From: Clostridia bacterium
GTDB lineage: Bacteria > Bacillota > Clostridia > Christensenellales > Aristaeellaceae
NCBI GenBank assembly: GCA_017526525.1
Contig: JAFXRG010000005.1
Location: forward strand, 34,944-98,943
Direction: 5' to 3'
DNA: 64,000 nucleotides
Below, one piece after another: positions 1-64,000 of this stretch. The translations under genes and the position numbers were made by a program. Positions within the stretch are counted from its first letter, which is position 1. Each line of letters starts with the position of its first letter. Below the pieces are notes generated by a model that was given only the letters and a program-made list of their open reading frames with translations, did no database searches and had not been told where the DNA came from.

Positions 1-695
1 TCCTCCGGTTCGATCCGGTTCAGGACGGATTCGGAAAAAACGCTGCGCAGCTGGTCATTGCGCTCCTCAATTTTCCGGTGGTTTCCGAAGGAAAGACGGG
101 GGAAAATCACCCAGCGGCTGCTGTCCTTCACAAAGCCTTCCGCCCGGTGAACCGTATATTCCTCCGGATCCTTCACAAGAATGGAGGCATAGCCGTGGGA
201 AACACGGGTGGTGGGACGGAGGAAAACCGGCGTCCGGTATTTTTCGGACAGTTCAAAGGCTTCCTGAATCATGACGTAAGCTTCCTCGGCGGAGGAAGGA
301 TCCAGCAGCGGCACCTTGGAAAAGGCCGCAAAGGTGCGGGTGTCCTGCTCCGTCTGGGAGGAGATGGGACCCGGATCATCCGCCACCAGCACCACCAGTC
401 CGCCTTTTACGCCGATATATTCCAGGCACATCAGCGGGTCGGACGCGACGTTGAGGCCCATCTGTTTCATGGTAACCAGGGCACGGGCGCCGGCATAGGC
501 AGCGCCGCCGGCCAGTTCCATGGCGACCTTTTCATTGACGGACCATTCCACATAGATGTCGGCGCCGCGGCGCTTTGCCACCGTTTCGAGCACCTCGGTG
601 GAGGGCGTGCCGGGATATCCGCAGACCAGGTTGACCCCGGCGGCCAGTGCGCCAAGAGCGATGGCTTCGTTGCCCATCAGGAATTCAGCATGCAT
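1..695 (-). CDS. iorA: Indolepyruvate:ferredoxin oxidoreductase alpha subunit, partial
   Basis: Only the first 231 residues lie in the window; the C-terminal half, with the TPP-binding and ferredoxin-like domains, runs off the left edge. The start MHAEFLMGNEAIALG is followed by the GYPGTPSTEV and PGPISSQTEQDTR signatures of the pyrimidine-binding domain of IorA. The ATG at 695 has an AAGGATG ribosome site 7 bases upstream. The family oxidises arylpyruvates to aryl-acetyl-CoA with ferredoxin as acceptor, in the cytoplasm, and works with IorB, which would lie outside the window. It is divergent from tex. The identity is firm; the physiological direction (oxidation or reductive carboxylation) is not visible. 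Confidence 0.9.
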   Translation of the reverse strand, partial: MHAEFLMGNEAIALGALAAGVNLVCGYPGTPSTEVLETVAKRRGADIYVEWSVNEKVAMELAGGAAYAGARALVTMKQMGLNVASDPLMCLEYIGVKGGLVVLVADDPGPISSQTEQDTRTFAAFSKVPLLDPSSAEEAYVMIQEAFELSEKYRTPVFLRPTTRVSHGYASILVKDPEEYTVHRAEGFVKDSSRWVIFPRLSFGNHRKIEERNDQLRSVFSESVLNRIEPE

Positions 696-819
696 ATTTT
701 CACATCCTTATTGATTGCGCTCCGGCAGTCCGGGCGCCTTGCTGTTCCGGCAAAACCAAAGAGAATCATACCATAAAACCGGTGCAGAAGCCAGAAAAAA
801 TCCCCTGAAATACAATGGT

Positions 820-848
820 TTGACGAGGAGGAACAGAAGGCATACAAT
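820..848 (+). promoter_or_regulatory. SigmaA-type promoter of tex
   Basis: TTGACG (820-825), a 17-base spacer and TACAAT (843-848) lie 34 bases upstream of the tex start codon. Expected transcription start is near 855. Confidence 0.7.
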
Positions 849-882
849 AGACAGCGTATCCTGGAAAAACGGAGGAAGACAA

Positions 883-3033
883 ATGGACTATATTACTTTG
901 CTTGCAACGGAGTTTTCCCTGCGGCCGCAGCAGGTTCGGGCAGCGGTGGAACTGCTGGACGCCGGGAACACGATTCCCTTTATTGCCCGGTACCGCAAGG
1001 AGGCCACCGGATCGCTGGACGACCAGGTGCTGCGGGAGATGGCCGAGCGCCTGGAATACCTTCGGAACCTGGACAAGCGGCGGGAGGAGATCCGGAAGAG
1101 CCTGACGGAGCAGAACGTGCTGACGGAGGAGCTGGAAAGCCGGCTGCAGGGGGCACACACCCTGAGCGAGCTGGAGGACCTGTACCGTCCCTACCGGCCG
1201 AAACGGCGCACCCGGGCGACGGTGGCCCGGGAAAGAGGGCTTGAACCCCTGGCTTTGTGGCTGATGATTCAGGATCCCCGGGGGGAGCCGGAAAAGGAAG
1301 CGGAAAAATATATTGACCCGGAAAAAGAGGTTCCGGACGCGGAAAGCGCCCTGGCCGGAGCCCGGGACATTCTGGCGGAAACCGTAAGCGACGACGCGGA
1401 CGTGCGGAGGGAGCTGCGGGAAATGATGACCCGGGAAGGCGTGCTGGTGACCCGGGCGGCCAAGGAAGAGGAAAGCGTTTACAGCATGTACTACGATTTC
1501 CGGGAGCCGGTGCGGACCATGGCGCCCCACCGGATCCTGGCGGTGAACCGGGGAGAACGGGAAGAATTCCTGAAAGTGACGCTGGAGGTGCCGGAAGAAA
1601 AGGCCCTTGCCGCCGTCCGGAAAAGCTATGTGCGGGGCAGCAGCCCCTCCTCCGCCCAGGTTACGGCGGCCTGCGATGACGCATGGGAGCGGCTGATTTT
1701 CCCCTCCCTGGAGCGGGAAATCCGCGGTGAACTGACGGACCGGGCCAATGTTTCCGCCATCCGGGTGTTTTCACAGAACCTGCATCAGCTGCTGATGCAG
1801 CCGCCCATCAAGGGAAAGGTGACGCTGGGGGTGGACCCCGGATTCCGGACCGGCTGCAAGCTGGCGGTGGTGGATGAAAACGGCAAGGTGCTGGATACGG
1901 GCGTCGGATACTTTACCCTTCCGGGAAACGAGGCCGGCAAGGCGGCCGCCGCCCGGCTGATCAGGGGAATGGTGAAAAAATACGGCGTAACGGCTATTGC
2001 CATCGGAAACGGGACCGCCAGCCGGGAAAGCGAACAGTTTATCGTTTCCCTGCTGCCCGAAATGCCGGGTACCGCCTATATGATTGTCAGCGAGGCCGGC
2101 GCCTCCGTATATTCCGCCAGCAAACTGGCGGCGGAGGAATTTCCGGATTTTGACGTCACGCAGCGGAGCGCGGTTTCCATTGCCCGGAGAATGCAGGATC
2201 CCCTGGCGGAGCTGGTGAAAATCGATCCGAAGGCCATCGGGGTGGGCCAGTACCAGCACGACCTGAAGCAGAACGAGCTGACAGAAGCGCTGGACGGCGT
2301 GGTGGAGCAGTGCGTGAACCAGGTGGGTGTTGAGGTGTCCACCGCCTCGGCGGAACTGCTGAGCCACGTGGCGGGCATCGGACCGGCCCTGGCAAAGAAC
2401 ATTGTGGCATACCGGGAGGAAAACGGCATCCCGGCCCGGCAGGCCCTGAAAAAGGTTCCGAAGCTCGGCCCGAGGGCCTTTGAGCAATGCGCCGGTTTCC
2501 TGCGGGTGGCGGACAGCAAAAATCCCCTGGATGCCACAGGGGTTCACCCGGAAAGCTATGAGGCGGCCAAAGCGCTGCTGGAAAAACTGGGATATGACCT
2601 GAAGGACCTGAAGCGGGGCGGCCTGCCGGAAATTGCCCTGAAGGCAAAGGCCTATGGCGAGGAAAAGCTTGCGGCGGAAATCGGCACGGGACTCCCCACG
2701 CTGCGGGACATGCTGGCGGAACTGCAGAAGCCGGGACGGGATCCCCGGGATGAACTGCCCCGGCCGGTGCTGCGGACGGACGTGCTGGATATCAAAGACC
2801 TGACACCGGGTATGGAACTGACGGGAACAGTGCGCAATGTGATTGATTTCGGCGCTTTTGTGGATATCGGCGTGCATCAGGACGGCCTGGTCCATATTTC
2901 CAGGATGGCAGAAAAATACATCCGCCATCCGTCGGAAGTCGTCCGGGTGGGGGATGTGGTAAAGGTCTGGGTTGTCAGTGTGGATGAGAAAAAGAACCGG
3001 ATTGCGCTGACGATGGTCAAGGGAAAAAACTGA
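883..3033 (+). CDS. tex: Tex-family S1 RNA-binding transcription accessory protein
   Basis: A 716-residue cytoplasmic nucleic-acid-binding protein of the Tex family (usual length about 710-780). The Tex N-terminal helical region is followed by a YqgF/RuvC-like domain (VTLGVDPGFRTGCKLAVVD, about residue 310), helix-hairpin-helix segments (SHVAGIGPALAKNIVAYRE, about 495) and a C-terminal S1 domain (GMELTGTVRNVIDFGAFVDI, about 645-716). The start at 883 is chosen because GGAGGAAG lies just upstream and an upstream promoter excludes the longer reading frame. Tex proteins are linked to transcript handling and, in some bacteria, toxin regulation; the exact role here is unknown. It ends 4 bases before the convergent downstream gene, with no clear terminator between them. 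Confidence 0.95.
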   Translation: MDYITLLATEFSLRPQQVRAAVELLDAGNTIPFIARYRKEATGSLDDQVLREMAERLEYLRNLDKRREEIRKSLTEQNVLTEELESRLQGAHTLSELEDLYRPYRPKRRTRATVARERGLEPLALWLMIQDPRGEPEKEAEKYIDPEKEVPDAESALAGARDILAETVSDDADVRRELREMMTREGVLVTRAAKEEESVYSMYYDFREPVRTMAPHRILAVNRGEREEFLKVTLEVPEEKALAAVRKSYVRGSSPSSAQVTAACDDAWERLIFPSLEREIRGELTDRANVSAIRVFSQNLHQLLMQPPIKGKVTLGVDPGFRTGCKLAVVDENGKVLDTGVGYFTLPGNEAGKAAAARLIRGMVKKYGVTAIAIGNGTASRESEQFIVSLLPEMPGTAYMIVSEAGASVYSASKLAAEEFPDFDVTQRSAVSIARRMQDPLAELVKIDPKAIGVGQYQHDLKQNELTEALDGVVEQCVNQVGVEVSTASAELLSHVAGIGPALAKNIVAYREENGIPARQALKKVPKLGPRAFEQCAGFLRVADSKNPLDATGVHPESYEAAKALLEKLGYDLKDLKRGGLPEIALKAKAYGEEKLAAEIGTGLPTLRDMLAELQKPGRDPRDELPRPVLRTDVLDIKDLTPGMELTGTVRNVIDFGAFVDIGVHQDGLVHISRMAEKYIRHPSEVVRVGDVVKVWVVSVDEKKNRIALTMVKGKN

Positions 3034-3037
3034 GCGG

Positions 3038-3847
3038 TTATTCTGTCTGATTTGCGAAAACAATATCATCCCGCAGGCGGTAGAGCGTGGCGCCGCGCTT
3101 CTTCTGGCAGAAGGCGTCCACCCACCAGTCTATGGTTTCAACGGCATCAAACTGGACTTTTCCGTACCGGATGCCGTTGATTTTTTTTCCGGCCATATTG
3201 CTGTCCATCCAGTGGACGGAATTGGTTTCGGGATCATAATCTGAAATCATGATGGCGGAATGGGCGCCGGTGCCGTGGGAGTAGTTGGCGGACATCTGAA
3301 AATAATCACCGCGCTTAACCTGCTTCATGAACTCCAGGGCCAGGGTCCGGTTTTCTTCCTTGGAAAGGCTTGCGTCATAAATAAACTGGGCGGCTGTTTC
3401 AAAGGGGTTGCCTTTGGCGGCGGGGACATCTTCCCAAATGATGCCGTAGGCCTGGCCCAGCTTTTTGCACTTTTCATTCGGAAGGTTGTTGGGGATAACC
3501 AGCGATGTATCCGGAAATTCCGCCATGCGGTATGCGTCCCGGGTCTGGCGGAAAAGGTAAACGGTAAAGTTTTTGCAGACGTAGATATCCCCTTTGTAAT
3601 GCGCCCGCTGGAGCTTTCCGTTGGCTTTGATGTACAGCTGCTCGCCCAGCGCGATAATGTCCTCAATAAAAGATTCCCGGGCGGTTGAAACGGTGGTTTC
3701 CATCGGAAGGGAATCCGGGGTTTCCGGAAACTCGTTCATTTCGATTTCTTCCATTTCGGCGCCTTCCGGGAAAGCGGACTCCGCCGGAGCGGCGGAAAAA
3801 ACGAAGAGCGCGAGGAGGCTAAGCAGGAAAGCAAAAAGACGTTTCAT
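3038..3847 (-). CDS. Secreted papain-like (NlpC/P60 or CHAP-like) protein
   Basis: A 269-residue protein with a typical signal peptide (MKRLFAFLLSLLALFVFSAAPAES). The mature part shows the spaced elements of a papain-like fold: a Cys in GDIYVCKNF, a His in SHGTGAHSAIMI and an Asp/Asn in VHWMDSNM. This suggests a cell-wall or peptide-acting cysteine hydrolase, but the family could not be named. The start at 3847 has CCGGAGGAAC six bases upstream, better than the more distal ATG. It is monocistronic, with its own promoter at 3913-3941. Confidence 0.7.
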   Translation of the reverse strand: MKRLFAFLLSLLALFVFSAAPAESAFPEGAEMEEIEMNEFPETPDSLPMETTVSTARESFIEDIIALGEQLYIKANGKLQRAHYKGDIYVCKNFTVYLFRQTRDAYRMAEFPDTSLVIPNNLPNEKCKKLGQAYGIIWEDVPAAKGNPFETAAQFIYDASLSKEENRTLALEFMKQVKRGDYFQMSANYSHGTGAHSAIMISDYDPETNSVHWMDSNMAGKKINGIRYGKVQFDAVETIDWWVDAFCQKKRGATLYRLRDDIVFANQTE

Positions 3848-3912
3848 CGGGTTCCTCCGGATCATGGGGATTTCCCGCGGACCAGACGCGGGAGCAAAGG
3901 AAGATCAGGAGA

Positions 3913-3941
3913 ATTATAAGGCAAAACGGGCCTGAATGCAA
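3913..3941 (-). promoter_or_regulatory. SigmaA-type promoter of the secreted papain-like gene
   Basis: On the minus strand TTGCAT (3936-3941), a 17-base spacer and a perfect TATAAT (3913-3918) lie 66 bases upstream of the start codon. Confidence 0.65.
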
Positions 3942-4055
3942 ATGGCCGGAACGGGAAGGAATGCAAAGAAAGAAAAGGTTTGCGCGAATTTCAGGGCATA
4001 AATCCACAACAGGAAGATCTGGAATAAAAATACATAAAAAAACACAAATTTGTGA

Positions 4056-4103
4056 TTGACAACCGTTCACTATTGCGCTACGATATGCGTGCAAACGATT
4101 GCA
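4056..4103 (+). promoter_or_regulatory. Promoter and LacI-type operator of the regulator gene
   Basis: TTGACA (4056-4061), 17-base spacer, TACGAT (4079-4084). The near-palindrome TGCAAACGATTGCA lies at 4090-4103, exactly where transcription should start (about 4091), and has the central CG and symmetric arms of LacI-family operators. This position would let the regulator block its own transcription. Confidence 0.65.
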
Positions 4104-4138
4104 AGGTTTGCAATTTCTCGGAAACGGAGGCGATGGGG

Positions 4139-5140
4139 ATGGTCAGACTCAAGGACATAGCGGAGGCCTGCGGCGTTTCCGTCGCGACGGTATCACGGGC
4201 GCTGAACGGTGTGACCAACGAAGGAAAAGAACGAACTGCCCTGATCTGCCAGACAGCCCGGGAGATGGGCTATTATCCGAATGCCGCGGCGCGGACGCTG
4301 AAAACCAGCCGCTCCAACAATATCGGGATTCTGTATGAAGACCGGATGAACCATGAATACTTCTCCTCCCTGATGGACGCTTTGCGGTCCGAAGCGGAGA
4401 AACGGGGATATGACCTGACCCTGATCGGCCGGAGAAGCGGCCAGAACGGGGAAAGCTATTACGACCACGCCAGGAGACGGAATCTGGACGGGGTCGTGGT
4501 GATCCAGGCGGACTTCGACTCCGCCAACGTGATTCGCCTGGCCAGCAGCGACATGCCAACGGTGGTGATCGATCATAACTATGAAGGCTGCGACTGCGTG
4601 AGCAGCGACAACCGGATCAGCGTGGAGCGGATTGTCCGGTATGCCTGGGAAAACGGACACCGGCTGATTGCCTTTATCACCGGACAGCCAGGCGCTGTCA
4701 GCCGGGAACGGCTGGCCGGTTTCTACAAGATCTGCGCCGAACTGGGAATCCGGGTTCCGGAAGGGTTTGTGCAGGAAGGCAAGTATCACGATCCGGAAGG
4801 CTGCGCCGGGATTGTGCACGGGCTGCTGAAGGCGCCTGAGAAGCCTACCTGCATCCTGTGCCCGGATGATTACAGCTGCCTGGGCGCCCTGTGGGCCCTG
4901 AAGGCGGAAGGCGTCAGAATCCCGGAGGAAGTGAGCCTGGTGGGCTATGACGGAATCCGGATGACCCGGATGATTCAGCCGACCCTGACCACCTACCGGC
5001 AGAACGCGGAATCCATTGCCGCGGAAGTGATCCGGCTCCTGGCCGAAGCCATTGAGACACCGGAGGAGCATGTGCCCCGCCAGATTACGGTGGAAGGCAT
5101 GCTGCTGGAAGGGGATACCCTGAAGAAGCTTAACCGCTGA
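4139..5140 (+). CDS. LacI-family transcriptional regulator of the carbohydrate locus
   Basis: A 333-residue DNA-binding regulator, normal for the family. The N-terminal helix-turn-helix reads LKDIAEACGVSVATVSRALNG, with the hinge around residue 50, followed by a periplasmic-binding-protein-like sensor (NNIGILYED to about 330). The start at 4139 is preferred over the ATG at 4133 because GGAGG sits 8 bases before it and only 2 before the other. An operator-like palindrome overlaps its promoter, so autoregulation is likely. It is followed after 60 bases by the secreted module protein and then the ABC importer, which suggests that it senses the imported sugar; the ligand cannot be read. Confidence 0.9.
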   Translation: MVRLKDIAEACGVSVATVSRALNGVTNEGKERTALICQTAREMGYYPNAAARTLKTSRSNNIGILYEDRMNHEYFSSLMDALRSEAEKRGYDLTLIGRRSGQNGESYYDHARRRNLDGVVVIQADFDSANVIRLASSDMPTVVIDHNYEGCDCVSSDNRISVERIVRYAWENGHRLIAFITGQPGAVSRERLAGFYKICAELGIRVPEGFVQEGKYHDPEGCAGIVHGLLKAPEKPTCILCPDDYSCLGALWALKAEGVRIPEEVSLVGYDGIRMTRMIQPTLTTYRQNAESIAAEVIRLLAEAIETPEEHVPRQITVEGMLLEGDTLKKLNR

Positions 5141-5200
5141 AAAGCGGAAGCGATAAAAACGGTTTCTGTGATGAAACATATTTACGAAGGAGGAAGAAAC

Positions 5201-6742
5201 ATGAAGAAGGTCCTGTCTCTCATCCTGTGCCTGGCGCTGGCTATCAGCCTGCTGGGTATCATCCCCGCCTCCGCCGAGGAAGCGGCTCCCGTTGAAGCGT
5301 ATATCATGTACGCCAACAGCGACTGGTCGGTTCAGTACTGGAACGACGGCTCCGACAACCCGGTAAAGGCAACCAACGCCACCATTACCGGCGACGGCAG
5401 CTATACGGTCGCCCTGGACTTTACCGGGGCTGCTGAAGACGGTGTGGACACCGCTTTCAACGCGCTGGGCGTAAAGGGCGCCATCGAAGCGTTCCCCAAG
5501 ATGTGCCTGAAGATTACCGCCATCCGCATCAACGGCGAAAACGTCGAATTCACCAAGGGCTACACCAACGATGAAGACGGCGCAACCCGCATGAACATCT
5601 ACAACGAATGGGTGAGCAGCGTGCCCGCCGACGGCCGTTCCTGGGACGGAGACACCTCTGATGCTTCCGCCCAGATCGTGGCCAAGGATGTTTTCACCGG
5701 CGTGAAAACCATGGAAGTGGACTTTGACGTGGTGACCCTGAAGGTCAGCGCGGCCATCGTGATGGCTGATTCGGCCTGGGGCGTGCAGTACTGGAACGAC
5801 GGCAGCCAGACGGACATTACCGCCACCAATGCCGACATCAAAGGCGCCGGCACCTACACCGTGGGCCTTGAGTTCCCGGAAGCGGTGAACGGCCTGGCCT
5901 TTGCGGCACTCAAGATCAACAACGGCAACGTGGCCTATCCCGGATACTTCATCGACCTGAAGGAAGTGAAAGTGAACGGGGAAGCCATCGAACTGGCCAA
6001 GGGCTACACCAGCTCTGACGACAAGGTTGAAATGCGCTACAACCTGTACAACGAATGGGTTACCGAGCTGCCGCCCGATGCCCGCCGGGCGGACGGAGAC
6101 CTGGAAGGCGCTTCCGCCATCGTGATCAAGCAGGAAGCGGTCAGCGCGATGAAGTCCATTGAAGCCACCTTCGAGTTCATCTACGGCGAGCCCCCGGTGG
6201 AGGAATCCGAAACCATTACGGAAGAAGAAGCCAAGGCGCTGAAGGATGCTGGCTTCCATGCCTACATCGGCGTGCAGGGCAAGGATACCTACGTGTTCCG
6301 GAATGCCTGGAATGACAACTACGGCCTGAACGACACGGAGAACCCCTTCTTCAACCGCCTGACCGGCTGGGACAGCGACAACAACGCGGTGGACTACGGC
6401 GGAACCTTCCAGGATGTTGAAATCAAGGGCGACGGCGAATACACCGTTACACTGACTACCGGCGACATGGGCTTCGGCACCACCGAGGCGTTCAACCTGC
6501 TGTTTGTCTCCACAGATATCCCCAACAAGCTGATGAAGAGCGGCTTCCTGACCATCAGCGATGTGAAGACCAAAATCGGCAGCGGTTCCACCCAGAGCGG
6601 CGCCACCGTCAACATCGAAGAAGGCGATTATGCCCGGATCGATGTAATCAACACCTACGCCCAGAGTGAAGATCCCTTCGGCTATACCGTGCCTGCCGCC
6701 GGTGAGACCATTGAGATCACTTTCACCGTCAGCGGATGGTAA
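5201..6742 (+). CDS. Secreted protein made of three related beta-type modules, probably carbohydrate-binding
   Basis: A 513-residue exported protein with signal peptide MKKVLSLILCLALAISLLGIIPASA and no visible catalytic motif. It consists of three similar modules (about residues 27-175, 180-335 and 350-513). Modules 1 and 2 share WxVQYWNDGS, the GxGTYTV or GDGSYTV strand and the INGENVEF or VNGEAIEL turn with YNEWV; module 3 is more divergent (VEIKGDGEYTVTL). The same module forms the C-terminus of the GH5 enzyme at 11200-12984 (VEIKGPGTYTVALDFTG, YNEWV). Shared use with a glycanase points to polysaccharide binding; this is inference. GGAGGAAG precedes the ATG at 5201. A strong terminator follows. 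Confidence 0.7.
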   Translation: MKKVLSLILCLALAISLLGIIPASAEEAAPVEAYIMYANSDWSVQYWNDGSDNPVKATNATITGDGSYTVALDFTGAAEDGVDTAFNALGVKGAIEAFPKMCLKITAIRINGENVEFTKGYTNDEDGATRMNIYNEWVSSVPADGRSWDGDTSDASAQIVAKDVFTGVKTMEVDFDVVTLKVSAAIVMADSAWGVQYWNDGSQTDITATNADIKGAGTYTVGLEFPEAVNGLAFAALKINNGNVAYPGYFIDLKEVKVNGEAIELAKGYTSSDDKVEMRYNLYNEWVTELPPDARRADGDLEGASAIVIKQEAVSAMKSIEATFEFIYGEPPVEESETITEEEAKALKDAGFHAYIGVQGKDTYVFRNAWNDNYGLNDTENPFFNRLTGWDSDNNAVDYGGTFQDVEIKGDGEYTVTLTTGDMGFGTTEAFNLLFVSTDIPNKLMKSGFLTISDVKTKIGSGSTQSGATVNIEEGDYARIDVINTYAQSEDPFGYTVPAAGETIEITFTVSGW

Positions 6743-6762
6743 GCAACAGACCTGCCTCACTT

Positions 6763-6796
6763 CCGGGGAACGCCTGAAAAGGCGTTCCCCGGTTTT
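6763..6796 (+). terminator. Rho-independent terminator after the three-module protein
   Basis: A perfect 12-bp stem (CCGGGGAACGCC, 6763-6774, with 6781-6792), 6-base loop, then TTTT. Confidence 0.85.
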
Positions 6797-6800
6797 CCCC

Positions 6801-6848
6801 GGAATACGGGGACAGCTCCCGGAATGGCGGAGGCTGTCCCCGTATTCC
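6801..6848 (+). repeat. Perfect 16-bp inverted repeat upstream of the ABC importer
   Basis: GGAATACGGGGACAGC (6801-6816) pairs perfectly with 6833-6848 across a 16-base loop. No U-tract follows, so it is not a classical terminator. It lies 28 bases before the permease start and directly after the 6763 terminator. It could be a 5'-end stabiliser, an RNA processing site or a large operator. Confidence 0.7.
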
Positions 6849-6876
6849 GAAATTATAAACGGAGAGGGATGGCTTC

Positions 6877-8364
6877 ATGGAGGAAAGAATTCTTCGGAAA
6901 AAACCGGCGGAACAGGTGCCGGCGGTCCGGCGGATTCCGCTGTGGCTTTTCCGGATTGCGGCGCTGGTTGCGGGAATGGCCATGTTTTTCCCGCCGGCGA
7001 ACCCCGGACGGATCAGTGAAAAAATCAACGAATCCGCCAGCCTGTTTACCACCGGGATCAGCTACGGCACCATTACCAACAGCATGGGCCGGATTCTCCG
7101 GTCCCAGTGGATTCAGAACAGCGACATTACGCTGCTGATGATTGCCTGCTGCGTGGTGATGGCGGGAATCCTGATCTGCGCCGTGGGCGCCTGCATGAGC
7201 CTGGGAAACCGGAAAATGTGCCGCCGGGGACTGGTGCTGCCGCTGATCGGCGCGCCGGTGATGGGCGGAGGCCTGGCGCTGATTCACCGGGCTTATAGCA
7301 ACATGATCGCCCACGGGGAAGAGGTCGGAAAGCTGGACATCATCAAAATCCAGCTGCCGGGCGCCTTTACGGTATTCTGCGTTTTTGCGGGGATCCTGTT
7401 TGTCACGGCGCTGGCGGCTTTCCTGGCCGCGGAGAAGGAAACGAACCCGGAAACCCGGATGGAGATGGACGAAAAATATCGCCTGTTCCTGATGATGCTT
7501 CCGGTGATCCTGCTGGCTTTTGTGTTCTGCTACCTGCCGATCTGGGGCTGGCGTTTCGCCTTCTTTGACTATACCCCGGGCGGAAACGTGGGACCGGAAA
7601 ACTACGTGGGATTCAAGTGGTTCTCCTTCCTGTTCAACGATCCGGCCAACGCGAAAGACCTGGTGCGCGTGCTGCGCAACACGCTGGTGATGAGCGGCCT
7701 CGGCATCGCCACATCCTGGCTGCCCATCGCTTTCGCCGTGCTGCTGGCGGAAGTGCGCAGCACGAAATTCCAGCGGTTTGTACAGACCTTTACCACGATT
7801 CCGAACTTCATTTCGTGGGTGCTGGTTTACGCCATCGCCATCTGTATCTTTTCAACGGACGGATTTATCAACAGCTTCCTGACCAACGTGATGCACGTGT
7901 CGGGCGCCAACACCAATTACCTGCAGATTGCCGACCACACCTGGCTGAAAATGCTGCTGTGGGGAACCTGGAAGGGCATCGGATGGAGCGCTATTGTGTA
8001 TATCGCCGGCATTGCGGGCATTGACCAGCAGTTGTATGAGGCCGCCCGGGTGGACGGTGCCAACCGGTTCCGCTGCATCTGGCACATTACGATTCCCGGG
8101 CTGATGCCGACCTATATGGTGATGCTGCTGATGAGCATCGGCGGAATCCTCAGCAACGGCATGGAACAGTACCTGGTGTTCTCCAATGCCATGAACAAGG
8201 ATGTTATCGAGGTGCTGGACCTGTATGTGTACAACATCGGTATCGGCCAGAACCAGATTTCCCTGAGCACGGTGGTAGGTGTTTCCAAATCCCTGGTGGG
8301 GATTATCCTGCTGTTTACCGCCAATGGCATTTCCAAAGCCATCCGCGGTGAAAGCATCATATAA
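6877..8364 (+). CDS. LplB-type sugar ABC transporter permease with a membrane-spanning N-terminal extension
   Basis: The inner-membrane permease of a CUT1-like importer. Residues 201-495 form the usual LplB/YtcQ-partner permease, with FCYLPIWGW, a FSWVLVYAIA segment and the EAA loop (EAARVDGA...IPG) that contacts the ATPase. Residues 1-200 are an extension with four predicted membrane segments (about 20-40, 84-106, 117-137, 161-185) that normal permeases of about 300 residues lack. The start at 6877 is supported by GGAGAGGG 8 bases upstream. It is co-transcribed with the second permease (14-base gap) and the binding protein. No ATPase gene is nearby, so a shared MsmX-like ATPase is expected elsewhere. 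Confidence 0.88.
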   Translation: MEERILRKKPAEQVPAVRRIPLWLFRIAALVAGMAMFFPPANPGRISEKINESASLFTTGISYGTITNSMGRILRSQWIQNSDITLLMIACCVVMAGILICAVGACMSLGNRKMCRRGLVLPLIGAPVMGGGLALIHRAYSNMIAHGEEVGKLDIIKIQLPGAFTVFCVFAGILFVTALAAFLAAEKETNPETRMEMDEKYRLFLMMLPVILLAFVFCYLPIWGWRFAFFDYTPGGNVGPENYVGFKWFSFLFNDPANAKDLVRVLRNTLVMSGLGIATSWLPIAFAVLLAEVRSTKFQRFVQTFTTIPNFISWVLVYAIAICIFSTDGFINSFLTNVMHVSGANTNYLQIADHTWLKMLLWGTWKGIGWSAIVYIAGIAGIDQQLYEAARVDGANRFRCIWHITIPGLMPTYMVMLLMSIGGILSNGMEQYLVFSNAMNKDVIEVLDLYVYNIGIGQNQISLSTVVGVSKSLVGIILLFTANGISKAIRGESII

Positions 8365-8378
8365 GGGAGGGAAGCACG

Positions 8379-9335
8379 ATGAGCAAAAAAGAGAAAGCAG
8401 TGACCCTCCACATCCGCCGCAGCACGGGAGACTGGGTTTTCGACATCGCACTGATTGTTTTCTTCTGCGTTTTTACCTTTATCTGCATTTTCCCCTTCTA
8501 CTATCTGCTGATCAACACCATTTCCGATAACGATCTGGTCACCAGCGGACGGGTCAATTTCTATCCCCTGGTCCGGAACGCGGAGGGGCAGGCGGTTTTC
8601 GGAGCGCATTTCAGCAATTACACCGCCCTGCAGAACGTGCAGGACCTGGGAAGCAGCGTTATCGTGACCGTGTCCCGCACGATCCTGGGCACGGCGCTGA
8701 TGGTGCTGACATCCGCCTGGGCGGGGTACCTGGTGACCAAGCAGAAAATGTGGAAACGATCCTTCTGGTACCGTTTCCTGGTGGTAACGATGTATTTCAA
8801 CGCCGGCCTGGTTCCCTGGTACATGAACATGCTGATGATGGGCCTGACGGACAATTTCCTGGCCTACATCATCCCGGGCCTGGTGGCGCCGTACAATATT
8901 ATCCTGGTGAAGACATACATCGAATCCATTCCGGCCTCCCTGGAGGAAAGCGCGGTGATTGACGGTGCCTCCACGGTGACGGTGTGGCGGAAGATTATCC
9001 TGCCGCTGTCCATTCCGATCCTGGCGACGATTGCTATTTTCGGCGCTGTGGGAAACTGGAACTCCTTCCAGGACTCCCTGCTGCTGATGAACAACCGCCC
9101 GGACCTGTATACCCTGCAGCATCGGCTGTATATTTACCTGAATTCCTCCAGCAACCTGGGGGCCATGATGAGCCAGGGCGGAACCATCAGCGAGCAGGCC
9201 GCACAGAGCATGCTGAACCAGCGGGTAATCCAGTATACCGTTTCCATGGTCAGCATTATCCCGATTCTGCTGGTGTATCCGTTTATGCAGCGCTATTTTG
9301 TGAAAGGCATCATGCTCGGCGCGGTGAAGGGATAA
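8379..9335 (+). CDS. YtcP-type carbohydrate ABC transporter permease
   Basis: A 318-residue membrane protein of the second-permease type of CUT1 importers. There are six predicted membrane segments, the first being IALIVFFCVFTFICIFPFYYLL. The EAA-type loop reads LEESAVIDGASTVTVWRKI followed by ILPLSIPIL. It forms the channel with the permease at 6877. A GGGAGG ribosome site lies just before the ATG. Substrate specificity rests on the binding protein at 9372. Confidence 0.9.
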   Translation: MSKKEKAVTLHIRRSTGDWVFDIALIVFFCVFTFICIFPFYYLLINTISDNDLVTSGRVNFYPLVRNAEGQAVFGAHFSNYTALQNVQDLGSSVIVTVSRTILGTALMVLTSAWAGYLVTKQKMWKRSFWYRFLVVTMYFNAGLVPWYMNMLMMGLTDNFLAYIIPGLVAPYNIILVKTYIESIPASLEESAVIDGASTVTVWRKIILPLSIPILATIAIFGAVGNWNSFQDSLLLMNNRPDLYTLQHRLYIYLNSSSNLGAMMSQGGTISEQAAQSMLNQRVIQYTVSMVSIIPILLVYPFMQRYFVKGIMLGAVKG

Positions 9336-9371
9336 AAAAATATTGATAAATAAAAAGGAGGAAATGGAAAA

Positions 9372-11135
9372 ATGAGAAGGATCCTGGCAACCATCCTGGC
9401 GGTCATGCTGGCCGCAACCCTGCTGACGGGCATTTCTGCGGCAGCGGCGGAAGACAAGACCATCTATGACAAGCTGGCGGAGATCGGCGTTTACGACGGC
9501 GAGCCGATTACCATCAACGTCTACAGCCAGCTGGCCAACTACAGCGGCCTGCAGGGCCACTGGAGCGCAGACCTGCTGCTGGATATGTTCAACGTGAAAA
9601 TCAACATTATTCCGGATTCCGACGGCACCTATGCCACCCGGATGGAGAGCAAGAACCTGGGGGACATCGTGGTGTGGGGCGCGGACGGCGACCTGTACAA
9701 GGACGCGGTGAAACAGGGCCTGCTGCTGGACTGGGAGGAAGACGGCCTGTGCGAGGAATACGCACCCTATATCTGGGAACACTACCAGACCGCACTGAAC
9801 TCCAACCGGGCCAAGAGCGGCGACGGCAAAATTCACGGTTTCGGCCATAACGTGGCCCTGAGCGCCGGCAGCCATGAAAACTTCTTCTATACCTGGGACC
9901 TGCGCTGGGATCTGTACAAGCAGCTGGGATATCCCCAGGTCAAAAACCTGGACGAAATGGTTGAGCTTTTCAAAAAGATGAAGGAAATCTGCCCCACGGA
10001 TGAGAACGGCAACCCAACCTATGCGGTTTCCCTGTGGCCGGACTGGGACGGCAACATGGTCATGTATGTCAAATCCCTGGCCACCGCCTACTACGGATGG
10101 GACGAGTTTGAACAGGGACTGATCAGCACGGAAACCGGTGAATTCCAGGGCTGCCTGGAGCCGGACGGCATGTATATCCAGATGCTGAAATTCTTCAATA
10201 CCCTGTACCGTGAAGGCCTGCTGGATCCCGACTCCTCCAGCAACACCTTTGACAAGATGAGCGAAAAGGTGAAGGCCGGCGGCACATTCTGGAGCATCTT
10301 CAACTTTGCCGGTTCCAGCATTTACAATACAGCGGAACACATGGCGGAAGGCAAGTTCATGGGCACCATGGTGCCCGATGAGGGAACGCCCATCTGCTAC
10401 GGCGCATCCACGGCCGGCGGAAACCGCCTCTGGACCATCGGCGCGGACGCGGAATATCCCGAACTGTGCCTGGCGATCATTGATTACCTGGCAACGCCGG
10501 AAGGCAGCCTGACCATGTGGTACGGCCCGAAGGGCATGACCTGGGATTACAACGCGGAAGGCGGCGCTTATTTCACCGAGCTGGGTGAGCTGACCAACAA
10601 GGATCCCAAGCACGACATGACGGGCACCACCCTGATCGGACCGCGGACCGGCAAGGAGTATCCCCAGAACGGCACCTACAACGACGGCGCGCTGCAGATC
10701 AACAACACGACGCTGACCGCCAGCCAGCTGAACCCGGACAGCACGAAGCAGGAAACCCTGGACAAGGAAGGGTGGGTCAGCGTGGTGAACAGCTCCCTGA
10801 CCCCCATCCAGCAGGACTGGTGCACCTGGTCCGGCGTGGACACGCTGCAGCAGTACCTGGAGAACCATCCCTACAAGATGATGCTCTCCAGGGGAAATTA
10901 TGCTCCCGGCGAGATGGATTCCGAGCTGAAAGCCAAGAGCAAGATGATCATGACCTCCGTGAAGACCTACAGCTGGCGGGCGATTTACGCCAAGAACGAC
11001 GGGGAATTCAACTTCCATGTGACCACCATGATCAACGAATGCAAGGCCAACCGCTACGACGATTATGTGAAGTGGTGCGAGGATGAAGCCGCAAAATGCT
11101 GGGCGGCCCAGCAGGAACAGGCAGCCCTGAAATAA
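9372..11135 (+). CDS. Extracellular solute-binding protein of the sugar importer
   Basis: A 587-residue secreted protein of the family-1 type that pairs with LplB/YtcP permeases (usual length 500-580). The signal peptide MRRILATILAVMLAATLLTGISAAAAE has no Cys near the cleavage site, so there is no lipobox. A Gram-positive binding protein normally needs a lipid anchor, so retention must occur some other way or the protein is released. AAAAGGAGGAAA lies just upstream of the ATG. It is the last gene of the importer operon, followed by a terminator. The ligand is unknown; the neighbouring glucanase suggests beta-glucan oligosaccharides. Confidence 0.87.
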   Translation: MRRILATILAVMLAATLLTGISAAAAEDKTIYDKLAEIGVYDGEPITINVYSQLANYSGLQGHWSADLLLDMFNVKINIIPDSDGTYATRMESKNLGDIVVWGADGDLYKDAVKQGLLLDWEEDGLCEEYAPYIWEHYQTALNSNRAKSGDGKIHGFGHNVALSAGSHENFFYTWDLRWDLYKQLGYPQVKNLDEMVELFKKMKEICPTDENGNPTYAVSLWPDWDGNMVMYVKSLATAYYGWDEFEQGLISTETGEFQGCLEPDGMYIQMLKFFNTLYREGLLDPDSSSNTFDKMSEKVKAGGTFWSIFNFAGSSIYNTAEHMAEGKFMGTMVPDEGTPICYGASTAGGNRLWTIGADAEYPELCLAIIDYLATPEGSLTMWYGPKGMTWDYNAEGGAYFTELGELTNKDPKHDMTGTTLIGPRTGKEYPQNGTYNDGALQINNTTLTASQLNPDSTKQETLDKEGWVSVVNSSLTPIQQDWCTWSGVDTLQQYLENHPYKMMLSRGNYAPGEMDSELKAKSKMIMTSVKTYSWRAIYAKNDGEFNFHVTTMINECKANRYDDYVKWCEDEAAKCWAAQQEQAALK

Positions 11136-11142
11136 AAAACAA

Positions 11143-11178
11143 CCGAAAACCCCTTCCGGCACGGGAGGGGTTTTTCGG
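11143..11178 (+). terminator. Rho-independent terminator after the binding protein
   Basis: CCGAAAACCCCTTCC pairs with GGAGGGGTTTTTCGG across a short loop, with an internal T run. It separates the importer operon from the GH5 gene. Confidence 0.75.
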
Positions 11179-11199
11179 AACCGGGAAAGGAAAGGTACC

Positions 11200-12984
11200 A
11201 TGAAAAAGATGATGATCATGCTGCTGTGCGCGGCCCTGCTGGCGATCTGCGGCACCGCAGGGGCGGAGGAAACGGCGCTGCCGGAGGAGCTGACCGCGGT
11301 GGAAATGACCCGCCTGATGGGGAACGGCATCAATCTGGGAAATACCATGGAAGCCTGCGATGCCAGCAACCGGGGCGGTTTCACCGTTGACGTGCCCAAA
11401 CATTACGAAACCATGTGGGGACAGCCGGTTACCACGCCGGAAATGATGCAGGGAATGAAAGCCGCGGGCTTTGATACCATCCGGATTCCGGTGGCCTGGA
11501 TGACCAACGCCACCCATCTGAACCAGGGAGACTATACCATTTCCGGCGCCTATATGGACCGGGTGGAGGAAATTGTCCGTTACGCACTGGATGCCGGGAT
11601 GTTTGTGATTCTCAACGACCACTGGGACGGCGGCTGGTGGGGAATGTTCGGTTCGGACAGCGCCGAAACCCGGGAGCTGGCCATGAAGGCTTATACGGGA
11701 ATGTGGCAGCAGATTGCGGACCGGTTTTCGGACTTTGACAACCGGCTGATCTTTGAAAGCGCCAACGAAGAACTGGGAGCCCGGTTTGATGAAAACTCCG
11801 CGCTGTACTGCCAGGACTCGCTGGCCCACCTGATGGGCGACAACGACCGGTACGCGCTGACCAACGAGATCAACCAGGTGTTTGTGGACACCGTCCGGGC
11901 AGCGGGCGGCTGTAATGAAACGCGCTTCCTGCTGATTGCGGGATACGGTACAAACATTGACCAGACCTTTGACAACCGGTTCCGGATGCCGAAGGACAGC
12001 GCGGAGAAAAAGCTGATGATTTCCGTGCATTACTATGATCCGTGGAGCTACTGCGGCGCCACCACGGCCAAGGGCGCGACGCTCTGGGGCAAAGCGGATG
12101 ACTACCGGAACATGTATGCGACCCTGAGCAAAATGCAGAAATTCACCGGCGCCGGCTATGGCGTGGTGATCGGGGAATACGGAGCGCTGCCGGGCAGCGA
12201 CGGCGTGATGAAGGAAAACGCCCCGGCCTATCACAAGGCCTTCCTGGACTGCTGCGACGCGCTGGACATGACCGGGTGCCTGTGGGACTGCAGCGGATTC
12301 TTTATCCGGCGGGAAGGAAAAATAACGGAGCCGGAAATGGCGGCCGTTTACGCGGGGCGCAACGCAGCGTCCGAAGCGGGGCGGGATTATGCGGAGATTG
12401 CGGCAGCCGGAAAGGCCGCCCTGGAGGCAGCGGCGGATGCGGCGCCTGAAACGCTGCGGAAAGATGCGCTTCCGGTTTCCGCGGACAGCTGCGTGGCCTG
12501 GCTCATGTTCAGCGGCGGCGACTGGGCTTCCAGCTACAGTGTGGGGGACACCTACACACCGGATTCCCTGACGCCGGGACTGGTGCCGACGGACGTGGAG
12601 ATCAAGGGGCCGGGCACCTATACGGTGGCGCTGGACTTTACGGGCACGGAGGCGGGATATGCATCGAATACCGCTTTCTGCGCGGTAGGCATTTCCAACG
12701 GCGAGGACAAATTCCCCGGCTACTGCCTGATGATTACGGAGGTGAAGGTGAACGGGGAAGCCGTGAAGCTGAAGGGCAGGAATTATACCTGCTCGGACGA
12801 CGGCCACTGCACCCGCGCCAATCTGTACAACGAATGGGTGGATATCAGCAGCGCCCGCAGCGGGGCCCGGGTCCTGATGGGGGACCTGACCGGGATTTCC
12901 GCAACCCTGCTGGACCGGGAAGCGGAAGCCATGCAGAAGATCCGCACGCTGGAAGTAACATTCCGGTATGACGCAAAAAAATAA
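11200..12984 (+). CDS. Secreted GH5 endoglucanase with a C-terminal binding-type module
   Basis: A 594-residue exported glycoside hydrolase of family 5, probably cutting beta-1,4-glucan or a related mannan or xyloglucan. The signal peptide spans about residues 1-22. The catalytic domain (about 25-390) has GNGINLGNTMEA near its start, the acid/base Glu190 in FESANEELG and the nucleophile Glu326 in VIGEYGALPG. After an Ala/Glu-rich linker, residues about 425-594 form a module like those of the 5201-6742 protein. The ribosome site is GGAAAGGAAAG. The family is clear; subfamily and substrate are not. Confidence 0.92.
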   Translation: MKKMMIMLLCAALLAICGTAGAEETALPEELTAVEMTRLMGNGINLGNTMEACDASNRGGFTVDVPKHYETMWGQPVTTPEMMQGMKAAGFDTIRIPVAWMTNATHLNQGDYTISGAYMDRVEEIVRYALDAGMFVILNDHWDGGWWGMFGSDSAETRELAMKAYTGMWQQIADRFSDFDNRLIFESANEELGARFDENSALYCQDSLAHLMGDNDRYALTNEINQVFVDTVRAAGGCNETRFLLIAGYGTNIDQTFDNRFRMPKDSAEKKLMISVHYYDPWSYCGATTAKGATLWGKADDYRNMYATLSKMQKFTGAGYGVVIGEYGALPGSDGVMKENAPAYHKAFLDCCDALDMTGCLWDCSGFFIRREGKITEPEMAAVYAGRNAASEAGRDYAEIAAAGKAALEAAADAAPETLRKDALPVSADSCVAWLMFSGGDWASSYSVGDTYTPDSLTPGLVPTDVEIKGPGTYTVALDFTGTEAGYASNTAFCAVGISNGEDKFPGYCLMITEVKVNGEAVKLKGRNYTCSDDGHCTRANLYNEWVDISSARSGARVLMGDLTGISATLLDREAEAMQKIRTLEVTFRYDAKK

Positions 12985-13027
12985 AAAAAAAGATTTCAGT
13001 CCGGAACTTTTCCTCCTTCCGTACGTC

Positions 13028-13036
13028 TGATATAAT
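13028..13036 (+). promoter_or_regulatory. Extended -10 promoter of the SIMPL-domain gene
   Basis: TGATATAAT, a TG-N-TATAAT extended -10 element, lies 40 bases before the start codon. No good -35 box is seen. Confidence 0.6.
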
Positions 13037-13075
13037 GAGGTTCGGAACAGAACCCGGAAAGAGGAGGTAAAACCC

Positions 13076-13792
13076 ATGAAAAATACGATGCGGAAACTGA
13101 CAGCGTTCCTGGCGGCAGCGGTGCTGCTGATGACAGCGTCCTTTGCACTGGCGGATACGAAAATCACGGTGACCGGCAACGGGGAAACCCAGGTCAGCGC
13201 GGACACGGCGATTGTATCCCTCGGCGTAAGCGCCCGGGACAAGGATGTACTGAAAGCCCAGCAGGAGGTAAACCGGGTGATCGCAGCCATTCGCGAAAGC
13301 CTGATTGCCAAGGGCGTGGCGGAGGAAAACATCAACACGGACTACATGAACATTTACGCGATCTATGACTACAATGAGGACCAGGAGCAGATCAAGGCTT
13401 ACAACGCCAGCTCCACCCTGGCCATCAAGGTCACGAAAATGGACGACGTGGGCGCGGTGATCGATGAAGCCTTTGCCGCTGGCGCCAACACGCTGAACGG
13501 CATTACCTTCTCCGCCTCCAATACGGACGAGGCACGGAGCGAATCCATGAAGGCCGCGGTGGCGGAAGCCCGGACCAAGGCGGAAGTGCTGGCGGAAGCC
13601 GCGGGCATGAAGATTACCGGAATCAAGGAGATTTCCGAAGGCGGCGTGTTCAGTTATGACAACACGGTGGGAAACTTCTCCGCCAAATCCATGGATCGGG
13701 AGGAAGCCGCCGATATAACGTATGGAACCGTGGTACAGGCTGCGAAGCTGCTGGTGACCGCCAGTGTGACCATCATTTTTGAGGCAGAGTAA
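13076..13792 (+). CDS. Secreted SIMPL (DUF541) domain protein
   Basis: A 238-residue exported protein. The signal peptide (about residues 1-28, ending SFALA) is followed by a SIMPL/DUF541 domain starting ITVTGNGETQVSADTAIVSLGV, with the usual INTDYMNIYAIYDY and SIxxTDEARSESMKAAVAEA regions. Members of this family form periplasmic or surface oligomers and have been tied to stress tolerance; the biochemical role is unsettled. A GAGGAGG ribosome site lies 8 bases before the ATG. It appears monocistronic, with its own promoter and a bidirectional terminator shared with the gene opposite. Confidence 0.85.
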   Translation: MKNTMRKLTAFLAAAVLLMTASFALADTKITVTGNGETQVSADTAIVSLGVSARDKDVLKAQQEVNRVIAAIRESLIAKGVAEENINTDYMNIYAIYDYNEDQEQIKAYNASSTLAIKVTKMDDVGAVIDEAFAAGANTLNGITFSASNTDEARSESMKAAVAEARTKAEVLAEAAGMKITGIKEISEGGVFSYDNTVGNFSAKSMDREEAADITYGTVVQAAKLLVTASVTIIFEAE

Positions 13793-13817
13793 AGAAACAA
13801 ACGGATTCAAAAGAAGC

Positions 13818-13845
13818 GGGCCGCGTCAGCGGCCCACTTTTCTTT
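13818..13845. terminator. Bidirectional terminator between the SIMPL and GGDEF genes
   Basis: GGGCCGC (13818-13824) and GCGGCCC (13829-13835) form a 7-bp stem with a 4-base loop. T-rich tracts follow on both strands. The stop codon of the minus-strand GGDEF gene lies inside the hairpin. Confidence 0.75.
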
Positions 13846-15682
13846 CAGCTTTGATATTGTACATCAGGACGTCGGCCTCCCGGATGCAGTCTTCCAGGGA
13901 GCGCTTCTGCTTTCGCTCGGAAAGGACGCAGCCCACGGAAAGCCCCAGCCGGAAAGGCTGGCCGGAGGTTTTGTTCCAGTCCTCGGCCGAGGCGAGAATG
14001 TCTTCCTGCAGAAAGGTTTTTTCCCCAGCGGCGATGACGACAAACTCATCCCCTCCGTAGCGCATGATAAAGTCTTCCTCGGAACAGTTTTTCCGCAGGA
14101 TTTCCGCCACGGCGCAAAGGGCAGTATCGCCGGCTTCGTGCCCCCAGGTGTCATTGATGATCTTCATATCGTCCATATCCGTGAACAGCACCAGCGCGCC
14201 GCCGTATTTCCGGATCATGCGGCTGTAGGTCTCCAGCCCGAAGCGCTGCAGGCCGAAACGGTTATACAGCCCGGTGAGGCCGTCATGCACATACAGGTCG
14301 TCCAGCATTTCGTTGAAACGGCGGAGCAGCTCCTTTTTCCGGATGTTTTCAATGGCGATTTCCAGGAAGTTGAAGATGCTTTCGTGCAAATTCATCTTTG
14401 CGGCTTCGCTCAGGCCGTCCATGGCAATATATCCGATGGAATAGGTGTTGTAATGCAGGGGATAGAAGATCAGGAAACGCTCCCGGGAAAGGTAGGGTTC
14501 CGGCAGCAGCTGCCGGGTGGGGAAACGCATATAATTGCGGCTGGCCAGTACCATTTCCTCGCCGTAGTCTTCAGAATCCTGGATCCATTCCGCTTTTTCG
14601 TAATTGTCAAAATAGTAATCGTTGAAGCAAAGAAAGATATCATGGCAGCCGAAGATCGACCGGTTCCGGAGCACCGCGGAGGTCAGGTCCTTCAGATTGT
14701 TGGCCTCAAAGAGCTCTTCAGCCAGCTGGCCCTGCGTCAGGTAGAAGGAACGGAGGAAACGGGTCTGCTGGAAATAGCGGTCCCGGATCATGCCGGGACG
14801 GGAGGAATCCGGACATCCGCAGGATTCAGAGGGGATGACGGCATGCTCCCCGTAAATGACGGAGGGAACCCGCTGCCCTTCAATCATCCCGATCAGGGTT
14901 TCCATGGCCTGGAGATTCAGCAGGCGGTAATCGCAGAAAACAGAGGAAAGCCGGGGACAGGAAAGCTCCGCGCTGTCCAGGTTGTCATAACCGGTAACGA
15001 TCACATCGCCGGGAACGGAGATGTTGTTTTCCTGCAGGGCTCCCAGCATGCCCAGCGCCATTTCGTCATTGGCGCAGATGAACGCGTCGGGAAGCGGCAG
15101 GTCTTCCTCCAGCCACTGGCGGACCGTTTCCGTTCCATCGGTGGTCCGCCAGGTTTTTTCGAGAACCTGGATATCCTCCGAGGAAATACCGTTTTCCAGG
15201 CAGGCATCATGAAAACCGTTCAGCCGGTCTTTGGCTTCGGGGCAGTTGTTGTACAGGTTGCCGGTGAGGTAAACCAGCCGACGGGCGTGATGTTCCCGGA
15301 TGACATGACTGACAATATCCCGCTGGGCCGACCGGTTGTCGTGAACAATGGAGACGCAGCCAGGCAGGGGACACCCGATGGACACGGCGGGAATGCCGGC
15401 CTCGTCAATCCTGCGGACCAGTTCATTCCGGACCCGCTCGAGAATAATCTGGTTTCCGAGAATGACCACACCGTCAAAGGTGTGCAAATCCGGAAGGGAA
15501 AAGATCCGGTATTCGCTTTTGTCCTTGGAATTGTCCTGATCTGTGCCGAAACAGTCAAAAATACGGAGGAACACATTCCGGTGAGCATCCGAGTACTGCT
15601 TCAGGCCGTGAAGGGTCTGGTCGACCAGCTCATAGTTCCAGTCGACGGCAAAATATGCAATCCGGTACGATCTGCCCGCCAA
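13826..15682 (-). CDS. Diguanylate cyclase with a LacI/periplasmic-binding-type sensor domain
   Basis: About 618 residues. The N-terminal half (residues about 5-300) resembles the ligand-binding core of LacI regulators (RIAYFAVDWNYELV, FDGVVILGNQ, NDEMALGMLGALQENNI, VTGYDNLDSAEL) but has no helix-turn-helix and no signal peptide. A linker region (about 330-455) precedes a GGDEF domain with an intact GGDEF motif at about 543-547, so it should make cyclic-di-GMP. The RxxD inhibitory site is not present at its usual position. The start is probably TTG at 15682 with AAGAGG upstream, because the longer frame runs through the promoter at 15726-15754. It is divergent from rnf and likely couples sugar sensing to c-di-GMP. 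Confidence 0.85.
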   Translation of the reverse strand: MAGRSYRIAYFAVDWNYELVDQTLHGLKQYSDAHRNVFLRIFDCFGTDQDNSKDKSEYRIFSLPDLHTFDGVVILGNQIILERVRNELVRRIDEAGIPAVSIGCPLPGCVSIVHDNRSAQRDIVSHVIREHHARRLVYLTGNLYNNCPEAKDRLNGFHDACLENGISSEDIQVLEKTWRTTDGTETVRQWLEEDLPLPDAFICANDEMALGMLGALQENNISVPGDVIVTGYDNLDSAELSCPRLSSVFCDYRLLNLQAMETLIGMIEGQRVPSVIYGEHAVIPSESCGCPDSSRPGMIRDRYFQQTRFLRSFYLTQGQLAEELFEANNLKDLTSAVLRNRSIFGCHDIFLCFNDYYFDNYEKAEWIQDSEDYGEEMVLASRNYMRFPTRQLLPEPYLSRERFLIFYPLHYNTYSIGYIAMDGLSEAAKMNLHESIFNFLEIAIENIRKKELLRRFNEMLDDLYVHDGLTGLYNRFGLQRFGLETYSRMIRKYGGALVLFTDMDDMKIINDTWGHEAGDTALCAVAEILRKNCSEEDFIMRYGGDEFVVIAAGEKTFLQEDILASAEDWNKTSGQPFRLGLSVGCVLSERKQKRSLEDCIREADVLMYNIKAERKVGR

Positions 15683-15725
15683 GAAACAGTACCTCTTTTC
15701 TGTCCGCAAATGGACTTTTTTTCTT

Positions 15726-15754
15726 ATTTTACGTGGTTTTGCGGAACTTGTCAA
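15726..15754 (-). promoter_or_regulatory. SigmaA-type promoter of the GGDEF gene
   Basis: On the minus strand TTGACA (15749-15754), 17-base spacer, TAAAAT (15726-15731). Its -35 box is only two bases from the -35 box of the divergent rnf promoter, so a regulator bound here would affect both. Confidence 0.75.
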
Positions 15755-15756
15755 TT

Positions 15757-15785
15757 CTGACGCTTTTCCTTTACTTTCCTATTAT
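15757..15785 (+). promoter_or_regulatory. Promoter of the rnf operon
   Basis: CTGACG (15757-15762), 17-base spacer, TATTAT (15780-15785), about 100 bases before the rnfC start. The -35 box is weak. Confidence 0.6.
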
Positions 15786-15884
15786 ACTCTGCTAAAATGA
15801 AGAACGAAATTGCGGCGGCGCAAGGGGTATTTCATATGTATAAAAGCCGCAGTGCGGCATAACGTGAAAGGAGTCGGGAAGACT

Positions 15885-17234
15885 GTGAGAAACACTTTTC
15901 GCGGCGGAGTTCATCCGGAAGAGCACAAGGAGCTGAGCCGGGACGCGAAGCTGCGCCAGTTTGACCCGCAGGGAGAAATGGTATTTCCCCTGCAGCAGCA
16001 CATCGGGAAACCCGCAAAAACAATTGTCCAGAAAGGGGATACCGTGCTGGTCGGCCAGCGGATTGCCGAGGCGGACGGCTTTGTGTCCGCGCATATCCAT
16101 TCCAGCTGTTCCGGCAAGGTAAAGGCTGTGGAAAAACGGAGAGTGCTTACCGGCGGCATGGCGGAATGCATCGTAATCGATAACGACCGGGAGTTTACTC
16201 CGTTCGCCGATTATTCCGTCCGCGACGATGAAGGCAACCTGTCCGAAAACGATATCATCCAGAGGGTGCAGGACGCGGGCATTGTCGGCCTCGGCGGCGC
16301 GGGATTCCCGACGCATGTAAAACTGAAGCCGAAAGATCCGGAGGCTATTGAATACGTGATTGCCAACGGCGCGGAGTGTGAACCGTACCTGACCTGCAAC
16401 GATCAGCTGATGCGGACCCAGGCGCCTGCCATCGTGGAAGGCCTGGAGCTGGTCCTGCGGCTGTTTCCCAATGCAACGGGCGTGATCTGCATTGAGGACA
16501 ACAAGCCGGAGGCCATTCATGCCATGGAAATCGCCGCCTCCGGGAAAGCACGCATCAAGGTGCAGGCCATGATTACCAAGTATCCCCAGGGCGGTGAACG
16601 CAGCCTGATCCAGGCGGTAACGGGCATTGATTTCCCGATCAGCAAGCTGCCGGCGGATGTGGGCTGCATTGTCCAGAACGTGGGAACCCTGATGGCCATC
16701 CAGCGGGCGGTGCTGTATCATGAACCGCTGTTCAGGCAGTGCTTTACCATGACCGGCGAAGCGGTCAGTGAGCCCTCCAATTTCATGGTCCGGGTGGGCA
16801 CCTCCTATGCGGAGCTGCTGGAGGCCTGCGGCGGCATCAAACCCGGAACGGAAGCGGTCAAGGCGCTGGCGGGCGGACCCATGATGGGCATCGCCATGGG
16901 CAGCCTGGATGTTCCGGTGCAGAAGCAGAACAACGGCCTGACCCTGCTTGCGGAAGACCCGGTGGCAGAAGCGGAAAAGATGATGACTGCCTGCCTGCAC
17001 TGCGGCCGGTGTACAACGGTTTGCCCGGTGGGACTGATGCCCCAGCTGATGGCGGACGCCGCCATTGCGGGGAACCTGGAAAGGTATGAGAAAAAACTGT
17101 ACGGACTGGAATGCATTCAGTGCGGAAGCTGCACGGTGGCCTGCCCCGCAAAGCGGCCGCTGATGCAGACCTTCAAGCAGGCAAAAGCGGAAATTCAGGA
17201 GAAGAAAAAGCGTGAAGGAGGCGGTCAGAAATGA
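15885..17234 (+). CDS. rnfC: Rnf electron transport complex subunit C
   Basis: A 449-residue peripheral subunit thought to be the NADH-interacting part of the Rnf complex. It starts at GTG 15885 (VRNTFRGGVHPEEHKELS, the normal RnfC beginning) with AAAGGAG upstream. It has the flavin/NADH-type region GLGGAGFPTHVKL (about residue 135) and two 4Fe-4S motifs near the C-terminus, CLHCGRCTTVCP and CIQCGSCTVACP. It is the first gene of the operon and its stop overlaps the next start (ATGA). Rnf couples ferredoxin:NAD electron transfer to Na+ or H+ movement. Confidence 0.95.
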   Translation: MRNTFRGGVHPEEHKELSRDAKLRQFDPQGEMVFPLQQHIGKPAKTIVQKGDTVLVGQRIAEADGFVSAHIHSSCSGKVKAVEKRRVLTGGMAECIVIDNDREFTPFADYSVRDDEGNLSENDIIQRVQDAGIVGLGGAGFPTHVKLKPKDPEAIEYVIANGAECEPYLTCNDQLMRTQAPAIVEGLELVLRLFPNATGVICIEDNKPEAIHAMEIAASGKARIKVQAMITKYPQGGERSLIQAVTGIDFPISKLPADVGCIVQNVGTLMAIQRAVLYHEPLFRQCFTMTGEAVSEPSNFMVRVGTSYAELLEACGGIKPGTEAVKALAGGPMMGIAMGSLDVPVQKQNNGLTLLAEDPVAEAEKMMTACLHCGRCTTVCPVGLMPQLMADAAIAGNLERYEKKLYGLECIQCGSCTVACPAKRPLMQTFKQAKAEIQEKKKREGGGQK

Positions 17235-18769
17235 ACGGTGTTCTGAATATCTCTTCATCGCCTCATACGCGGGACAGATGGACCACTCCGTATATTATGC
17301 GCATGGTGGTCCTGAGCCTGCTGCCGGCGACTGTGGTGGGCATTGTGGTTCACGGATGGCAGGCCTTCGGGATCATCGCGCTGGCCGTTGTGTCCGCGGT
17401 GGCCTCCGAGTGGGTTTTCAACAAGATCTGCCACAAACCGGATACCATCTGGGACGGCAGCGCGGCGGTTACGGGACTGCTGCTGGCCTTGTCCCTGGGA
17501 CCGAAAACCCCGTTGTATATTCCGGTGATCGGTTCCGTGTTTGCCATTGTTGTGTGCAAGGGCTGCTTCGGCGGACTGGGCAAGAACTTCATTAACCCGG
17601 CGCTGGCCGCCCGGTGCTTCCTGCTGATTTCCTTTGCAAACGCCATGACCATCAAGCCCTCCCTGGACGCGGTTGCATCGGCAACCCCCGTGGGCGCGCT
17701 GAAAGCCCTGGAGCAGGTGGATATCACAAAGATGTTCCTGGGAACGGCGGACGGCGTCATCGGCAGCTCGATCCTGGCGCTGCTGGTGGGCGGTTTGCTG
17801 CTGTGGAGCCTGGATATCATTCACGGCCAGATTTGCTTCTCGGTGCTGATCGGCTTCACGCTGCTGATCGGCCTGTTCGGCGGGGAAGGATTCAACCCGC
17901 GGTTCCTGCTGGCGCACCTGTGCGGCGGCGGCGTGGTGATGGGCGCCTTCTTTATGGCCACGGACTATGTGACCAGCCCGGTGAGCCGGCTGGGACAGTT
18001 TATTTACGGCTGCCTGATCGGCGTGCTGGGCGGTATTTTCCGCCTTTGGGGCAACACGGCGGACTCCTTCAGCTATGCGATTATTATCGGCAATGTCTGC
18101 ACGCCCCTGATTGACACGTATATTGTCCAGAAGCCCCTGGCATACCGGAAAGTCGGGAAGACCCGGCCGGTGAAGAAAGAACCTTTCCGGATTCCGCGGC
18201 CGGTGATTGCACTGACCATTATCGCGGCGCTGGCTGGACTGGCGCTGAGCGGAGTCTATTCTGTCACCAAGGGCACCATCGAAGCCCAGGAGATTGCGAA
18301 GGAAACGGAAGCCTACAAGGCGGTCTGCCCCGACGCGGCATCCTTTGCCAACGCGGACCAGGCGGAGAAAGCCCTGAAGGAATATGAAGGAAAAACCACC
18401 CGCGTCAACAAGGCGTATATCGCGAAGGACGCTGCCGGAAACACCATCGGATACGCGCTGAACGTGTCCTCCAAGGGATTCGGCGGAACCGTGACCCTGG
18501 CCATGGGCCTGACGGCAGACGGAAAGATTATCGGTATTTCCTTCACCGAACTGAATGAAACGGCCGGCCTGGGTATGAAGGCGGATGAACCTGCCTTCAG
18601 GGAACAGTTTAACGGCCGGGGCGGAGAGCTGATCCTGGTCAAGGGGACGGCCTCCGGTGAACAGGAAATCTGCGCGATCACCGGCGCATCCGTCACGTCC
18701 AACGCCGTGATCAGCGCCGTGAACGCCGGTCTCGACCTGTATGAGACAACGCTGAAAGGAGGCAACTAA
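17231..18769 (+). CDS. RnfD-RnfG fusion protein of the Rnf complex
   Basis: A single 512-residue reading frame contains both subunits. Residues 1-312 are RnfD: multiple membrane helices, CKGCFGGLGKNFINPALAARC and the FMN site ASATPVGAL with Thr152 as expected acceptor. Residues about 315-512 are RnfG: a membrane helix (VIALTIIAALAGLALSGVY) and an FMN-binding domain ending ITGASVTSNAV, in which Thr489 is the likely FMN-phosphothreonine. Normally these are separate proteins of about 310 and 190 residues. The frame is continuous through the joint, with no stop or internal ribosome site seen. Both halves keep their motifs, so the fusion should work. The FMN would be attached by ApbE, which is not in the window. 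Confidence 0.92.
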   Translation: MNGVLNISSSPHTRDRWTTPYIMRMVVLSLLPATVVGIVVHGWQAFGIIALAVVSAVASEWVFNKICHKPDTIWDGSAAVTGLLLALSLGPKTPLYIPVIGSVFAIVVCKGCFGGLGKNFINPALAARCFLLISFANAMTIKPSLDAVASATPVGALKALEQVDITKMFLGTADGVIGSSILALLVGGLLLWSLDIIHGQICFSVLIGFTLLIGLFGGEGFNPRFLLAHLCGGGVVMGAFFMATDYVTSPVSRLGQFIYGCLIGVLGGIFRLWGNTADSFSYAIIIGNVCTPLIDTYIVQKPLAYRKVGKTRPVKKEPFRIPRPVIALTIIAALAGLALSGVYSVTKGTIEAQEIAKETEAYKAVCPDAASFANADQAEKALKEYEGKTTRVNKAYIAKDAAGNTIGYALNVSSKGFGGTVTLAMGLTADGKIIGISFTELNETAGLGMKADEPAFREQFNGRGGELILVKGTASGEQEICAITGASVTSNAVISAVNAGLDLYETTLKGGN

Positions 18770-18771
18770 CC

Positions 18772-19500
18772 ATGAAAAAATACTGGGAACGCCTCTGGAA
18801 CGGCCTGGTCAAGGAAAACCCGGTGCTGGTGCTGATGCTGGGCATGTGCCCGGCACTGGCGGTTTCCACCCAGGCGGCCAACGGCATCGGCATGGGCCTG
18901 AGCACCCTGGCGGTGCTGGTGCTGAGCAACCTGGTAATCAGCTGCCTGCGGAAGGTAATTCCGGACCAGGTCCGGCTGCCTGCGTACATTGTGATTGTGG
19001 CCAGCCTGGTGACGGTGACGGAACTGCTGATCAAGGCATACCTGCCTTCTCTGTATGAGGAACTGGGAATCTACATTCCCCTGATTGTTGTTAACTGCAT
19101 TATCCTGGGCCGGGCGGAAGCCTATGCCAACAAGCATACGCCTGTGCTGTCCATGCTGGACGGCATCGGCATGGGCCTGGGCTTCACGGCGGCGCTGACC
19201 CTGGCCGGCGCAATCCGGGAACTGCTGGGAACCGGAAAGATTTTCGGAGCCCAGCTGCTGCCGGAAGGCTTCGGTATGACGATTTTCATCCAGCCTCCGG
19301 GAGCTTTCCTGGTGTTCGCGCTGATTATCGCGGTGATGAATGCCATCGGCATCAAAACCCGCCAGCGCAAACTGGTGGAAAGCGGGTGCGACGGGAACTG
19401 TTCCCTGTGCGCTTCCGCCGCCTCCTGTGACACGAAGTCCGCAGAGGAGAAAAAACCGGATCCGGACCGGAAGGATGCGAAAGGAGGAGAGCAGAAATGA
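18772..19500 (+). CDS. rnfE: Rnf electron transport complex subunit E with Cys-rich tail
   Basis: A 242-residue integral membrane subunit. The RnfE core (KENPVLVLMLGMCPALAVST, IYIPLIVVNCIILGRAEAYA) is followed by about 40 extra residues. These contain four cysteines in CDGNCSLCASAASC and then a charged end. The conserved membrane Cys residues expected to hold the intramembrane iron-sulfur centre with RnfA are present. It starts 2 bases after rnfDG and overlaps rnfA by four bases (ATGA), which suggests translational coupling. Confidence 0.93.
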   Translation: MKKYWERLWNGLVKENPVLVLMLGMCPALAVSTQAANGIGMGLSTLAVLVLSNLVISCLRKVIPDQVRLPAYIVIVASLVTVTELLIKAYLPSLYEELGIYIPLIVVNCIILGRAEAYANKHTPVLSMLDGIGMGLGFTAALTLAGAIRELLGTGKIFGAQLLPEGFGMTIFIQPPGAFLVFALIIAVMNAIGIKTRQRKLVESGCDGNCSLCASAASCDTKSAEEKKPDPDRKDAKGGEQK

Positions 19501-20075
19501 AAAGCCTGATTATGATTATCATTGCGGGCGCGCTGATCAACAACGTTGTGCTGAATCAGTTCCTGGGCATCTGCTCCTTCCTGGGCGTCAGCAAGCAGAT
19601 GAAAGCCTCCATCAGCCTGGGCGGAGCCGTGATTTTCGTGATCACCATTGCCTCCGCCGTGGCCAGCCTGCTGTATGACTATGTGTTGCAGCCGCTGGGC
19701 ATGGACTTCATGAAGACGATTATCTTCATCCTGGTGATTGCGGCCCTGGTCCAGATTGTCGAAATGTTCCTGAAAAAGAAATCCCCCGCGGTTTACAATG
19801 CGCTGGGAATCTACCTGCCCCTGATTACCACCAACTGCGCGGTGCTGGGCGTGGCCCTGACCAATGTGCAGGACGGATACAACTTTATTCAGTGTGTGGC
19901 AAGCGGCTTCGGAACAGCCGTGGGGTACACCATTGCCATCGTGCTGCTGGCGGGCATCCGCAGCCGGATCAACGAGAAGGACCTTCCGGCGCCGCTGCGG
20001 GGCGCTCCCATCGTGATGATTGCCGCGGCCCTGATGTCCATCGCGTTTATGGGCTTTGGCGGACTGAATCTGTAA
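19497..20075 (+). CDS. rnfA: Rnf electron transport complex subunit A
   Basis: A 192-residue membrane protein, the normal length of RnfA, homologous to RnfE. Signatures are NNVVLNQFLGICSFLGVSKQ, YLPLITTNCAVLGVAL and the C-terminal APIVMIAAALMSIAFMGFGGL. RnfA and RnfE form the antiparallel core of the complex and are thought to share an intramembrane 2Fe-2S centre through Cys in LGICSF and TTNCAVLG, both seen here. Its start overlaps the rnfE stop. The GGAGG for rnfB follows its own stop. Confidence 0.95.
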   Translation: MKSLIMIIIAGALINNVVLNQFLGICSFLGVSKQMKASISLGGAVIFVITIASAVASLLYDYVLQPLGMDFMKTIIFILVIAALVQIVEMFLKKKSPAVYNALGIYLPLITTNCAVLGVALTNVQDGYNFIQCVASGFGTAVGYTIAIVLLAGIRSRINEKDLPAPLRGAPIVMIAAALMSIAFMGFGGLNL

Positions 20076-20088
20076 GGAGGGTCGGGAA

Positions 20089-20880
20089 ATGGATATTATC
20101 TGGATTACGACCCTGGTAATTGCCGTGATCGGTATCGTGGTTGCGGCCGGCCTGGTCTTCACGGGAAAAAAGTTTGCCGTGAAGGTGGATGAAAAAGTGG
20201 TGGCGGTTCGTGAAAAACTGCCCGGAAACAACTGCGGCGCCTGCGGATATGCCGGCTGCGACGCCCTTGCGAATGCCATCGCGAAGGGAGAGGCGGAAGT
20301 GAACGCCTGCCCGGTGGGCGGCGCGCCGGTGGCGGAGGCCATCGGATACATCATGGGGAAAACCGCCGGAACGATGGAACGGAAAACGGCCTTTGTTGCC
20401 TGCAAGGGCACCTGCAACGTAACGAAGAACCAGGGCAATTACATCGGAATCAAAGACTGCCGGGCCGCCGTGCTGTCCGGAATGAATGTAACGGACTGCA
20501 CCTATGGATGCCTGGGCTTCGGCAGCTGCGCGGAAGTTTGTCCGGAACAGGCTATTTCCGTCCAGAACGGGGTGGCGGTTGTGAACCGGAGCCGCTGCGT
20601 GAGCTGTGGCCTGTGCGCCAAGGTATGCCCCAGGGGACTGATCTCCCTGATTCCGGAAAGCCGGATTATCCGCGTACAGTGCTCCAACCGGGACAAGGGT
20701 CCGCAGGTCAAGAAGGTCTGTGCGGCCGGCTGTATCGGATGCGGCCTCTGTGCGAAGCAGTGTGAATCGGATGCGATTGAGTTTGACGGAACCCTGGCAC
20801 GGGTCAATCCTGAAAAATGTACGCTGTGTGGGAAGTGCGTGGCGAAGTGCCCGGCAAAAGTCATTACGACCCCGGTCTGA
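20089..20880 (+). CDS. rnfB: Rnf electron transport complex subunit B, polyferredoxin
   Basis: A 263-residue subunit anchored by one N-terminal membrane helix. An NNCGACGYAGC cluster domain (about residues 45-60) is followed by several 4Fe-4S sites: CTYGCLGFGSCAEVCP, CVSCGLCAKVCP, CIGCGLCAKQC and CTLCGKCVAKCP. RnfB takes electrons from reduced ferredoxin in the cytoplasm and passes them to the membrane part. GGAGGGTCGG lies upstream of the ATG. It is followed after 19 bases by the FMN-domain protein, so both are on one transcript. Confidence 0.95.
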   Translation: MDIIWITTLVIAVIGIVVAAGLVFTGKKFAVKVDEKVVAVREKLPGNNCGACGYAGCDALANAIAKGEAEVNACPVGGAPVAEAIGYIMGKTAGTMERKTAFVACKGTCNVTKNQGNYIGIKDCRAAVLSGMNVTDCTYGCLGFGSCAEVCPEQAISVQNGVAVVNRSRCVSCGLCAKVCPRGLISLIPESRIIRVQCSNRDKGPQVKKVCAAGCIGCGLCAKQCESDAIEFDGTLARVNPEKCTLCGKCVAKCPAKVITTPV

Positions 20881-20899
20881 GCGGAAAGGGGAGAAAAGC

Positions 20900-22141
20900 A
20901 TGAACGAGTTTAAGAAAAAGCAGTGGGCCAGAATCGGGCTGAGCCTGATTGCCCTGATCGCTGCGTCCCTGTTTCTGACCGGACTGGCGGGCGGAAAAAA
21001 CATGACGTACAGGATCGGGGACGGAGCCCCGGAGGTTACGGCCAGCGAACAGGGCTTCGGCGGCAAGGTGACGGTGCACGCGGTGCTGAACGGGGACAAG
21101 ACCATCAAAACCCTGAGCATTGATACGCCGGACGAAACCGCGGGACTCGGGCAGCGGGCGTCGGAGGAAGAGTTTACCGGCCAGTTTATCGGCAAGGCAG
21201 GTCCCTTTGCTTTCGGCGAAGACGGCATTGAAGCCCTGAGCGGTGCAACGGTCACGTCCAACGCGGCCCTGAAGGCGCTCAACAACGTGCTGTCGGGAGA
21301 GCCGGCGGAAGAGAAGCCCGCAGAGGAAAAGCCTGCGGAAGAGAAACCGGCGGAAGAGAAACCGGCGGAAGAGAAGCCCGCAGAGGAAAAACCCGCAGAG
21401 GAAAAACCAGCGGAAGAGAAGCCCGCGGAAACGGCCGGGGAGGATGCGATGACGCTTTCCTCCAGCGCCCAGGGCTTCGGCGGAAAAGTGACAGTGCACG
21501 CGGTGCTGAAGGATGACAATACCATTCAGAGCCTGACCATTGATACACCGGACGAAACCGCGGGCCTGGGCCAGCGGGCGTCGGAAGAAGCGTTTACGAG
21601 CCAGTTCATCGGCAAGACCGGGCCTTTCACCTACGGCAAGGACGGCATTGAAGCGCTGAGCGGCGCAACGGTCACTTCCGAAGCGGCCCTGAAGGCCATC
21701 AACATCGCGGTGGCGGGAGAGACCGGGGAAGAGAAACCCGCGGAGGAAAAGCCCGCAGAAGAAAAGCCCGCGGAAGAGAAGCCTGAGGAAGAGAAACCCG
21801 CGGAAGAAAAAAACGCGGAAACGCCTGCCGCCGTCGAAAAGGCTGAAAAGACGCCGGCGATGTTCGGCGGATATCTGTCGGTGAAAGAAACGGAATACAG
21901 CGTGATCCGGGTGATTGTCAGCACGAAGAACGGCGTCATCACCGGCTGTACCATTACTTCCGAGGAAAAGAGCAAGGGCAGCGATTTCCTGAAGGATTCA
22001 ATCCGGAAAGAGTGGGCGGATGCCATTGTCGCCGCGCAGACCGCGGAGACGGACGCGATCACCGGCGCCACCCTGAAGCTTTCTTCCGCGGCTGTGCGGG
22101 AAGCTGTTGCAGAGCTTCTTGAGACCATCGGCGGAAAGTAA
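20900..22141 (+). CDS. Membrane-anchored protein with three FMN-binding (RnfG/NqrC-like) domains joined by PAEEK linkers
   Basis: A 413-residue protein encoded as the last gene of the rnf operon. One N-terminal membrane helix (about residues 11-30) should leave the rest outside the membrane. Domain 1 (about 45-133) and domain 2 (about 185-273) are near copies and each ends in SGATVTS with the FMN-acceptor Thr (Thr119, Thr259). A third, divergent domain (about 315-413) ends in TGATLKLSS, where the acceptor position seems to be Lys, so it may not be flavinylated. The domains are separated by Pro-Ala-Glu-Glu-Lys repeats. Proteins with tandem FMN_bind domains take part in extracytosolic electron transfer in other Gram-positives; that role here is inferred. 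Confidence 0.88.
   Translation: MNEFKKKQWARIGLSLIALIAASLFLTGLAGGKNMTYRIGDGAPEVTASEQGFGGKVTVHAVLNGDKTIKTLSIDTPDETAGLGQRASEEEFTGQFIGKAGPFAFGEDGIEALSGATVTSNAALKALNNVLSGEPAEEKPAEEKPAEEKPAEEKPAEEKPAEEKPAEEKPAEEKPAETAGEDAMTLSSSAQGFGGKVTVHAVLKDDNTIQSLTIDTPDETAGLGQRASEEAFTSQFIGKTGPFTYGKDGIEALSGATVTSEAALKAINIAVAGETGEEKPAEEKPAEEKPAEEKPEEEKPAEEKNAETPAAVEKAEKTPAMFGGYLSVKETEYSVIRVIVSTKNGVITGCTITSEEKSKGSDFLKDSIRKEWADAIVAAQTAETDAITGATLKLSSAAVREAVAELLETIGGK
21302..21421 (+). repeat. Eight tandem 15-bp repeats encoding PAEEK
   Basis: Eight in-frame copies of a 15-base unit encode Pro-Ala-Glu-Glu-Lys between the first two FMN domains. A shorter run with the same unit lies at about 21730-21815. It should be an extended charged spacer, and copy number may vary between strains by slippage or recombination. 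Confidence 0.9.
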
Positions 22142-22156
22142 AAAAGAAACGAACGG

Positions 22157-22191
22157 CGGAGACTGCGGGAGAAACCGCGGTCTCCGGTTTT
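22157..22191 (+). terminator. Rho-independent terminator of the rnf operon
   Basis: GGAGAC-TGCGG and CCGCG-GTCTCC arms with a short loop, followed by GGTTTTTC. It ends the rnf operon after the FMN-domain gene. Confidence 0.8.
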
Positions 22192-22224
22192 TCGGGGGAA
22201 ACGAACGGAACGGAGGAGTATCTG

Positions 22225-23448
22225 ATGATGAAAAAAATCCTGGCAGTCCTGGTGTGCCTGACGCTGATCACAGGAGGGGTTACGGCAATGGCGGAATACA
22301 AGGAGGAAGCCTGGTACACGAACGCGATGAAGGAGTGCGAGGTGTCCCTGGGGAATAACCTGCGGCTGAAAAAGGTGATTGAACGGGCTCAAAGCGGGGA
22401 ACAGATTACCATCGGCACGGTGGGCGGATCCATTACGGAAGGCGCCCTGGCGTCGAAATACGATGAGTGCTGGGCCATGCGGTTCGCGAAGCTGTTCGGG
22501 GAAACTTACGGAACCGAAGGCGGAACAAATGTGGTCCTGGTGAATTCCGGGGTGGGAGGAACCCCTTCGCCTTTCGGATATATGCGTTACGGCCGGGATA
22601 TTCTTGACCGGGTTCCGGAGACGGATCCGGACGGATATCCGGATATTGTGGTGATCGAATATGCCGTGAACGACTGGGCGGAGCCCACCGGCTGCCGCTG
22701 CTATGAGTCCATGGTGAAGGAAATCCTGGGCCAGCCCAACGAACCGGCGGTGATCCTCCTGTTCTCAGCGAGAAACGACGGATGGAACGTGCAGAATGAG
22801 CTGCAGAAAATCGGCAGCCGCTACGACCTGCTGATGGTGTCCGTGCGGGACGGCATCTATCCCCACCTGGACAAGGATTATCCGAAAAAGAACTTCTATG
22901 CGGATGAATACCATCCCAGTTCCATCGGCCACGGCATGATGGCGGACGCCATGATGCAGGCGATCGCGGATGCCAGCGCCGCAGAGACCGCCGCGGCGGA
23001 CATCAATCCGGATGTGAAGCCGGTATACGGAACGGATTTCATGGGGCTGAAAACCATTTACGGGGAAGGCAAAACGGAAGGCGTTACCGTGGTGCGCGGA
23101 AGCTTTGACAAGATCGACAAGACCGCGTACAGCAACACGCCGGTGGGCCTGGTCTGCGGCAAGAATTTCTGCCACGGCGTTTCGTCGGGAACGGATCCCA
23201 TGACCGTGACCGGGGTGTTTGCGAAATGCCTGATCGCCTGGAAGGCTGCCGCCGAGGATACGTACGGCACCGCCGAGGTATATGTGGACGGCACCCGGAA
23301 GGCGACGCTGCGCGGCGGAAACGGGAAATGGGGCCAGAGCGAGGTTGTGCTGGTGCTGGACGATGCGGAAGCCGCGGAACACACGGTGGAAATCCGTGTG
23401 GTCGGGCAAGGCAAACGGTTTACGGTGACCGCTGTGAGCGTCCTGTAA
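22225..23448 (+). CDS. Secreted SGNH-family hydrolase, probable carbohydrate esterase
   Basis: A 407-residue exported protein (signal peptide about residues 1-25). It shows the SGNH blocks: Ser in TVGGSITEG (block I), an Asn region VNSGVGG (block II), EYAVNDW (block III) and the catalytic Asp/His in DEYHPSSIGH (block V). After about residue 270 a beta-rich C-terminal domain of unknown family follows (VYVDGTRKATLRG, HTVEIRVVGQGK). Such enzymes often remove acetyl groups from xylan or other glycans. ACGGAGGAG precedes two adjacent ATGs at 22225 and 22228. Confidence 0.82.
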   Translation: MMKKILAVLVCLTLITGGVTAMAEYKEEAWYTNAMKECEVSLGNNLRLKKVIERAQSGEQITIGTVGGSITEGALASKYDECWAMRFAKLFGETYGTEGGTNVVLVNSGVGGTPSPFGYMRYGRDILDRVPETDPDGYPDIVVIEYAVNDWAEPTGCRCYESMVKEILGQPNEPAVILLFSARNDGWNVQNELQKIGSRYDLLMVSVRDGIYPHLDKDYPKKNFYADEYHPSSIGHGMMADAMMQAIADASAAETAAADINPDVKPVYGTDFMGLKTIYGEGKTEGVTVVRGSFDKIDKTAYSNTPVGLVCGKNFCHGVSSGTDPMTVTGVFAKCLIAWKAAAEDTYGTAEVYVDGTRKATLRGGNGKWGQSEVVLVLDDAEAAEHTVEIRVVGQGKRFTVTAVSVL

Positions 23449-23497
23449 AGACGGAGAAGCGGGTACAGCAAAAATGCATTCCGAAACGGGAAAAGGC

Positions 23498-23527
23498 TTG
23501 ACAACCGGTTTTGAGGAGTGTTAGAAT
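23498..23527 (+). promoter_or_regulatory. Promoter of the T-box leader
   Basis: TTGACA (23498-23503), 18-base spacer, TAGAAT (23522-23527), directly upstream of the T-box leader. Confidence 0.7.
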
Positions 23528-23529
23528 AC

Positions 23530-23797
23530 GCGTAATTTCATACAAGGCGATGACGAAGACGGAACAGCAGGAGGTCCCACAGAGAGCCGGGAACGGTGTG
23601 AACCGGCGGACTGAAGCTTCATCCCATCACTTCCGAGCCGGAGATCCGAACGGTTCTGCTCAGTAGGCGTCTCCCGTGAATGCTGCGTGAATGCATAGGG
23701 CATGTCAGTGCCTGAAGAGGTGTGGAAAACACACAATTTGAGTGGTACCGCGAGTCATATGACCCGTCTCAAAGAAGAGACGGGTCATTTTTTTGAA
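23530..23797 (+). promoter_or_regulatory. T-box riboswitch, specifier probably AUC (Ile)
   Basis: The leader has the full T-box order. Stem I begins with GATGACGAAGA and carries the distal AGAGAGCCGG...GGTGTGAACCGG element. The 3' side reads CCC-ATC-ACTTCCGAGCC, where AUC is the best specifier candidate by analogy with the NNN-ACC-xxxGAGC pattern. The T-box sequence AGTGGTACCGCG lies at 23741-23752, and its TGGT would pair with ACCA, so the tRNA has discriminator A as tRNA-Ile does. A 12-bp terminator stem (23759-23770 with 23777-23788) and T7 end the leader. Uncharged tRNA should favour read-through into the ligase gene. Class certain, specifier tentative. Confidence 0.92.
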
Positions 23798-23809
23798 AGG
23801 AGAACCCCT

Positions 23810-26080
23810 ATGAATACTCAGACCGATCTCAGCCAGCTCAGCGCCATCGCATCCCGACTGAGGGAAATGCGGGAAATTATGGGCTGGACCGTGGAGGAAA
23901 TGGCGGCCAAAACGGAGGTTTCCGCGGAGGATTACCGGCTGTATGAAGCCGGCAGGACCGATATGCCCTTCACCTTCATTTACAAATCCGCCCAGGCCTT
24001 CAACATGGAACTGACGGAGCTGCTGGAAGGACACAACGCGTTCCTGTCTTCCTATACGGTTACCCGCCGCGGCAAGGGTGAATCCACCGCCCGGGAGGAA
24101 GGCATCGCCATTTCCAACCTGGCGCCCAAATTCCGGGACAAGATTGCGGAGCCCTACTGGGTCCGGTATGAATATTCCGAAAAACAGCAGCAGGAACCGA
24201 TTCACCTGACCACCCACCGGGGACAGGAGTTCGACCTGGTGCTGCAGGGAAGCCTGAAGGTGCAGGTGGGGGATCACACGGAAATCCTGCACGAAGGCGA
24301 CAGCATTTATTACAATTCCTCCCTGCCCCACGGCATGATCGCCGTGGAAGGAAAGGACTGCGTTTTCTGCGCGGTGGTGCTGCCCGGGGAAGGAACGCAG
24401 GTCGAAGAAGCTGCAACGGCCCAGCCGGTCCCGGCCCGGACGGAACAGCACCTGATTGCCGAAAAGTTTGTGGACGCCACGGAGGACGAACAGGGACGCC
24501 TGACCGCCATCCGGTTCCTGCATGAGGATACCTTCAATTTCGGCTTTGATATCGTGGATGAAATTGCCCGGAAATATCCGGACAAGCTGGCCATGCTCTA
24601 TGTGGATAAACACCATCAGGAACGCCGGTTTACCTTCAAGGATATCAAGGACGCCTCCAACCAGTGCGCCAACTACTTTACTTCCCTGGGCATCCGCCGG
24701 GGAGACCGGGTGATGCTGGTGCTGAAACGCCACTATCAGTTCTGGTTCTCCATGGTGGCGCTGCACAAGCTGGGAGCCATTGCCATTCCGGCCACCAACC
24801 AGCTGAAGGAACACGACTTTGAATACCGCTTCAAATCCGCCGGCGTGAAGGCCCTGATCTGCACGGCGGACGGGGATACGGCGGAGATTGCGGAGCGGGC
24901 CGCCGCCGGCTGCCCGACGGTGCAGACGCTGATCATGGTGAACGGAAACCGGGAAGGCTGGCACAGCTTCAATGATGAATATCCGCTGTTTACCCGCCGC
25001 TTCCATCGCCAGGAGGACAGTTCCTGCGGCAATGACATTGCCCTGATGTTCTTTACTTCCGGCACCACCGGCAACCCGAAGATGGCGGCCCACAAGCATA
25101 CCTACGCGCTGGGCCACTATGTGACGGCCAAGTACTGGCACTGCTGCGAGCGGGAAGGACTGCACCTGACCATCTCCGATACGGGATGGGGCAAGTCCCT
25201 GTGGGGCAAGCTTTACGGACAATGGATGTGCGAAGGCGCGGTGTTTGTTTATGACTTTGACAAGTTTGACGCCGCGGACATCCTGCCGATGTTCGCAAAG
25301 TATAACATTACAACCTTCTGCGCGCCGCCGACCATGCTGAGGATGCTGATCAAGGAAAACCTGGCCAACTATGACCTGTCCTCCATTCACCACATGACCA
25401 CCGCCGGCGAGGCGCTGAACCCGGAGGTGTTCCGGCAGTTTGAAAAAGCCACGGGACTGAAAATCATGGAAGGCTTCGGCCAGACGGAAACCACCCTTAC
25501 CATCGGCAACCTGTACGGAGGCGTTCCGAAGATCGGTTCCATGGGAAAGGCCAATCCCCAGTACAAGGTGGACATCGTGGATCCGGACGGAAATCCGGTG
25601 GCCAACGGCGAGGTTGGCGAAATCGTGATTCATACGGACGAGGAAACGCCCTGCGGCCTGTTCCGCGAATACTACCTGGATGGGGAAAAAACCGCGGATG
25701 CATGGCACGACGGCCTCTATCATACCGGAGATACGGCCTGGCGGGATGAGGACGGCTATTTCTGGTATGTGAGCCGGATTGACGACGTTATCAAGTCTTC
25801 CGGATACCGGATCGGGCCGTTCGAAATCGAAAGCGTCATCATGGAGCTGCCCTATGTGCTGGAGTGCGGCGTATCCGCCGAACCGGACGAGATCCGCGGA
25901 CAGATTGTGAAGGCTTCCATTGTGCTGACCAAGGGAACGGTGGGCACGGAGGAGCTGAAAAAGGAAATCCAGCAGTATGTCAAGCAGCATACCGCTCCCT
26001 ACAAGTATCCCCGGAAGATTGTTTTCCGGGACGAGCTTCCCAAAACCATTTCCGGCAAGATCCAGCGCAACCTGCTGTGA
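23810..26080 (+). CDS. HTH-cupin-acyl-CoA synthetase (AMP-forming) fusion protein
   Basis: A 756-residue protein. Residues about 15-70 form an XRE-type helix-turn-helix (MREIMGWTVEEMAAKTEVS), about 135-195 a cupin (GQEFDLVLQGSLKV, LHEGDSIYYNSSLPHG) and about 215-756 a complete acyl-CoA ligase. The ligase has FFTSGTTGNPK (about 414-425), EGFGQTETT, YHTGDTAW, the hinge region SRIDDVIKSSGYRIG and the C-terminal catalytic Lys in PKTISGKIQRN. It should convert a carboxylate, ATP and CoA to acyl-CoA. The T-box leader links expression to charging of one tRNA, and the convergent 2-oxoacid oxidoreductase suggests a branched-chain or aryl acid substrate. The HTH part may allow self-regulation. Confidence 0.9.
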   Translation: MNTQTDLSQLSAIASRLREMREIMGWTVEEMAAKTEVSAEDYRLYEAGRTDMPFTFIYKSAQAFNMELTELLEGHNAFLSSYTVTRRGKGESTAREEGIAISNLAPKFRDKIAEPYWVRYEYSEKQQQEPIHLTTHRGQEFDLVLQGSLKVQVGDHTEILHEGDSIYYNSSLPHGMIAVEGKDCVFCAVVLPGEGTQVEEAATAQPVPARTEQHLIAEKFVDATEDEQGRLTAIRFLHEDTFNFGFDIVDEIARKYPDKLAMLYVDKHHQERRFTFKDIKDASNQCANYFTSLGIRRGDRVMLVLKRHYQFWFSMVALHKLGAIAIPATNQLKEHDFEYRFKSAGVKALICTADGDTAEIAERAAAGCPTVQTLIMVNGNREGWHSFNDEYPLFTRRFHRQEDSSCGNDIALMFFTSGTTGNPKMAAHKHTYALGHYVTAKYWHCCEREGLHLTISDTGWGKSLWGKLYGQWMCEGAVFVYDFDKFDAADILPMFAKYNITTFCAPPTMLRMLIKENLANYDLSSIHHMTTAGEALNPEVFRQFEKATGLKIMEGFGQTETTLTIGNLYGGVPKIGSMGKANPQYKVDIVDPDGNPVANGEVGEIVIHTDEETPCGLFREYYLDGEKTADAWHDGLYHTGDTAWRDEDGYFWYVSRIDDVIKSSGYRIGPFEIESVIMELPYVLECGVSAEPDEIRGQIVKASIVLTKGTVGTEELKKEIQQYVKQHTAPYKYPRKIVFRDELPKTISGKIQRNLL

Positions 26081-26113
26081 TCTCCTGCCATCAGGAAAGA
26101 CGGAAACAGAAAA

Positions 26114-26144
26114 GCAGCCGGTCTCCCTTGCGGAGACCGGCTGC
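26114..26144. terminator. Bidirectional terminator between the ligase gene and the oxidoreductase operon
   Basis: A perfect 13-bp stem, GCAGCCGGTCTCC with its complement, and a 5-base loop. The T-rich side favours the minus-strand operon; a GTTTT follows on the plus strand. Confidence 0.8.
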
Positions 26145-26182
26145 GGACGTTTTGAACAGCTTCCGGACGGGTTTTCGGACTC

Positions 26183-26725
26183 TTACAGCCCGGCCACTGC
26201 CGCCTGTCCCTTTTCCATGGCCTGGCGGTTGATGGGAAGGAGATGCTCCTTCTTCGGGCCGAAGGTGGATTTCAGGGCTTCCATGGCGGAATCGATGGAG
26301 ACTACGCCGGTTTTCTGCAGGATGGCGCCCAGCATTACCATGTTGGCGGTGCGGGCATTGCCCAGCGCCTCGGCGATTCCGTTGCAGTCCACCGGGATGG
26401 CGGTAATGTCATCCCGGTCGGGTTTAATATCGATCAGGGAGGAGTTGTACAGCATGATGCCGCCCTTTTCCATTGCGGGGGTGAACTTGATCATGCTGGG
26501 CTTGTTCATGATCACGGCGATCGGGATTTCCGTCACCAGCGGAGAACCGATGGGCTCATCGGAAATGACCACGGCGCAGTTGGCTTCGCCGCCGCGCATT
26601 TCGGGACCGTAGGAAGGCATCCAGGAAACGTTCATGCCCTCGTGCATGGCTGCCTTGGCCAGCAGCTGTCCGATCAGCAGTACGCCCTGCCCGCCGAAAC
26701 CGGCAATCAGGAATTGAGCTTCCAT
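26183..26725 (-). CDS. 2-oxoacid:ferredoxin oxidoreductase gamma subunit
   Basis: A 180-residue subunit starting MEAQFLIAGFGGQGVLLIGQLLA, the standard opening of the gamma chain. SYGPEMRGGEANCAVVISDEPIGSP follows as expected. The gamma chain takes part in CoA and subunit contacts in the cytoplasmic enzyme that interconverts a 2-oxoacid plus CoA with acyl-CoA, CO2 and reduced ferredoxin. It is the last gene of a delta-alpha-beta-gamma operon, three bases after the beta gene, and a strong terminator follows. Confidence 0.92.
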   Translation of the reverse strand: MEAQFLIAGFGGQGVLLIGQLLAKAAMHEGMNVSWMPSYGPEMRGGEANCAVVISDEPIGSPLVTEIPIAVIMNKPSMIKFTPAMEKGGIMLYNSSLIDIKPDRDDITAIPVDCNGIAEALGNARTANMVMLGAILQKTGVVSIDSAMEALKSTFGPKKEHLLPINRQAMEKGQAAVAGL

Positions 26726-26728
26726 GGA

Positions 26729-27466
26729 TTACTCAACCTCCTTTTTCACGCCCAGAGGATACTGGGGAATCATATTTGCTTCCAGCCATTTCAGGGCTTC
26801 CTGCGGGGTCATGCCCCAGTTGGTGGGGCAGGCGGAAAGGACTTCCACCAGGGAGAAACCCTTCCGGTTGATCTGCATTTCGAAGGCTTTCCGGATGGCC
26901 TTTTTCGCTTCCATGATATGCTTGACATCGTGAACGGAGACCCGGGCAATATAGGCGGGGCCGTCCAGCGTGGACAGCATTTCACTGACGCGGATGGGAT
27001 AGCCGCAGAGGCTGGGATCCCGGCCGTAGGGGGAAGTCGTGGTCACCTGGCCCGGCAGGGTGGTGGGAGCCATCTGGCCGCCGGTCATGCCGTAAATGGC
27101 ATTGTTGACGAAAATCACGGTGATGTTTTCGCCCCGGGTGGCGGCGTGGGTGATTTCCGCGGCGCCGATGGAGGCCAGGTCGCCGTCGCCCTGGTAGGTG
27201 AAGACGATGTTGTTCGGATTGACCCGCTTGCAGCCGGTGGCTACGGCGGGAGCGCGGCCATGGGCGGCTTCCATCATGTCACAGTTGAAATAGTCATACG
27301 CGAAGACAGCGCAGCCGACCGGCGCGATGCCGATGGTTTTTTCCTGAATGCCGAGCTCATCAATGGCTTCAGCCACCAGGCGGTGGATAATGCCGTGGGT
27401 GCAGCCGGGACAGTAATGCAGGGGCTTGTCGGTCAGCAGCTTTGTTTTTTCATACACAACAGCCAT
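26729..27466 (-). CDS. 2-oxoacid:ferredoxin oxidoreductase beta subunit (TPP-binding)
   Basis: A 245-residue chain that holds thiamine diphosphate. It shows [13 protein letters not shown] near the N-terminus, the TPP/Mg motif [15 protein letters not shown] with the second half [15 protein letters not shown], and [12 protein letters not shown] near the end. The length and motifs match the Kor/Vor beta chain. It is translated directly after the alpha chain (2-base gap). The substrate cannot be told from this subunit alone. Confidence 0.93.
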
Positions 27467-27468
27467 GC

Positions 27469-28545
27469 TTATTTCCCCTCCTTTGCCAGCGTTTCGACCT
27501 GGGTGATGATTTCCCGCACGGTGGGCACAATGCCGCCGGTGCGGCCGAAGAAGTGAACGGGCTTTTTGCCTTCCACCGCCAGTTTCACATCATCCACCAT
27601 CTGGCCCATGCTCATTTCCACCGTCAGGAAAGCATTGGCGTGTTCGGCGGCTTTGGCAATCGGCGCCGCGGGGAAGGGCCACAGGGTGATCGGGCGGATC
27701 AGGCCGGCCCGGATGCCTTCTTCCCGGAGCTTGCGCATGGCGCTGCGGGCAATGCGGGCGGTGGTTCCGTAGGCTACGATGACATAATCGGCGTCTTCCG
27801 TCATTTCCTCCTGCCAGCGGCATTCGGTCTGCTCCATGACGGCGTATTTTTCATACAGGTGGTTGACATGCTTTTCCAGTACGGCGGGATCGATGTACAG
27901 GGAATTGATGACCGCCCGGTCCCTGCCGCAGCCGGGCTTCCAGCCGGTGGCAGCCCAGGTTTTGGGCGGCAGATCGGTCCGCTCTTTCCGCTCGGGCATT
28001 TCCACGGGCTCCATCATCTGGCCGATGAGGCCGTCCCCCATGATGAGCACGGGATTCCGGTATTTGTCCGCCAGGTCAAAGGCTTCCTGGGTCAGCTCCA
28101 CGGCTTCCTGCACGGAAGAAGGGGCCAGCACCAGCATCCGGTAGTCGCCGTGGCCGCCGCCGCGGGTGGACTGGTAATAGTCGCTCTGGGCGGGCTGGAT
28201 GGAACCGAGTCCGGGGCCGCCGCGTACCATGTTGACGATGACGCAGGGAAGCTCCGCACCGACAATATAGCTGATGCCTTCCTGCTTCAGGGAAATTCCC
28301 GGGCTGGAAGAAGAGGTCATGACCCGGGCGCCGGCACCGGCAGCACCGTAGACCATATTGATGGCGGCAACTTCGCTTTCCGCCTGCAGGAAACAGCCGC
28401 CCTCGATTTTCGGCAGCCGTTTGGACATGTATTCGGGAATCTGGTTCTGGGGGGTAATGGGGTAACCAAAGAAGAAGCGGCATCCGGCCTGGATGGCGGC
28501 TTCGGCGATGGCCTCATTTCCCTTCATGAGCATTTTCTGACCCAT
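27469..28545 (-). CDS. vorB: 2-oxoacid:ferredoxin oxidoreductase alpha subunit, VorB-type
   Basis: A 358-residue chain starting [40 protein letters not shown], split here only by reading. [31 protein letters not shown] and [20 protein letters not shown] follow. This resembles the chain usually annotated as 3-methyl-2-oxobutanoate dehydrogenase subunit VorB, rather than 2-oxoglutarate enzymes. With the beta, gamma and ferredoxin-like delta subunits it forms a cytoplasmic enzyme for branched-chain 2-oxoacids. In anaerobes it can run as a reductive carboxylase. Substrate assignment by resemblance is moderate. Confidence 0.88.
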
Positions 28546-28560
28546 GGATACGCTTCCTCC

Positions 28561-28764
28561 TTATTTTTCGACTTTAATGACAGCATCCGGGCACATCCGC
28601 GCACAGAAGGCACACCCGATGCACTGATCCTGCTGTTCAATCCCGATGGGATGATAACCTTTGGCGTTGATCTCCCGGCTGAGCGCCAGAAGGTGTTTGG
28701 GACAAACCTCGGCACACAGACCGCAGCCCTTGCAGGTCTCCCGGTCGATGGTCAGTCTGGCCAT
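28561..28764 (-). CDS. Ferredoxin-like delta subunit of the 2-oxoacid oxidoreductase
   Basis: A 67-residue protein with two 4Fe-4S motifs, CKGCGLCAEVCP and CIGCAFCARMCP. The start at 28764 (MARLTIDRE) is supported by AAAGGAGG about 9 bases upstream, and the longer frame would cross the promoter. It is the first gene of the operon and passes electrons between the TPP subunits and free ferredoxin. Confidence 0.92.
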   Translation of the reverse strand: MARLTIDRETCKGCGLCAEVCPKHLLALSREINAKGYHPIGIEQQDQCIGCAFCARMCPDAVIKVEK

Positions 28765-28798
28765 GGCATTCCGCCTCCTTTTGGTTGATATTAAAAGC

Positions 28799-28827
28799 AT
28801 TATAGGTTTTCCGCGTTTTTGCGTCAA
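28799..28827 (-). promoter_or_regulatory. Promoter of the 2-oxoacid oxidoreductase operon
   Basis: On the minus strand TTGACG (28822-28827), 17-base spacer and a perfect TATAAT (28799-28804). The short leader leaves no room for a T-box, so this operon is not controlled like the ligase gene. Confidence 0.75.
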
Positions 28828-28867
28828 TAACGGCGGCACCGGAAAGGCAGGAAAAGAACAGCGCGCC

Positions 28868-29917
28868 TCAGCAGAGGACTTCCTTTTTCAGCCAGTCCGC
28901 CAGAAGCAGCCCGGCTTTCCGGTTCCAGGCGGCGTTGGGATGGAAGCGGGCGCCCATGTCCTCCTCGTGGTAATCGGGCAGCGCGAAGGAGTACAGGCCG
29001 GACATGCCTTCCTCCCGGGCCCGGCGGACGGCTACCTGCGCCAGCTCCGGACGGCAGTCGGAGGCGGGAAGGATCCAGCAGATTTTTGCCTGGGGATTGT
29101 TTTTCCGCACCAGGTGCAGAAGATTCACGGCGCCCCGGATCACCGTTTCCCGGTCCGCTTCAAAGCTCTTCTGCATGACCATACCGTTGTTGTCGTTGGT
29201 CAGGAGGCGGATGCAGACGAGATCCGGCTTCCAGGAAGAAAAATCATAGGGTTTGGTGCAGCCGCGCTTTTCTGCGGCCGCACCGCGGAGAACGCCGGCG
29301 ATTTCCTCGTAGTGGGCGGTCAGCGTATGCTCCGGATTGTGTTCCCAGTCCCAGCATACTCCCCAGCCGCTCTGGGAGAGAATCCGGCGCTCGGCGTTCA
29401 GCTCCCGGCAGGCAACCCAGGAATAATTGCCCCGGGCGGAGAACCAGGGGGTGATCCACTCATCGTTGCCGCGGGGAGCCAGGGAGCCTTCGCCGGAGGT
29501 CAGGCTGTCTCCGATGAATTCAATTTTATACCGGTACTCCGGAAGCGCCTCCAGCGCGCCCTCCAGGCGAAGGGAATGAAGGAATACCGTGGCCTCGGGA
29601 GAGTCCGGCATGCACTGGGTTTCCTTCAGGAGGGTTACCGTCCGGACATGATCCGGGGACATGCCCAGCAGCAGGGGATAGAAGCGGATTCCCGGCTCCA
29701 CGGGGAAACGGGTCACCGGGGCGCCGTCCGCCAGCACGATCATCCACATGATGGGGGAGAAGGCGGGCGCTTCCAGTTCAGCCCACAGATCCGAACCGCG
29801 GAAAGCGCATTCCAGCCCGCTTCCGGTCCAATCCAGGGCAACGGGCGTACGGGAAAGATCCATCCGCCCCAGCAGGCGGAGACAGGGGTCGGCGGGGGTA
29901 ACGGGAACGTTCTGCAT
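28868..29917 (-). CDS. CE2-like SGNH carbohydrate esterase
   Basis: A 349-residue protein with an N-terminal beta-rich domain (about residues 1-125) followed by an SGNH hydrolase domain, the order seen in carbohydrate esterase family 2. It shows IEFIGDSLTSGEG (catalytic Ser), a RLLTNDNNG block and the catalytic His in ARFHPNAAWNRKAG. No signal peptide is present, so it may act on imported acetylated oligosaccharides. The ATG at 29917 is chosen because GGAGGTG sits 6 bases upstream; the GTG nine bases earlier overlaps that site. Confidence 0.83.
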   Translation of the reverse strand: MQNVPVTPADPCLRLLGRMDLSRTPVALDWTGSGLECAFRGSDLWAELEAPAFSPIMWMIVLADGAPVTRFPVEPGIRFYPLLLGMSPDHVRTVTLLKETQCMPDSPEATVFLHSLRLEGALEALPEYRYKIEFIGDSLTSGEGSLAPRGNDEWITPWFSARGNYSWVACRELNAERRILSQSGWGVCWDWEHNPEHTLTAHYEEIAGVLRGAAAEKRGCTKPYDFSSWKPDLVCIRLLTNDNNGMVMQKSFEADRETVIRGAVNLLHLVRKNNPQAKICWILPASDCRPELAQVAVRRAREEGMSGLYSFALPDYHEEDMGARFHPNAAWNRKAGLLLADWLKKEVLC

Positions 29918-29951
29918 GATCTGCACCTCCGTAAATCAGCGGCCGGATGAT

Positions 29952-29982
29952 AAAAAGGCCGGATCCTTTTCCGGATCCGGCC
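29952..29982 (-). terminator. Rho-independent terminator of gpmI
   Basis: On the minus strand GGCCGGATCC, a short loop, GGATCCGGCC and T5. Confidence 0.85.
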
Positions 29983-29992
29983 CGGGCCGGTC

Positions 29993-31603
29993 TTATTTCT
30001 TCAGCATGGATTTTTCCCAGCAGTCGTAAGGCTTCAGCCCCAGCAGTTCCACCACAGTGGGGGCAACGTTGGCCAGGCCGAAGGGACTTTCCGTGTCCAT
30101 TTCATGACGGGCATCCTTGTCGTGAATAATGAAAGGAACGGGGCGCAGGCTGTGGGCAGTGCGCACGGAAATGACGCCTTTCTTATTCTTTTCCAGCATC
30201 TGGTCGGAATTGCCGTGGTCGGCGGTGACCACCAGGATGCAGCCGTGTTCGTCGCAGGCCTTCAGGATGCGGGTCAGGCACAGGTCCACGGTTTCCACAG
30301 CAATTTCGGTAGCGTACAGGTTGCCGGTGTGGCCCACCATGTCCCCGTTGGGGAAGTTGCAGCGGATGAAGCCGTACTTTCCGCTCTCGATGGCGGCGAT
30401 CACCAGGTCCGTGATCTCCGTGCCCTTCATCCAGGGGCATTCGTCAAAGGAACGGACATCGGAGGGAACTTCCTGCCAGGTTTCCAGTTCCTCGGAGAAT
30501 TTCTCGCTGCGGTTGCCGTTCCAGAAATAGGTCACATGGCCGTACTTCTGGGTTTCGGAACAGGCGTATTCATTGATGCCGTTTTCCACCAGCAGCTCGG
30601 TCAGCGTGTGGCGGATCTGGGGCGGGCTGACCAGGTATTTATGCGGAATGTGCAGGTCACCGTCATATTCCAGCATGCCGGCATATTTCACCTGCGGAAC
30701 CGTGCCGCGGTCAAACTTGTCGAAGGAGGCGTCGCCGTCAAAGGCCATGGACAGCTCCAGCGCGCGGTCGCCGCGGAAGTTGAAGAGGATGACGCTGTCC
30801 CCGTCCCGCATGGCGCCGACGGGCTTTCCGTTCTCCCCGATGACGAAGGAGGGCAGGTCCTGGTCGATCACGCCGGGCTGCTCACTGCGGAAGGTTTCGA
30901 TGGCTTCCCTTGCGCTGTTGAAGTAGGCGCCTTCCCCGTTCACCACTTTGTACAGGCTCTTGCCGTGGACATGCACGTCCCAGCCGGCCTTCACCATGCC
31001 CCAGTTGGCCTGGTAGCGGTCCATGGTGATCTGCATACGGCCGCCGCCGGAGGCGATGCGCCCGTCAAAGGAGCCGTCGTTCAGGGAGGCGAGGGTTTCT
31101 TCCAGTTTATCCACATAATCCAGCGCGGAGGTGGCGGGCACGTCACGTCCGTCCAGCAGGATGTGCACCCGGGCCTTCTTCACGCCTTCGGCCTTCGCTT
31201 CCTTCAGCATGGCCAGCAGGTGGGAAATATTGCTGTGGACGTTTCCGTCGGACAGCAGGCCGATGAAGTGCAGCGCGCCGCCGGAAGCCTTGACGCCTTC
31301 GGTCAGTTCCTTCCAGGTCTCACTCCGGTAGATGGAGCCGGATTCGATGGACTCGTTGACCAGCTTGGCGCCCTGGGAATAGATCTGGCCGCAGCCGAGG
31401 GCGTTGTGGCCGACCTCGCTGTTGCCCATATCATCATCCGAGGGAAGACCCACGGCGGTGCCGTGCGCCTTGATGATCCGGAAAGGATCCCCGGCCTTCA
31501 GCGCATCCAGCGTCGGGGTGGTGGCCTTCATGACCATGTTGCCGAGCTCTTCGGAAGATTCGCCGACACCGTCCATTACAACCAGTACCACGGGTTTTTT
31601 CAT
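29993..31603 (-). CDS. gpmI: 2,3-bisphosphoglycerate-independent phosphoglycerate mutase
   Basis: A 536-residue cytoplasmic glycolytic enzyme that interconverts 3- and 2-phosphoglycerate using two metal ions. It begins MKKPVVLVVMDGVGESSEELGN (metal-binding Asp) and contains DDDMGNSEVGHNALGCGQ with the active-site Ser, RVHILLDGRDVPATSAL and the C-terminal metal site VTADHGNSDQM. The start at 31603 is used because AGGAGG lies 9 bases before it and directly abuts the earlier ATG at 31612. It is monocistronic, with its own promoter and terminator. Confidence 0.96.
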   Translation of the reverse strand: MKKPVVLVVMDGVGESSEELGNMVMKATTPTLDALKAGDPFRIIKAHGTAVGLPSDDDMGNSEVGHNALGCGQIYSQGAKLVNESIESGSIYRSETWKELTEGVKASGGALHFIGLLSDGNVHSNISHLLAMLKEAKAEGVKKARVHILLDGRDVPATSALDYVDKLEETLASLNDGSFDGRIASGGGRMQITMDRYQANWGMVKAGWDVHVHGKSLYKVVNGEGAYFNSAREAIETFRSEQPGVIDQDLPSFVIGENGKPVGAMRDGDSVILFNFRGDRALELSMAFDGDASFDKFDRGTVPQVKYAGMLEYDGDLHIPHKYLVSPPQIRHTLTELLVENGINEYACSETQKYGHVTYFWNGNRSEKFSEELETWQEVPSDVRSFDECPWMKGTEITDLVIAAIESGKYGFIRCNFPNGDMVGHTGNLYATEIAVETVDLCLTRILKACDEHGCILVVTADHGNSDQMLEKNKKGVISVRTAHSLRPVPFIIHDKDARHEMDTESPFGLANVAPTVVELLGLKPYDCWEKSMLKK

Positions 31604-31674
31604 AAAAGACATCCTCCTGTATTCATCATTCGTCCGGCGCGGGGATGTGCCGGACGGGAAAACTCACATCGTTC

Positions 31675-31703
31675 AGAATACAGCAGAAAGTGCGAAATGT
31701 CAA
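31675..31703 (-). promoter_or_regulatory. SigmaA-type promoter of gpmI
   Basis: On the minus strand TTGACA (31698-31703), 17-base spacer, TATTCT (31675-31680). Confidence 0.7.
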
Positions 31704-31747
31704 TCTTTTCAAGGTGTTGAGGGAAATTTCAGGCAAAGGGAAACCCA

Positions 31748-31776
31748 TTGACGGAACGCTTCCGGAGGCGTATAAT
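31748..31776 (+). promoter_or_regulatory. Promoter of the FMN riboswitch-ribU transcript
   Basis: TTGACG (31748-31753), 17-base spacer, TATAAT (31771-31776), ending about 18 bases before the aptamer. Confidence 0.8.
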
Positions 31777-31789
31777 AGCGCCAGCCACT

Positions 31790-31915
31790 GAAGCTTCTTC
31801 GGGGATGGGTGAAATTCCCTACCGGCGGTGAAAGCCCGCGAACTGAGCTGAAAGCTCAGCCGATCCGGTGTTGATTCCGGAGCCGACAGTACAGTCTGGA
31901 TGAGAGAAGAAACGG
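31790..31915 (+). promoter_or_regulatory. FMN riboswitch (RFN element)
   Basis: The conserved RFN core is present: GGATGGGTGAAATTCCC, ACCGGCGGTGAAAGCCCGCG, the GATCCGGTGTTGATTCCGG arm, CCGACAGTACAGTCTGGATG and the closing GAGAGAAG that pairs with CTTCTTC. FMN binding should favour the terminator at 31953-31993 and shut off ribU. Confidence 0.95.
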
Positions 31916-31952
31916 ATCAGCAGATTGCATGCGCAAGCATGATATTGCTCCC

Positions 31953-31993
31953 GCCTCCCTAAGCGAAGCTGCTTTGGGAGGCTGAATATTTTT
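31953..31993 (+). terminator. Riboswitch expression-platform terminator
   Basis: GCCTCCC (31953-31959) pairs with GGGAGGC (31976-31982), with an inner AAGC/GCTT pair, followed by TGAATATTTTT. It lies between the FMN aptamer and ribU. Confidence 0.8.
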
Positions 31994-32009
31994 ACGGGAG
32001 GAATTTCCA

Positions 32010-32567
32010 ATGACTGCACGTGCAAAAAACAACACCCTTTTATCCACAGGAACCATGACCCGGATCGGGATTCTCGCCGCGGCAGGCGTCGCCCTGTCCA
32101 TGATTGAGATCGTGATCCTTCCGGGCGCGCCGTTCTACAGGCTGGATCCCAGCGGCCTGGCGGTGATGCTGGCCGGCTTCTCCATGGGTTTCCCGGCGGG
32201 CGTGATTACGCTGCTGATCAAGGACCTGGTGGGCCTGCTGGTGCATCCGGGCGGAGGCTGGGTCGGCCAGCTGGCGGACTTTATCGCCCTGTTTGCGTTC
32301 CTTGCCCCGGCAACGCTGGTTTACGCCCGGAAAAAGACGCGGATGACTGCGCTGATCGGGATGGTCATCGGCACTTTGGTGATGACCGGAGCGGCTGTGC
32401 TGGCTAACCTTTATATCCTGTTTCCGGCCTTCGGGATTCCGGACGGAGGCAAATACATTGTGCCCTTTACCGTGCCCTTCAACCTGATCAAAGGCGCGGC
32501 ACTGACCTTGATTACTTTCCTGATTTACAAGCCCCTGAGCCCCATTCTGCACGGACTCAGAAGGTAA
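32010..32567 (+). CDS. ribU: Riboflavin ECF transporter substrate-binding subunit
   Basis: A 185-residue membrane protein of the ECF S-component family. About six hydrophobic segments are seen, with the typical ILAAAGVALSMIEIVILPGAPFYRLDP opening given here only as positions about 12-38, and GLLVHPGGGWVGQLADFIA. The FMN riboswitch directly upstream identifies the substrate as riboflavin. It needs the EcfAA'T energising module, which is not in the window. GGGAGGAATTTCC precedes the ATG. Riboflavin supply would support the FMN-dependent Rnf proteins. Confidence 0.93.
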   Translation: MTARAKNNTLLSTGTMTRIGILAAAGVALSMIEIVILPGAPFYRLDPSGLAVMLAGFSMGFPAGVITLLIKDLVGLLVHPGGGWVGQLADFIALFAFLAPATLVYARKKTRMTALIGMVIGTLVMTGAAVLANLYILFPAFGIPDGGKYIVPFTVPFNLIKGAALTLITFLIYKPLSPILHGLRR

Positions 32568-32586
32568 GACAAAGGATGATTGCAAC

Positions 32587-34329
32587 ATGCCGATGGACGG
32601 ACTGACGGTAGGCTTTGCGGCCCGGGAACTGGACCGGATGCTGAAGGGCGGAAGGGTGGACCGGATTACCCAGCCGGAACGGGACGCGGTGGTGATGGTG
32701 ATCCGCGCCGGCAGCGAAAACCACAAGCTGCTGCTGTGCGCTTCCCCCAACAACGCCCGGTGCCACCTGACCGGCGGATCCTTTACCAATCCCCTGGAGC
32801 CGCCGTCCCTCTGCATGCTGATGCGTAAACAGCTGACCGGCGCCCGGATTACGGAGATCCGCCAGGAAAACGGGGACCGGATCCTGCGGGTGGACATGGA
32901 CGCGGTGAATGAGCTTGGCGACCATGTGCTGCGGCGGCTGGTGCTGGAAATCATGGGCCGGCATTCCAACCTGATGCTGCTGGACGAAAACGGACGGATC
33001 CTGGAGGCAGCCCGGCATGTGAACGCAGAAATGAGCCGGGTGCGCCAGATCCAGCCCGGCATGATTTACCAGGCCCCGCCCTCCCAGAACAAGCTGAACC
33101 CGGAGAGCCTGCAGGCGGAGGCGCTTGAGGAGCGGCTCCGGAAACGGGAGGGCGGAAGCTTTGCGAAAGCGCTGTCGGATGAAATTGCCGGCCTGAGCCG
33201 GATCAGCGCGGAAGAATTGGCGGAACGGGTGACGAGCCGCGGGGAAGACTGGCCGGAAGACCTGGCGGACGCCTGCCGGCGGCTGGAAAGCCTGCTGCGG
33301 AGGCTGCCGGAGATGGCGGCCCCCTGTGTGCTGCGGGGCGAGGACGGAGAAGCGGAGGATGTTTTTCCGTTTCCGTATCTGAGCCTGGATCTTTCCCGGC
33401 AGGAAAGCAGCCGGACGCTCAGCGCAGCGCTGGACATTTATTACAGCTCCCGGGACGCCAAAGACCGGCTGAGCCAGAAGAGCGCCTCCATGATCCGGAC
33501 CCTGAAGGGACAGGCGGAACGCTGCGCGCGGAAGCTGGCAATGCAGGAGGAGGAACTGGCCTCCGCAGAACGGATGGAAGAATACCGCCGGATGGGAGAG
33601 GCCATCCATGCCAATCTGTATCAGCTGAAAAAGGGAATGGCGGAAGCGGTGTTGCCGGACTGGAACGACCCGGAAGGGGGAACCCTGACGGTGCCGCTGG
33701 ATATCCGGCTGACGCCCATTCAGAACGCACAGAAATATTTCAAAAAATACCAGAAGGCACGTTCCGCCCGGGAAACCGCGGCGGTCCAGCGGGACAAGAC
33801 GCTGGAGGAAATGGATTACCTGGAAAATATGCTGATGGATGCGGAGAACTGCACCGGGGAGAGCGAGCTGGAGGAAATCCGGCGGGAGCTGGTGCGCACC
33901 GGCTATATGAAACGGGTGACCAACCGGCGCCAGCAGCGGCAGCTGCCGGAAAGCAAGCCCTACCGGTATCTTTCCGCGGACGGGATTGAAATCCGGATCG
34001 GGAAAAATTCCCTGCAGAACGACCGGCTGACGCAAAGCGCCGGGGCAAACGAGACGTGGCTGCACGCAAAGGACATTCCGGGCAGCCATGTGATCATCCG
34101 CAGGGAAGGGGAGATTCCGCTTTCCACCCTGCGGCAGGCGGCCATGCTGGCAGCCTGGTACAGCAAAGGCCGGAACAGCTCCACGGTGCCGGTGGACTAT
34201 ACATTGCGGAAGTATGTAAAAAAACCTTCCGGGGCAGCGCCGGGGAAGGTGATCTATACGCATCAGAAAACTGTTTACATTACGGCGGAAGAAGAGGAAA
34301 TCCGCAAAATCCGCCTGGTGGAAGAGTGA
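32587..34329 (+). CDS. rqcH: RqcH/NFACT-family ribosome quality control protein
   Basis: A 580-residue protein, the usual RqcH/FbpA length. It has the NFACT-N domain (MPMDGLTVGFAARELDRML), a central coiled-coil region (about residues 290-360) and the NFACT-R domain (NDRLTQSAGANETWLHAKDIPGSHV, about 475-500). RqcH binds peptidyl-tRNA-obstructed large ribosomal subunits and adds C-terminal Ala tails that mark stalled chains for degradation, using tRNA-Ala. AAGGATG lies 9 bases before the start. It follows ribU by 19 bases, so part of its transcription may be under riboswitch control. It is convergent with the MATE gene. Confidence 0.92.
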   Translation: MPMDGLTVGFAARELDRMLKGGRVDRITQPERDAVVMVIRAGSENHKLLLCASPNNARCHLTGGSFTNPLEPPSLCMLMRKQLTGARITEIRQENGDRILRVDMDAVNELGDHVLRRLVLEIMGRHSNLMLLDENGRILEAARHVNAEMSRVRQIQPGMIYQAPPSQNKLNPESLQAEALEERLRKREGGSFAKALSDEIAGLSRISAEELAERVTSRGEDWPEDLADACRRLESLLRRLPEMAAPCVLRGEDGEAEDVFPFPYLSLDLSRQESSRTLSAALDIYYSSRDAKDRLSQKSASMIRTLKGQAERCARKLAMQEEELASAERMEEYRRMGEAIHANLYQLKKGMAEAVLPDWNDPEGGTLTVPLDIRLTPIQNAQKYFKKYQKARSARETAAVQRDKTLEEMDYLENMLMDAENCTGESELEEIRRELVRTGYMKRVTNRRQQRQLPESKPYRYLSADGIEIRIGKNSLQNDRLTQSAGANETWLHAKDIPGSHVIIRREGEIPLSTLRQAAMLAAWYSKGRNSSTVPVDYTLRKYVKKPSGAAPGKVIYTHQKTVYITAEEEEIRKIRLVEE

Positions 34330-34339
34330 ACGGCCGGCG

Positions 34340-35731
34340 TTATTTTACGGTCCGGGACGGTTCGCTTTTCAGGCGCTTCCAGCGGCCGGAAAGCAGGTAG
34401 GCCAAGCCGATGACGAAGGGAACACAGCCGGAAATGGCGTTTCCGTACCAGAAACCGGTGATGCCCCAGGAGAAAACGACGCCCAGGAGAATGGACAGGC
34501 CGATGCGGCAGGCAACACCGTCCAGCAGGGCCACGGCCAGATTCAGCCTGGAGTTGCCGGAACCGTTGATGAGTGCGAAGGCTGGCGGCCGCAAGGCGCA
34601 GCCGAGATACTGAATCATGGCAACGGGGATATACAGCTCCAGAACCATCTGCAGGACTTCCGGATCCTGGGAGAAAATCCCGAAAAGCCATTCCGGACGG
34701 AACAGGGTAATGAGTGCAAAAACCGCCGAAGGAATCGAAACAATCCAGAGCGCGTGACCGACGATTTTCGGAACGCGCTCTGTTTTTTTCGCACCGAGGG
34801 CCTGGGAAACCATGGCGCCGCCGGCGGCGGAAATGGCCTGAGCCACGATGCTGATCATGTTTTCCAGTTTCCGGGCAATGCCGGTAACGGCAATGGAAAC
34901 CTCGCCGTAGCGGTTGATATAGGAATTGACAAACAGCATGGAAAAGGTGATGGCGGCGGACTGGATGACCATGGGGATGCCCAGGGACAGCAGCGGCCGG
35001 ATCACGTTCCGGGAAATCCTGAAATGGGAAGGCTTGAAATCAAAGTGGATCTGGTCCCGGTGGCGGTAAAGCAGGGAGAGGGCGAAGAGGAAGCTGACGG
35101 CCTGACCGATGACGGTGGCCAGGGCGGCTCCCCGGGGACCCATTCCCAGGGGACCGACGAACAGCAGGTCCAGGACCAGGTTCAGGACCGAGGCGATGGC
35201 AATGAAGATGAAGGGATGCTTGGAATCCCCCATTCCCCGCAGGATGGCGGAGACCAGGTTGTAGCCATAGATGAACACGGCGCCCCAGATACAGGTGATG
35301 CTGTACTGCTTGGTGTATTCCCAGATGGATTCCGGGGTATTCAGCCAGGTCATGATCTGCTGGTAGGTCAGCAGGAACACGCCGGTGATGATAACGGCCA
35401 GGGAAAGGAGCAGCGTAAAGAGCGTGGCCACCATTTCACCGATCAGGTCCTGACGCTTTTCTCCCACATAGCGGGACAGCAGGATCTGGCCGGCGTTGGA
35501 GAAGCCCATGGCAATGAAGGTGACGAGCATCAGCATTTCCCCGCCGATGGAAACGGCGGAAAGACCCCGGGTGCCGACCATCTGGCCGACAACGATCATA
35601 TCCACCATGTTGTAAACCATCTGCAGGAGCCCGGAAAGGAACAGGGGCATGGAAAAGCGGAGCAGCGTTCCCGGAACGCTGCCCTGGGTCAGATCCCTGA
35701 TCAGCTGAGGCTCTTTTCTGGCTGTCCGCAT
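34340..35731 (-). CDS. MATE-family multidrug/cation antiporter
   Basis: A 463-residue inner-membrane protein of the DinF/NorM-like MATE family with about 12 membrane segments. It begins DLTQGSVPGTLLRFSMPLFLSGLLQMVYNMVDMIVVGQMVG, cited here only for its family pattern at about residues 12-52, and has the second-half repeat LSLGIPMVIQSAAITFSMLFVN. It should export organic cations in exchange for H+ or Na+. It begins 6 bases after the GH10 stop, so it is likely on the same transcript. Substrate unknown. Confidence 0.9.
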   Translation of the reverse strand: MRTARKEPQLIRDLTQGSVPGTLLRFSMPLFLSGLLQMVYNMVDMIVVGQMVGTRGLSAVSIGGEMLMLVTFIAMGFSNAGQILLSRYVGEKRQDLIGEMVATLFTLLLSLAVIITGVFLLTYQQIMTWLNTPESIWEYTKQYSITCIWGAVFIYGYNLVSAILRGMGDSKHPFIFIAIASVLNLVLDLLFVGPLGMGPRGAALATVIGQAVSFLFALSLLYRHRDQIHFDFKPSHFRISRNVIRPLLSLGIPMVIQSAAITFSMLFVNSYINRYGEVSIAVTGIARKLENMISIVAQAISAAGGAMVSQALGAKKTERVPKIVGHALWIVSIPSAVFALITLFRPEWLFGIFSQDPEVLQMVLELYIPVAMIQYLGCALRPPAFALINGSGNSRLNLAVALLDGVACRIGLSILLGVVFSWGITGFWYGNAISGCVPFVIGLAYLLSGRWKRLKSEPSRTVK

Positions 35732-35737
35732 GGCTCG

Positions 35738-36964
35738 TTATTCCCCGCGGAGCGTATGATAAACGGTGTCGAAGCAGGTTTTGATCTGATACTTTGTATT
35801 CAGGAAGCAGCCATAGGGGCTGTTCATTTTATAAACATAATTGCCCGTGTCCTTGGGGTCGGCGTCCACCAGGCCCCAGATGCACACGGCGGTCAGCGGA
35901 TGGAAGTCCTCGGTGTTGGCTTTCATGAAGACCTCGCTGAAAAGACGGCCGTAGAAAGCCGCATGTTCGTCAGCCCTGTCCGGGTCAAAATTGCGGACGG
36001 CCATTTCGGTAATCTGCACTTCCAGCCCCTTGGTTCCGAAGATCCGGATGGAATCCTTCACGTTGGTGATCAGGCTTTCCTCCAGGCAGCCTTCCTGCTT
36101 GCCGTAGCCGCCCAGGTAGCCCTGCATGCCGATGCCGTCGATCAGGGGACGGCCGTCCGGATCAAAGGCGCGGATACTGTCCACAAGCGCCAGCGCGGCA
36201 TCCCGCTTTTCCTTCATGAACATGTTGTAATCGTTATAGAACAGCCGGATATCGGCGCCCAGCCGCTCCACCGTGTTCCGGGCACAGAAGAAGGCGTATT
36301 CCACATAATCGCTGCCCACATGGGCATGGAAAAGGTTGTCGCCGCCGTCCCGCACCACGCGGATATGACGGGGATCCTTCGCGTCCCAGTCGGAAGCGCT
36401 GTCCCCGATGGCTTCGTTGACCACGTCCCAGCAGTAGATGACGCCCGGATATTTCTCTTCAAAATGGGAAATAACCTGGTCGATATAGGAGGCCAGCCGG
36501 GCCCGGTTGACTTCCGGAGAGGCAAAAGGCTTTTTCTCGTCGTATTCCTCGTGGAAGAACCAGGGATACTGCATGACCGCGTCCCAGACCAGCACATGGC
36601 CGCGCACGGCGATGCCGAGGCTTTGGGCCCGCTCGATCATCTTATCGGCATTGGCGTAATTCATCCGGGGCATGCCGTCCTCGCTCTTCCGGCAGGCATT
36701 CCGGTCCAGCAGGGAGTAGGCCTTGGTTTCATTGGTGCAGGTGATGGAATTGAAATGCTTCGTAACAAACTGCATATAGGGAGCGTTGTTCATATCCCAG
36801 AAACCGAAACAGCCGCCCAGCCTGAAACCGTAAGGTTCGGCAGCGGGCCAGAGGGGCTCGTAATCTTCATTTGTCCGTCCGGAAAGCATGGGGGCTTCCG
36901 CCGCGGAGAAAACCGGAAGAAGGCAGAGCATCGCCGCCAGAAAAACAGAGAGAATACGGAACAT
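35738..36964 (-). CDS. Secreted GH10 endo-beta-1,4-xylanase
   Basis: A 408-residue exported enzyme with signal peptide MFRILSVFLAAMLCLLPVFSAAEA. The GH10 barrel shows RGHVLVWD, the acid/base Glu184 in WDVVNEAIG, NDYN, GIGMQGYL and the nucleophile Glu320 in EVQITEMAV, with WGLVD near the end. It should cut xylan backbones outside the cell. There is no attached binding module. It is followed directly by a MATE pump gene. Confidence 0.94.
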   Translation of the reverse strand: MFRILSVFLAAMLCLLPVFSAAEAPMLSGRTNEDYEPLWPAAEPYGFRLGGCFGFWDMNNAPYMQFVTKHFNSITCTNETKAYSLLDRNACRKSEDGMPRMNYANADKMIERAQSLGIAVRGHVLVWDAVMQYPWFFHEEYDEKKPFASPEVNRARLASYIDQVISHFEEKYPGVIYCWDVVNEAIGDSASDWDAKDPRHIRVVRDGGDNLFHAHVGSDYVEYAFFCARNTVERLGADIRLFYNDYNMFMKEKRDAALALVDSIRAFDPDGRPLIDGIGMQGYLGGYGKQEGCLEESLITNVKDSIRIFGTKGLEVQITEMAVRNFDPDRADEHAAFYGRLFSEVFMKANTEDFHPLTAVCIWGLVDADPKDTGNYVYKMNSPYGCFLNTKYQIKTCFDTVYHTLRGE

Positions 36965-37003
36965 GACAAATCCTCCCGATACATAAAAAGTACGGACAAA
37001 AAA

Positions 37004-37031
37004 GGTCCGGGTTTATTGTAAAACCCGGACC
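37004..37031 (-). terminator. Terminator of the nucleoside kinase gene
   Basis: An 11-bp stem (GGTCCGGGTTT, 37004-37014, with 37021-37031). On the minus strand a T7 run follows. Confidence 0.8.
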
Positions 37032-37069
37032 CCGTTCTGTCAATGAAGCTTTTTTCCGCCGCGCGTGCC

Positions 37070-38719
37070 TCAGCCTTCTTCATCGAAGGTGCAGCCGCCG
37101 ATGAATTCCCGCAGCAGGGAGAGGGGAGGAATTTCATTCTGGATGGCGGGATCCACATCCGGCAGGTAATTCAGGGCTTTGATCAGCCGGCGGGCCAGCA
37201 GGTAATTGGGGGAATCCGACGGGACATCCTTCAGCAGCCGGTAGGCATAGAGCTTGAGAATCGGCAGTTCATAGTGCAGGGCGGTGTTGAACATGCTGTC
37301 CGCGTTTTCCTGATAGGCGAAAATGTATTTTTCCTCGCCCCGGCGAACGCTGGGCCAGATGGACAGGGTTGCCTCCGGCGCGTATCCGCGGAACTGCTGG
37401 TCCCGTACAATGCGGCGCAGCAGGCGGACGTCCGTGGTGCGGATCCGGTTGTGATCGTCCAGGTTCAGGCAGGTAAGCGCACTGGCGAAGACCCGGTAGA
37501 TTTCATCCGCGGGCAGCCGTTCACTGACCTGGGGATTCAGCCCGTGGATGCCTTCCAGGATAATGATCTCACCGGGCAACAGGGAAGTGGGCGGCGTCAG
37601 GTAATCCTTCCGGCCGGATTCAAAATCATATCCGGGCATGAAGACTTCTTCGCCGTTCAGGAGGCCGATAATCGAGTTGGCCAGGAGATCCACATCCAGC
37701 GCTTCAATGGTTTCAAAGTCCCGGGTGCCGTCCAGCTGGACGGGCAGGTCTTCCCGGTTGATGAAGAAATCGTCCATGGAAATCCGCCGGGAAGGATGAC
37801 CGAACATCTGCAGGTGTACTGCAAGGCGGGCGGAGAAGGTGGTTTTTCCGCTGGCGGAGGGGCCGGCAACCAGCACGATGTGTTTATTCTGCTCGTGAAT
37901 TTTCCGGGCGATGTCATTGATGGCTGACTCATGGAGGGATTCATTGACCCGGATGAAATTGCGGAGGCTTTTATTTTCAATCATGGCGCTGACGTCGCTG
38001 ACGTTGGTGACGCCAAGGATTTCACACCAGTGAGCGCTCTGGCTGAACACCTCCAGGTGCTTGGGCCTGTAAATATAGGGAGCGGCGTGGTCAAAATCAG
38101 AGCCGGCAGGAAGCTGGAGCACAAAGCCGCCCCGAAGCTCAAAGAGGGTGAAGACCGGTACGTAACCTGTGGATACGGTCATGGCGCCGTAGAAGTATTC
38201 CCACATGCCGTCGATGGAGTACATGGTGAACGTCGGCACGGGACGGCGGCTGAGCAGTTCCACCTTGTCCGGCTGATTCAGTTCCTTAAAGTAGTTGATG
38301 GCGTCCTCCCGGGTCCACTGCTTCCGGGTAAACTCAAGATCCAGGTCCACAATCCGGCGCATTTCGTTTTCAATCCGGACGATATCCTGGCGGTGCAGTT
38401 CAATTCCGGGCAGCCGGACAAACACGCCGTAGCCGACGGAGTATTCAATGCGCACCTGCTGATAGGGATAAAGATGGCGCAGCGCCAGCAGCATCACAAA
38501 ACGAAGGGAACGCTCATAGATTCTTCGTCCTTCTTCGTGCTCAAGGGTCAGGGGCGTCAGGGAGCAGTCCCGCCGGACGGGATCGTTCAGTTCGCACACA
38601 ACACCGCCGGAAAGGGCTGCCAGCGTTCCCCGGGGAAACGCATCCAGCGCGATCAGGCAGTTGCGGACGGTGGTACCTTCCGGAAATTCTTTTTGATTGT
38701 TCATGGAACGGATAATCAT
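37070..38719 (-). CDS. Uridine kinase-like nucleoside kinase with a ThrRS-type N-terminal region
   Basis: A 549-residue protein. The N-terminal region (about residues 1-270) resembles the TGS/SAD part of threonyl-tRNA synthetase (FPEGTTVRNCLIAL; HLYPYQQVRIEYSVGYG). The C-terminal half is a phosphoribulokinase/uridine-kinase domain with the P-loop VAGPSASGKTTF (about 288-300), MDDFF and LEGIHGLN. This two-part kind of protein is common in Clostridia and is predicted to phosphorylate uridine or another nucleoside. GGAGG lies 7 bases before the ATG at 38719. It is downstream of the exonuclease gene on the same strand. Confidence 0.87.
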   Translation of the reverse strand: MIIRSMNNQKEFPEGTTVRNCLIALDAFPRGTLAALSGGVVCELNDPVRRDCSLTPLTLEHEEGRRIYERSLRFVMLLALRHLYPYQQVRIEYSVGYGVFVRLPGIELHRQDIVRIENEMRRIVDLDLEFTRKQWTREDAINYFKELNQPDKVELLSRRPVPTFTMYSIDGMWEYFYGAMTVSTGYVPVFTLFELRGGFVLQLPAGSDFDHAAPYIYRPKHLEVFSQSAHWCEILGVTNVSDVSAMIENKSLRNFIRVNESLHESAINDIARKIHEQNKHIVLVAGPSASGKTTFSARLAVHLQMFGHPSRRISMDDFFINREDLPVQLDGTRDFETIEALDVDLLANSIIGLLNGEEVFMPGYDFESGRKDYLTPPTSLLPGEIIILEGIHGLNPQVSERLPADEIYRVFASALTCLNLDDHNRIRTTDVRLLRRIVRDQQFRGYAPEATLSIWPSVRRGEEKYIFAYQENADSMFNTALHYELPILKLYAYRLLKDVPSDSPNYLLARRLIKALNYLPDVDPAIQNEIPPLSLLREFIGGCTFDEEG

Positions 38720-38737
38720 GGCAGTGCCTCCTTCGGT

Positions 38738-39739
38738 TTAATCGAAGGGCATGCTGGAAAGATCGGCATTCAGCAGCTCTTCATCCGGATCGGGAAGAGC
38801 GCCGTGCTCCCGCAGGTAACGGTCCTGCCGTTCCTGCATCTGAAGCTGTTTCGTATGCACATAGGCCACATTGGCCCCGGTGGCGGGAGCTGTGGAACGG
38901 GACATGATCCTTTTTCCGTCCTCATCGATCCGGAAACGCAAGCGGATCAGAATCCGCCCGTGATTTTTACATTTCGCCACAGCAATATATTTGTCAGCGC
39001 TCTGCTTAATATATTCGCCGTCGAGCACAAGAACCCTTCCGCAGCGCGGACAAACCGGATGAATTGCTGCCTCGCTCTGCAGGGCTTCCCGCACGGAGTC
39101 AAAAACGCCACCCGGGGTTTTTTCCCGGGCGTTCCGTTTGGCGTGAATCAGCTGGCGGGGTTTCTGGGGATAGTTCAGCACCGCGGAGGGATCCGGAAGG
39201 GTCTTGAAAACCAGCGCCGTGTACCAGGCGTCATACAGCGCGTTATGGAAAGCCATGGATTCATCCGGAACAATGCCCATCATTTCCATGGCGGTTTTCA
39301 GCCCGGAACGGTCCTTCAGGTGATGCACATCGCTGAAAAGCTTCTGAATATCGCACAGATCCGCAATGGGAATATCCTCGCAGTGGAAAAAGTTGATATT
39401 CTGATACAGCACGCTGATGTCATCGCAGCCCCAGGTCAGGAGGGTGTAATCCTCCCCGCACCAGGCGACAAACTGCTGCAGGGCTTCCCGGAAAGCCGGC
39501 GCCCCGGCAAGTTTTTCGGAATCCAGTCCGGTCATGCGCCGGATTCTCGGATGAATGCGCAGGTAATGGGTGGGAGCAATGGGAATGGAGATCGCTTCGG
39601 CGGGGGTCAGATCCGGACCGAGCCGGACGGCACCGATCTGAATCATTTCGAAAATCAGCTTATCCCCGACCTCGCGGTATGTCCGGCTCTGGTAGCTGAG
39701 CGGCTGGTTCCATTCCAGGTCCAGTACAATATAGGTCAT
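38738..39739 (-). CDS. DEDDh-type 3'-5' exonuclease with C-terminal zinc-ribbon-like region
   Basis: A 333-residue protein. The exonuclease domain (about residues 1-185) has the DEDDh residues: YIVLDLEW with Asp and Glu, a middle Asp in TWGCDDISVL and the HNALYDAWYTALVF end with His and Asp. It resembles KapD/DnaQ-type nucleases. A pair CPRCG...CKNHG (about 225-255) may bind zinc. The N-terminus overlaps the flavoprotein gene by four bases (ATGA), so both are co-translated. The nucleic acid substrate is unknown. Confidence 0.85.
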   Translation of the reverse strand: MTYIVLDLEWNQPLSYQSRTYREVGDKLIFEMIQIGAVRLGPDLTPAEAISIPIAPTHYLRIHPRIRRMTGLDSEKLAGAPAFREALQQFVAWCGEDYTLLTWGCDDISVLYQNINFFHCEDIPIADLCDIQKLFSDVHHLKDRSGLKTAMEMMGIVPDESMAFHNALYDAWYTALVFKTLPDPSAVLNYPQKPRQLIHAKRNAREKTPGGVFDSVREALQSEAAIHPVCPRCGRVLVLDGEYIKQSADKYIAVAKCKNHGRILIRLRFRIDEDGKRIMSRSTAPATGANVAYVHTKQLQMQERQDRYLREHGALPDPDEELLNADLSSMPFD

Positions 39740-40977
39740 AATTCCTCCGGGTTACGTAAACAAGATTGTCCTGCCAGGGCGCCTGTGGACCAGGCAATCT
39801 GCAGGTTGTAGCCGCCGGTGTGGACGTCCACGTCCAGGAGCTCCCCGGCAAAATAAAGATTCGGGATCAGCCGGCTCCGCATGGAGGCGGGATCCACTTC
39901 CCGGGTATTTACACCGCCCCGGGTGACAATCGCTTCCGCCAGGGGGCGGGGCGAACGGACGGACAGGGGAAGCGCCTTCAGGGTTTCTCCCAGGCGGCGC
40001 CGCTGCGCGCCGGTAATCTGGCTGCACTGCACGGTGCCCGGCAGCCCGCAGAGCTGCGGAAACAAATCCGCCAGCCGGGAGGGAAGCAGGGAGGAAAGAA
40101 CCGACTGCAGCATTTTCCTTCCCGAGGCGGAGAAATCCCGCTGCAGACGGGCGTCCAGCTGCTCCGGCGTCAGGCCGGGCTTCAGATCCAGCAGGAGCGA
40201 AGCACGGGACGGGGGATCCGGCAGGTGGCAGCTGGCTTCGAGAACCAGCGGGCCGGAAACGCCGAAATGGGTGAAAAGCATTTCTCCCAGCTCGGACCAG
40301 AGCTCTTTCCGTCCGTTCATCAGCGTCAGGGTGACATTTTTCAGGCTGAGGCCCTGAAGCCCGCGAGGCCAGTCCTCCGCTGTTTCAAGGCCTACCAGCA
40401 CCGGGGCGGGGGAGGTGAGCGTATGCCCGGCTTCCGCCGCAAACCGGTAGCCGTCCCCGGTGGAACCGGTGGACGGATAGCTCATTCCGCCGGTACAGAG
40501 GATTACGGCATCGCAGGGAATTCGTCCGCCGCCGGCAGTGCGTACGGCGGAAATGCGCCCGTTCTCCGTTTCCAGGGAAAGAACGGCGGTGTTCAGGCAA
40601 ATACGGACTCCTGCGGAACGCAGAAGGGACGTGAGGGCTTTTGTCACGTCACTGGCCTTTTCCGAGGCGGGAAAGACCCGCCGGCCCCGCTGCACCGTTA
40701 CGGGACAGCGGGCGCTTTCCAGCAGGGCCATCATATCCGCGGGGGAAAAGCAGCTCAGGGCTCCGTAAAGGAAGCGCGGATTGCGGGAAACATTGGAAAG
40801 AAAGGTATCCCGGTCGCAGTCGTTCGTCAGGTTGCAGCGGCCTTTTCCCGTAATATAGAGTTTTTTTCCAAGCTTTTCATTTTTTTCCAGCAAAGTGACC
40901 GAAGCACCGCCGCGGGCTGCATGCAGGGCAGCCATCATGCCGGCGGCTCCGCCGCCCACAACCAGGATTTCAGGCAT
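39736..40977 (-). CDS. BaiN/HI0933-family FAD-dependent oxidoreductase
   Basis: A 413-residue flavoprotein starting PEILVVGGGAAGMMAALHA (FAD dinucleotide motif). KLYITGKGRCNLTND follows, diagnostic for the HI0933/YhiN/BaiN family, with VILCTGGMSYPSTGSTGDGY and the end VDVHTGGYNLQIAWSTG. One member reduces bile-acid intermediates, but most have no known substrate. It is the first gene of an operon with the exonuclease and probably the kinase. Confidence 0.9.
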   Translation of the reverse strand: MPEILVVGGGAAGMMAALHAARGGASVTLLEKNEKLGKKLYITGKGRCNLTNDCDRDTFLSNVSRNPRFLYGALSCFSPADMMALLESARCPVTVQRGRRVFPASEKASDVTKALTSLLRSAGVRICLNTAVLSLETENGRISAVRTAGGGRIPCDAVILCTGGMSYPSTGSTGDGYRFAAEAGHTLTSPAPVLVGLETAEDWPRGLQGLSLKNVTLTLMNGRKELWSELGEMLFTHFGVSGPLVLEASCHLPDPPSRASLLLDLKPGLTPEQLDARLQRDFSASGRKMLQSVLSSLLPSRLADLFPQLCGLPGTVQCSQITGAQRRRLGETLKALPLSVRSPRPLAEAIVTRGGVNTREVDPASMRSRLIPNLYFAGELLDVDVHTGGYNLQIAWSTGALAGQSCLRNPEEL

Positions 40978-41037
40978 GGCGATCCTCCTTCGGAGAGGAA
41001 AGAACGCGGGACCTCTCCGTCATTTTGTCCGGGAGAG

Positions 41038-41066
41038 ATTATACGGGCAAGCCAGGGATTTTGCAA
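41038..41066 (-). promoter_or_regulatory. Promoter of the flavoprotein-exonuclease operon
   Basis: On the minus strand TTGCAA (41061-41066), 17-base spacer, TATAAT (41038-41043). Confidence 0.7.
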
Positions 41067-41078
41067 TACAGGGGCATG

Positions 41079-41103
41079 AAAAAGCTCCGGCGGGAGCCGG
41101 AGC
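41079..41103 (-). terminator. Terminator of the GGDEF-EAL gene
   Basis: On the minus strand GCTCCGGC, 4-base loop, GCCGGAGC and T5. Confidence 0.8.
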
Positions 41104-41115
41104 GGATCTGCGGGA

Positions 41116-44007
41116 TTACATCGTGGCAGGCGTCAGGGTAAAAATGCAGGAAAGTTCCTGGTCACTGCCTGAGACGGGACTGAAACGCACATGCATCCGG
41201 TGTTCCGCACCGCCCGGAAGGCAAAGGGTGTACAGGCCGTTGATGAGTTCGGGTTCCTCCGGATGAAGCGAAATGAGTTCTGACAGTTTTTCGCCGGAGG
41301 CATTTACGATGGGAATCTTTTTTTCGGTAAAGTATTTCATGAAGGTATCCCGGTCGGTTTTCAGCAGGTTCTGCAGGCCGTAGACGACACATTCCGCTGT
41401 GGCCGGATCTTCGGTGTCCCGCAGGAAAATGATGCATTCCGTCGAGTATTTTTCCAGGATGCTCATTTTGTTCCGGAGCTTCATCACCTGGGTGATATCC
41501 ACAAGAACCGACTGGAAACAGGGCTCGCCGAAATTGTCTGTAAAGGAAGACTGATCTGCCACATACCGGTCGCTTCCGTCCTTATGCCGGATCCGGTAGG
41601 GAGAAAGCTGGAAGCGAAGCCCACGGGCCAGCTCGTCCGATTCGCGAAGCACATTTTCCCGGTCGCCGGGATGAATCATCGGCAGCAGCTTGTTGTTGTA
41701 CAGGATCCGGATTTCGTCTTCCGTATAGCCGAACATATGCAGGAACCCCTGGCTGATATACAGCAGGGTCAGCTGGCCGTCCGTGGAACAGCGGCAGTAG
41801 CCGCCGGGAAGGTCCCTGTTCACATACAGCATTTCCGTGATATCCCGGGCAGAGCCATAGAAAACGGAAGACCCGTTCTCATCCCGGAGGTAGTACACGC
41901 TCAGCTGGATCCAGAACAGTCCGCCGGCGGGCTTGTAAATCCGGAAGGAGCCGGAGTCCCCGGTGATCCTGTTCTGTTTCGCGTTTTCCAGCATCCGGAA
42001 AAAGCCGTCCAGGTCATCGGGATAAAAGAATTCCTGAATATGCCGGCGGCGGGCTTCCAGCTGCTCCGGCTCCAGCTCCAGCAGGCGGAAAAACTGCTGG
42101 TTAAAGCGGATAATATCCACGTCCCTGCCGGTCTGGCGGTAGAACACCACCGGCCCCAGAATGTTGTTCAGCATGGCATCGCTGTGGATGCTGCCTTCCA
42201 GGAATTCCTGGAGATGCACCTGCTCGTGAATGGGCTGGCGGATTCCCGTGTAATCAATCCTGTCCGGGTTTTCCAGCAGCCTGGCGAACTGCTCCCCGGG
42301 CATGGGCCGGTAGAAATAGAATCCCTGCATATAGCGGCAGCCCAGATCGGACAGATACCGGACAAGCTCCGGCGTATCCACACCTTCCACGATGATGGGC
42401 GTGGAAAGGGATTTGGTCATGTTGATCACGGATTCAAGGATGTTGATGCCTTTCTGCTCTTCTCCCGCATTGAAATGGAGGAACTGGGCATCCAGCTTGA
42501 TCACGTCCATTTTCGTGCTGCGCAGCATGTTCAGGGAGGAGTAGCCGCTGCCGAAATCATCCATCAGCACCTGAAAACCTTTGGTTCGCAGATCGGAAAT
42601 GGTTTTTTTGACCTGCTCCGAATCATCCACGTAGGCGGATTCGGTGATTTCCACTTTCAGAAGGGAAACCGGCAGTCCGTATTTTTCCAGCAGAGAGGAA
42701 AGATGATCCGCAACATTCATGGAAAACATATCGATCCGTGAAACATTGACGGAAATGGGAACCGGTTTCAGCCCCCGGCCGATGATTCCGCGCAGCCAGG
42801 AACAAACGCTTTCCCAGATGAACTGATCCAGATCGGTTACAATGCCGTACTTTTCCAGAACGGGAATGAAGAACGCCGGGGAAATGAAGGTCCCGTCCTG
42901 CCTGCGCCAGCGGGCAAGGGATTCCGCCCCGATGATTTTTCCGCCGGAAACGCGGCACTGAGGCTGCAGATAAAAGCTGATTTCACCGGTCTGCATGGCG
43001 TTCTGGAATTCGCTGATGAGCCTGAACTCCTCCACATGGCGCTCGTGGGTTTTCGGATCATAAACGCGCATGTGAAACTGGAGGTCATCCTTGATTTCCT
43101 CCGCGGTCAGGGCCGCCCGATTGAAAAGATCCAGGACAGTGGCTCCGGAATCCTCGTCAATGGCGGCAATGCCGAAGGTGGGGAAGAACCCGCTGGCGCC
43201 GGTCAGGGCGTCAATCGCCCGGCACAGGTCTGAAAAAAGGCGGTCAATCCGGAATTTGTCAAAGGGGAAAAGCAAGGCGTAATCGTCCTGCCCGCGATAG
43301 CACGAAAGGCCGTCGGTTTCCTGGGCTGCCTGATGAAGGATTTCGGCGAAACGAATCAGGAGCTTTTCCCCTTTTTCCTGGCCGTTCAGCTCCTTGAAGA
43401 GCTTGTAATGCTTGATGTCTATCGCAATCAGGCACCAGCGGCCCACCAGGGAACGGGAAAGCCGATCCTGAACCATCGTGAAGAAGGAAGATTCCGTGAT
43501 CTGCTCCGGCATCTGGCTGAGCAGATGCTGGGCCGGAAGGGCCAGATCCATATACATGCCCTGTTCCCGGAGCCGGAATTCCTCAACATCAAAAAGATAA
43601 TTATAGACAATATTGTCGGAAAGGCCGAATTCCGGACCGGAGATCAGCAGGCTTTCCATCAAGCGCCACTCGTTGCTGAGGGTCAGAAAACGGAAACGGC
43701 CGGTCAGGATACCGACGGGATTGCTCACGGAAAGACGGGAACGCATATCGGATACGTTCATGAAGATGCGGTAAGCTTCCGCGTCATCCGGATGAATCAG
43801 GTTGGAAAAGACATAATCCAGCAAAGACTGGAAAACGCCCCCGTTGACCGGCGTGAAAAATTTGCCGTCTGTATGGTAACGGGACTCGTACTGGCCGGAT
43901 TTCAGGTCCAGAACGATCAGCTCATCATACGGTGTATATGTCAGCGAAGAAATCACCTGGTTTCCGGGAAGCCGGGAAATCAGATCATCCAGAAAGGGAA
44001 GCGCCAT
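41116..44007 (-). CDS. Cyclic-di-GMP signalling protein: degenerate GGDEF, EAL and PAS domains
   Basis: A 963-residue soluble protein. An N-terminal sensor region (about residues 1-150) precedes a GGDEF domain whose motif is changed to RGQDD, so it is unlikely to make c-di-GMP. An EAL domain (about 335-590) keeps ESLARW, DDFGSGYSSLN and IKLDAQF, consistent with phosphodiesterase activity. Two or three PAS-type domains follow (HIQEFFYPDDLDGFFRM, GYTEDEIRILYNN). EAL before PAS is the reverse of the most common order. It probably lowers c-di-GMP in response to signals and may oppose the cyclase at 13826. Ribosome site GAGGTG. Confidence 0.88.
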   Translation of the reverse strand: MALPFLDDLISRLPGNQVISSLTYTPYDELIVLDLKSGQYESRYHTDGKFFTPVNGGVFQSLLDYVFSNLIHPDDAEAYRIFMNVSDMRSRLSVSNPVGILTGRFRFLTLSNEWRLMESLLISGPEFGLSDNIVYNYLFDVEEFRLREQGMYMDLALPAQHLLSQMPEQITESSFFTMVQDRLSRSLVGRWCLIAIDIKHYKLFKELNGQEKGEKLLIRFAEILHQAAQETDGLSCYRGQDDYALLFPFDKFRIDRLFSDLCRAIDALTGASGFFPTFGIAAIDEDSGATVLDLFNRAALTAEEIKDDLQFHMRVYDPKTHERHVEEFRLISEFQNAMQTGEISFYLQPQCRVSGGKIIGAESLARWRRQDGTFISPAFFIPVLEKYGIVTDLDQFIWESVCSWLRGIIGRGLKPVPISVNVSRIDMFSMNVADHLSSLLEKYGLPVSLLKVEITESAYVDDSEQVKKTISDLRTKGFQVLMDDFGSGYSSLNMLRSTKMDVIKLDAQFLHFNAGEEQKGINILESVINMTKSLSTPIIVEGVDTPELVRYLSDLGCRYMQGFYFYRPMPGEQFARLLENPDRIDYTGIRQPIHEQVHLQEFLEGSIHSDAMLNNILGPVVFYRQTGRDVDIIRFNQQFFRLLELEPEQLEARRRHIQEFFYPDDLDGFFRMLENAKQNRITGDSGSFRIYKPAGGLFWIQLSVYYLRDENGSSVFYGSARDITEMLYVNRDLPGGYCRCSTDGQLTLLYISQGFLHMFGYTEDEIRILYNNKLLPMIHPGDRENVLRESDELARGLRFQLSPYRIRHKDGSDRYVADQSSFTDNFGEPCFQSVLVDITQVMKLRNKMSILEKYSTECIIFLRDTEDPATAECVVYGLQNLLKTDRDTFMKYFTEKKIPIVNASGEKLSELISLHPEEPELINGLYTLCLPGGAEHRMHVRFSPVSGSDQELSCIFTLTPATM

Positions 44008-44126
44008 CCGGATAACACCTCTAACAATCTATTTTGGCATCCGCCATGATTCGGTTGGGTAAGAAAAAAAAACAAAAAAGATAACCAATTCAGTATAACA
44101 GAAAGCCTGAAACGTTGCAACAGCAG

Positions 44127-44155
44127 TTGAAATACATTTGAAAAGAGTGTAAAAT
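44127..44155 (+). promoter_or_regulatory. Promoter of the AI-2E permease gene
   Basis: TTGAAA (44127-44132), 17-base spacer, TAAAAT (44150-44155), 41 bases before the start codon. Confidence 0.65.
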
Positions 44156-44196
44156 AGCAAGACACGGAAATCCATAAAGAAGATCAGAGGGAACGT

Positions 44197-45471
44197 ATGA
44201 GCGAGGAAAGGAAAGCTGCTGAGCGGCTTGCGGTCAAGGCACTGGGCGCGATCATCCTGATCGGGCTGGCCTTTTTGGTTGTTCCGCAGGTGTGGGACAA
44301 GCTGTCTCCTTTCATTATTGCGATTCCTCTGGCGGCCATGCTTCAGCCTGTGATCCGCTTTGCGCAGGAAAGGCTGAAGATCAAACGCGGTATCACCGTG
44401 CTGGTTTGCGTCCTGCTGATCCTCGGACTGCTCATCGGAATAATGACCTGGGGAGTTTCCATTGTCCTGGAACAGGCGCCCCAGGTAGTGGGCCAGTCCG
44501 GAAACATGCTGAATGAGGCCACGAATACCATTCAGCAGGCCTTCGAAAACCTGATGAACAACGCGACAGACAATTTCAATCCGCAGGTACAGGAATATCT
44601 TCGCAGAATGGCCAACGAGGCGCTGGTGAGAGCCAGCGACTGGGCGTCTGACATGGTGGAATCCGTGGTGAATTTCACGGTCAACATGATTCTCGGCCTG
44701 CCCTACGGTGTGATCTATGTCAGTTTCCTGGCAATGGCGCTGTATTTCATCACGATTCACTACAATGAAATCCGGAGCTATCTGCCGGGCGGAAAACGCC
44801 GCCGGCAGGACAGCAACACCACCCAGCTGACGAACTCTGCCCTGCGCAGCCTGATGGGCTATCTGCGGGTCCAGGGCACCTTTGCGGTGATGGTGCTGGT
44901 GGTCAGCCTGATTGCGCTGAACTGTTTCCGGTTCAAATATGCCAGCGCCCTGGCGATCATTGCCGGTGTCATGGAAATGATCCCCATGGTGGGAAGCGGC
45001 CTGATGTATATCCTGATGAGCGTGGTGCTTTTCCTGTCCGGATCCACCACCGCGGGGATCCAGGTGCTGGTCCTGACCGGGGTGCTGCAGCTGCTGCGGA
45101 GAATCCTGGAACCGAAACTGATGTCCAATTCCATCGGAATTTCACCGCTTCTGAGCCTGATCGGCATGTTTGTCGGCATGCGTTTCGGCGGAATCCTGGG
45201 CCTGATCGGCGGCCCTGTGGCCATGTCCGTCCTCGTGGGCGCGGTTCGCGGCGATGTATTCAAAAAAGTGAATGACGACATGATTCTGGTGGTGGAATGG
45301 TTCAAACGGCGTTGGGCCAAACCGGAAACGGAGGCGGATCCGCCGTCCCCGAAGCCGGAAAAAACGGAACCGGCGGATCCGAACGGGGAAAAAAGTCCGG
45401 CACAGAAAAAAACGGACAGTAATGCCTCCGGGAGAACCGGAAGAAGAAAAATCGGAAGAAAAAGGGAATAA
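44197..45471 (+). CDS. AI-2E-family (PerM/YtvI-like) membrane transporter
   Basis: A 424-residue membrane protein of the AI-2E/PerM family with about 7-8 membrane segments. It has the family patterns PFIIAIPLAAMLQPVI near the N-terminus and VMEMIPMVGSGLMYILMSV, ILEPKLMSNSIGISPLLSLIG and FGGILGLIGGPVAM towards the C-terminus. The last 60 residues are a charged, proline-rich cytoplasmic tail. Members export small solutes or act as Na+/H+ antiporters; the substrate here is unknown. It is likely co-transcribed with the CDF gene 32 bases downstream. Confidence 0.9.
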   Translation: MSEERKAAERLAVKALGAIILIGLAFLVVPQVWDKLSPFIIAIPLAAMLQPVIRFAQERLKIKRGITVLVCVLLILGLLIGIMTWGVSIVLEQAPQVVGQSGNMLNEATNTIQQAFENLMNNATDNFNPQVQEYLRRMANEALVRASDWASDMVESVVNFTVNMILGLPYGVIYVSFLAMALYFITIHYNEIRSYLPGGKRRRQDSNTTQLTNSALRSLMGYLRVQGTFAVMVLVVSLIALNCFRFKYASALAIIAGVMEMIPMVGSGLMYILMSVVLFLSGSTTAGIQVLVLTGVLQLLRRILEPKLMSNSIGISPLLSLIGMFVGMRFGGILGLIGGPVAMSVLVGAVRGDVFKKVNDDMILVVEWFKRRWAKPETEADPPSPKPEKTEPADPNGEKSPAQKKTDSNASGRTGRRKIGRKRE

Positions 45472-45503
45472 GTTTCAGATCATCTGATCAGGAGGGATAT
45501 TCC

Positions 45504-46622
45504 ATGGATCTGTCTGCGACAGAACGGGAGCGGGTAATTGTCAGAACCAGTATCACGGGGATCCTGGCAAACGTGCTCCTGGCAGGCTTCAAGCTGACGG
45601 CCGGCCTGATCGCCCATTCCATTGCGGTCGTGCTGGACGCGGTAAACAATCTTTCAGATGCCCTTTCTTCCGTGATTACCATTATCGGCACAAAGCTGGC
45701 AGGAAGAGCGCCGGACCGGAAGCATCCCCTGGGTCATGGGAGAATTGAATACCTGAGCGCCATGATTGTCGCTGCCATCGTTCTCTACGCCGGTATTACT
45801 TCCATGATCGAATCGGTGAAGAAGATCCTGGATCCGGAGGTGCCGGATTATTCAACCCTGACCCTGATTATTCTCTCTGTGGCGGTTGCAACAAAACTGG
45901 TGCTGGGAAGATTTGTGAAAAGCCAGGGCAGGAAGGTGAATTCCGCCGCGCTGGTTGCTTCCGGGTCGGACGCTTTTTTTGATGCGATCCTGTCTGCTTC
46001 CGTTCTGGCATCCGCGGTACTGTTCCTGACGACTGGGTTTTCCGTTGAGGCCTGGGTGGGTGTGATCATCTCGCTGTTCATTCTCAAGGCGGGCTTTGAG
46101 ATTATGCGGGATACCCTCAGCGAGATCCTGGGACAGCGGGCGGATCCGGAGGTGACCCGGAAGGTCCGGGACATCCTGAACAGCGAACCGGAAATCCGCG
46201 GTGCGTATGATCTGATCCTGCACAATTACGGCCCGGACCGGAACTATGCTTCCGTTCATGTGGAACTGCCGGATACCATGACCGTGGAACAGGTGGATAT
46301 CCTGACGAGACGGATGGAGGAACGGGTGTACAGGGAAACCGGAGTTATCCTGACCGGTGTCGGCGTGTACTCCTACAATACCGGCAGCGACGAAGCCGCA
46401 AAGATCCGCAACAGCGTGCAGGCAGCCGTGATGAAACATGACTGGGCACTGCAGCTGCACGGTTTCCATGTCAATCTGGAGATGAAAACCATCCGGTTTG
46501 ATGTGGTGCTGAGCTTTGATATCGAAACATCGGAAGCCCTGAAGATCCTTTCGGAGGAGATGGAGGCAATGTATCCGGACTATACCGTGCAGATTGTTCC
46601 GGATGTGGACATTTCCGACTGA
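45504..46622 (+). CDS. Cation diffusion facilitator (CDF) metal transporter
   Basis: A 372-residue membrane protein with six predicted helices and a C-terminal cytoplasmic domain. The metal-site motifs of the family are present: HSIAVVLDAVNNLSDALSSV in helix 2 and VASGSDAFFDAILSASV in helix 5, plus the signature KLAGRAPDRKHPLGHGRIEY. The C-terminal domain (about residues 215-372) is longer than usual and contains a second ferredoxin-like stretch. It should export divalent cations such as Zn, Mn or Fe in exchange for protons. GGAGGG lies before the ATG. Confidence 0.92.
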   Translation: MDLSATERERVIVRTSITGILANVLLAGFKLTAGLIAHSIAVVLDAVNNLSDALSSVITIIGTKLAGRAPDRKHPLGHGRIEYLSAMIVAAIVLYAGITSMIESVKKILDPEVPDYSTLTLIILSVAVATKLVLGRFVKSQGRKVNSAALVASGSDAFFDAILSASVLASAVLFLTTGFSVEAWVGVIISLFILKAGFEIMRDTLSEILGQRADPEVTRKVRDILNSEPEIRGAYDLILHNYGPDRNYASVHVELPDTMTVEQVDILTRRMEERVYRETGVILTGVGVYSYNTGSDEAAKIRNSVQAAVMKHDWALQLHGFHVNLEMKTIRFDVVLSFDIETSEALKILSEEMEAMYPDYTVQIVPDVDISD

Positions 46623-46646
46623 ACACAGAAAAACGGAGGATAACTT

Positions 46647-47768
46647 ATGCAGGATGTACGTGTTCTGAACCCGTTCAGGCTGGGATTCGGCCTGATGCGC
46701 CTTCCGAAAAACCCGGACGGAAGCATTGATATTCCCCAGGTCTGTGAGATGACGGACCGCTTTCTTGCGGCGGGAGGCACCTACTTTGACACAGCCTATG
46801 TTTATGACAACGGGCAGAGTGAAGCAGCGTTCAAGGCGGCGGTGGCGGATCGTTACCCCCGGGAAGCCTACACGGTATGCACCAAGCTGAACGCGGCGAT
46901 GCAGTGTACGGATGAAGCCAGCGCGAAGCAGCAGTTCCGGACCAGCCTGGAACGCACCGGCGCGGGATATTTTGACTTCTATCTTCTTCACGCACTGCAG
47001 CGGAACAATATTCAGAAATACAATGATTACCATCTGTGGGATTACGTAGCCGGCCTGAAGCAGGAAGGCCTGATCCGCCATTACGGATTCTCCTTTCACG
47101 CGGATCCGGAACTGCTGGAGCAGCTGCTGAAGGAACATCCGGAAATCGATTTTGTTCAGCTGCAGATCAATTATGCGGACTGGGAAAATCCGGGCGTGGC
47201 TTCCCGGCGGAACTGGGAAATCTGCAAGGCTTACGGAAAACCTGTGGTAATCATGGAACCGGTGAAGGGCGGCATTCTGGCAAATCCGCATCCGAAAGTC
47301 GGAGAGATCCTGAAAAAGGCGGATCCGGAAGCATCCTTCGCCAGCTGGGCGCTGCGCTTTGCTGCCGGACTGGACAATATCCTGGCGGTGCTCAGCGGAA
47401 TGAGCGATGTGGCCCAGATGGAGGACAATCTGAAACAGATGACGCCCTTCCGGCCGCTGAATCAACAGGAACAGGAAACGATTCAGGAAGTTCGCCGGGC
47501 AATGGATGAACTTCGGGATATTCCGTGCACAGCCTGCCATTACTGCACGAAAGGCTGCCCCATGCAGATTCCGATTCCCGAAATTTTCACGGTGTATAAC
47601 CGGAAAGAGGGAAGTCCGCATTTCCGTACGGTCCGGGAATACACCATCGTAACCACCGGAAAAGGGAAGGCGGCGGACTGCATCCAGTGCGGTCAGTGCG
47701 AAGGGGTCTGCCCCCAGCATCTTCCCATCATTTCCCTGCTGGAGAAGTGCCGGGAAATGGAAACCTAA
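46647..47768 (+). CDS. Aldo/keto reductase with C-terminal 4Fe-4S domain
   Basis: A 373-residue cytoplasmic protein. The aldo/keto reductase barrel (about residues 1-290) has FGLMRLPKNPDGSID, a YFDTAYVYDNGQSE start and the YGFSFHADPELL region. The end holds cluster motifs CTACHYCTKGCPMQIP and CIQCGQCEGVCP, as in the many clostridial AKR-ferredoxin proteins. It may use ferredoxin as well as NAD(P)H; no substrate is known. CGGAGGATAA precedes the ATG. Confidence 0.93.
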   Translation: MQDVRVLNPFRLGFGLMRLPKNPDGSIDIPQVCEMTDRFLAAGGTYFDTAYVYDNGQSEAAFKAAVADRYPREAYTVCTKLNAAMQCTDEASAKQQFRTSLERTGAGYFDFYLLHALQRNNIQKYNDYHLWDYVAGLKQEGLIRHYGFSFHADPELLEQLLKEHPEIDFVQLQINYADWENPGVASRRNWEICKAYGKPVVIMEPVKGGILANPHPKVGEILKKADPEASFASWALRFAAGLDNILAVLSGMSDVAQMEDNLKQMTPFRPLNQQEQETIQEVRRAMDELRDIPCTACHYCTKGCPMQIPIPEIFTVYNRKEGSPHFRTVREYTIVTTGKGKAADCIQCGQCEGVCPQHLPIISLLEKCREMET

Positions 47769-47804
47769 CCCCGGAGAAACCCTCCGAAGTTGCAGAAAAA
47801 ATGC

Positions 47805-47833
47805 TTGCCTTTTCCTTCCTGCTGTGCTATACT
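47805..47833 (+). promoter_or_regulatory. Promoter of the first tRNA-Ala gene, with an 88-base leader
   Basis: TTGCCT (47805-47810), 17-base spacer, TATACT (47828-47833). The leader to the tRNA contains two small hairpins, 47835-47852 and 47897-47911. The promoter is clearly related to that at 57521-57549. Confidence 0.75.
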
Positions 47834-47921
47834 ACCCTTCGCGGCTGAAGGGCCGTGGAGTCCCAAACCTCAGGACGATAAAGTCGAGGAGGCTTCCCCG
47901 GTTTATCCGGGATCCATACAT

Positions 47922-47994
47922 GGGGCATTAGCACAGTTGGTAGCGCGCGACATTCGCATTGTCGAGGTCAGGGGTTCGACTCCCCTATGCTCCA
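47922..47994 (+). tRNA. tRNA-Ala (anticodon CGC)
   Basis: A complete 73-base cloverleaf. The acceptor GGGGCAT/ATGCTCC contains the G3-U70 pair that identifies tRNA-Ala. The anticodon loop TTCGCAT gives CGC, reading GCG. The T arm is AGGGG-TTCGACT-CCCCT and the discriminator is A. The D stem has one A-C mismatch. CCA is not encoded. Confidence 0.95.
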
Positions 47995-48055
47995 CAAGAT
48001 TACGAAGTGTCGAACTCGGAAGCATTGGCAGCCGGTTTGCACTTCGGGTAAGCTT

Positions 48056-48084
48056 AAAGGACAGCTGGTAAGGCTGTCCTTTTT
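48056..48084 (+). terminator. Terminator of the first tRNA-Ala gene
   Basis: AAGGACAGC and GCTGTCCTT form a 9-bp stem with T4 after it, about 60 bases past the tRNA. Confidence 0.8.
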
Positions 48085-48172
48085 AATCGGTTTTCATTTG
48101 ACCTTCATCTGACCTATTTGACTGCGAGTTTGCTTTTGATTGGCAAAATCGAACAGAAACGATTGCTTATGG

Positions 48173-48262
48173 TTGGAAATTTCCAAAAAGCAATGATTAG
48201 ATTGGCAATTTGCAAATACATTATATTTTTAGATTGGCAATTTCAAAATGGTGTTGTATAAT
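48173..48262 (+). promoter_or_regulatory. Promoter of the DUF4143 ATPase gene with three related operator-like sites
   Basis: TTGGCA (48234-48239), 17-base spacer, TATAAT (48257-48262). TTGGAAATTTCCAA, a perfect 14-base palindrome, lies at 48173-48186. Relatives TTGGCAATTTGCAAA at 48202 and TTGGCAATTTCAAAA at 48234 follow at about 30-base steps, the last overlapping the -35 box. The spacing near three helical turns suggests cooperative binding by an unidentified repressor. Confidence 0.6.
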
Positions 48263-48298
48263 ATACTCGATGAGGCTGATGAGGGGGAACTGGTTTTC

Positions 48299-49675
48299 AT
48301 GTACATTATCCGTGAAATAGACAGAGCACTGACAGAATGGAAAACACAGGCAGATCGTAAACCTCTGCTGCTTCGCGGCGTCAGGCAATGCGGAAAAACA
48401 TCCAGTGTACGGTATCTTGCAGTAAACTTTGAACACTATGCTGAAATCAATTTTGAAAAGCAGCGCAGCCTTTCCCGTATGTTTGAAGGAGATCTGAACA
48501 TTTCCGGCATTATCGCAAAACTGGAGATAGAGACAAATACGCCCATCATTCCCGGAAAAACGCTTCTGTTTATGGATGAGATCCAGGCCTGCCCCCGTGC
48601 GATCACAGCATTACGGTATTTCTACGAAGAAATGCCGGAACTGCATGTAATTGCAGCCGGATCCTTACTGGAGTTTGTTTTGAATGGAAAAAAGCAAAAG
48701 GATAAGATTGATTTCCCCGTGGGACGCATCAGAAGTCTGTTCATGTACCCCTTTTCCTTCAGAGAATTTATAAAGGGTTGCGGACAAGGACGTTTGTGCG
48801 AATATCTGGATCAGTTGAATCATGAGACAGAAGAAAACATGATGCATGACAAACTGCTGGAGTGGTACAAAATATTCCTGGTCGTCGGGGGAATGCCTGA
48901 AGCAGTCAAAAAATACAACGAAACCGGAAGTCTCCTTGCTTGCCAGGATGTCCACAGGGATATCCTGCTGAACTACATGGATGATTTCGGCAAATACTCT
49001 GCTGACGTTCCGGCAGATATCATTCGTCAGGTGTTTCAATTCTCAATTCATCACGTTTGTTGTCAGGTAAAGGCATCTTCCGCTATACCGGGAGTAAGCG
49101 CATACTATTTCGATGAATGCATCAGGCTCCTGCGCAGAGCCGGTCTTGTTTATCCGGTTCGCGCTTCATCCTGCGACACATTGCCGCTTGGCTCAAGTAA
49201 AAAAGAAGCCAATAAAAAACTTGTGTTTTTTGATACCGGAGTATATTTGACTGAATGCGGACTGAATACAGCCGGATTGCTCAGCGCGGAGATTTTTGAC
49301 GAAATGAACAATGGGAATGTCGCTGAAATGCAGACAGGACTTGAAATGATTAAAAGCGGAAACCCTGTCAAAGAAGGCTCTTTGTTTTACTGGTATCGAT
49401 CCGGAGCAAACGCTGAAGTTGATTATGTATTTCAGAAGGGGCAACACATCATTCCCATTGAGGTCAAAGCTTCCGGAAAAGGAAGCATGCAGAGCATGAG
49501 GTCATATTTGGATTCCTTTCCGGATGTACCATATGGCATACGCGTTTCAATGGAGGATTTTTCCGCTTATGACAGGATCCGGGTTTTCCCTGTATATGCC
49601 GTCAGGAAGGCACTGGAGGAGACAATATGCAATTCCCGCACAATGGCCATGAGAAAATCTCCTATGGGCTCTTAA
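48299..49675 (+). CDS. AAA-type ATPase with C-terminal DUF4143 domain
   Basis: A 458-residue protein. The N-terminal ATPase has Walker A in LLRGVRQCGKTSSVR and Walker B in LLFMDEIQACP, and the C-terminal region has the DUF4143 pattern ending FWYRSGANAEVDYV-type (here LFYWYRSGANAEVDYVFQ), a PD-(D/E)xK-like core with IIPIEVKASGKGSMQSM. The family is widespread, often horizontally moved, and has no settled function. The start at 48299 is used because the -10 box lies at 48257. Its base composition is clearly more AT-rich than its neighbours, which supports transfer. Confidence 0.87.
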   Translation: MYIIREIDRALTEWKTQADRKPLLLRGVRQCGKTSSVRYLAVNFEHYAEINFEKQRSLSRMFEGDLNISGIIAKLEIETNTPIIPGKTLLFMDEIQACPRAITALRYFYEEMPELHVIAAGSLLEFVLNGKKQKDKIDFPVGRIRSLFMYPFSFREFIKGCGQGRLCEYLDQLNHETEENMMHDKLLEWYKIFLVVGGMPEAVKKYNETGSLLACQDVHRDILLNYMDDFGKYSADVPADIIRQVFQFSIHHVCCQVKASSAIPGVSAYYFDECIRLLRRAGLVYPVRASSCDTLPLGSSKKEANKKLVFFDTGVYLTECGLNTAGLLSAEIFDEMNNGNVAEMQTGLEMIKSGNPVKEGSLFYWYRSGANAEVDYVFQKGQHIIPIEVKASGKGSMQSMRSYLDSFPDVPYGIRVSMEDFSAYDRIRVFPVYAVRKALEETICNSRTMAMRKSPMGS

Positions 49676-49750
49676 TATGGCGAATCACTTTTTCGGTGAG
49701 ATCTTTGAGGAGGGAATCTGTAATGGGAAGGGCTGGATTCAGACAGAATT

Positions 49751-50482
49751 TCAACATTGAATCCGGTGGTTCGGGGCAGGATCCAGCTTGCTGAGCGGGA
49801 TGCAATATACGATGGCGATGATGATGGTGGAAATGACATAAACCCACTCCATCGTCGGGTTGTCCGCCGCGAATTTGGAAAATGCGTCCACCAGTCCGTG
49901 CACGATGATGTTGGGCCAAAGGGATCCGCATTTATAGAACACCATCGTGAAAATAAAGCCCCATGCAATGGCAAAGAAAACCTGCAGCACAGATTCCAGA
50001 GACGTCTGCCCGGCCAGCAGGTTGACCAGATGACCGATTCCGAAGGTGACGGAAGATACAATGATCGCGGGCCTGACGCCGTTCGCCTTCAGCATCATCT
50101 TAAAGAGGAATCCACGGAAGATAACTTCCTCGATGAAGCCGATCAGCAGCATGGAGAGCACAGCATACAGCTGACTGATGCCGGAATACGCGACACGGAA
50201 GCCGCCCCACAGATTGCCTGTCATCAGGATCAGCATGGGGATGAAGTACCAGTAGCGGCGAACACCGGCCGGATATTGGTCCAGACCATACTTCTCTTCC
50301 AGATGATATTTCCGGATGAACAGCGCCGCGGCCAGGGCAATCACCGCCAGGACGGCGAGCATCCAGACGCTCTCATCCCCAAGCTCGCCGCGGATCGGAA
50401 TGGTGATCAGGCAGTAAACGACAATCCACAGGATCGCGAACAGGTTTTCCCTGGTGTCATACAGTTTCTTCAGGAGCTTCAT
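49751..50482 (-). CDS. CPBP-family intramembrane metalloprotease
   Basis: A 243-residue membrane protein with about seven to eight helices. It has the three CPBP (Abi/CAAX protease-like) motifs: GFIEEVIFRGFLF, FGIGHLVNLL and HGLVDAFSKF. Such proteins act as prenyl proteases or in bacteriocin immunity. Its start lies inside the end of the padR gene (26-base overlap), so the two are translationally coupled. Confidence 0.9.
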   Translation of the reverse strand: MKLLKKLYDTRENLFAILWIVVYCLITIPIRGELGDESVWMLAVLAVIALAAALFIRKYHLEEKYGLDQYPAGVRRYWYFIPMLILMTGNLWGGFRVAYSGISQLYAVLSMLLIGFIEEVIFRGFLFKMMLKANGVRPAIIVSSVTFGIGHLVNLLAGQTSLESVLQVFFAIAWGFIFTMVFYKCGSLWPNIIVHGLVDAFSKFAADNPTMEWVYVISTIIIAIVYCIPLSKLDPAPNHRIQC

Positions 50483-51032
50483 TGTTATCCGTCCTCCTCA
50501 TCATTTCCAGTTCGTTGATGCATTCATCGCACCAGTCATGCAGCATCTGCTCATACAGCTGTGCAAAGCGGATCGTCATCCGCCAGTAAACAGCCTGTTC
50601 CGGATGCGCAAGGCCCCGCCCGTATGCTTCACTGTGCTGCAGGGCATCCTTCCCGCCGTCCGGAAACGCGTTTTCCTGACGCAGTCCCCTGAAAAATGCC
50701 AGATTCTCTTCCGGCGTGCATTCGCCGAGGAAAAAGGTCTTCATCAGCAGGGGACTGCGTTCGCCGGAGGGAAGGTTATCGTCTTTCAGCCAGCGCAGCA
50801 GTTCTTCGCGGCCGGCTTCCGTGATGGAGAAGATATTCTTGTCCGGCTTCCCGGTTTGCTCCACATGGGTCTGATAAATCCATCCGAGCTTTTCCATGGT
50901 CTGAAGCTCCCGGTAGATCTGGCTGGTCTGTGCCGTCCAGAAATGGCTGAGCGAATGCCTGAATGCTTTCATGAGCTCATAGCCGGTCTTGTCATTGTAG
51001 TTGATGAGCCCCAGGATTCCGTGCCTGAGCAT
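50457..51032 (-). CDS. PadR-family transcriptional regulator
   Basis: A 191-residue regulator. The winged helix (MLRHGILGLINYNDKTGYELMKAF..., about residues 1-80) is followed by a C-terminal helical dimerisation domain of the Vir/AphA type (about 90-185). It starts at ATG 51032 with GAAAGGGGC upstream. Two operator-like inverted repeats sit on its own promoter. PadR proteins repress nearby transporter or membrane genes, here most likely itself and the CPBP protease. Confidence 0.9.
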   Translation of the reverse strand: MLRHGILGLINYNDKTGYELMKAFRHSLSHFWTAQTSQIYRELQTMEKLGWIYQTHVEQTGKPDKNIFSITEAGREELLRWLKDDNLPSGERSPLLMKTFFLGECTPEENLAFFRGLRQENAFPDGGKDALQHSEAYGRGLAHPEQAVYWRMTIRFAQLYEQMLHDWCDECINELEMMRRTDNNEAPEETV

Positions 51033-51049
51033 GAAACAGCCCCTTTCAT

Positions 51050-51094
51050 ATTCAACATGTGGCATATTATAATTCCACAAGTGGAATATGTCAA
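51050..51094 (-). promoter_or_regulatory. padR promoter with two inverted-repeat operators
   Basis: On the minus strand TTGACA (51089-51094), 17-base spacer, TATAAT (51066-51071). ATTCCACAAGTGGAAT (51072-51087) fills the spacer and a related site ATTCAACATGTGGCAT (51050-51065) lies just after the -10 box. The placement strongly suggests autorepression. Confidence 0.8.
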
Positions 51095-51585
51095 CCATGC
51101 TGCCTGAAGAATCAGAATTTTTGCCCATAAAGACAAGGATGCGGTTTGCAAATATATCAAGCATTTGTTGTCTTCGACCGAGGCTTCTCCGGTATGCTGT
51201 TATTGCAGCTGGTTACTGATTCCTGAAAGCGAGGCGGGAGAATGGCTTCCTGGATTCAGACAGGTTTACCGTGTTCGACACTTTCGTAAACGGCTCCACC
51301 AGAAAACCTTGCAGATCAAAGCCTGCAAGGTTTTTTTTGTGCTCGTTTTTCGTCTTTGCAGAACATGCAGATCCTGCATGATGACCCTTGGGATATTTCT
51401 TTATCGACTTGATCAATCCCGTAGCATGATGATGGAAACAGGATTGTCGAAAACTTACAATTCAGAAAGCATGCTTTTCTTGTCGGTGGTCCGGAAGCTG
51501 TCCACAATAAACTGATTATATTCTTGGCTTTCGATAACTTTAGGCCTCTGAAGTTCCTTTTTTCCTTCCGGCAGAATCAGTAGGG
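51095..51585. other. Intergenic region, no supported gene
   Basis: About 490 bases between padR and the SpoIIE gene. No conserved coding frame is seen. Apart from the hairpin at 51303-51338 and a short GTTTAC/GTAAAC stem around a TTCGA loop (about 51268-51295), nothing can be assigned. Confidence 0.5.
51303..51338. terminator. Rho-independent terminator without an assigned upstream gene
   Basis: AACCTTGCAG and CTGCAAGGTT arms, loop of 8, followed by T8 on the plus strand; the minus strand has a shorter T run. No plus-strand gene precedes it, so it may end a short unannotated RNA. Confidence 0.7.
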
Positions 51586-53664
51586 TCAGCCCGCCCAGCT
51601 TTTTTTCATGGTCAGAATATTCTGTCCGTCCTCATGGCGGTACAGCATTTCATCCATGCTCTTTTTCACCATATAGATACCCAGCCCGCCAATCTGCCTT
51701 TCCTCCGCGGAAAGGGTCACGTCCGGATCCGGTTTCTCCAGCGGATTATAGGGAATACCGCGGTCGATGAGCGTAATGGAGATGGTGTCCGGCTGCTCCA
51801 GCTCCGCCCGGATCGTCACGGAACCGCTTTCCGGCGCGTAAGCGTAATGCGCGACATTAACGAACATCTCCTCCAGCGCCACATCGATCTGCATCTGTGT
51901 TTTCATCGGGCATTTTCCCTGCTCCAGCAGGGAATCCACAAACCCGAGAACCTGATTCAGGTTTTCCACCCTGGCTTCCAGTGTCAGCTCCGTGCCTGTT
52001 TCCTTTCCGTGATAGCAAAAGCAGAGCATGGTCAGATCGTCAAACTGTTCCGCATCCTGTACGAACGCATTCACGCCCATGCGGACATTCTTCAGAACCT
52101 GCTCCGGCGCCGCGTCCGGTTCCCTGTTCAGCGCTTCCAGCATGCGGTCCGTTCCGAACAGTTCATTTCGTGCGTTGGTGGCTTCCGGAATACCGTCGGT
52201 ATATACAAACAGGCTGTCGCCGGGGTGAAGCTCGAATTCATGCTCCCGGAAACGTATACCCTCCATGGTGGCGACCGCGGGGCTGTGCCGGTAGACTATC
52301 AGCTCATAGCTGCCGCCGGCCCGCCGGATGGCCGGATGCTCATGACCGGCGTTTGCGGCAACCCCCTTCCCGGTGGAGAGCTCGATAATGGCCAGCCAGA
52401 CAGTGACAAACAGTTCGGCTTCGTTTCCTTCGCAGAGCTGATCATTCACATCCCGCAAAATTTCGGCAGGCCTGCCTCCCATCTGCGTGCGGTTTTTGAT
52501 CAGGGTCTTGGCGATGACCATGAACAGCGCGGCAGGCACTCCCTTTCCGCTCACGTCCGCAATCACCAGGGCGATGTGATCGTCGTCAATCAGGAAGAAA
52601 TCGTAGAAGTCTCCGCCAACTTCCCTCGCGGGATTCATGGAAGCGTACAGATCCACTTCCTTCCGTCCCGGGAAGGGCGGGAAAATCCGGGGCAGCATGT
52701 CCGCCTGAATCTGCGTGGCCACATTGAGCTCCGCCCCGATCCGTTCCTTCTCCGCGGTTACGGTGGCCAGATTGTCCATATAATCAATCAGGCGGATCTC
52801 CATTTCCCGGGTTTCCTGATAGAGCAGGCCGATTTCGTCCCTCGTGTGAATGGGAAGATTAATCACATCCCCGCTGGTGATCTTTCCCCCATGGCTGCCG
52901 AACTCTCCCACCGCTTTCGAAAGCATCGAGATCGGTTTGGTTACGGTCCGGGACATCAGATACATGACCAGCACGCTGGCTGTGAGTCCCAGGATGATGG
53001 CATAGGTCAGAAGCCGGATCAGGAAGGCGTTGCGGTCGCTCATGACCTTTGTCATATCAATGTCCACGCCCACGCAGGCGACCGCTTCCCCGGCGCTGTT
53101 CAGCACAGGCTCATACCCGGAAGAGAGCCAGCCGAAATCGGTCAGGCTGACCGTCGGTTCAATCCGCTCGTTATCGGTTTTCCTCTCAAAGCCCTCCGCG
53201 TCCGCCTCGACGAGGCCCATGATCCACAGCGGCTCATCCGGATCAAGAACGTACATGCTCTCATGCCTGTCCGCCGGCATATGCAGCATGTATATGTATT
53301 TCGCATCCTGCAGGTCACGCAGCCCGGACATGGTTTTCCGAAGGGACTGCACTTCTTCGAGCCAGCCGTTTTCCGCCAGACAGTCCTCAATCATCTGTTC
53401 GTCTTCCGCCTCTTCGGCCCGGTTTCGGATTTCCTGATATTCCGGCGTGCTGAGGAAGTCTCTCAGGGCTCCGATCCGGTCTCCGTTCAGCAGGGAAGAC
53501 ACCGTGGCGGCTGTTTCTACGGTTTCCACCCGATAAAACTCATCCACCTGAGACGTGTTCGCCCAGTACGCAATGGCAATCAGACCCCCGGCGATTGCCA
53601 GCACCAGAAACAGGAGAAGGCCATTCACCCGATGGGAGACAGACTGTCTTCTTTTTTGTTTCAT
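51586..53664 (-). CDS. Membrane sensor with HAMP, SpoIIE (PP2C) phosphatase and RsbW-like ATPase domains
   Basis: A 692-residue protein: membrane helix (about residues 15-35), extracellular sensor to about 220, second helix, HAMP (RTVTKPISMLSKAVGEF), SpoIIE-type phosphatase (about 335-545, with GGDFYDFFLIDDDHIALVIADVSGKG, shown for pattern only, YTDGIPEATNARNELFG and FDDLTML) and a C-terminal RsbW-like HATPase (about 565-692) with intact N-box EEMFVNVAHYAY and GGLGIYMVKK. It should dephosphorylate an anti-sigma antagonist of the STAS type in response to an outside signal. It is the last gene of a four-gene operon. No STAS protein is in the window. Confidence 0.92.
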   Translation of the reverse strand: MKQKRRQSVSHRVNGLLLFLVLAIAGGLIAIAYWANTSQVDEFYRVETVETAATVSSLLNGDRIGALRDFLSTPEYQEIRNRAEEAEDEQMIEDCLAENGWLEEVQSLRKTMSGLRDLQDAKYIYMLHMPADRHESMYVLDPDEPLWIMGLVEADAEGFERKTDNERIEPTVSLTDFGWLSSGYEPVLNSAGEAVACVGVDIDMTKVMSDRNAFLIRLLTYAIILGLTASVLVMYLMSRTVTKPISMLSKAVGEFGSHGGKITSGDVINLPIHTRDEIGLLYQETREMEIRLIDYMDNLATVTAEKERIGAELNVATQIQADMLPRIFPPFPGRKEVDLYASMNPAREVGGDFYDFFLIDDDHIALVIADVSGKGVPAALFMVIAKTLIKNRTQMGGRPAEILRDVNDQLCEGNEAELFVTVWLAIIELSTGKGVAANAGHEHPAIRRAGGSYELIVYRHSPAVATMEGIRFREHEFELHPGDSLFVYTDGIPEATNARNELFGTDRMLEALNREPDAAPEQVLKNVRMGVNAFVQDAEQFDDLTMLCFCYHGKETGTELTLEARVENLNQVLGFVDSLLEQGKCPMKTQMQIDVALEEMFVNVAHYAYAPESGSVTIRAELEQPDTISITLIDRGIPYNPLEKPDPDVTLSAEERQIGGLGIYMVKKSMDEMLYRHEDGQNILTMKKSWAG

Positions 53665-53685
53665 GGTTTTCTGCTCCTCTCAGTC

Positions 53686-55482
53686 CTATTCGTAAACCAC
53701 GGTCATGGTGTTGAAACCCTGATAGTGCCGGTAATCGATGAATTTGCTCTGGCGGCGCACCATCATGACGCCGATGGAATCCATGATCGATGCCTCCATG
53801 TCCTTCCGGGCCTTCTCCATCCGCAGGTCCAGCGGATTGAAGAAAGGCGCGCTGTCCCGGATATGCAGCACATACTGCGGGCCGGGTTCAATCACCAGCA
53901 CAATCTGAATATACTCGTCCTTCCTGCCGGTAAAAGCCTTCTGCATCGTGACCGCGCACAGTTCCTCCACGCCCAGCTGAATCTGCGCGGCCTTGCCCGG
54001 CGGAATGCGGTTCTCATCGCAGAATTCCTCCACCTGCGCCAGCGCGGTCGCGAGTTCGCGGTTGTTGTTCGTCATCACGATCCGGCAGGCCCGTACGTTT
54101 TTGAAGGCGTCCTTCATTTTCCGCGTCCACAGAAACAGCTGGAAAATCAGAAGCGACAGCGCGGCGGTCAGCGGGAACACCCACCAGATCCTGGCCGGAT
54201 CCAGGAGTCCGAAGAAAAGTGTGAAGGGGATCAGGCAGACCGCCTCCCGGAGCGCGGTGGCGATGAAGGTATACCATGTTTCCCCCCGGGCCTGACAATA
54301 CCGCAGAAGAATCGACAGGATGCCTGTCAGCGGAGCGGATATCAGAAAGATGCGTATCGCCGGAACCGCCACGGCCAGCTGGGTCTCCTCCCGGAAGCCG
54401 AAAAACAGCGCCGCGGGTCTCGCCAGAATCGCCAGCACGGCAGCCACCAGCGTTCCAAGCGCAATTCCGAGCTGCAGGCTCATCTTTTCGACCATGTGCA
54501 GGCTTTCCTGGTCCCTCTCCGCCGAAAACGTGGCGACCGCGGGCTGCATGGCGTCCCCGATGGCGGAATAGACGGGCATGGCAAGATAGCTGATATTCAG
54601 AATCAGATCATATACAGCCACATACAGCGTTCCGGGAATCAGCTCCCTGGCTCCCGCCCACATCAGCAGATGGTTCATCAGCAGCTGGGAGCAGAACTGG
54701 AACACATAGCCGATGGATGAGGCAAACCCCGTCCGGAAGGAAATCCGGAAATACCTTCTTGTCTCCTGCGGGCGGTCGTCTTTCACGCCGAAAATGACGC
54801 GGAAATGGAGGGTGCCTTTTGCGCTGAAGAAATGAACGGTCAGAATACCCAGGCTGACCGCCTGGGCCGTGATGGTCGCCAGGGCCGCCCCCCGTACGCC
54901 CCATCCCGCGACCAGAACAAACAGGATATTCAGCACGACGTCCAGAATGCCTCCGGCCGTCATCGCCTGAGCCGCGCGCCGGGGGTCGTCGTCGTTCTGA
55001 ACAAAGTAATACAGCATATAGCTGAAAAGCAGAATCGGGCTGGCTGTCAGCAGCGGACGCGCGTACTGCCTGCACATCGTCCAAAGCTCCGGATCCTCCT
55101 CGCTGGCCGCCAGAAGCCTGAGCAGGAAGTCAGGAAAAAGATTTCCTGCCAGGATCAGGAAAAGAGAAATCCCCCCCGTCCAGAAAGCAATCTTCCGGAA
55201 AAGCGCCGGCGTCAGCAGCTCCTTCCGCCTGGCGCACAGCCGTGCGTGCACGATGGAGCCCCCAATGCCGAAGCTCAGGGCGATCACGTTATAAAACAGG
55301 TATATGGGCGTCACGATTCCGATGGCCGCGAGCGCCTTTTCTCCCAGCCGCTGCCCCACCGTCACTGCGTCCGCGATATTGGACAGCGACAGCGCCGCCG
55401 AGGAAATCAGGGTGGGGATCAGCACCTGCAACAGCATATTGCGGGGGATGACCCATTTCTCGCTGGTTTTTTTCCAGGTCAT
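53686..55482 (-). CDS. MATE transporter fused to an RsbW-like HATPase domain
   Basis: A 598-residue protein. Residues about 15-455 form a MATE antiporter (12 helices; LSNIADAVTVGQRLGEKALAAIG, RTGFASSIGYVFQFCSQLL given as patterns). Residues about 465-598 resemble the anti-sigma ATPase RsbW/SpoIIAB. The N-box is altered to GVEELCAVTMQKAF, with Asn and His replaced, and the glycine boxes are weak (RDSAPFFNP, SIGVMMV), so ATP hydrolysis is doubtful. It overlaps the DUF2156 gene by four bases and precedes the SpoIIE phosphatase by 21 bases. The ATPase-like part may bind the same partner as the phosphatase protein; this is inferred. Confidence 0.88.
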   Translation of the reverse strand: MTWKKTSEKWVIPRNMLLQVLIPTLISSAALSLSNIADAVTVGQRLGEKALAAIGIVTPIYLFYNVIALSFGIGGSIVHARLCARRKELLTPALFRKIAFWTGGISLFLILAGNLFPDFLLRLLAASEEDPELWTMCRQYARPLLTASPILLFSYMLYYFVQNDDDPRRAAQAMTAGGILDVVLNILFVLVAGWGVRGAALATITAQAVSLGILTVHFFSAKGTLHFRVIFGVKDDRPQETRRYFRISFRTGFASSIGYVFQFCSQLLMNHLLMWAGARELIPGTLYVAVYDLILNISYLAMPVYSAIGDAMQPAVATFSAERDQESLHMVEKMSLQLGIALGTLVAAVLAILARPAALFFGFREETQLAVAVPAIRIFLISAPLTGILSILLRYCQARGETWYTFIATALREAVCLIPFTLFFGLLDPARIWWVFPLTAALSLLIFQLFLWTRKMKDAFKNVRACRIVMTNNNRELATALAQVEEFCDENRIPPGKAAQIQLGVEELCAVTMQKAFTGRKDEYIQIVLVIEPGPQYVLHIRDSAPFFNPLDLRMEKARKDMEASIMDSIGVMMVRRQSKFIDYRHYQGFNTMTVVYE

Positions 55483-56330
55483 TTCAGCACCTCATATACT
55501 TTCAGCAGATCAACAGGAGAAAGCAGCGTCTTTTCCCTCCGCAGACCGTCCAGCCCCAGATCCTCCTCGATATCGATCAGCGGATACTGAGGCAGCAGGA
55601 CTTTGGCAAATTCATGAATACAGACGGCGATCACATCCGGGGAGATCAGCTCCTCCCGCCGGAACATGGTCAGGGTAAAGATTTTCGGATCGCGTTCATA
55701 GCCAAGAAAAAACGCTGCAGGTCCTTCCTCGGTCTCTACCAGCACGCCCCGGAAGCCCAGTTCGCGCAGATGGCTCAGTTCAAAGGAAAGCACCAGCTCG
55801 TCTCCCGGCCCGACAGGTGCGGACGGCAGCGCGGCGTCCGCCGCGATTTTCCGAAGGCGGGGCTCATCCTCGAAGGAGATTTCCCTGACCGTGTATGGGC
55901 TGATTTTGCTGAAATGCCTGCACTTGTATCGGAAGCTGTGGGTCACGGGGAACCCCGGACTCAGAGCCAGCGCGGGGGTGGAAAGGATATACTCGCTCAG
56001 ATCCGCCCGGTACAGATGTTTCCATCCTCTCTTCTCCAGCGCCTCCGCCTGCGTCTCCGTCGCGTACACAAAACGGGCAGGATGCTCCGTCCGGGCCGTT
56101 TCTTCCATAAACGCCGCGCATTTGTCCTCCCGGCCGCATGGCATATAATATGCCTTATCATGCTGGCTTCGGATGACATAAAAGTCTTCATCCCCGCCAA
56201 TCGTCATCCCGTAGGTCTCCGCCCAGGTCAGCAGAGACGGAAAGGTCAGTGCGGAAAAAGGTTGAACATCGGCATTTCTGCATTTTTCAATCCAGGCCCG
56301 GTCCGACAGCTCCAAAGGACGAAACAGCAT
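55479..56330 (-). CDS. DUF2156 / phosphatidylglycerol lysyltransferase C-terminal-like acyltransferase
   Basis: A 283-residue protein starting LFRPLELSDRAWIEKCRNADVQPFSALTF, the usual beginning of DUF2156 proteins (positions about 2-30). It has a two-lobed GNAT-like fold with FSKISPYTVREI and ELREL-type strands, and ends in LDGLRREKTLLSPVDLLKVY, a typical family ending. Related domains transfer amino acids or acyl groups to lipids using aminoacyl-tRNA, but soluble stand-alone forms have no fixed role. It is coupled (ATGA) to the MATE-HATPase gene. Confidence 0.82.
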   Translation of the reverse strand: MLFRPLELSDRAWIEKCRNADVQPFSALTFPSLLTWAETYGMTIGGDEDFYVIRSQHDKAYYMPCGREDKCAAFMEETARTEHPARFVYATETQAEALEKRGWKHLYRADLSEYILSTPALALSPGFPVTHSFRYKCRHFSKISPYTVREISFEDEPRLRKIAADAALPSAPVGPGDELVLSFELSHLRELGFRGVLVETEEGPAAFFLGYERDPKIFTLTMFRREELISPDVIAVCIHEFAKVLLPQYPLIDIEEDLGLDGLRREKTLLSPVDLLKVYEVLK

Positions 56331-56374
56331 ATTCTGCTTCTCACTCTCTAAATCATTTTTTCATTTCCGTCGGT

Positions 56375-57202
56375 TTATTCCAGCGAAAAAGGAAACCAGA
56401 AATCCTGGGGGATAATCTGATCCGCCGCCCGGAAGCTCCCGAGGGAAAACACTCTTTCCTCTCCCGGACCGTCCTGAAACAGCGGCGTGCGAACCAGGTA
56501 AACCGATGCGGGAATTCTTTCCGTCATCGGGATCAGCGCCTCTTTCCAGTCTTCACCGCAGGCAAGCAGCTCGCTGACAACACAGCGCCCGTCCTGAGCG
56601 TAAGCCGCCATCAGCGCCCGGCCGGCCCGCCAGTAGGATGTGCCGTACGTTTCTGACAGTTCATACCATGTCTGCGGATAAACAGAATGAGGAAGCCCTG
56701 TAAGCGCCGTCTCCCGCAGCTTCGCGTAGGCCGCCGCGGTCAGACGCGCCGCCTCCAGCGGTGAAGAATCCGGAAGGCTTTCCTTTGTAACCCTGGCCTC
56801 CCGCAGCCTGCTCAGCGGCCTGAAACGGCGTTCCCGCAAATAAACCGGTATCAGGGACGGCTCTGACGGCACCAGCGTCGCGCTGTCCGAAACCGACAGC
56901 GCCTGATCCAGCGCCGCGCTTTGAAGCTTCAGGCCAATCCGGCATCCGCGGTATTCCGGCAGGGTGGAAAGCGCGTACAGATAACTGGTTGAAACCGGCG
57001 TCTTCCCATCCGGCAGGTGATATACACCGGAAACGATGTATTCCGCCGATACGGGCTTCCCTTCCGTCTCCGCGACCAGGCAGCCGTCCTCCCGTAGAAA
57101 GAGCCTGTAAAAGGCGTCAATGTCTTCCTCCGGATCGTGAAATCCCGCCTTCCAGATCTCCCGAAGCGCGGGAAGATCTTCCGGCTTCCAGGGGCGAATC
57201 AC
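56375..57202 (-). CDS. GNAT-family N-acetyltransferase
   Basis: About 275 residues. The GNAT core shows IRPWKPEDLPALREIW at the N-terminus and the acetyl-CoA loop in LSTLPEYRGCRIGLKLQSAAL (cited by residues about 95-115). The C-terminal half is a second, less conserved lobe. The start is probably GTG 57202 with AAGGAAA upstream; a TTG 12 bases earlier is possible. It is the first gene of the operon ending in the SpoIIE phosphatase. Substrate unknown. Confidence 0.83.
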   Translation of the reverse strand: MIRPWKPEDLPALREIWKAGFHDPEEDIDAFYRLFLREDGCLVAETEGKPVSAEYIVSGVYHLPDGKTPVSTSYLYALSTLPEYRGCRIGLKLQSAALDQALSVSDSATLVPSEPSLIPVYLRERRFRPLSRLREARVTKESLPDSSPLEAARLTAAAYAKLRETALTGLPHSVYPQTWYELSETYGTSYWRAGRALMAAYAQDGRCVVSELLACGEDWKEALIPMTERIPASVYLVRTPLFQDGPGEERVFSLGSFRAADQIIPQDFWFPFSLE

Positions 57203-57331
57203 CGTTTCCTTCAATGCTTTTCATTCCTTTCAGGGATATTCTCCAGGCCGCTGGCGGCCAAAGCACTTCAGGGCGACGAAAGCCCCGGAACCCACTTCCC
57301 CGAGGGACAAATCAATCTTCACCATTTTATG

Positions 57332-57360
57332 ATTATACCAAACCCCTTCACAAATTGCAA
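57332..57360 (-). promoter_or_regulatory. Promoter of the acetyltransferase-DUF2156-MATE-SpoIIE operon
   Basis: On the minus strand TTGCAA (57355-57360), 17-base spacer, perfect TATAAT (57332-57337). It leaves a 5' leader of about 120 bases. Confidence 0.75.
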
Positions 57361-57378
57361 AAAAGTTGAATCGTCGAT

Positions 57379-57460
57379 CCGTATCCATTTTTCCGGGGCT
57401 CAGAGCTTCTCCGGGCTGCCGGTATTTGCTGTTCCGTATCCATTTTTCCGGGGCTCAGAG
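57379..57460. repeat. Direct repeat of 27 bases, two copies
   Basis: CCGTATCCATTTTTCCGGGG followed by CTCAGAG is present at 57379-57405 and 57434-57460, followed in both copies by a similar CTCCGGGCT stretch. The copies start 55 bases apart, between the acetyltransferase promoter and the tRNA promoter. No function is evident. Confidence 0.85.
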
Positions 57461-57520
57461 TTCCTCCGGGCTTCTCAGGGCAGCCGGAACTGAAACGTGA
57501 CAAATCAGTTCAAAAAGCGC

Positions 57521-57549
57521 TTGCCTTTTTATCCTTCCTGTGCTATATT
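57521..57549 (+). promoter_or_regulatory. Promoter of the hairpin-tRNA-Ala transcription unit
   Basis: TTGCCT (57521-57526), 17-base spacer, TATATT (57544-57549), closely similar to the promoter at 47805-47833 including part of the spacer. Confidence 0.75.
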
Positions 57550-57574
57550 TCCTTCCTTTCCGGTCGGAGCGCCT

Positions 57575-57622
57575 GGGGCATTAGCACAGTTGGTAGGACG
57601 AAGGTCCTCTACTGTAGCCCCA
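57575..57622 (+). ncRNA. tRNA-Ala-derived hairpin RNA, unit 1
   Basis: A 48-base unit whose first 21 bases equal the 5' part of tRNA-Ala. It then diverges and can fold into a rod: GGGGC/GCCCC, a bulge ATTAGC, ACAGT/ACTGT, an internal loop and GGAC-GAAG-GTCC. It ends in GCCCCA, like an acceptor end. It lacks anticodon and T arms, so it is not a tRNA. Function unknown. Confidence 0.55.
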
Positions 57623-57635
57623 TGGAACTGAACTA

Positions 57636-57683
57636 GGGGCATTAGCACAGTTGGTAGGACACGGGTCCGAGACTGTAGCCCCA
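57636..57683 (+). ncRNA. tRNA-Ala-derived hairpin RNA, unit 2
   Basis: A second 48-base unit, 61 bases after the first. It is identical except in the tetraloop (ACGG instead of GAAG) and the three bases after the inner stem (GAG instead of TCT). All three helices are kept, and differences fall only in unpaired positions, which argues for a selected RNA fold. Confidence 0.55.
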
Positions 57684-57693
57684 TCAGTCGAGA

Positions 57694-57736
57694 GGTCACG
57701 AAGGCCGACCATAGTGACCATGCAATATCTGGTCGG
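57694..57736 (+). other. Interleaved stems, possible H-type pseudoknot
   Basis: GGTCAC (57694-57699) pairs with GTGACC (57714-57719), while CCGACCA (57705-57711) pairs with TGGTCGG (57730-57736). The arms interleave as in an H-type pseudoknot or two alternative folds. It lies between hairpin unit 2 and tRNA-Ala on the same expected transcript. Confidence 0.45.
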
Positions 57737-57750
57737 ATATTTTACCAAAT

Positions 57751-57823
57751 GGGGCATTAGCACAGATGGTAGCGCGCGACATTCGCATTGTCGAGGTCAG
57801 GGGTTCGACTCCCCTATGCTCCA
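57751..57823 (+). tRNA. tRNA-Ala (anticodon CGC), second copy
   Basis: Identical to the tRNA at 47922-47994 except for one D-loop base (AGATGG instead of AGTTGG). It keeps G3-U70, the CGC anticodon and the T arm. CCA is not encoded. Confidence 0.95.
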
Positions 57824-57828
57824 CTCAA

Positions 57829-57865
57829 AGCCTTGAGATTAAACGATCTCAAGGCTCTTTCTTTG
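57829..57865 (+). terminator. Terminator of the second tRNA-Ala unit
   Basis: AGCCTTGAGAT (57829-57839) pairs perfectly with 57846-57856 and is followed by CTTTCTTTG. Confidence 0.85.
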
Positions 57866-58278
57866 TTTTCTCTCGAGAATTATAGTATGCAAATCCTGCA
57901 CAAAGCAGTTTTTCCGGACACCGGACTGCTTCATGTGGTCAGACATCTTTTCTGAAAAAAATTTTGAAGAACATAAAGCGTCAATAATACTGATCGTAGC
58001 ACAAGGTAATAAAACCTGAAAAGCGCGCAAATACTTAGGCTTATGTGTATTTGGGTGGTTGAACAGCATTTGCTACCTGATCGTATACAGTCGAAGAATG
58101 CAGGAATAATCTCCGAGAGCCAGCGTCTATATGCGAGAATATTCAATGTCCAAAGGGAATTCCTTATATTGGAAAACAAAAAACCCTATCGTATACCAGA
58201 TAGTCGTCAAAAGCACCGTACTATTAATACAGGAAAGAAGTTTTCCAAATAATCATTTTTTATGTGGAGGGAAAAAAC
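57866..58278. other. AT-rich intergenic region, no supported gene
   Basis: About 410 bases, distinctly richer in A and T than the surroundings. No recognisable protein is encoded. A weak promoter candidate for the next gene is TTGGAA (58169-58174), 17-base spacer, TATACC (58192-58197). Confidence 0.5.
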
Positions 58279-58914
58279 ATGGGCGATCAACTGAAATCTT
58301 TAAATACTCGAGTCCCTGAAACACAGAAAAAGGCTCTCGATGAGTTCTGCCAGGCGCATAACATCAGCCGGCAGGACGTCGTCACTCAGGCCATCGATGC
58401 ATTTTTTTCAAGCACAGCGGATAAATACCCAACATATGCTGGAGATATCGAGCTGGTAAAAGAATGCACCGAGACAATATTCGAAAAATACGTCAATGCT
58501 ATTCATTCCCTTGAGACAGCCAGGACGCTGGGGTCTGCAGAGCAGCGTAAAGCAGTCGATGTACTCAGCACGTCCAATGACGAGCTTCGCCAGCAGCTCA
58601 GTGCAGCAAGAACCGAAACAGAAACACTTAAAAAGAAAAACAGTGATCTGGTAAATGAACTGGCTATGGCAAGACGTTCAGCTGAAATTGCACAGAGCGA
58701 ATCACAACTTATAAAAGATCAGAAGATTCTCCTGGATCAGGCGACCAGCCGTCTTGAAATTTTAGAAGAAGAAAACCGGAAATTGAGCTGTGAAAACAAC
58801 GATTACAGAAACAGACTCGACAATGCCAAAGACGAGATTATATCTACAATGAGAACATACGCAGGTCATGCCATTGACCATCTTGCCAGTTCACAGCCTT
58901 GCGAGCATGTGTGA
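58279..58914 (+). CDS. Ribbon-helix-helix protein with long coiled coil, plasmid/mobile-element type
   Basis: A 211-residue protein. The N-terminal part (about residues 1-48, LKSLNTRVPETQKKALDEFC and SRQDVVTQAIDAFF) looks like a ribbon-helix-helix DNA-binding domain. Residues about 85-195 are predicted coiled coil, rich in Glu, Lys, Gln and Leu heptads (ETLKKKNSDLVNELAMARRS). This build is seen in plasmid partition or KfrA-like and mobilisation-accessory proteins; no exact family is claimed. GGAGGGAAAAAAC precedes the ATG at 58279. Base use is more AT-rich than the core genes, which suggests transfer. An inverted repeat overlaps its stop codon. Confidence 0.72.
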   Translation: MGDQLKSLNTRVPETQKKALDEFCQAHNISRQDVVTQAIDAFFSSTADKYPTYAGDIELVKECTETIFEKYVNAIHSLETARTLGSAEQRKAVDVLSTSNDELRQQLSAARTETETLKKKNSDLVNELAMARRSAEIAQSESQLIKDQKILLDQATSRLEILEEENRKLSCENNDYRNRLDNAKDEIISTMRTYAGHAIDHLASSQPCEHV

Positions 58915-58935
58915 GCTCGCTCGCATCTGCTCGCA
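58900..58935. repeat. Inverted repeats at the end of the ribbon-helix-helix gene
   Basis: TGCGAGCA (58900-58907) and TGCTCGCA (58928-58935) are a perfect inverted pair, and a further GCTCGC lies at 58915-58920. The elements cover the stop codon. They could be a hairpin or binding sites for the encoded protein. Confidence 0.6.
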
Positions 58936-59070
58936 AACCATGTAGTATCTATGCGGTCTCATCACTCTCTTGTATTAAGAATAGTATATGACTGTTGGTC
59001 TATACGATGAAAACATACACGTCTGAGTAAAAAAATAAACTGTAGCAAGTCACCTCGCCGAAATCGAGAA

Positions 59071-60237
59071 TCATTCAACCCATTCAAGAAAGCGCATGGG
59101 TAAATGTAGACAAATAAAGTGATTGTATCGCTTCGTCAGAGCGTCCCATTCATAGCCTGACACCTGCGCTTTCGCCACAAAGCCTGTCGGCGCATGCCGG
59201 ATGCGTACCAGGTCATACAGGAAAACCCGTTCCAGATTGCGGTACTGCCGGTATTCCTCCGTATCTCCGATGTGGATGAAGTCGATATCCACTGTCAGAT
59301 CGGGCATATCGCAGCCCTTGGCAAACTCATCCGCTGCTGCCTGGCGCATCAGCTCATAGCACTGCTCTTTGGTGAAGGGTTCGATATCGGAGACTGGTTC
59401 TTCTTCGTCATCGGATTCTTCCACGATGACTTCCTTTGCGTCCGTAACTGTCAGCGTGCCGGTATGGATCACGGGGTATTCACCGATATGCGGGCTGTCA
59501 ATCCACTGTTCCGGCAGGAGCATCCTGCGCCCGTCCGCGTCCTCGCCGATAGGAACGATTCGGGTGACCACACCGTCCGTGCTCTTGCTCCAGGAGATGC
59601 CCGTCATATTCTTGCCATAGACGATCTCATATCCCCGGTCTGGCGGATCGTCGTTATCCAGCAGATAGAAATCGGCGTTGTTCCGCACCAGCCTGGCCCG
59701 GGAGCGCTGCACCAGCCCGATATCCGGATCGAGCAGGTACTTGATGGGATTGACAAAGCTGCGGTCGCCCAGGCTGACCCTGCGGGCAATATTGGTAGCC
59801 AGGATGCGGCCATCCGGAGACATGAGCGCCTCCCGCATTTTGGTGAGCGCGTTGACCACATACGTGCCAACCTGGATGGACAGCCTGCCGCACATATTGC
59901 CCATGAAGTCATAGCTGATATGCCGCGTCTCCACGGTCACTTCATGGTTGGCGGTATCCACACTGACAGAATGGATGCGAAAGCACTGCTCAGTTGCCTG
60001 CTCCGCCGGGACGATAACCGTTCCGTCATCCTCCAGCGGCTTATAGGCAGGGACCGGCGCTTTGATGATCCGCTCCTCCTGCAACTCTTTCCAGCGCAGG
60101 TCCTCCGTGATGGGATGTACCAGCGTCAGGCTGAAGTCGCCGCCCGCGATCTCGGTTACGGTGCAGGAGGAGGGCTGCAGGACGCACAGGCCGTTGCCGT
60201 GCCAGGATGTTGTGTTGGCTTCGTATATGCAGATCAC
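59071..60237 (-). CDS. Phage minor structural / tail endopeptidase-like protein, N-terminal region
   Basis: A 388-residue protein resembling the N-terminal region of siphophage tail-associated (Tal/gp18-type, prophage tail endopeptidase) proteins. Signs are the opening MICIYEANTTSWHGNGLCVL, AGGDFSLTLVHPITEDLRWKEL (by position about 28-50), TVETRHISYDFMGN, GVVTRIVPIGEDADGRRMLLP and VRIRHAPTGFVAKAQVSGYEWD. It starts at GTG 60237 with GGAGGTGACC upstream. Full-length proteins usually continue with a receptor-binding or peptidase part, so this may be a short form or a remnant. It belongs with the distal tail fragment at 63270. Confidence 0.75.
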   Translation of the reverse strand: MICIYEANTTSWHGNGLCVLQPSSCTVTEIAGGDFSLTLVHPITEDLRWKELQEERIIKAPVPAYKPLEDDGTVIVPAEQATEQCFRIHSVSVDTANHEVTVETRHISYDFMGNMCGRLSIQVGTYVVNALTKMREALMSPDGRILATNIARRVSLGDRSFVNPIKYLLDPDIGLVQRSRARLVRNNADFYLLDNDDPPDRGYEIVYGKNMTGISWSKSTDGVVTRIVPIGEDADGRRMLLPEQWIDSPHIGEYPVIHTGTLTVTDAKEVIVEESDDEEEPVSDIEPFTKEQCYELMRQAAADEFAKGCDMPDLTVDIDFIHIGDTEEYRQYRNLERVFLYDLVRIRHAPTGFVAKAQVSGYEWDALTKRYNHFICLHLPMRFLEWVE

Positions 60238-60380
60238 AGGCGGTCACCTCCTCCCGCAGGACATGAAGAAAGCGCCGTTCGCGGTGAACGACGCCATCTA
60301 CTCGTAATACAATAACAATTCTTGATGCACTTAACAGGCTTACATAAATAAATCCATGCGATGCCTCGAATGCACTGTTC

Positions 60381-61406
60381 TTAATCAGTAGATTCTATTC
60401 TCATGAGAGGAATGATGACATTTGGCATATAGCCATTTGAGTATTCGATAACATTTAACTCTTCGTCACCGCTGATATAGCGGAATGAGAACACCATAGA
60501 ATCCGCCTGTCTTGCATCATCGACGTACTCACCGTTGCCATCCAAAAACCACAAGCCATCCACACTTGTCTTTTCAGAGGCCAGCCTAATCACATCATCG
60601 GTGAAAAAGCTGTCCGCCATTCGCTGTTTGTCATCGGAGTCAAGGTTGCTTAGGTCAAATGTTATGTAACCGCTACCGTTTAATAAAGAGGAATAGCACA
60701 CCGCTTCATATCCTATGTCTTCGACCTCAAGAGGCGAACTTTTCAGCGTTGTCAGAGCGGTTGTTACCGGTACAGCCAGTTCTGCGGTCATCTCGTTCAC
60801 GCGCTCCTGTGCGTCGTCACAGTCTGATATCTGAAGCCTGACGGTAAATATACGTCCGGCGCTGTCAGGATGAGTCTGCTCAGTCGCAACACGTACGATC
60901 ACACTGCCGTCATGATAATTGGTTTCACTATAATTAAACGACATGTCTTTGCTGACATCCATCTGGACTGTCAGGTATACGCGTAAGAGGCTACCGCCTC
61001 GTTCGACCTGAAAATCCCGAAAGCTCATCAGTCTTCCTGTTGCAGCTTCAATTGCGTCGTTATCGTCAAACGGCACGGGATCTTCCGGTTCGCATGCGTA
61101 ATCCATCATGATCGTCTGATTCGCATCAGGTGTCAGTCTGAAAAGTATGTATGAATTTATTCCGTCATACATAGTTCCCTCAACATCAACAGTGATTCCA
61201 TCAAGGTTCATTCTAATATCGCTGTACTGGATCATCTCTTCTATATCGGCCTCAGTTATCCTGTCCGACGGTATATAAGTTTCCAGTAGTCCGCCCGTCA
61301 ATTCGTTAAATACTTCCAATTTCGATTCGGCCGCAAAAGCGATAGATGCCAATGACAACGCTATAAGACAAACGTATGTCATGCTGAGCTTCATTATGTT
61401 TTTCAT
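60381..61406 (-). CDS. Secreted protein of unknown function linked to the sigma/anti-sigma pair
   Basis: A 341-residue exported protein with signal peptide MKNIMKLSMTYVCLIALSLASIAFAAE. The mature part is beta-rich and acidic (GITVDVEGTMYDGINSYILFRLTPD by position about 67-92), and its layout resembles the extracytoplasmic part of the neighbouring anti-sigma-like protein (VSVKT/EMDSVTCTF-type strands and a YDGRILRLTAKID-like segment). It may be a paralogue of that domain acting outside the membrane. No family can be named. It lies 38 bases after the anti-sigma gene and is probably co-transcribed. Confidence 0.7.
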   Translation of the reverse strand: MKNIMKLSMTYVCLIALSLASIAFAAESKLEVFNELTGGLLETYIPSDRITEADIEEMIQYSDIRMNLDGITVDVEGTMYDGINSYILFRLTPDANQTIMMDYACEPEDPVPFDDNDAIEAATGRLMSFRDFQVERGGSLLRVYLTVQMDVSKDMSFNYSETNYHDGSVIVRVATEQTHPDSAGRIFTVRLQISDCDDAQERVNEMTAELAVPVTTALTTLKSSPLEVEDIGYEAVCYSSLLNGSGYITFDLSNLDSDDKQRMADSFFTDDVIRLASEKTSVDGLWFLDGNGEYVDDARQADSMVFSFRYISGDEELNVIEYSNGYMPNVIIPLMRIESTD

Positions 61407-61444
61407 GTGGATTGTTCCTTTCCTTTTTTGCCTGACATGCCTTT

Positions 61445-62638
61445 TTAATCTCTTGTTACATTAAACGTCTTAGATTCATATCGTGTTTTATCCCAGCAGT
61501 TGTATGCTCTGATGGTGTATTGCTCACTTAATTCATTCAAACCGAGGGAGTCCGATTGTCTGTACACGGTACCAATTTCAGGGGCTTCTTCATTGCGGCC
61601 ATCTAAACGCGATACAGTGCCACCTCCGGTAAGCCCACCGTTCAGTCTTTGGTTTGCGTTTTCCGCTTCGGTGCTGTTGGGCTCGATGAACTCGAAGAAC
61701 AAACCATCATCCTGTGCGTTAAATGCAGTCAGGTCAGTTACTTCAAAATCCAGGGTATAGCGTATTTCAAGCGGCGTAACCATCATTTCAACGTGAGTCA
61801 CACGAACACCGACTTCTGGAAAACTCATGGGTGTATCGCAAATCAGCGTTTTGACACTTACGCGGTTAAATGTCATATCGACCCGCGCAGATTCCTCTGA
61901 CTCGAAATCAAAGAGCGCTTCGTCGGACATGAGCGTTTCCTCTGTAACCGTCCCTGGAATACAACGAAGCATTACTGTTGTATTCATCTGATCCGATTCA
62001 TTCTCGAACTGGTACTCCATGTAACATATAACCGAACCATCATCGTTCATGATGCTATTGCATGAACCAAGCAGGAACTCATTATCAATTCCCAGCGAAA
62101 TATACACCAACCGCCCGTCGCACACTCTCAAGGCATATTCTCCAATTGTCTCCGCCTGTGTGCCATTGTCGTTTGTATCCGGCAGATACGGAAACAGTCT
62201 ACCGATTGGATCATCAATGGCAGAATCGTAAGTCAGCAAAAATACATCCTTCTTTGGATCGATTTTTGCCGTCAGCCGAAGGATCCTTCCATCATAATAT
62301 GATTCCTGAAAAGTACACGTAACGCTATCCATCTCCACGATTTTATTCTCAATTGTGATGCTGTCCTCATAGTTGGCTGGAACATATGCCCCTACATGAG
62401 ATCCCGCAAAATCAATCAGTCCCCATGCCTTTAGCGCCGCGGCAAGTGCGCTTGTGGACAATACTGCGATCAAAGCAATCAGAATAATCGCAGTCGCCGA
62501 TGTTTTCTTAACCATTGGTTCTTCCCCTTCCTCAGATGCAATGATGCGCTGAGCGAGCCAGGGGTCGCCCTGAAGGCCGGAAAGTCGACGATCAAGAGAT
62601 TGTGCAAATTCTTCACGATTCTTCTTTTTCCTACTCAT
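61445..62638 (-). CDS. Anti-sigma factor-like membrane protein (DUF4179-type)
   Basis: A 397-residue protein: cytoplasmic N-terminus (about residues 1-45, RKKKNREEFAQSLDRRLSGL), one membrane helix (TSATAIILIALIAVLSTSAL, about 46-66) and a large outside domain that begins like DUF4179 (ITIENKIVEMDSVTCTFQES). This build and its place just after an ECF sigma gene fit an anti-sigma factor. The start ATG at 62638 overlaps the end of the sigma gene by eight bases, so the two are translationally coupled. Confidence 0.82.
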   Translation of the reverse strand: MSRKKKNREEFAQSLDRRLSGLQGDPWLAQRIIASEEGEEPMVKKTSATAIILIALIAVLSTSALAAALKAWGLIDFAGSHVGAYVPANYEDSITIENKIVEMDSVTCTFQESYYDGRILRLTAKIDPKKDVFLLTYDSAIDDPIGRLFPYLPDTNDNGTQAETIGEYALRVCDGRLVYISLGIDNEFLLGSCNSIMNDDGSVICYMEYQFENESDQMNTTVMLRCIPGTVTEETLMSDEALFDFESEESARVDMTFNRVSVKTLICDTPMSFPEVGVRVTHVEMMVTPLEIRYTLDFEVTDLTAFNAQDDGLFFEFIEPNSTEAENANQRLNGGLTGGGTVSRLDGRNEEAPEIGTVYRQSDSLGLNELSEQYTIRAYNCWDKTRYESKTFNVTRD

Positions 62639-63155
62639 CCCGCTCACCCCTTTCCAGATACGCCTTGAGTCTGTCACGTCCGCGTTTCAGTCGTCCCGAA
62701 ACCGATGATTGAGAGATCCCCAGTGCTTCAGCTACCTCATTGACTTTCAGTTCCTGATAGTAATACAGAAGGATCACTTCACGCAATTTGAGCGGCAGTC
62801 GAATGACAGCGTTCGTAATCTCATCATCAACATCATCAAACGGAACAATCGCCTCTGGCAGCATCTCAGGCGTTACATGCCGATTCATAAAGCGATACCA
62901 CCCTGAATGGTTGATATCATAGCAGGTATGCATAGCAATCTTCATGATCCAGGTCTTCTCGCTGCATTCGCCTCTGAAGGTATCCATGGTTCTGCACACT
63001 TTGATAAATGTCTCCTGAGATGCGTCCTCCGCTAACGTCTTGTCGCACAGATACAGATAACACGTTCTCAAAACCGCAACCTGGTACTGCTCAATGAGCC
63101 TTTCAAATTCCGCTTTCCGATGTGGAGCGCCGTTAGGGCCCTTAACGTTGCCCAC
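62631..63155 (-). CDS. ECF-type RNA polymerase sigma factor
   Basis: A 174-residue sigma-70 family protein with region 2 (FERLIEQYQVAVLRTCYLYL, DASQETFIKVCRTMDTFRGECSEKTWIMKIA in two parts) and region 4 (RLPLKLREVILLYYYQELKVNEVAEALGIS by position about 125-155, then GRLKRGRDRLK). It directs RNA polymerase to stress promoters when freed by the anti-sigma. GTG 63155 is the likely start (TAGGAGG 10 bases upstream); GTG 63167 directly abuts that site. A TGAAAC element upstream (minus strand, about 63235) could be an autoregulated -35 box, but its spacing to a CGATA element is long. Confidence 0.9.
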   Translation of the reverse strand: MGNVKGPNGAPHRKAEFERLIEQYQVAVLRTCYLYLCDKTLAEDASQETFIKVCRTMDTFRGECSEKTWIMKIAMHTCYDINHSGWYRFMNRHVTPEMLPEAIVPFDDVDDEITNAVIRLPLKLREVILLYYYQELKVNEVAEALGISQSSVSGRLKRGRDRLKAYLERGERDE

Positions 63156-63269
63156 GTCGTCGTTCACCTCCTACACCTATATAGACTGCTGAGACAGAGA
63201 AAATATCGTATCGCAGCATTTTTTCTGCATATGTTTCAGAGACAGTTTACCATATGACGATGAAAAATG

Positions 63270-63660
63270 TTATAGATACCGCCAATTCGGTGTCACCACC
63301 AGCCTTGCCACCGTCCCCGTCCAGCTGATCACGCTGCCCCCGGGCGGCAGATACTGCGGATCGCCATCAACCTTGTCGTTGAGCAGCTGGCCGCCGTCCA
63401 GGCTGGTGCATTCCTGCGCCTCCCAGTCCAGTACGATCCCGTTGCCGATGCCGCTCAGCACAACCGCGCCGCTGTAGGTGATCAGGGTAATCGTTCCGCT
63501 CCCGTACAGGGTGAACTTCGGCCATGCCGGGACCGTACCCGGATTGTGGATCGTCATACCGCTGGCTGTCAGGGTAATGTCCTCCGCAGGTGGGTACAGG
63601 CGCTTATAGGGCTGGCACTGGAAAGGCACAGCGAAGCTCCTGAATCCCCGCCCACGGAGG
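63270..63660 (-). pseudogene. Distal tail protein (Dit) C-terminal fragment of a siphophage
   Basis: The last about 125 residues of a Dit-type phage tail protein: FAVPFQCQPYKRLYP, ITLTASGMTIHNPGTVPAWPK, TLYGSGTITLITYSGAV and the end NWRYL. The normal N-terminal domain is missing. Upstream of about 63660 the frame continues into unrelated sequence that, on the plus strand, looks like the end of a different gene (EIDLVDDELAELAMYYMRKC, stop at 63767). The phage gene was therefore cut by an insertion or deletion. Confidence 0.7.
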
Positions 63661-63767
63661 ATTTTGCTGAAATCGATCTGGTTGATGATGAACTTGCGGA
63701 ACTGGCGATGTATTATATGCGGAAATGTGATCATGAAATCGAAAGATACAGGGGAGTCCCTATTTGA

Positions 63768-64000
63768 GTACAATGTCAGGTGCAAGCAAAATACTGCTCA
63801 AAGGAGGCACCTGATATGCGAACGAACCGACGTACCCCTGAAGAACAACTGGAGATGGTCCGGCTATGCCGGGCCAGTGGACTGACCATCGCGGAATGGT
63901 GCCGGAGAGAAGGCATTAAATCGGATACATATTACACCTGGATCGAACGGCTCCAAAAGCGGGGCATGCTCGAGAAGGCAGCGCCAGTACCTCAGAAGAT
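63768..64000 (+). mobile_element. IS66-family insertion sequence, left part
   Basis: The element runs off the right edge. It contains the first transposition gene at 63816. The exact left end could not be fixed because the other terminal inverted repeat is outside the window; sequence just upstream of the gene (GTACAATGTCAGGTGC, 63767 onward) is a candidate end. Confidence 0.6.
63816..64000 (+). CDS. tnpA: IS66 TnpA-like transposase accessory protein, partial
   Basis: The first 61 residues of an IS66 TnpA-like protein: MRTNRRTPEEQLEMVRLCRA, then SGLTIAEWCRREGIKSDTYY and TWIERLQKRGML. These form the HTH region that recognises IS ends. AAAGGAGG lies 9 bases before the ATG. The gene continues past the window. 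Confidence 0.8.
   Translation, partial: MRTNRRTPEEQLEMVRLCRASGLTIAEWCRREGIKSDTYYTWIERLQKRGMLEKAAPVPQK

Follow-up and report, generated by a model that had tools for sequence, protein, structure and literature searches.

The stretch of DNA analysed (the window) comprises 64,000 nucleotides of assembly GCA_017526525.1, contig JAFXRG010000005.1, positions 34,944 to 98,943 of the forward strand. On its plus strand a T-box leader lies in front of an acyl-CoA ligase gene. Based on reading of the sequence, a putative sigma-70-type promoter was identified at 23498..23527 (plus strand), consisting of TTGACA (23498-23503), an 18-base spacer and TAGAAT (23522-23527). The leader itself, from stem I to the antiterminator, was located at 23541..23774 (plus strand) using cmscan, which matched Rfam family RF00230 over the full length of the model (1-219) with 70.0 bits and an E value of 2.5e-15. 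Because this score falls under the Rfam gathering score of 93, no T-box was called in a default Rfam scan of the window, and a permissive search was needed. In the antiterminator (23737..23773, plus strand) UUUGAG at 23737-23742 pairs with CUCAAA at 23768-23773, a pairing which is kept in relatives, and the T-box bulge UGGU (23743-23746, plus strand) would bind the ACCA end of the tRNA. An intrinsic terminator, a hairpin with a 12-bp stem and a T-run, was recognized at 23759..23794 (plus strand) from the minimum-energy fold and the sequence; the hairpin and the antiterminator are mutually exclusive. The minimum free energy of the leader is mildly below that of shuffled sequences (z -1.8; 6 of 200 shuffles were equally good), and the T-box assignment is therefore founded on the covariance model and on the relatives. 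The full-length match, the UGGU bulge and the antiterminator/terminator pair confirm that this is a T-box of the transcriptional type, and a complete one, as had been claimed in the preliminary description.

The gene downstream (23810..26080, plus strand) encodes a 756-aa fusion protein, a predicted 2-methylbutyryl-CoA synthetase based on Pfam, NCBIfam and the solved structure 3etc. Its start is most likely the ATG at 23810, past the terminator; the list of open reading frames had it at 23702. Pfam domains were identified as an XRE helix-turn-helix (HTH) domain (residues 15-74), a cupin (128-189), an AMP-binding domain (250-622) and a C-terminal domain (672-750). Both ligase domains scored over the gathering score (PF00501, 230.8 bits; PF13193, 77.9 bits), and the AMP-forming acyl-CoA ligase expected behind the T-box is thus present. 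The fused XRE HTH and cupin domains are a feature absent from the preliminary description; this part weakly resembles 1y9q, a transcriptional regulator (E 0.0026). Among solved structures the ligase is closest to MacsMa of Methanosarcina acetivorans (3etc, 620 bits); from this relative and the specifier codon given below, 2-methylbutyrate is predicted as the substrate. Membership of the MbcS family (NF047394) was rejected, since this top NCBIfam match reached 446.7 bits, far under the cut-off of 850.

Downstream of the ligase and convergent to it, outside the T-box transcript, is a 2-oxoacid:ferredoxin oxidoreductase (VOR) operon on the minus strand. The gamma subunit (26183..26725) was identified by the Pfam POR domain and the beta subunit (26729..27466) by its Pfam TPP domain, both with NCBIfam matches below cut-offs; the beta subunit is 71-76% identical to 12 full-length matches in the ligase loci of relatives. 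The alpha subunit (27469..28545) is of the VorB type (NF005507, 565 bits vs a cut-off of 399) and is the lone match to that family in its own genome at E 1e-60. A small 4Fe-4S ferredoxin subunit with two CxxCxxC motifs (28561..28764, start placed by eye), resembling that of the related locus L039, belongs to the same operon.

Two further features of the window were recorded. An FMN riboswitch (111 bits, 31791-31915) stands just before the substrate component of an ECF transporter (32010-32567), which is probably a riboflavin transporter. Two near-identical tRNA genes (47922-47994 and 57751-57823), differing by one D-arm base, lie about 10 kb apart.

The specifier codon was determined to be AUC (isoleucine), at 23626..23628 (plus strand). 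The preliminary description had read the same codon, and the reading is now fixed by alignment to RF00230; the surrounding base pairs covary. Six T-boxes, the window one included, were found in the organism's own genome at E values up to 0.01, the assembly being 64% complete. By the same rule, applied by eye, UGG was read before trpE, ACC before thrS and UGG before a TrpX-like ABC operon (gene names, like that of the symporter below, were read from translations); the readings for trpE and thrS bear out the specifier-reading rule. A GUC (valine) T-box precedes a second ligase gene, a paralogue 61% identical to the first, on another contig. It is this paralogue and the genes linked to the ligases which indicate that an isoleucine specifier suits the ligase gene. 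The remaining T-box (L001, 1501-1742) has UAC (tyrosine, by eye) before an apparent sodium:solute symporter, and the codon suggests a tyrosine transporter.

Homologs of the ligase are widespread. At E 1e-60 a match was obtained in 105 of 200 genomes of the order, several of them with tandem pairs. A total of 188 homologs with more than 400 aligned residues was collected from 141 loci, namely 60 regions of the order, 80 named loci and the window. This sample is non-random, the 60 regions having been chosen from the matches listed and the named loci being the best 80 of 592; many of these best 80 are labelled as ruminant-gut genomes. One contig is present twice (L050 and L145), and 186 of the 188 ligase proteins differ. 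A T-box core was located within 450 nt upstream of 148 homologs (147 distinct leaders), none was seen for 37, and 3 had no room for one. Of the 37 coreless genes, out of 185 with room, 15 are second genes of a tandem. In six tandems (L049, L050, L051, L052, L053 and L056) a second ligase with Ala at residue 461 and no T-box core of its own follows within 50 nt of an isoleucine-type ligase, and here one isoleucine T-box may control both genes.

The structure of the leader is conserved across these loci. In 169 of the 177 complete leaders every pair of the basal stem I helix can form, with compensatory changes of several pair types, and in the other 8 the pairing is incomplete; the outer stem I pairs are formed in 161 of 176 and the antiterminator pairing is kept in 159 of 175. 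The fourth base of the bulge, which the search motif had left free, is U in all 178 leaders. RF00230 was also matched by cmscan in 16 of 16 further loci of relatives, preselected for showing a T-box core, with 59-97.4 bits (4 of the 16 over the gathering score).

Specifiers were taken from the alignment, as the regular expression was one base off where a C follows the codon and blank for some leaders. The specifier column across the 148 leaders holds AUC 94 times, GUA 44 times, GUC 6 times and GUG twice. One leader (L125), misplaced by the alignment, was counted as AUC from its regular-expression match CATCCCTTCCGAGC, and another (L100) was unreadable and excluded, giving 95 AUC and 52 GUA, GUC or GUG among 147 readable leaders. 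That valine is specified here by any of three synonymous codons strongly supports the placement of the specifier. It might be argued that the true substrate is a different one, such as isovalerate or an aryl acid, the isoleucine T-box serving as no more than a general starvation signal; the substrates of these ligases are predictions, and relatives of the ligase fold accept many acids. Against this, the 147 readable leaders hold isoleucine or valine specifiers exclusively, with no leucine, phenylalanine, tyrosine or tryptophan specifier among them, which also gives no support to the aryl acids that the preliminary description had named among the acids to assay. A residue at a pocket position, moreover, changes along with the specifier, and we regard use of another acid as very unlikely.

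That position is residue 461, encoded in the window at 25190..25192 (plus strand). It is Gly in 95 of 95 ligases behind AUC leaders and Ala in 52 of 52 behind GUN leaders (147 of 147; 146 distinct proteins), and it is the sole alignment column which fully separates the isoleucine from the valine ligases. In the alignment residue 461 corresponds to Val310 of E. coli ACS, presumably part of the acetate pocket, and MacsMa (3etc) carries Gly at this position. The paralogue in the organism's own genome (L064) has Ala461. The match between codon and residue was obeyed by all of 30 unused leaders (21 Gly/AUC and 9 Ala/GUN), most of them from the same order and partly non-independent. These leaders came from 52 loci, 5 of which had been taken from 29 loci of the phylum for showing a T-box core; the other matches in the 52 loci were 11 dropped as already used and 24 without a core, of which 13 lay at one end of the stretch, 10 were second tandem genes and one was L215, which had 1.5 kb of sequence upstream.

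Specifier and residue appear to have switched together several times, the number of switches varying with the tree. Three were counted on a FastTree phylogeny of 188 rows, and six on an IQ-TREE phylogeny of 52 hand-picked rows with residue 461 masked, where at least four are forced by the starred branches. In both trees a GUG copy (L047) and an AUC copy (L046) from one genome are sisters. Residue 461 alone implies no T-box, because coreless homologs also carry Gly or Ala: of the 41 rows for which no specifier was read, 21 have Gly and 20 have Ala, and 24 phylum loci without a T-box core have Ala, Leu or Met. Among the ligases without a core, those of L201-L206 have Leu at this position and perhaps take a shorter acid. 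Residue 461 probably sets or tunes the choice of substrate, with Gly for the C5 acid and Ala for the C4 acid. A bolder reading, which we put forward tentatively and hold to be rather doubtful, is that the tRNA-reading codon and a substrate-selecting residue form a matched pair, switched together repeatedly, so that the codon reads out the substrate, and that the fused XRE-cupin part may let the ligase sense and, by binding DNA, regulate the pathway in which it works, so that a single gene would be controlled at both the RNA and the protein level.

The genes linked to the ligases in relatives were surveyed in the 91 loci that extend 4.5 kb or more past the last ligase. In 39 of them the VOR alpha, beta and gamma genes follow the last ligase on its strand. 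All 31 two-ligase loci have this arrangement, 25 with an aminotransferase as well, and among one-ligase loci a downstream VOR was found in just 8 of 60. The order in L039 and L042, on one strand, is isoleucine-type ligase, valine-type ligase, aminotransferase, P-loop ATPase, ferredoxin (in L039), alpha, beta and gamma; the aminotransferase of L039 is a branched-chain aminotransferase (NF009897, 479.6 bits vs a cut-off of 307). No VOR was seen within the stretch fetched for the other loci of the same genus, L037 and L038 (isoleucine) and L059, L060, L061 and L064 (valine-type). By genome, one VorB match over the cut-off was present in each of 8 genomes of the genus and likewise in each of the 18 genomes tried, and a branched-chain aminotransferase also occurs in 8 of 8 and 18 of 18. 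VorB was matched in 4 of 14 control genomes, in 3 over the cut-off.

Two other genes of the L039 locus were noted. The small ParA/CbiA-like P-loop ATPase (8499-9164), encoded after the aminotransferase and before the ferredoxin subunit, has a same-strand relative downstream in 39 of the 91 loci. Upstream of the cluster (36-2159) is another AMP-forming ligase of 708 aa, with about 160 extra residues at its N-terminus.

The classical steps of branched-chain amino acid synthesis were searched for in the same genomes. Neither IlvC nor IlvD was matched in any of the 8 genomes of the window's genus, and since 7 of the 8 are 95-99% complete, an assembly gap is unlikely. IlvD was kept in 3 of the 18 genomes overall (G142, G735 and G040). 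Of 200 genomes of the order, 63 carried IlvC, and all 14 controls were positive. It was present in 6 of 52 hand-chosen genomes; of the 45 among these chosen for the ligase, 4 had it and 41 did not. Genomes with an HTH-cupin-ligase match (at least 56% identity) carried IlvC in 4 of 43 cases vs 59 of 157 for the rest (P 3e-4, kinship ignored), and the association with any ligase match was weak (27 of 105 vs 36 of 95, P 0.07). LeuA scored over the cut-off in 1 of 18 genomes, with weaker matches in the other 17. In L054 a LeuA with its regulatory domain is encoded close to the cluster, which could be why no ligase with a leucine T-box was seen.

VOR enzymes also work in the oxidative direction in fermenters, and the gene set could on that account be imagined to degrade branched-chain amino acids for energy. 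Yet a T-box turns genes on when an amino acid is short, and an AMP-forming ligase, which consumes ATP, would be ill suited to gaining energy. Together with the lack of IlvC in 41 of the 45 ligase-chosen genomes, this makes the degradative direction the least credible of the alternatives considered. A further proposal is that membrane fatty acids are primed with branched acyl-CoA made by the ligase, the T-box linking this supply to amino-acid status; it is suggested by the top NCBIfam match, MbcS, whose activation of 2-methylbutyrate and isobutyrate serves the synthesis of branched fatty acids (PMC10026030). Primer supply would leave several features unaccounted for: isoleucine and valine T-boxes couple expression to the charging of two tRNAs, separate C5 and C4 copies would be needless, the clusters of relatives hold VOR and a branched-chain aminotransferase, and the genus shows no IlvC or IlvD match. 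We consider it improbable, if less so than the other two.

Very probably, then, the isoleucine T-box controls a branched-acid ligase for isoleucine synthesis by reductive carboxylation, and the paralogue likewise leads from isobutyrate to valine. The T-box, the specifiers, the codon-residue match, the linkage in relatives and the lack of IlvC and IlvD matches in the genus were computed directly; we infer the substrates, the direction of the oxidoreductase, the response to tRNA and the roles of residue 461 and of the fused HTH-cupin part. When isoleucine is short, uncharged tRNA-Ile would pair with the AUC specifier and the UGGU bulge and stabilise the antiterminator, and the ligase gene would be transcribed. 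The ligase would turn 2-methylbutyrate into 2-methylbutyryl-CoA, a thioester which the VorB-type oxidoreductase would reductively carboxylate to 3-methyl-2-oxopentanoate, and the branched-chain aminotransferase would form isoleucine from the latter. Under the valine T-box the paralogue would feed isobutyrate into the same route, ending in valine. The idea that isoleucine shortage induces activation of 2-methylbutyrate for isoleucine synthesis, already put forward in the preliminary description, is supported by the AUC codon, the substrate preference of MacsMa, the valine paralogue, the linkage to VOR and aminotransferase genes and the missing IlvC and IlvD.

On this reading the amino acid that a ligase serves can be told from its T-box specifier, one residue goes with the specifier, and the substrates of such ligases would be predictable from sequence in many uncultured gut bacteria. 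An acid-activating ligase would join the T-box targets, and the system offers a simple and direct test of the joint change of one residue and one codon.

The usual targets of T-boxes are aminoacyl-tRNA synthetases, amino-acid synthesis and transport (PMC3766115). Control of an acyl-CoA ligase by a T-box was not found in the literature searched; the main texts of four T-box papers (PMC2494555, PMC7778990, PMC3766115 and PMC11477304) do not contain the term acyl-CoA, and an earlier mention is possible, as the surveys PMC2271356 and PMC2650889 were outside the search. The paired isoleucine and valine design with its codon-residue match looks new. Like other transcriptional T-boxes of RF00230, the window leader has a stem I with a specifier, a UGGN bulge and an antiterminator/terminator switch, and it differs in its target, an acyl-CoA ligase. 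MacsMa, the closest solved relative of the ligase part, has Gly at 461 and prefers 2-methylbutyrate (PMC10455477), but it is archaeal, and its matched chain has 580 residues compared with the 756 found here with HTH and cupin. MbcS of Staphylococcus aureus selectively activates 2-methylbutyrate and isobutyrate (PMC10026030); there one enzyme serves both acids and feeds membrane lipids, whereas here there are two ligases. In the rumen, isoleucine is made from 2-methylbutyrate and valine from isobutyrate (PMC7356843, citing Robinson and Allison 1969; Allison and Peel 1971), and isoleucine formation from 2-methylbutyrate is described for a rumen methanogen (PMC2812497). The acids and products of this rumen-anaerobe pathway are the same as those proposed for the window, to which the present analysis would add the ligase genes and their control by T-boxes.
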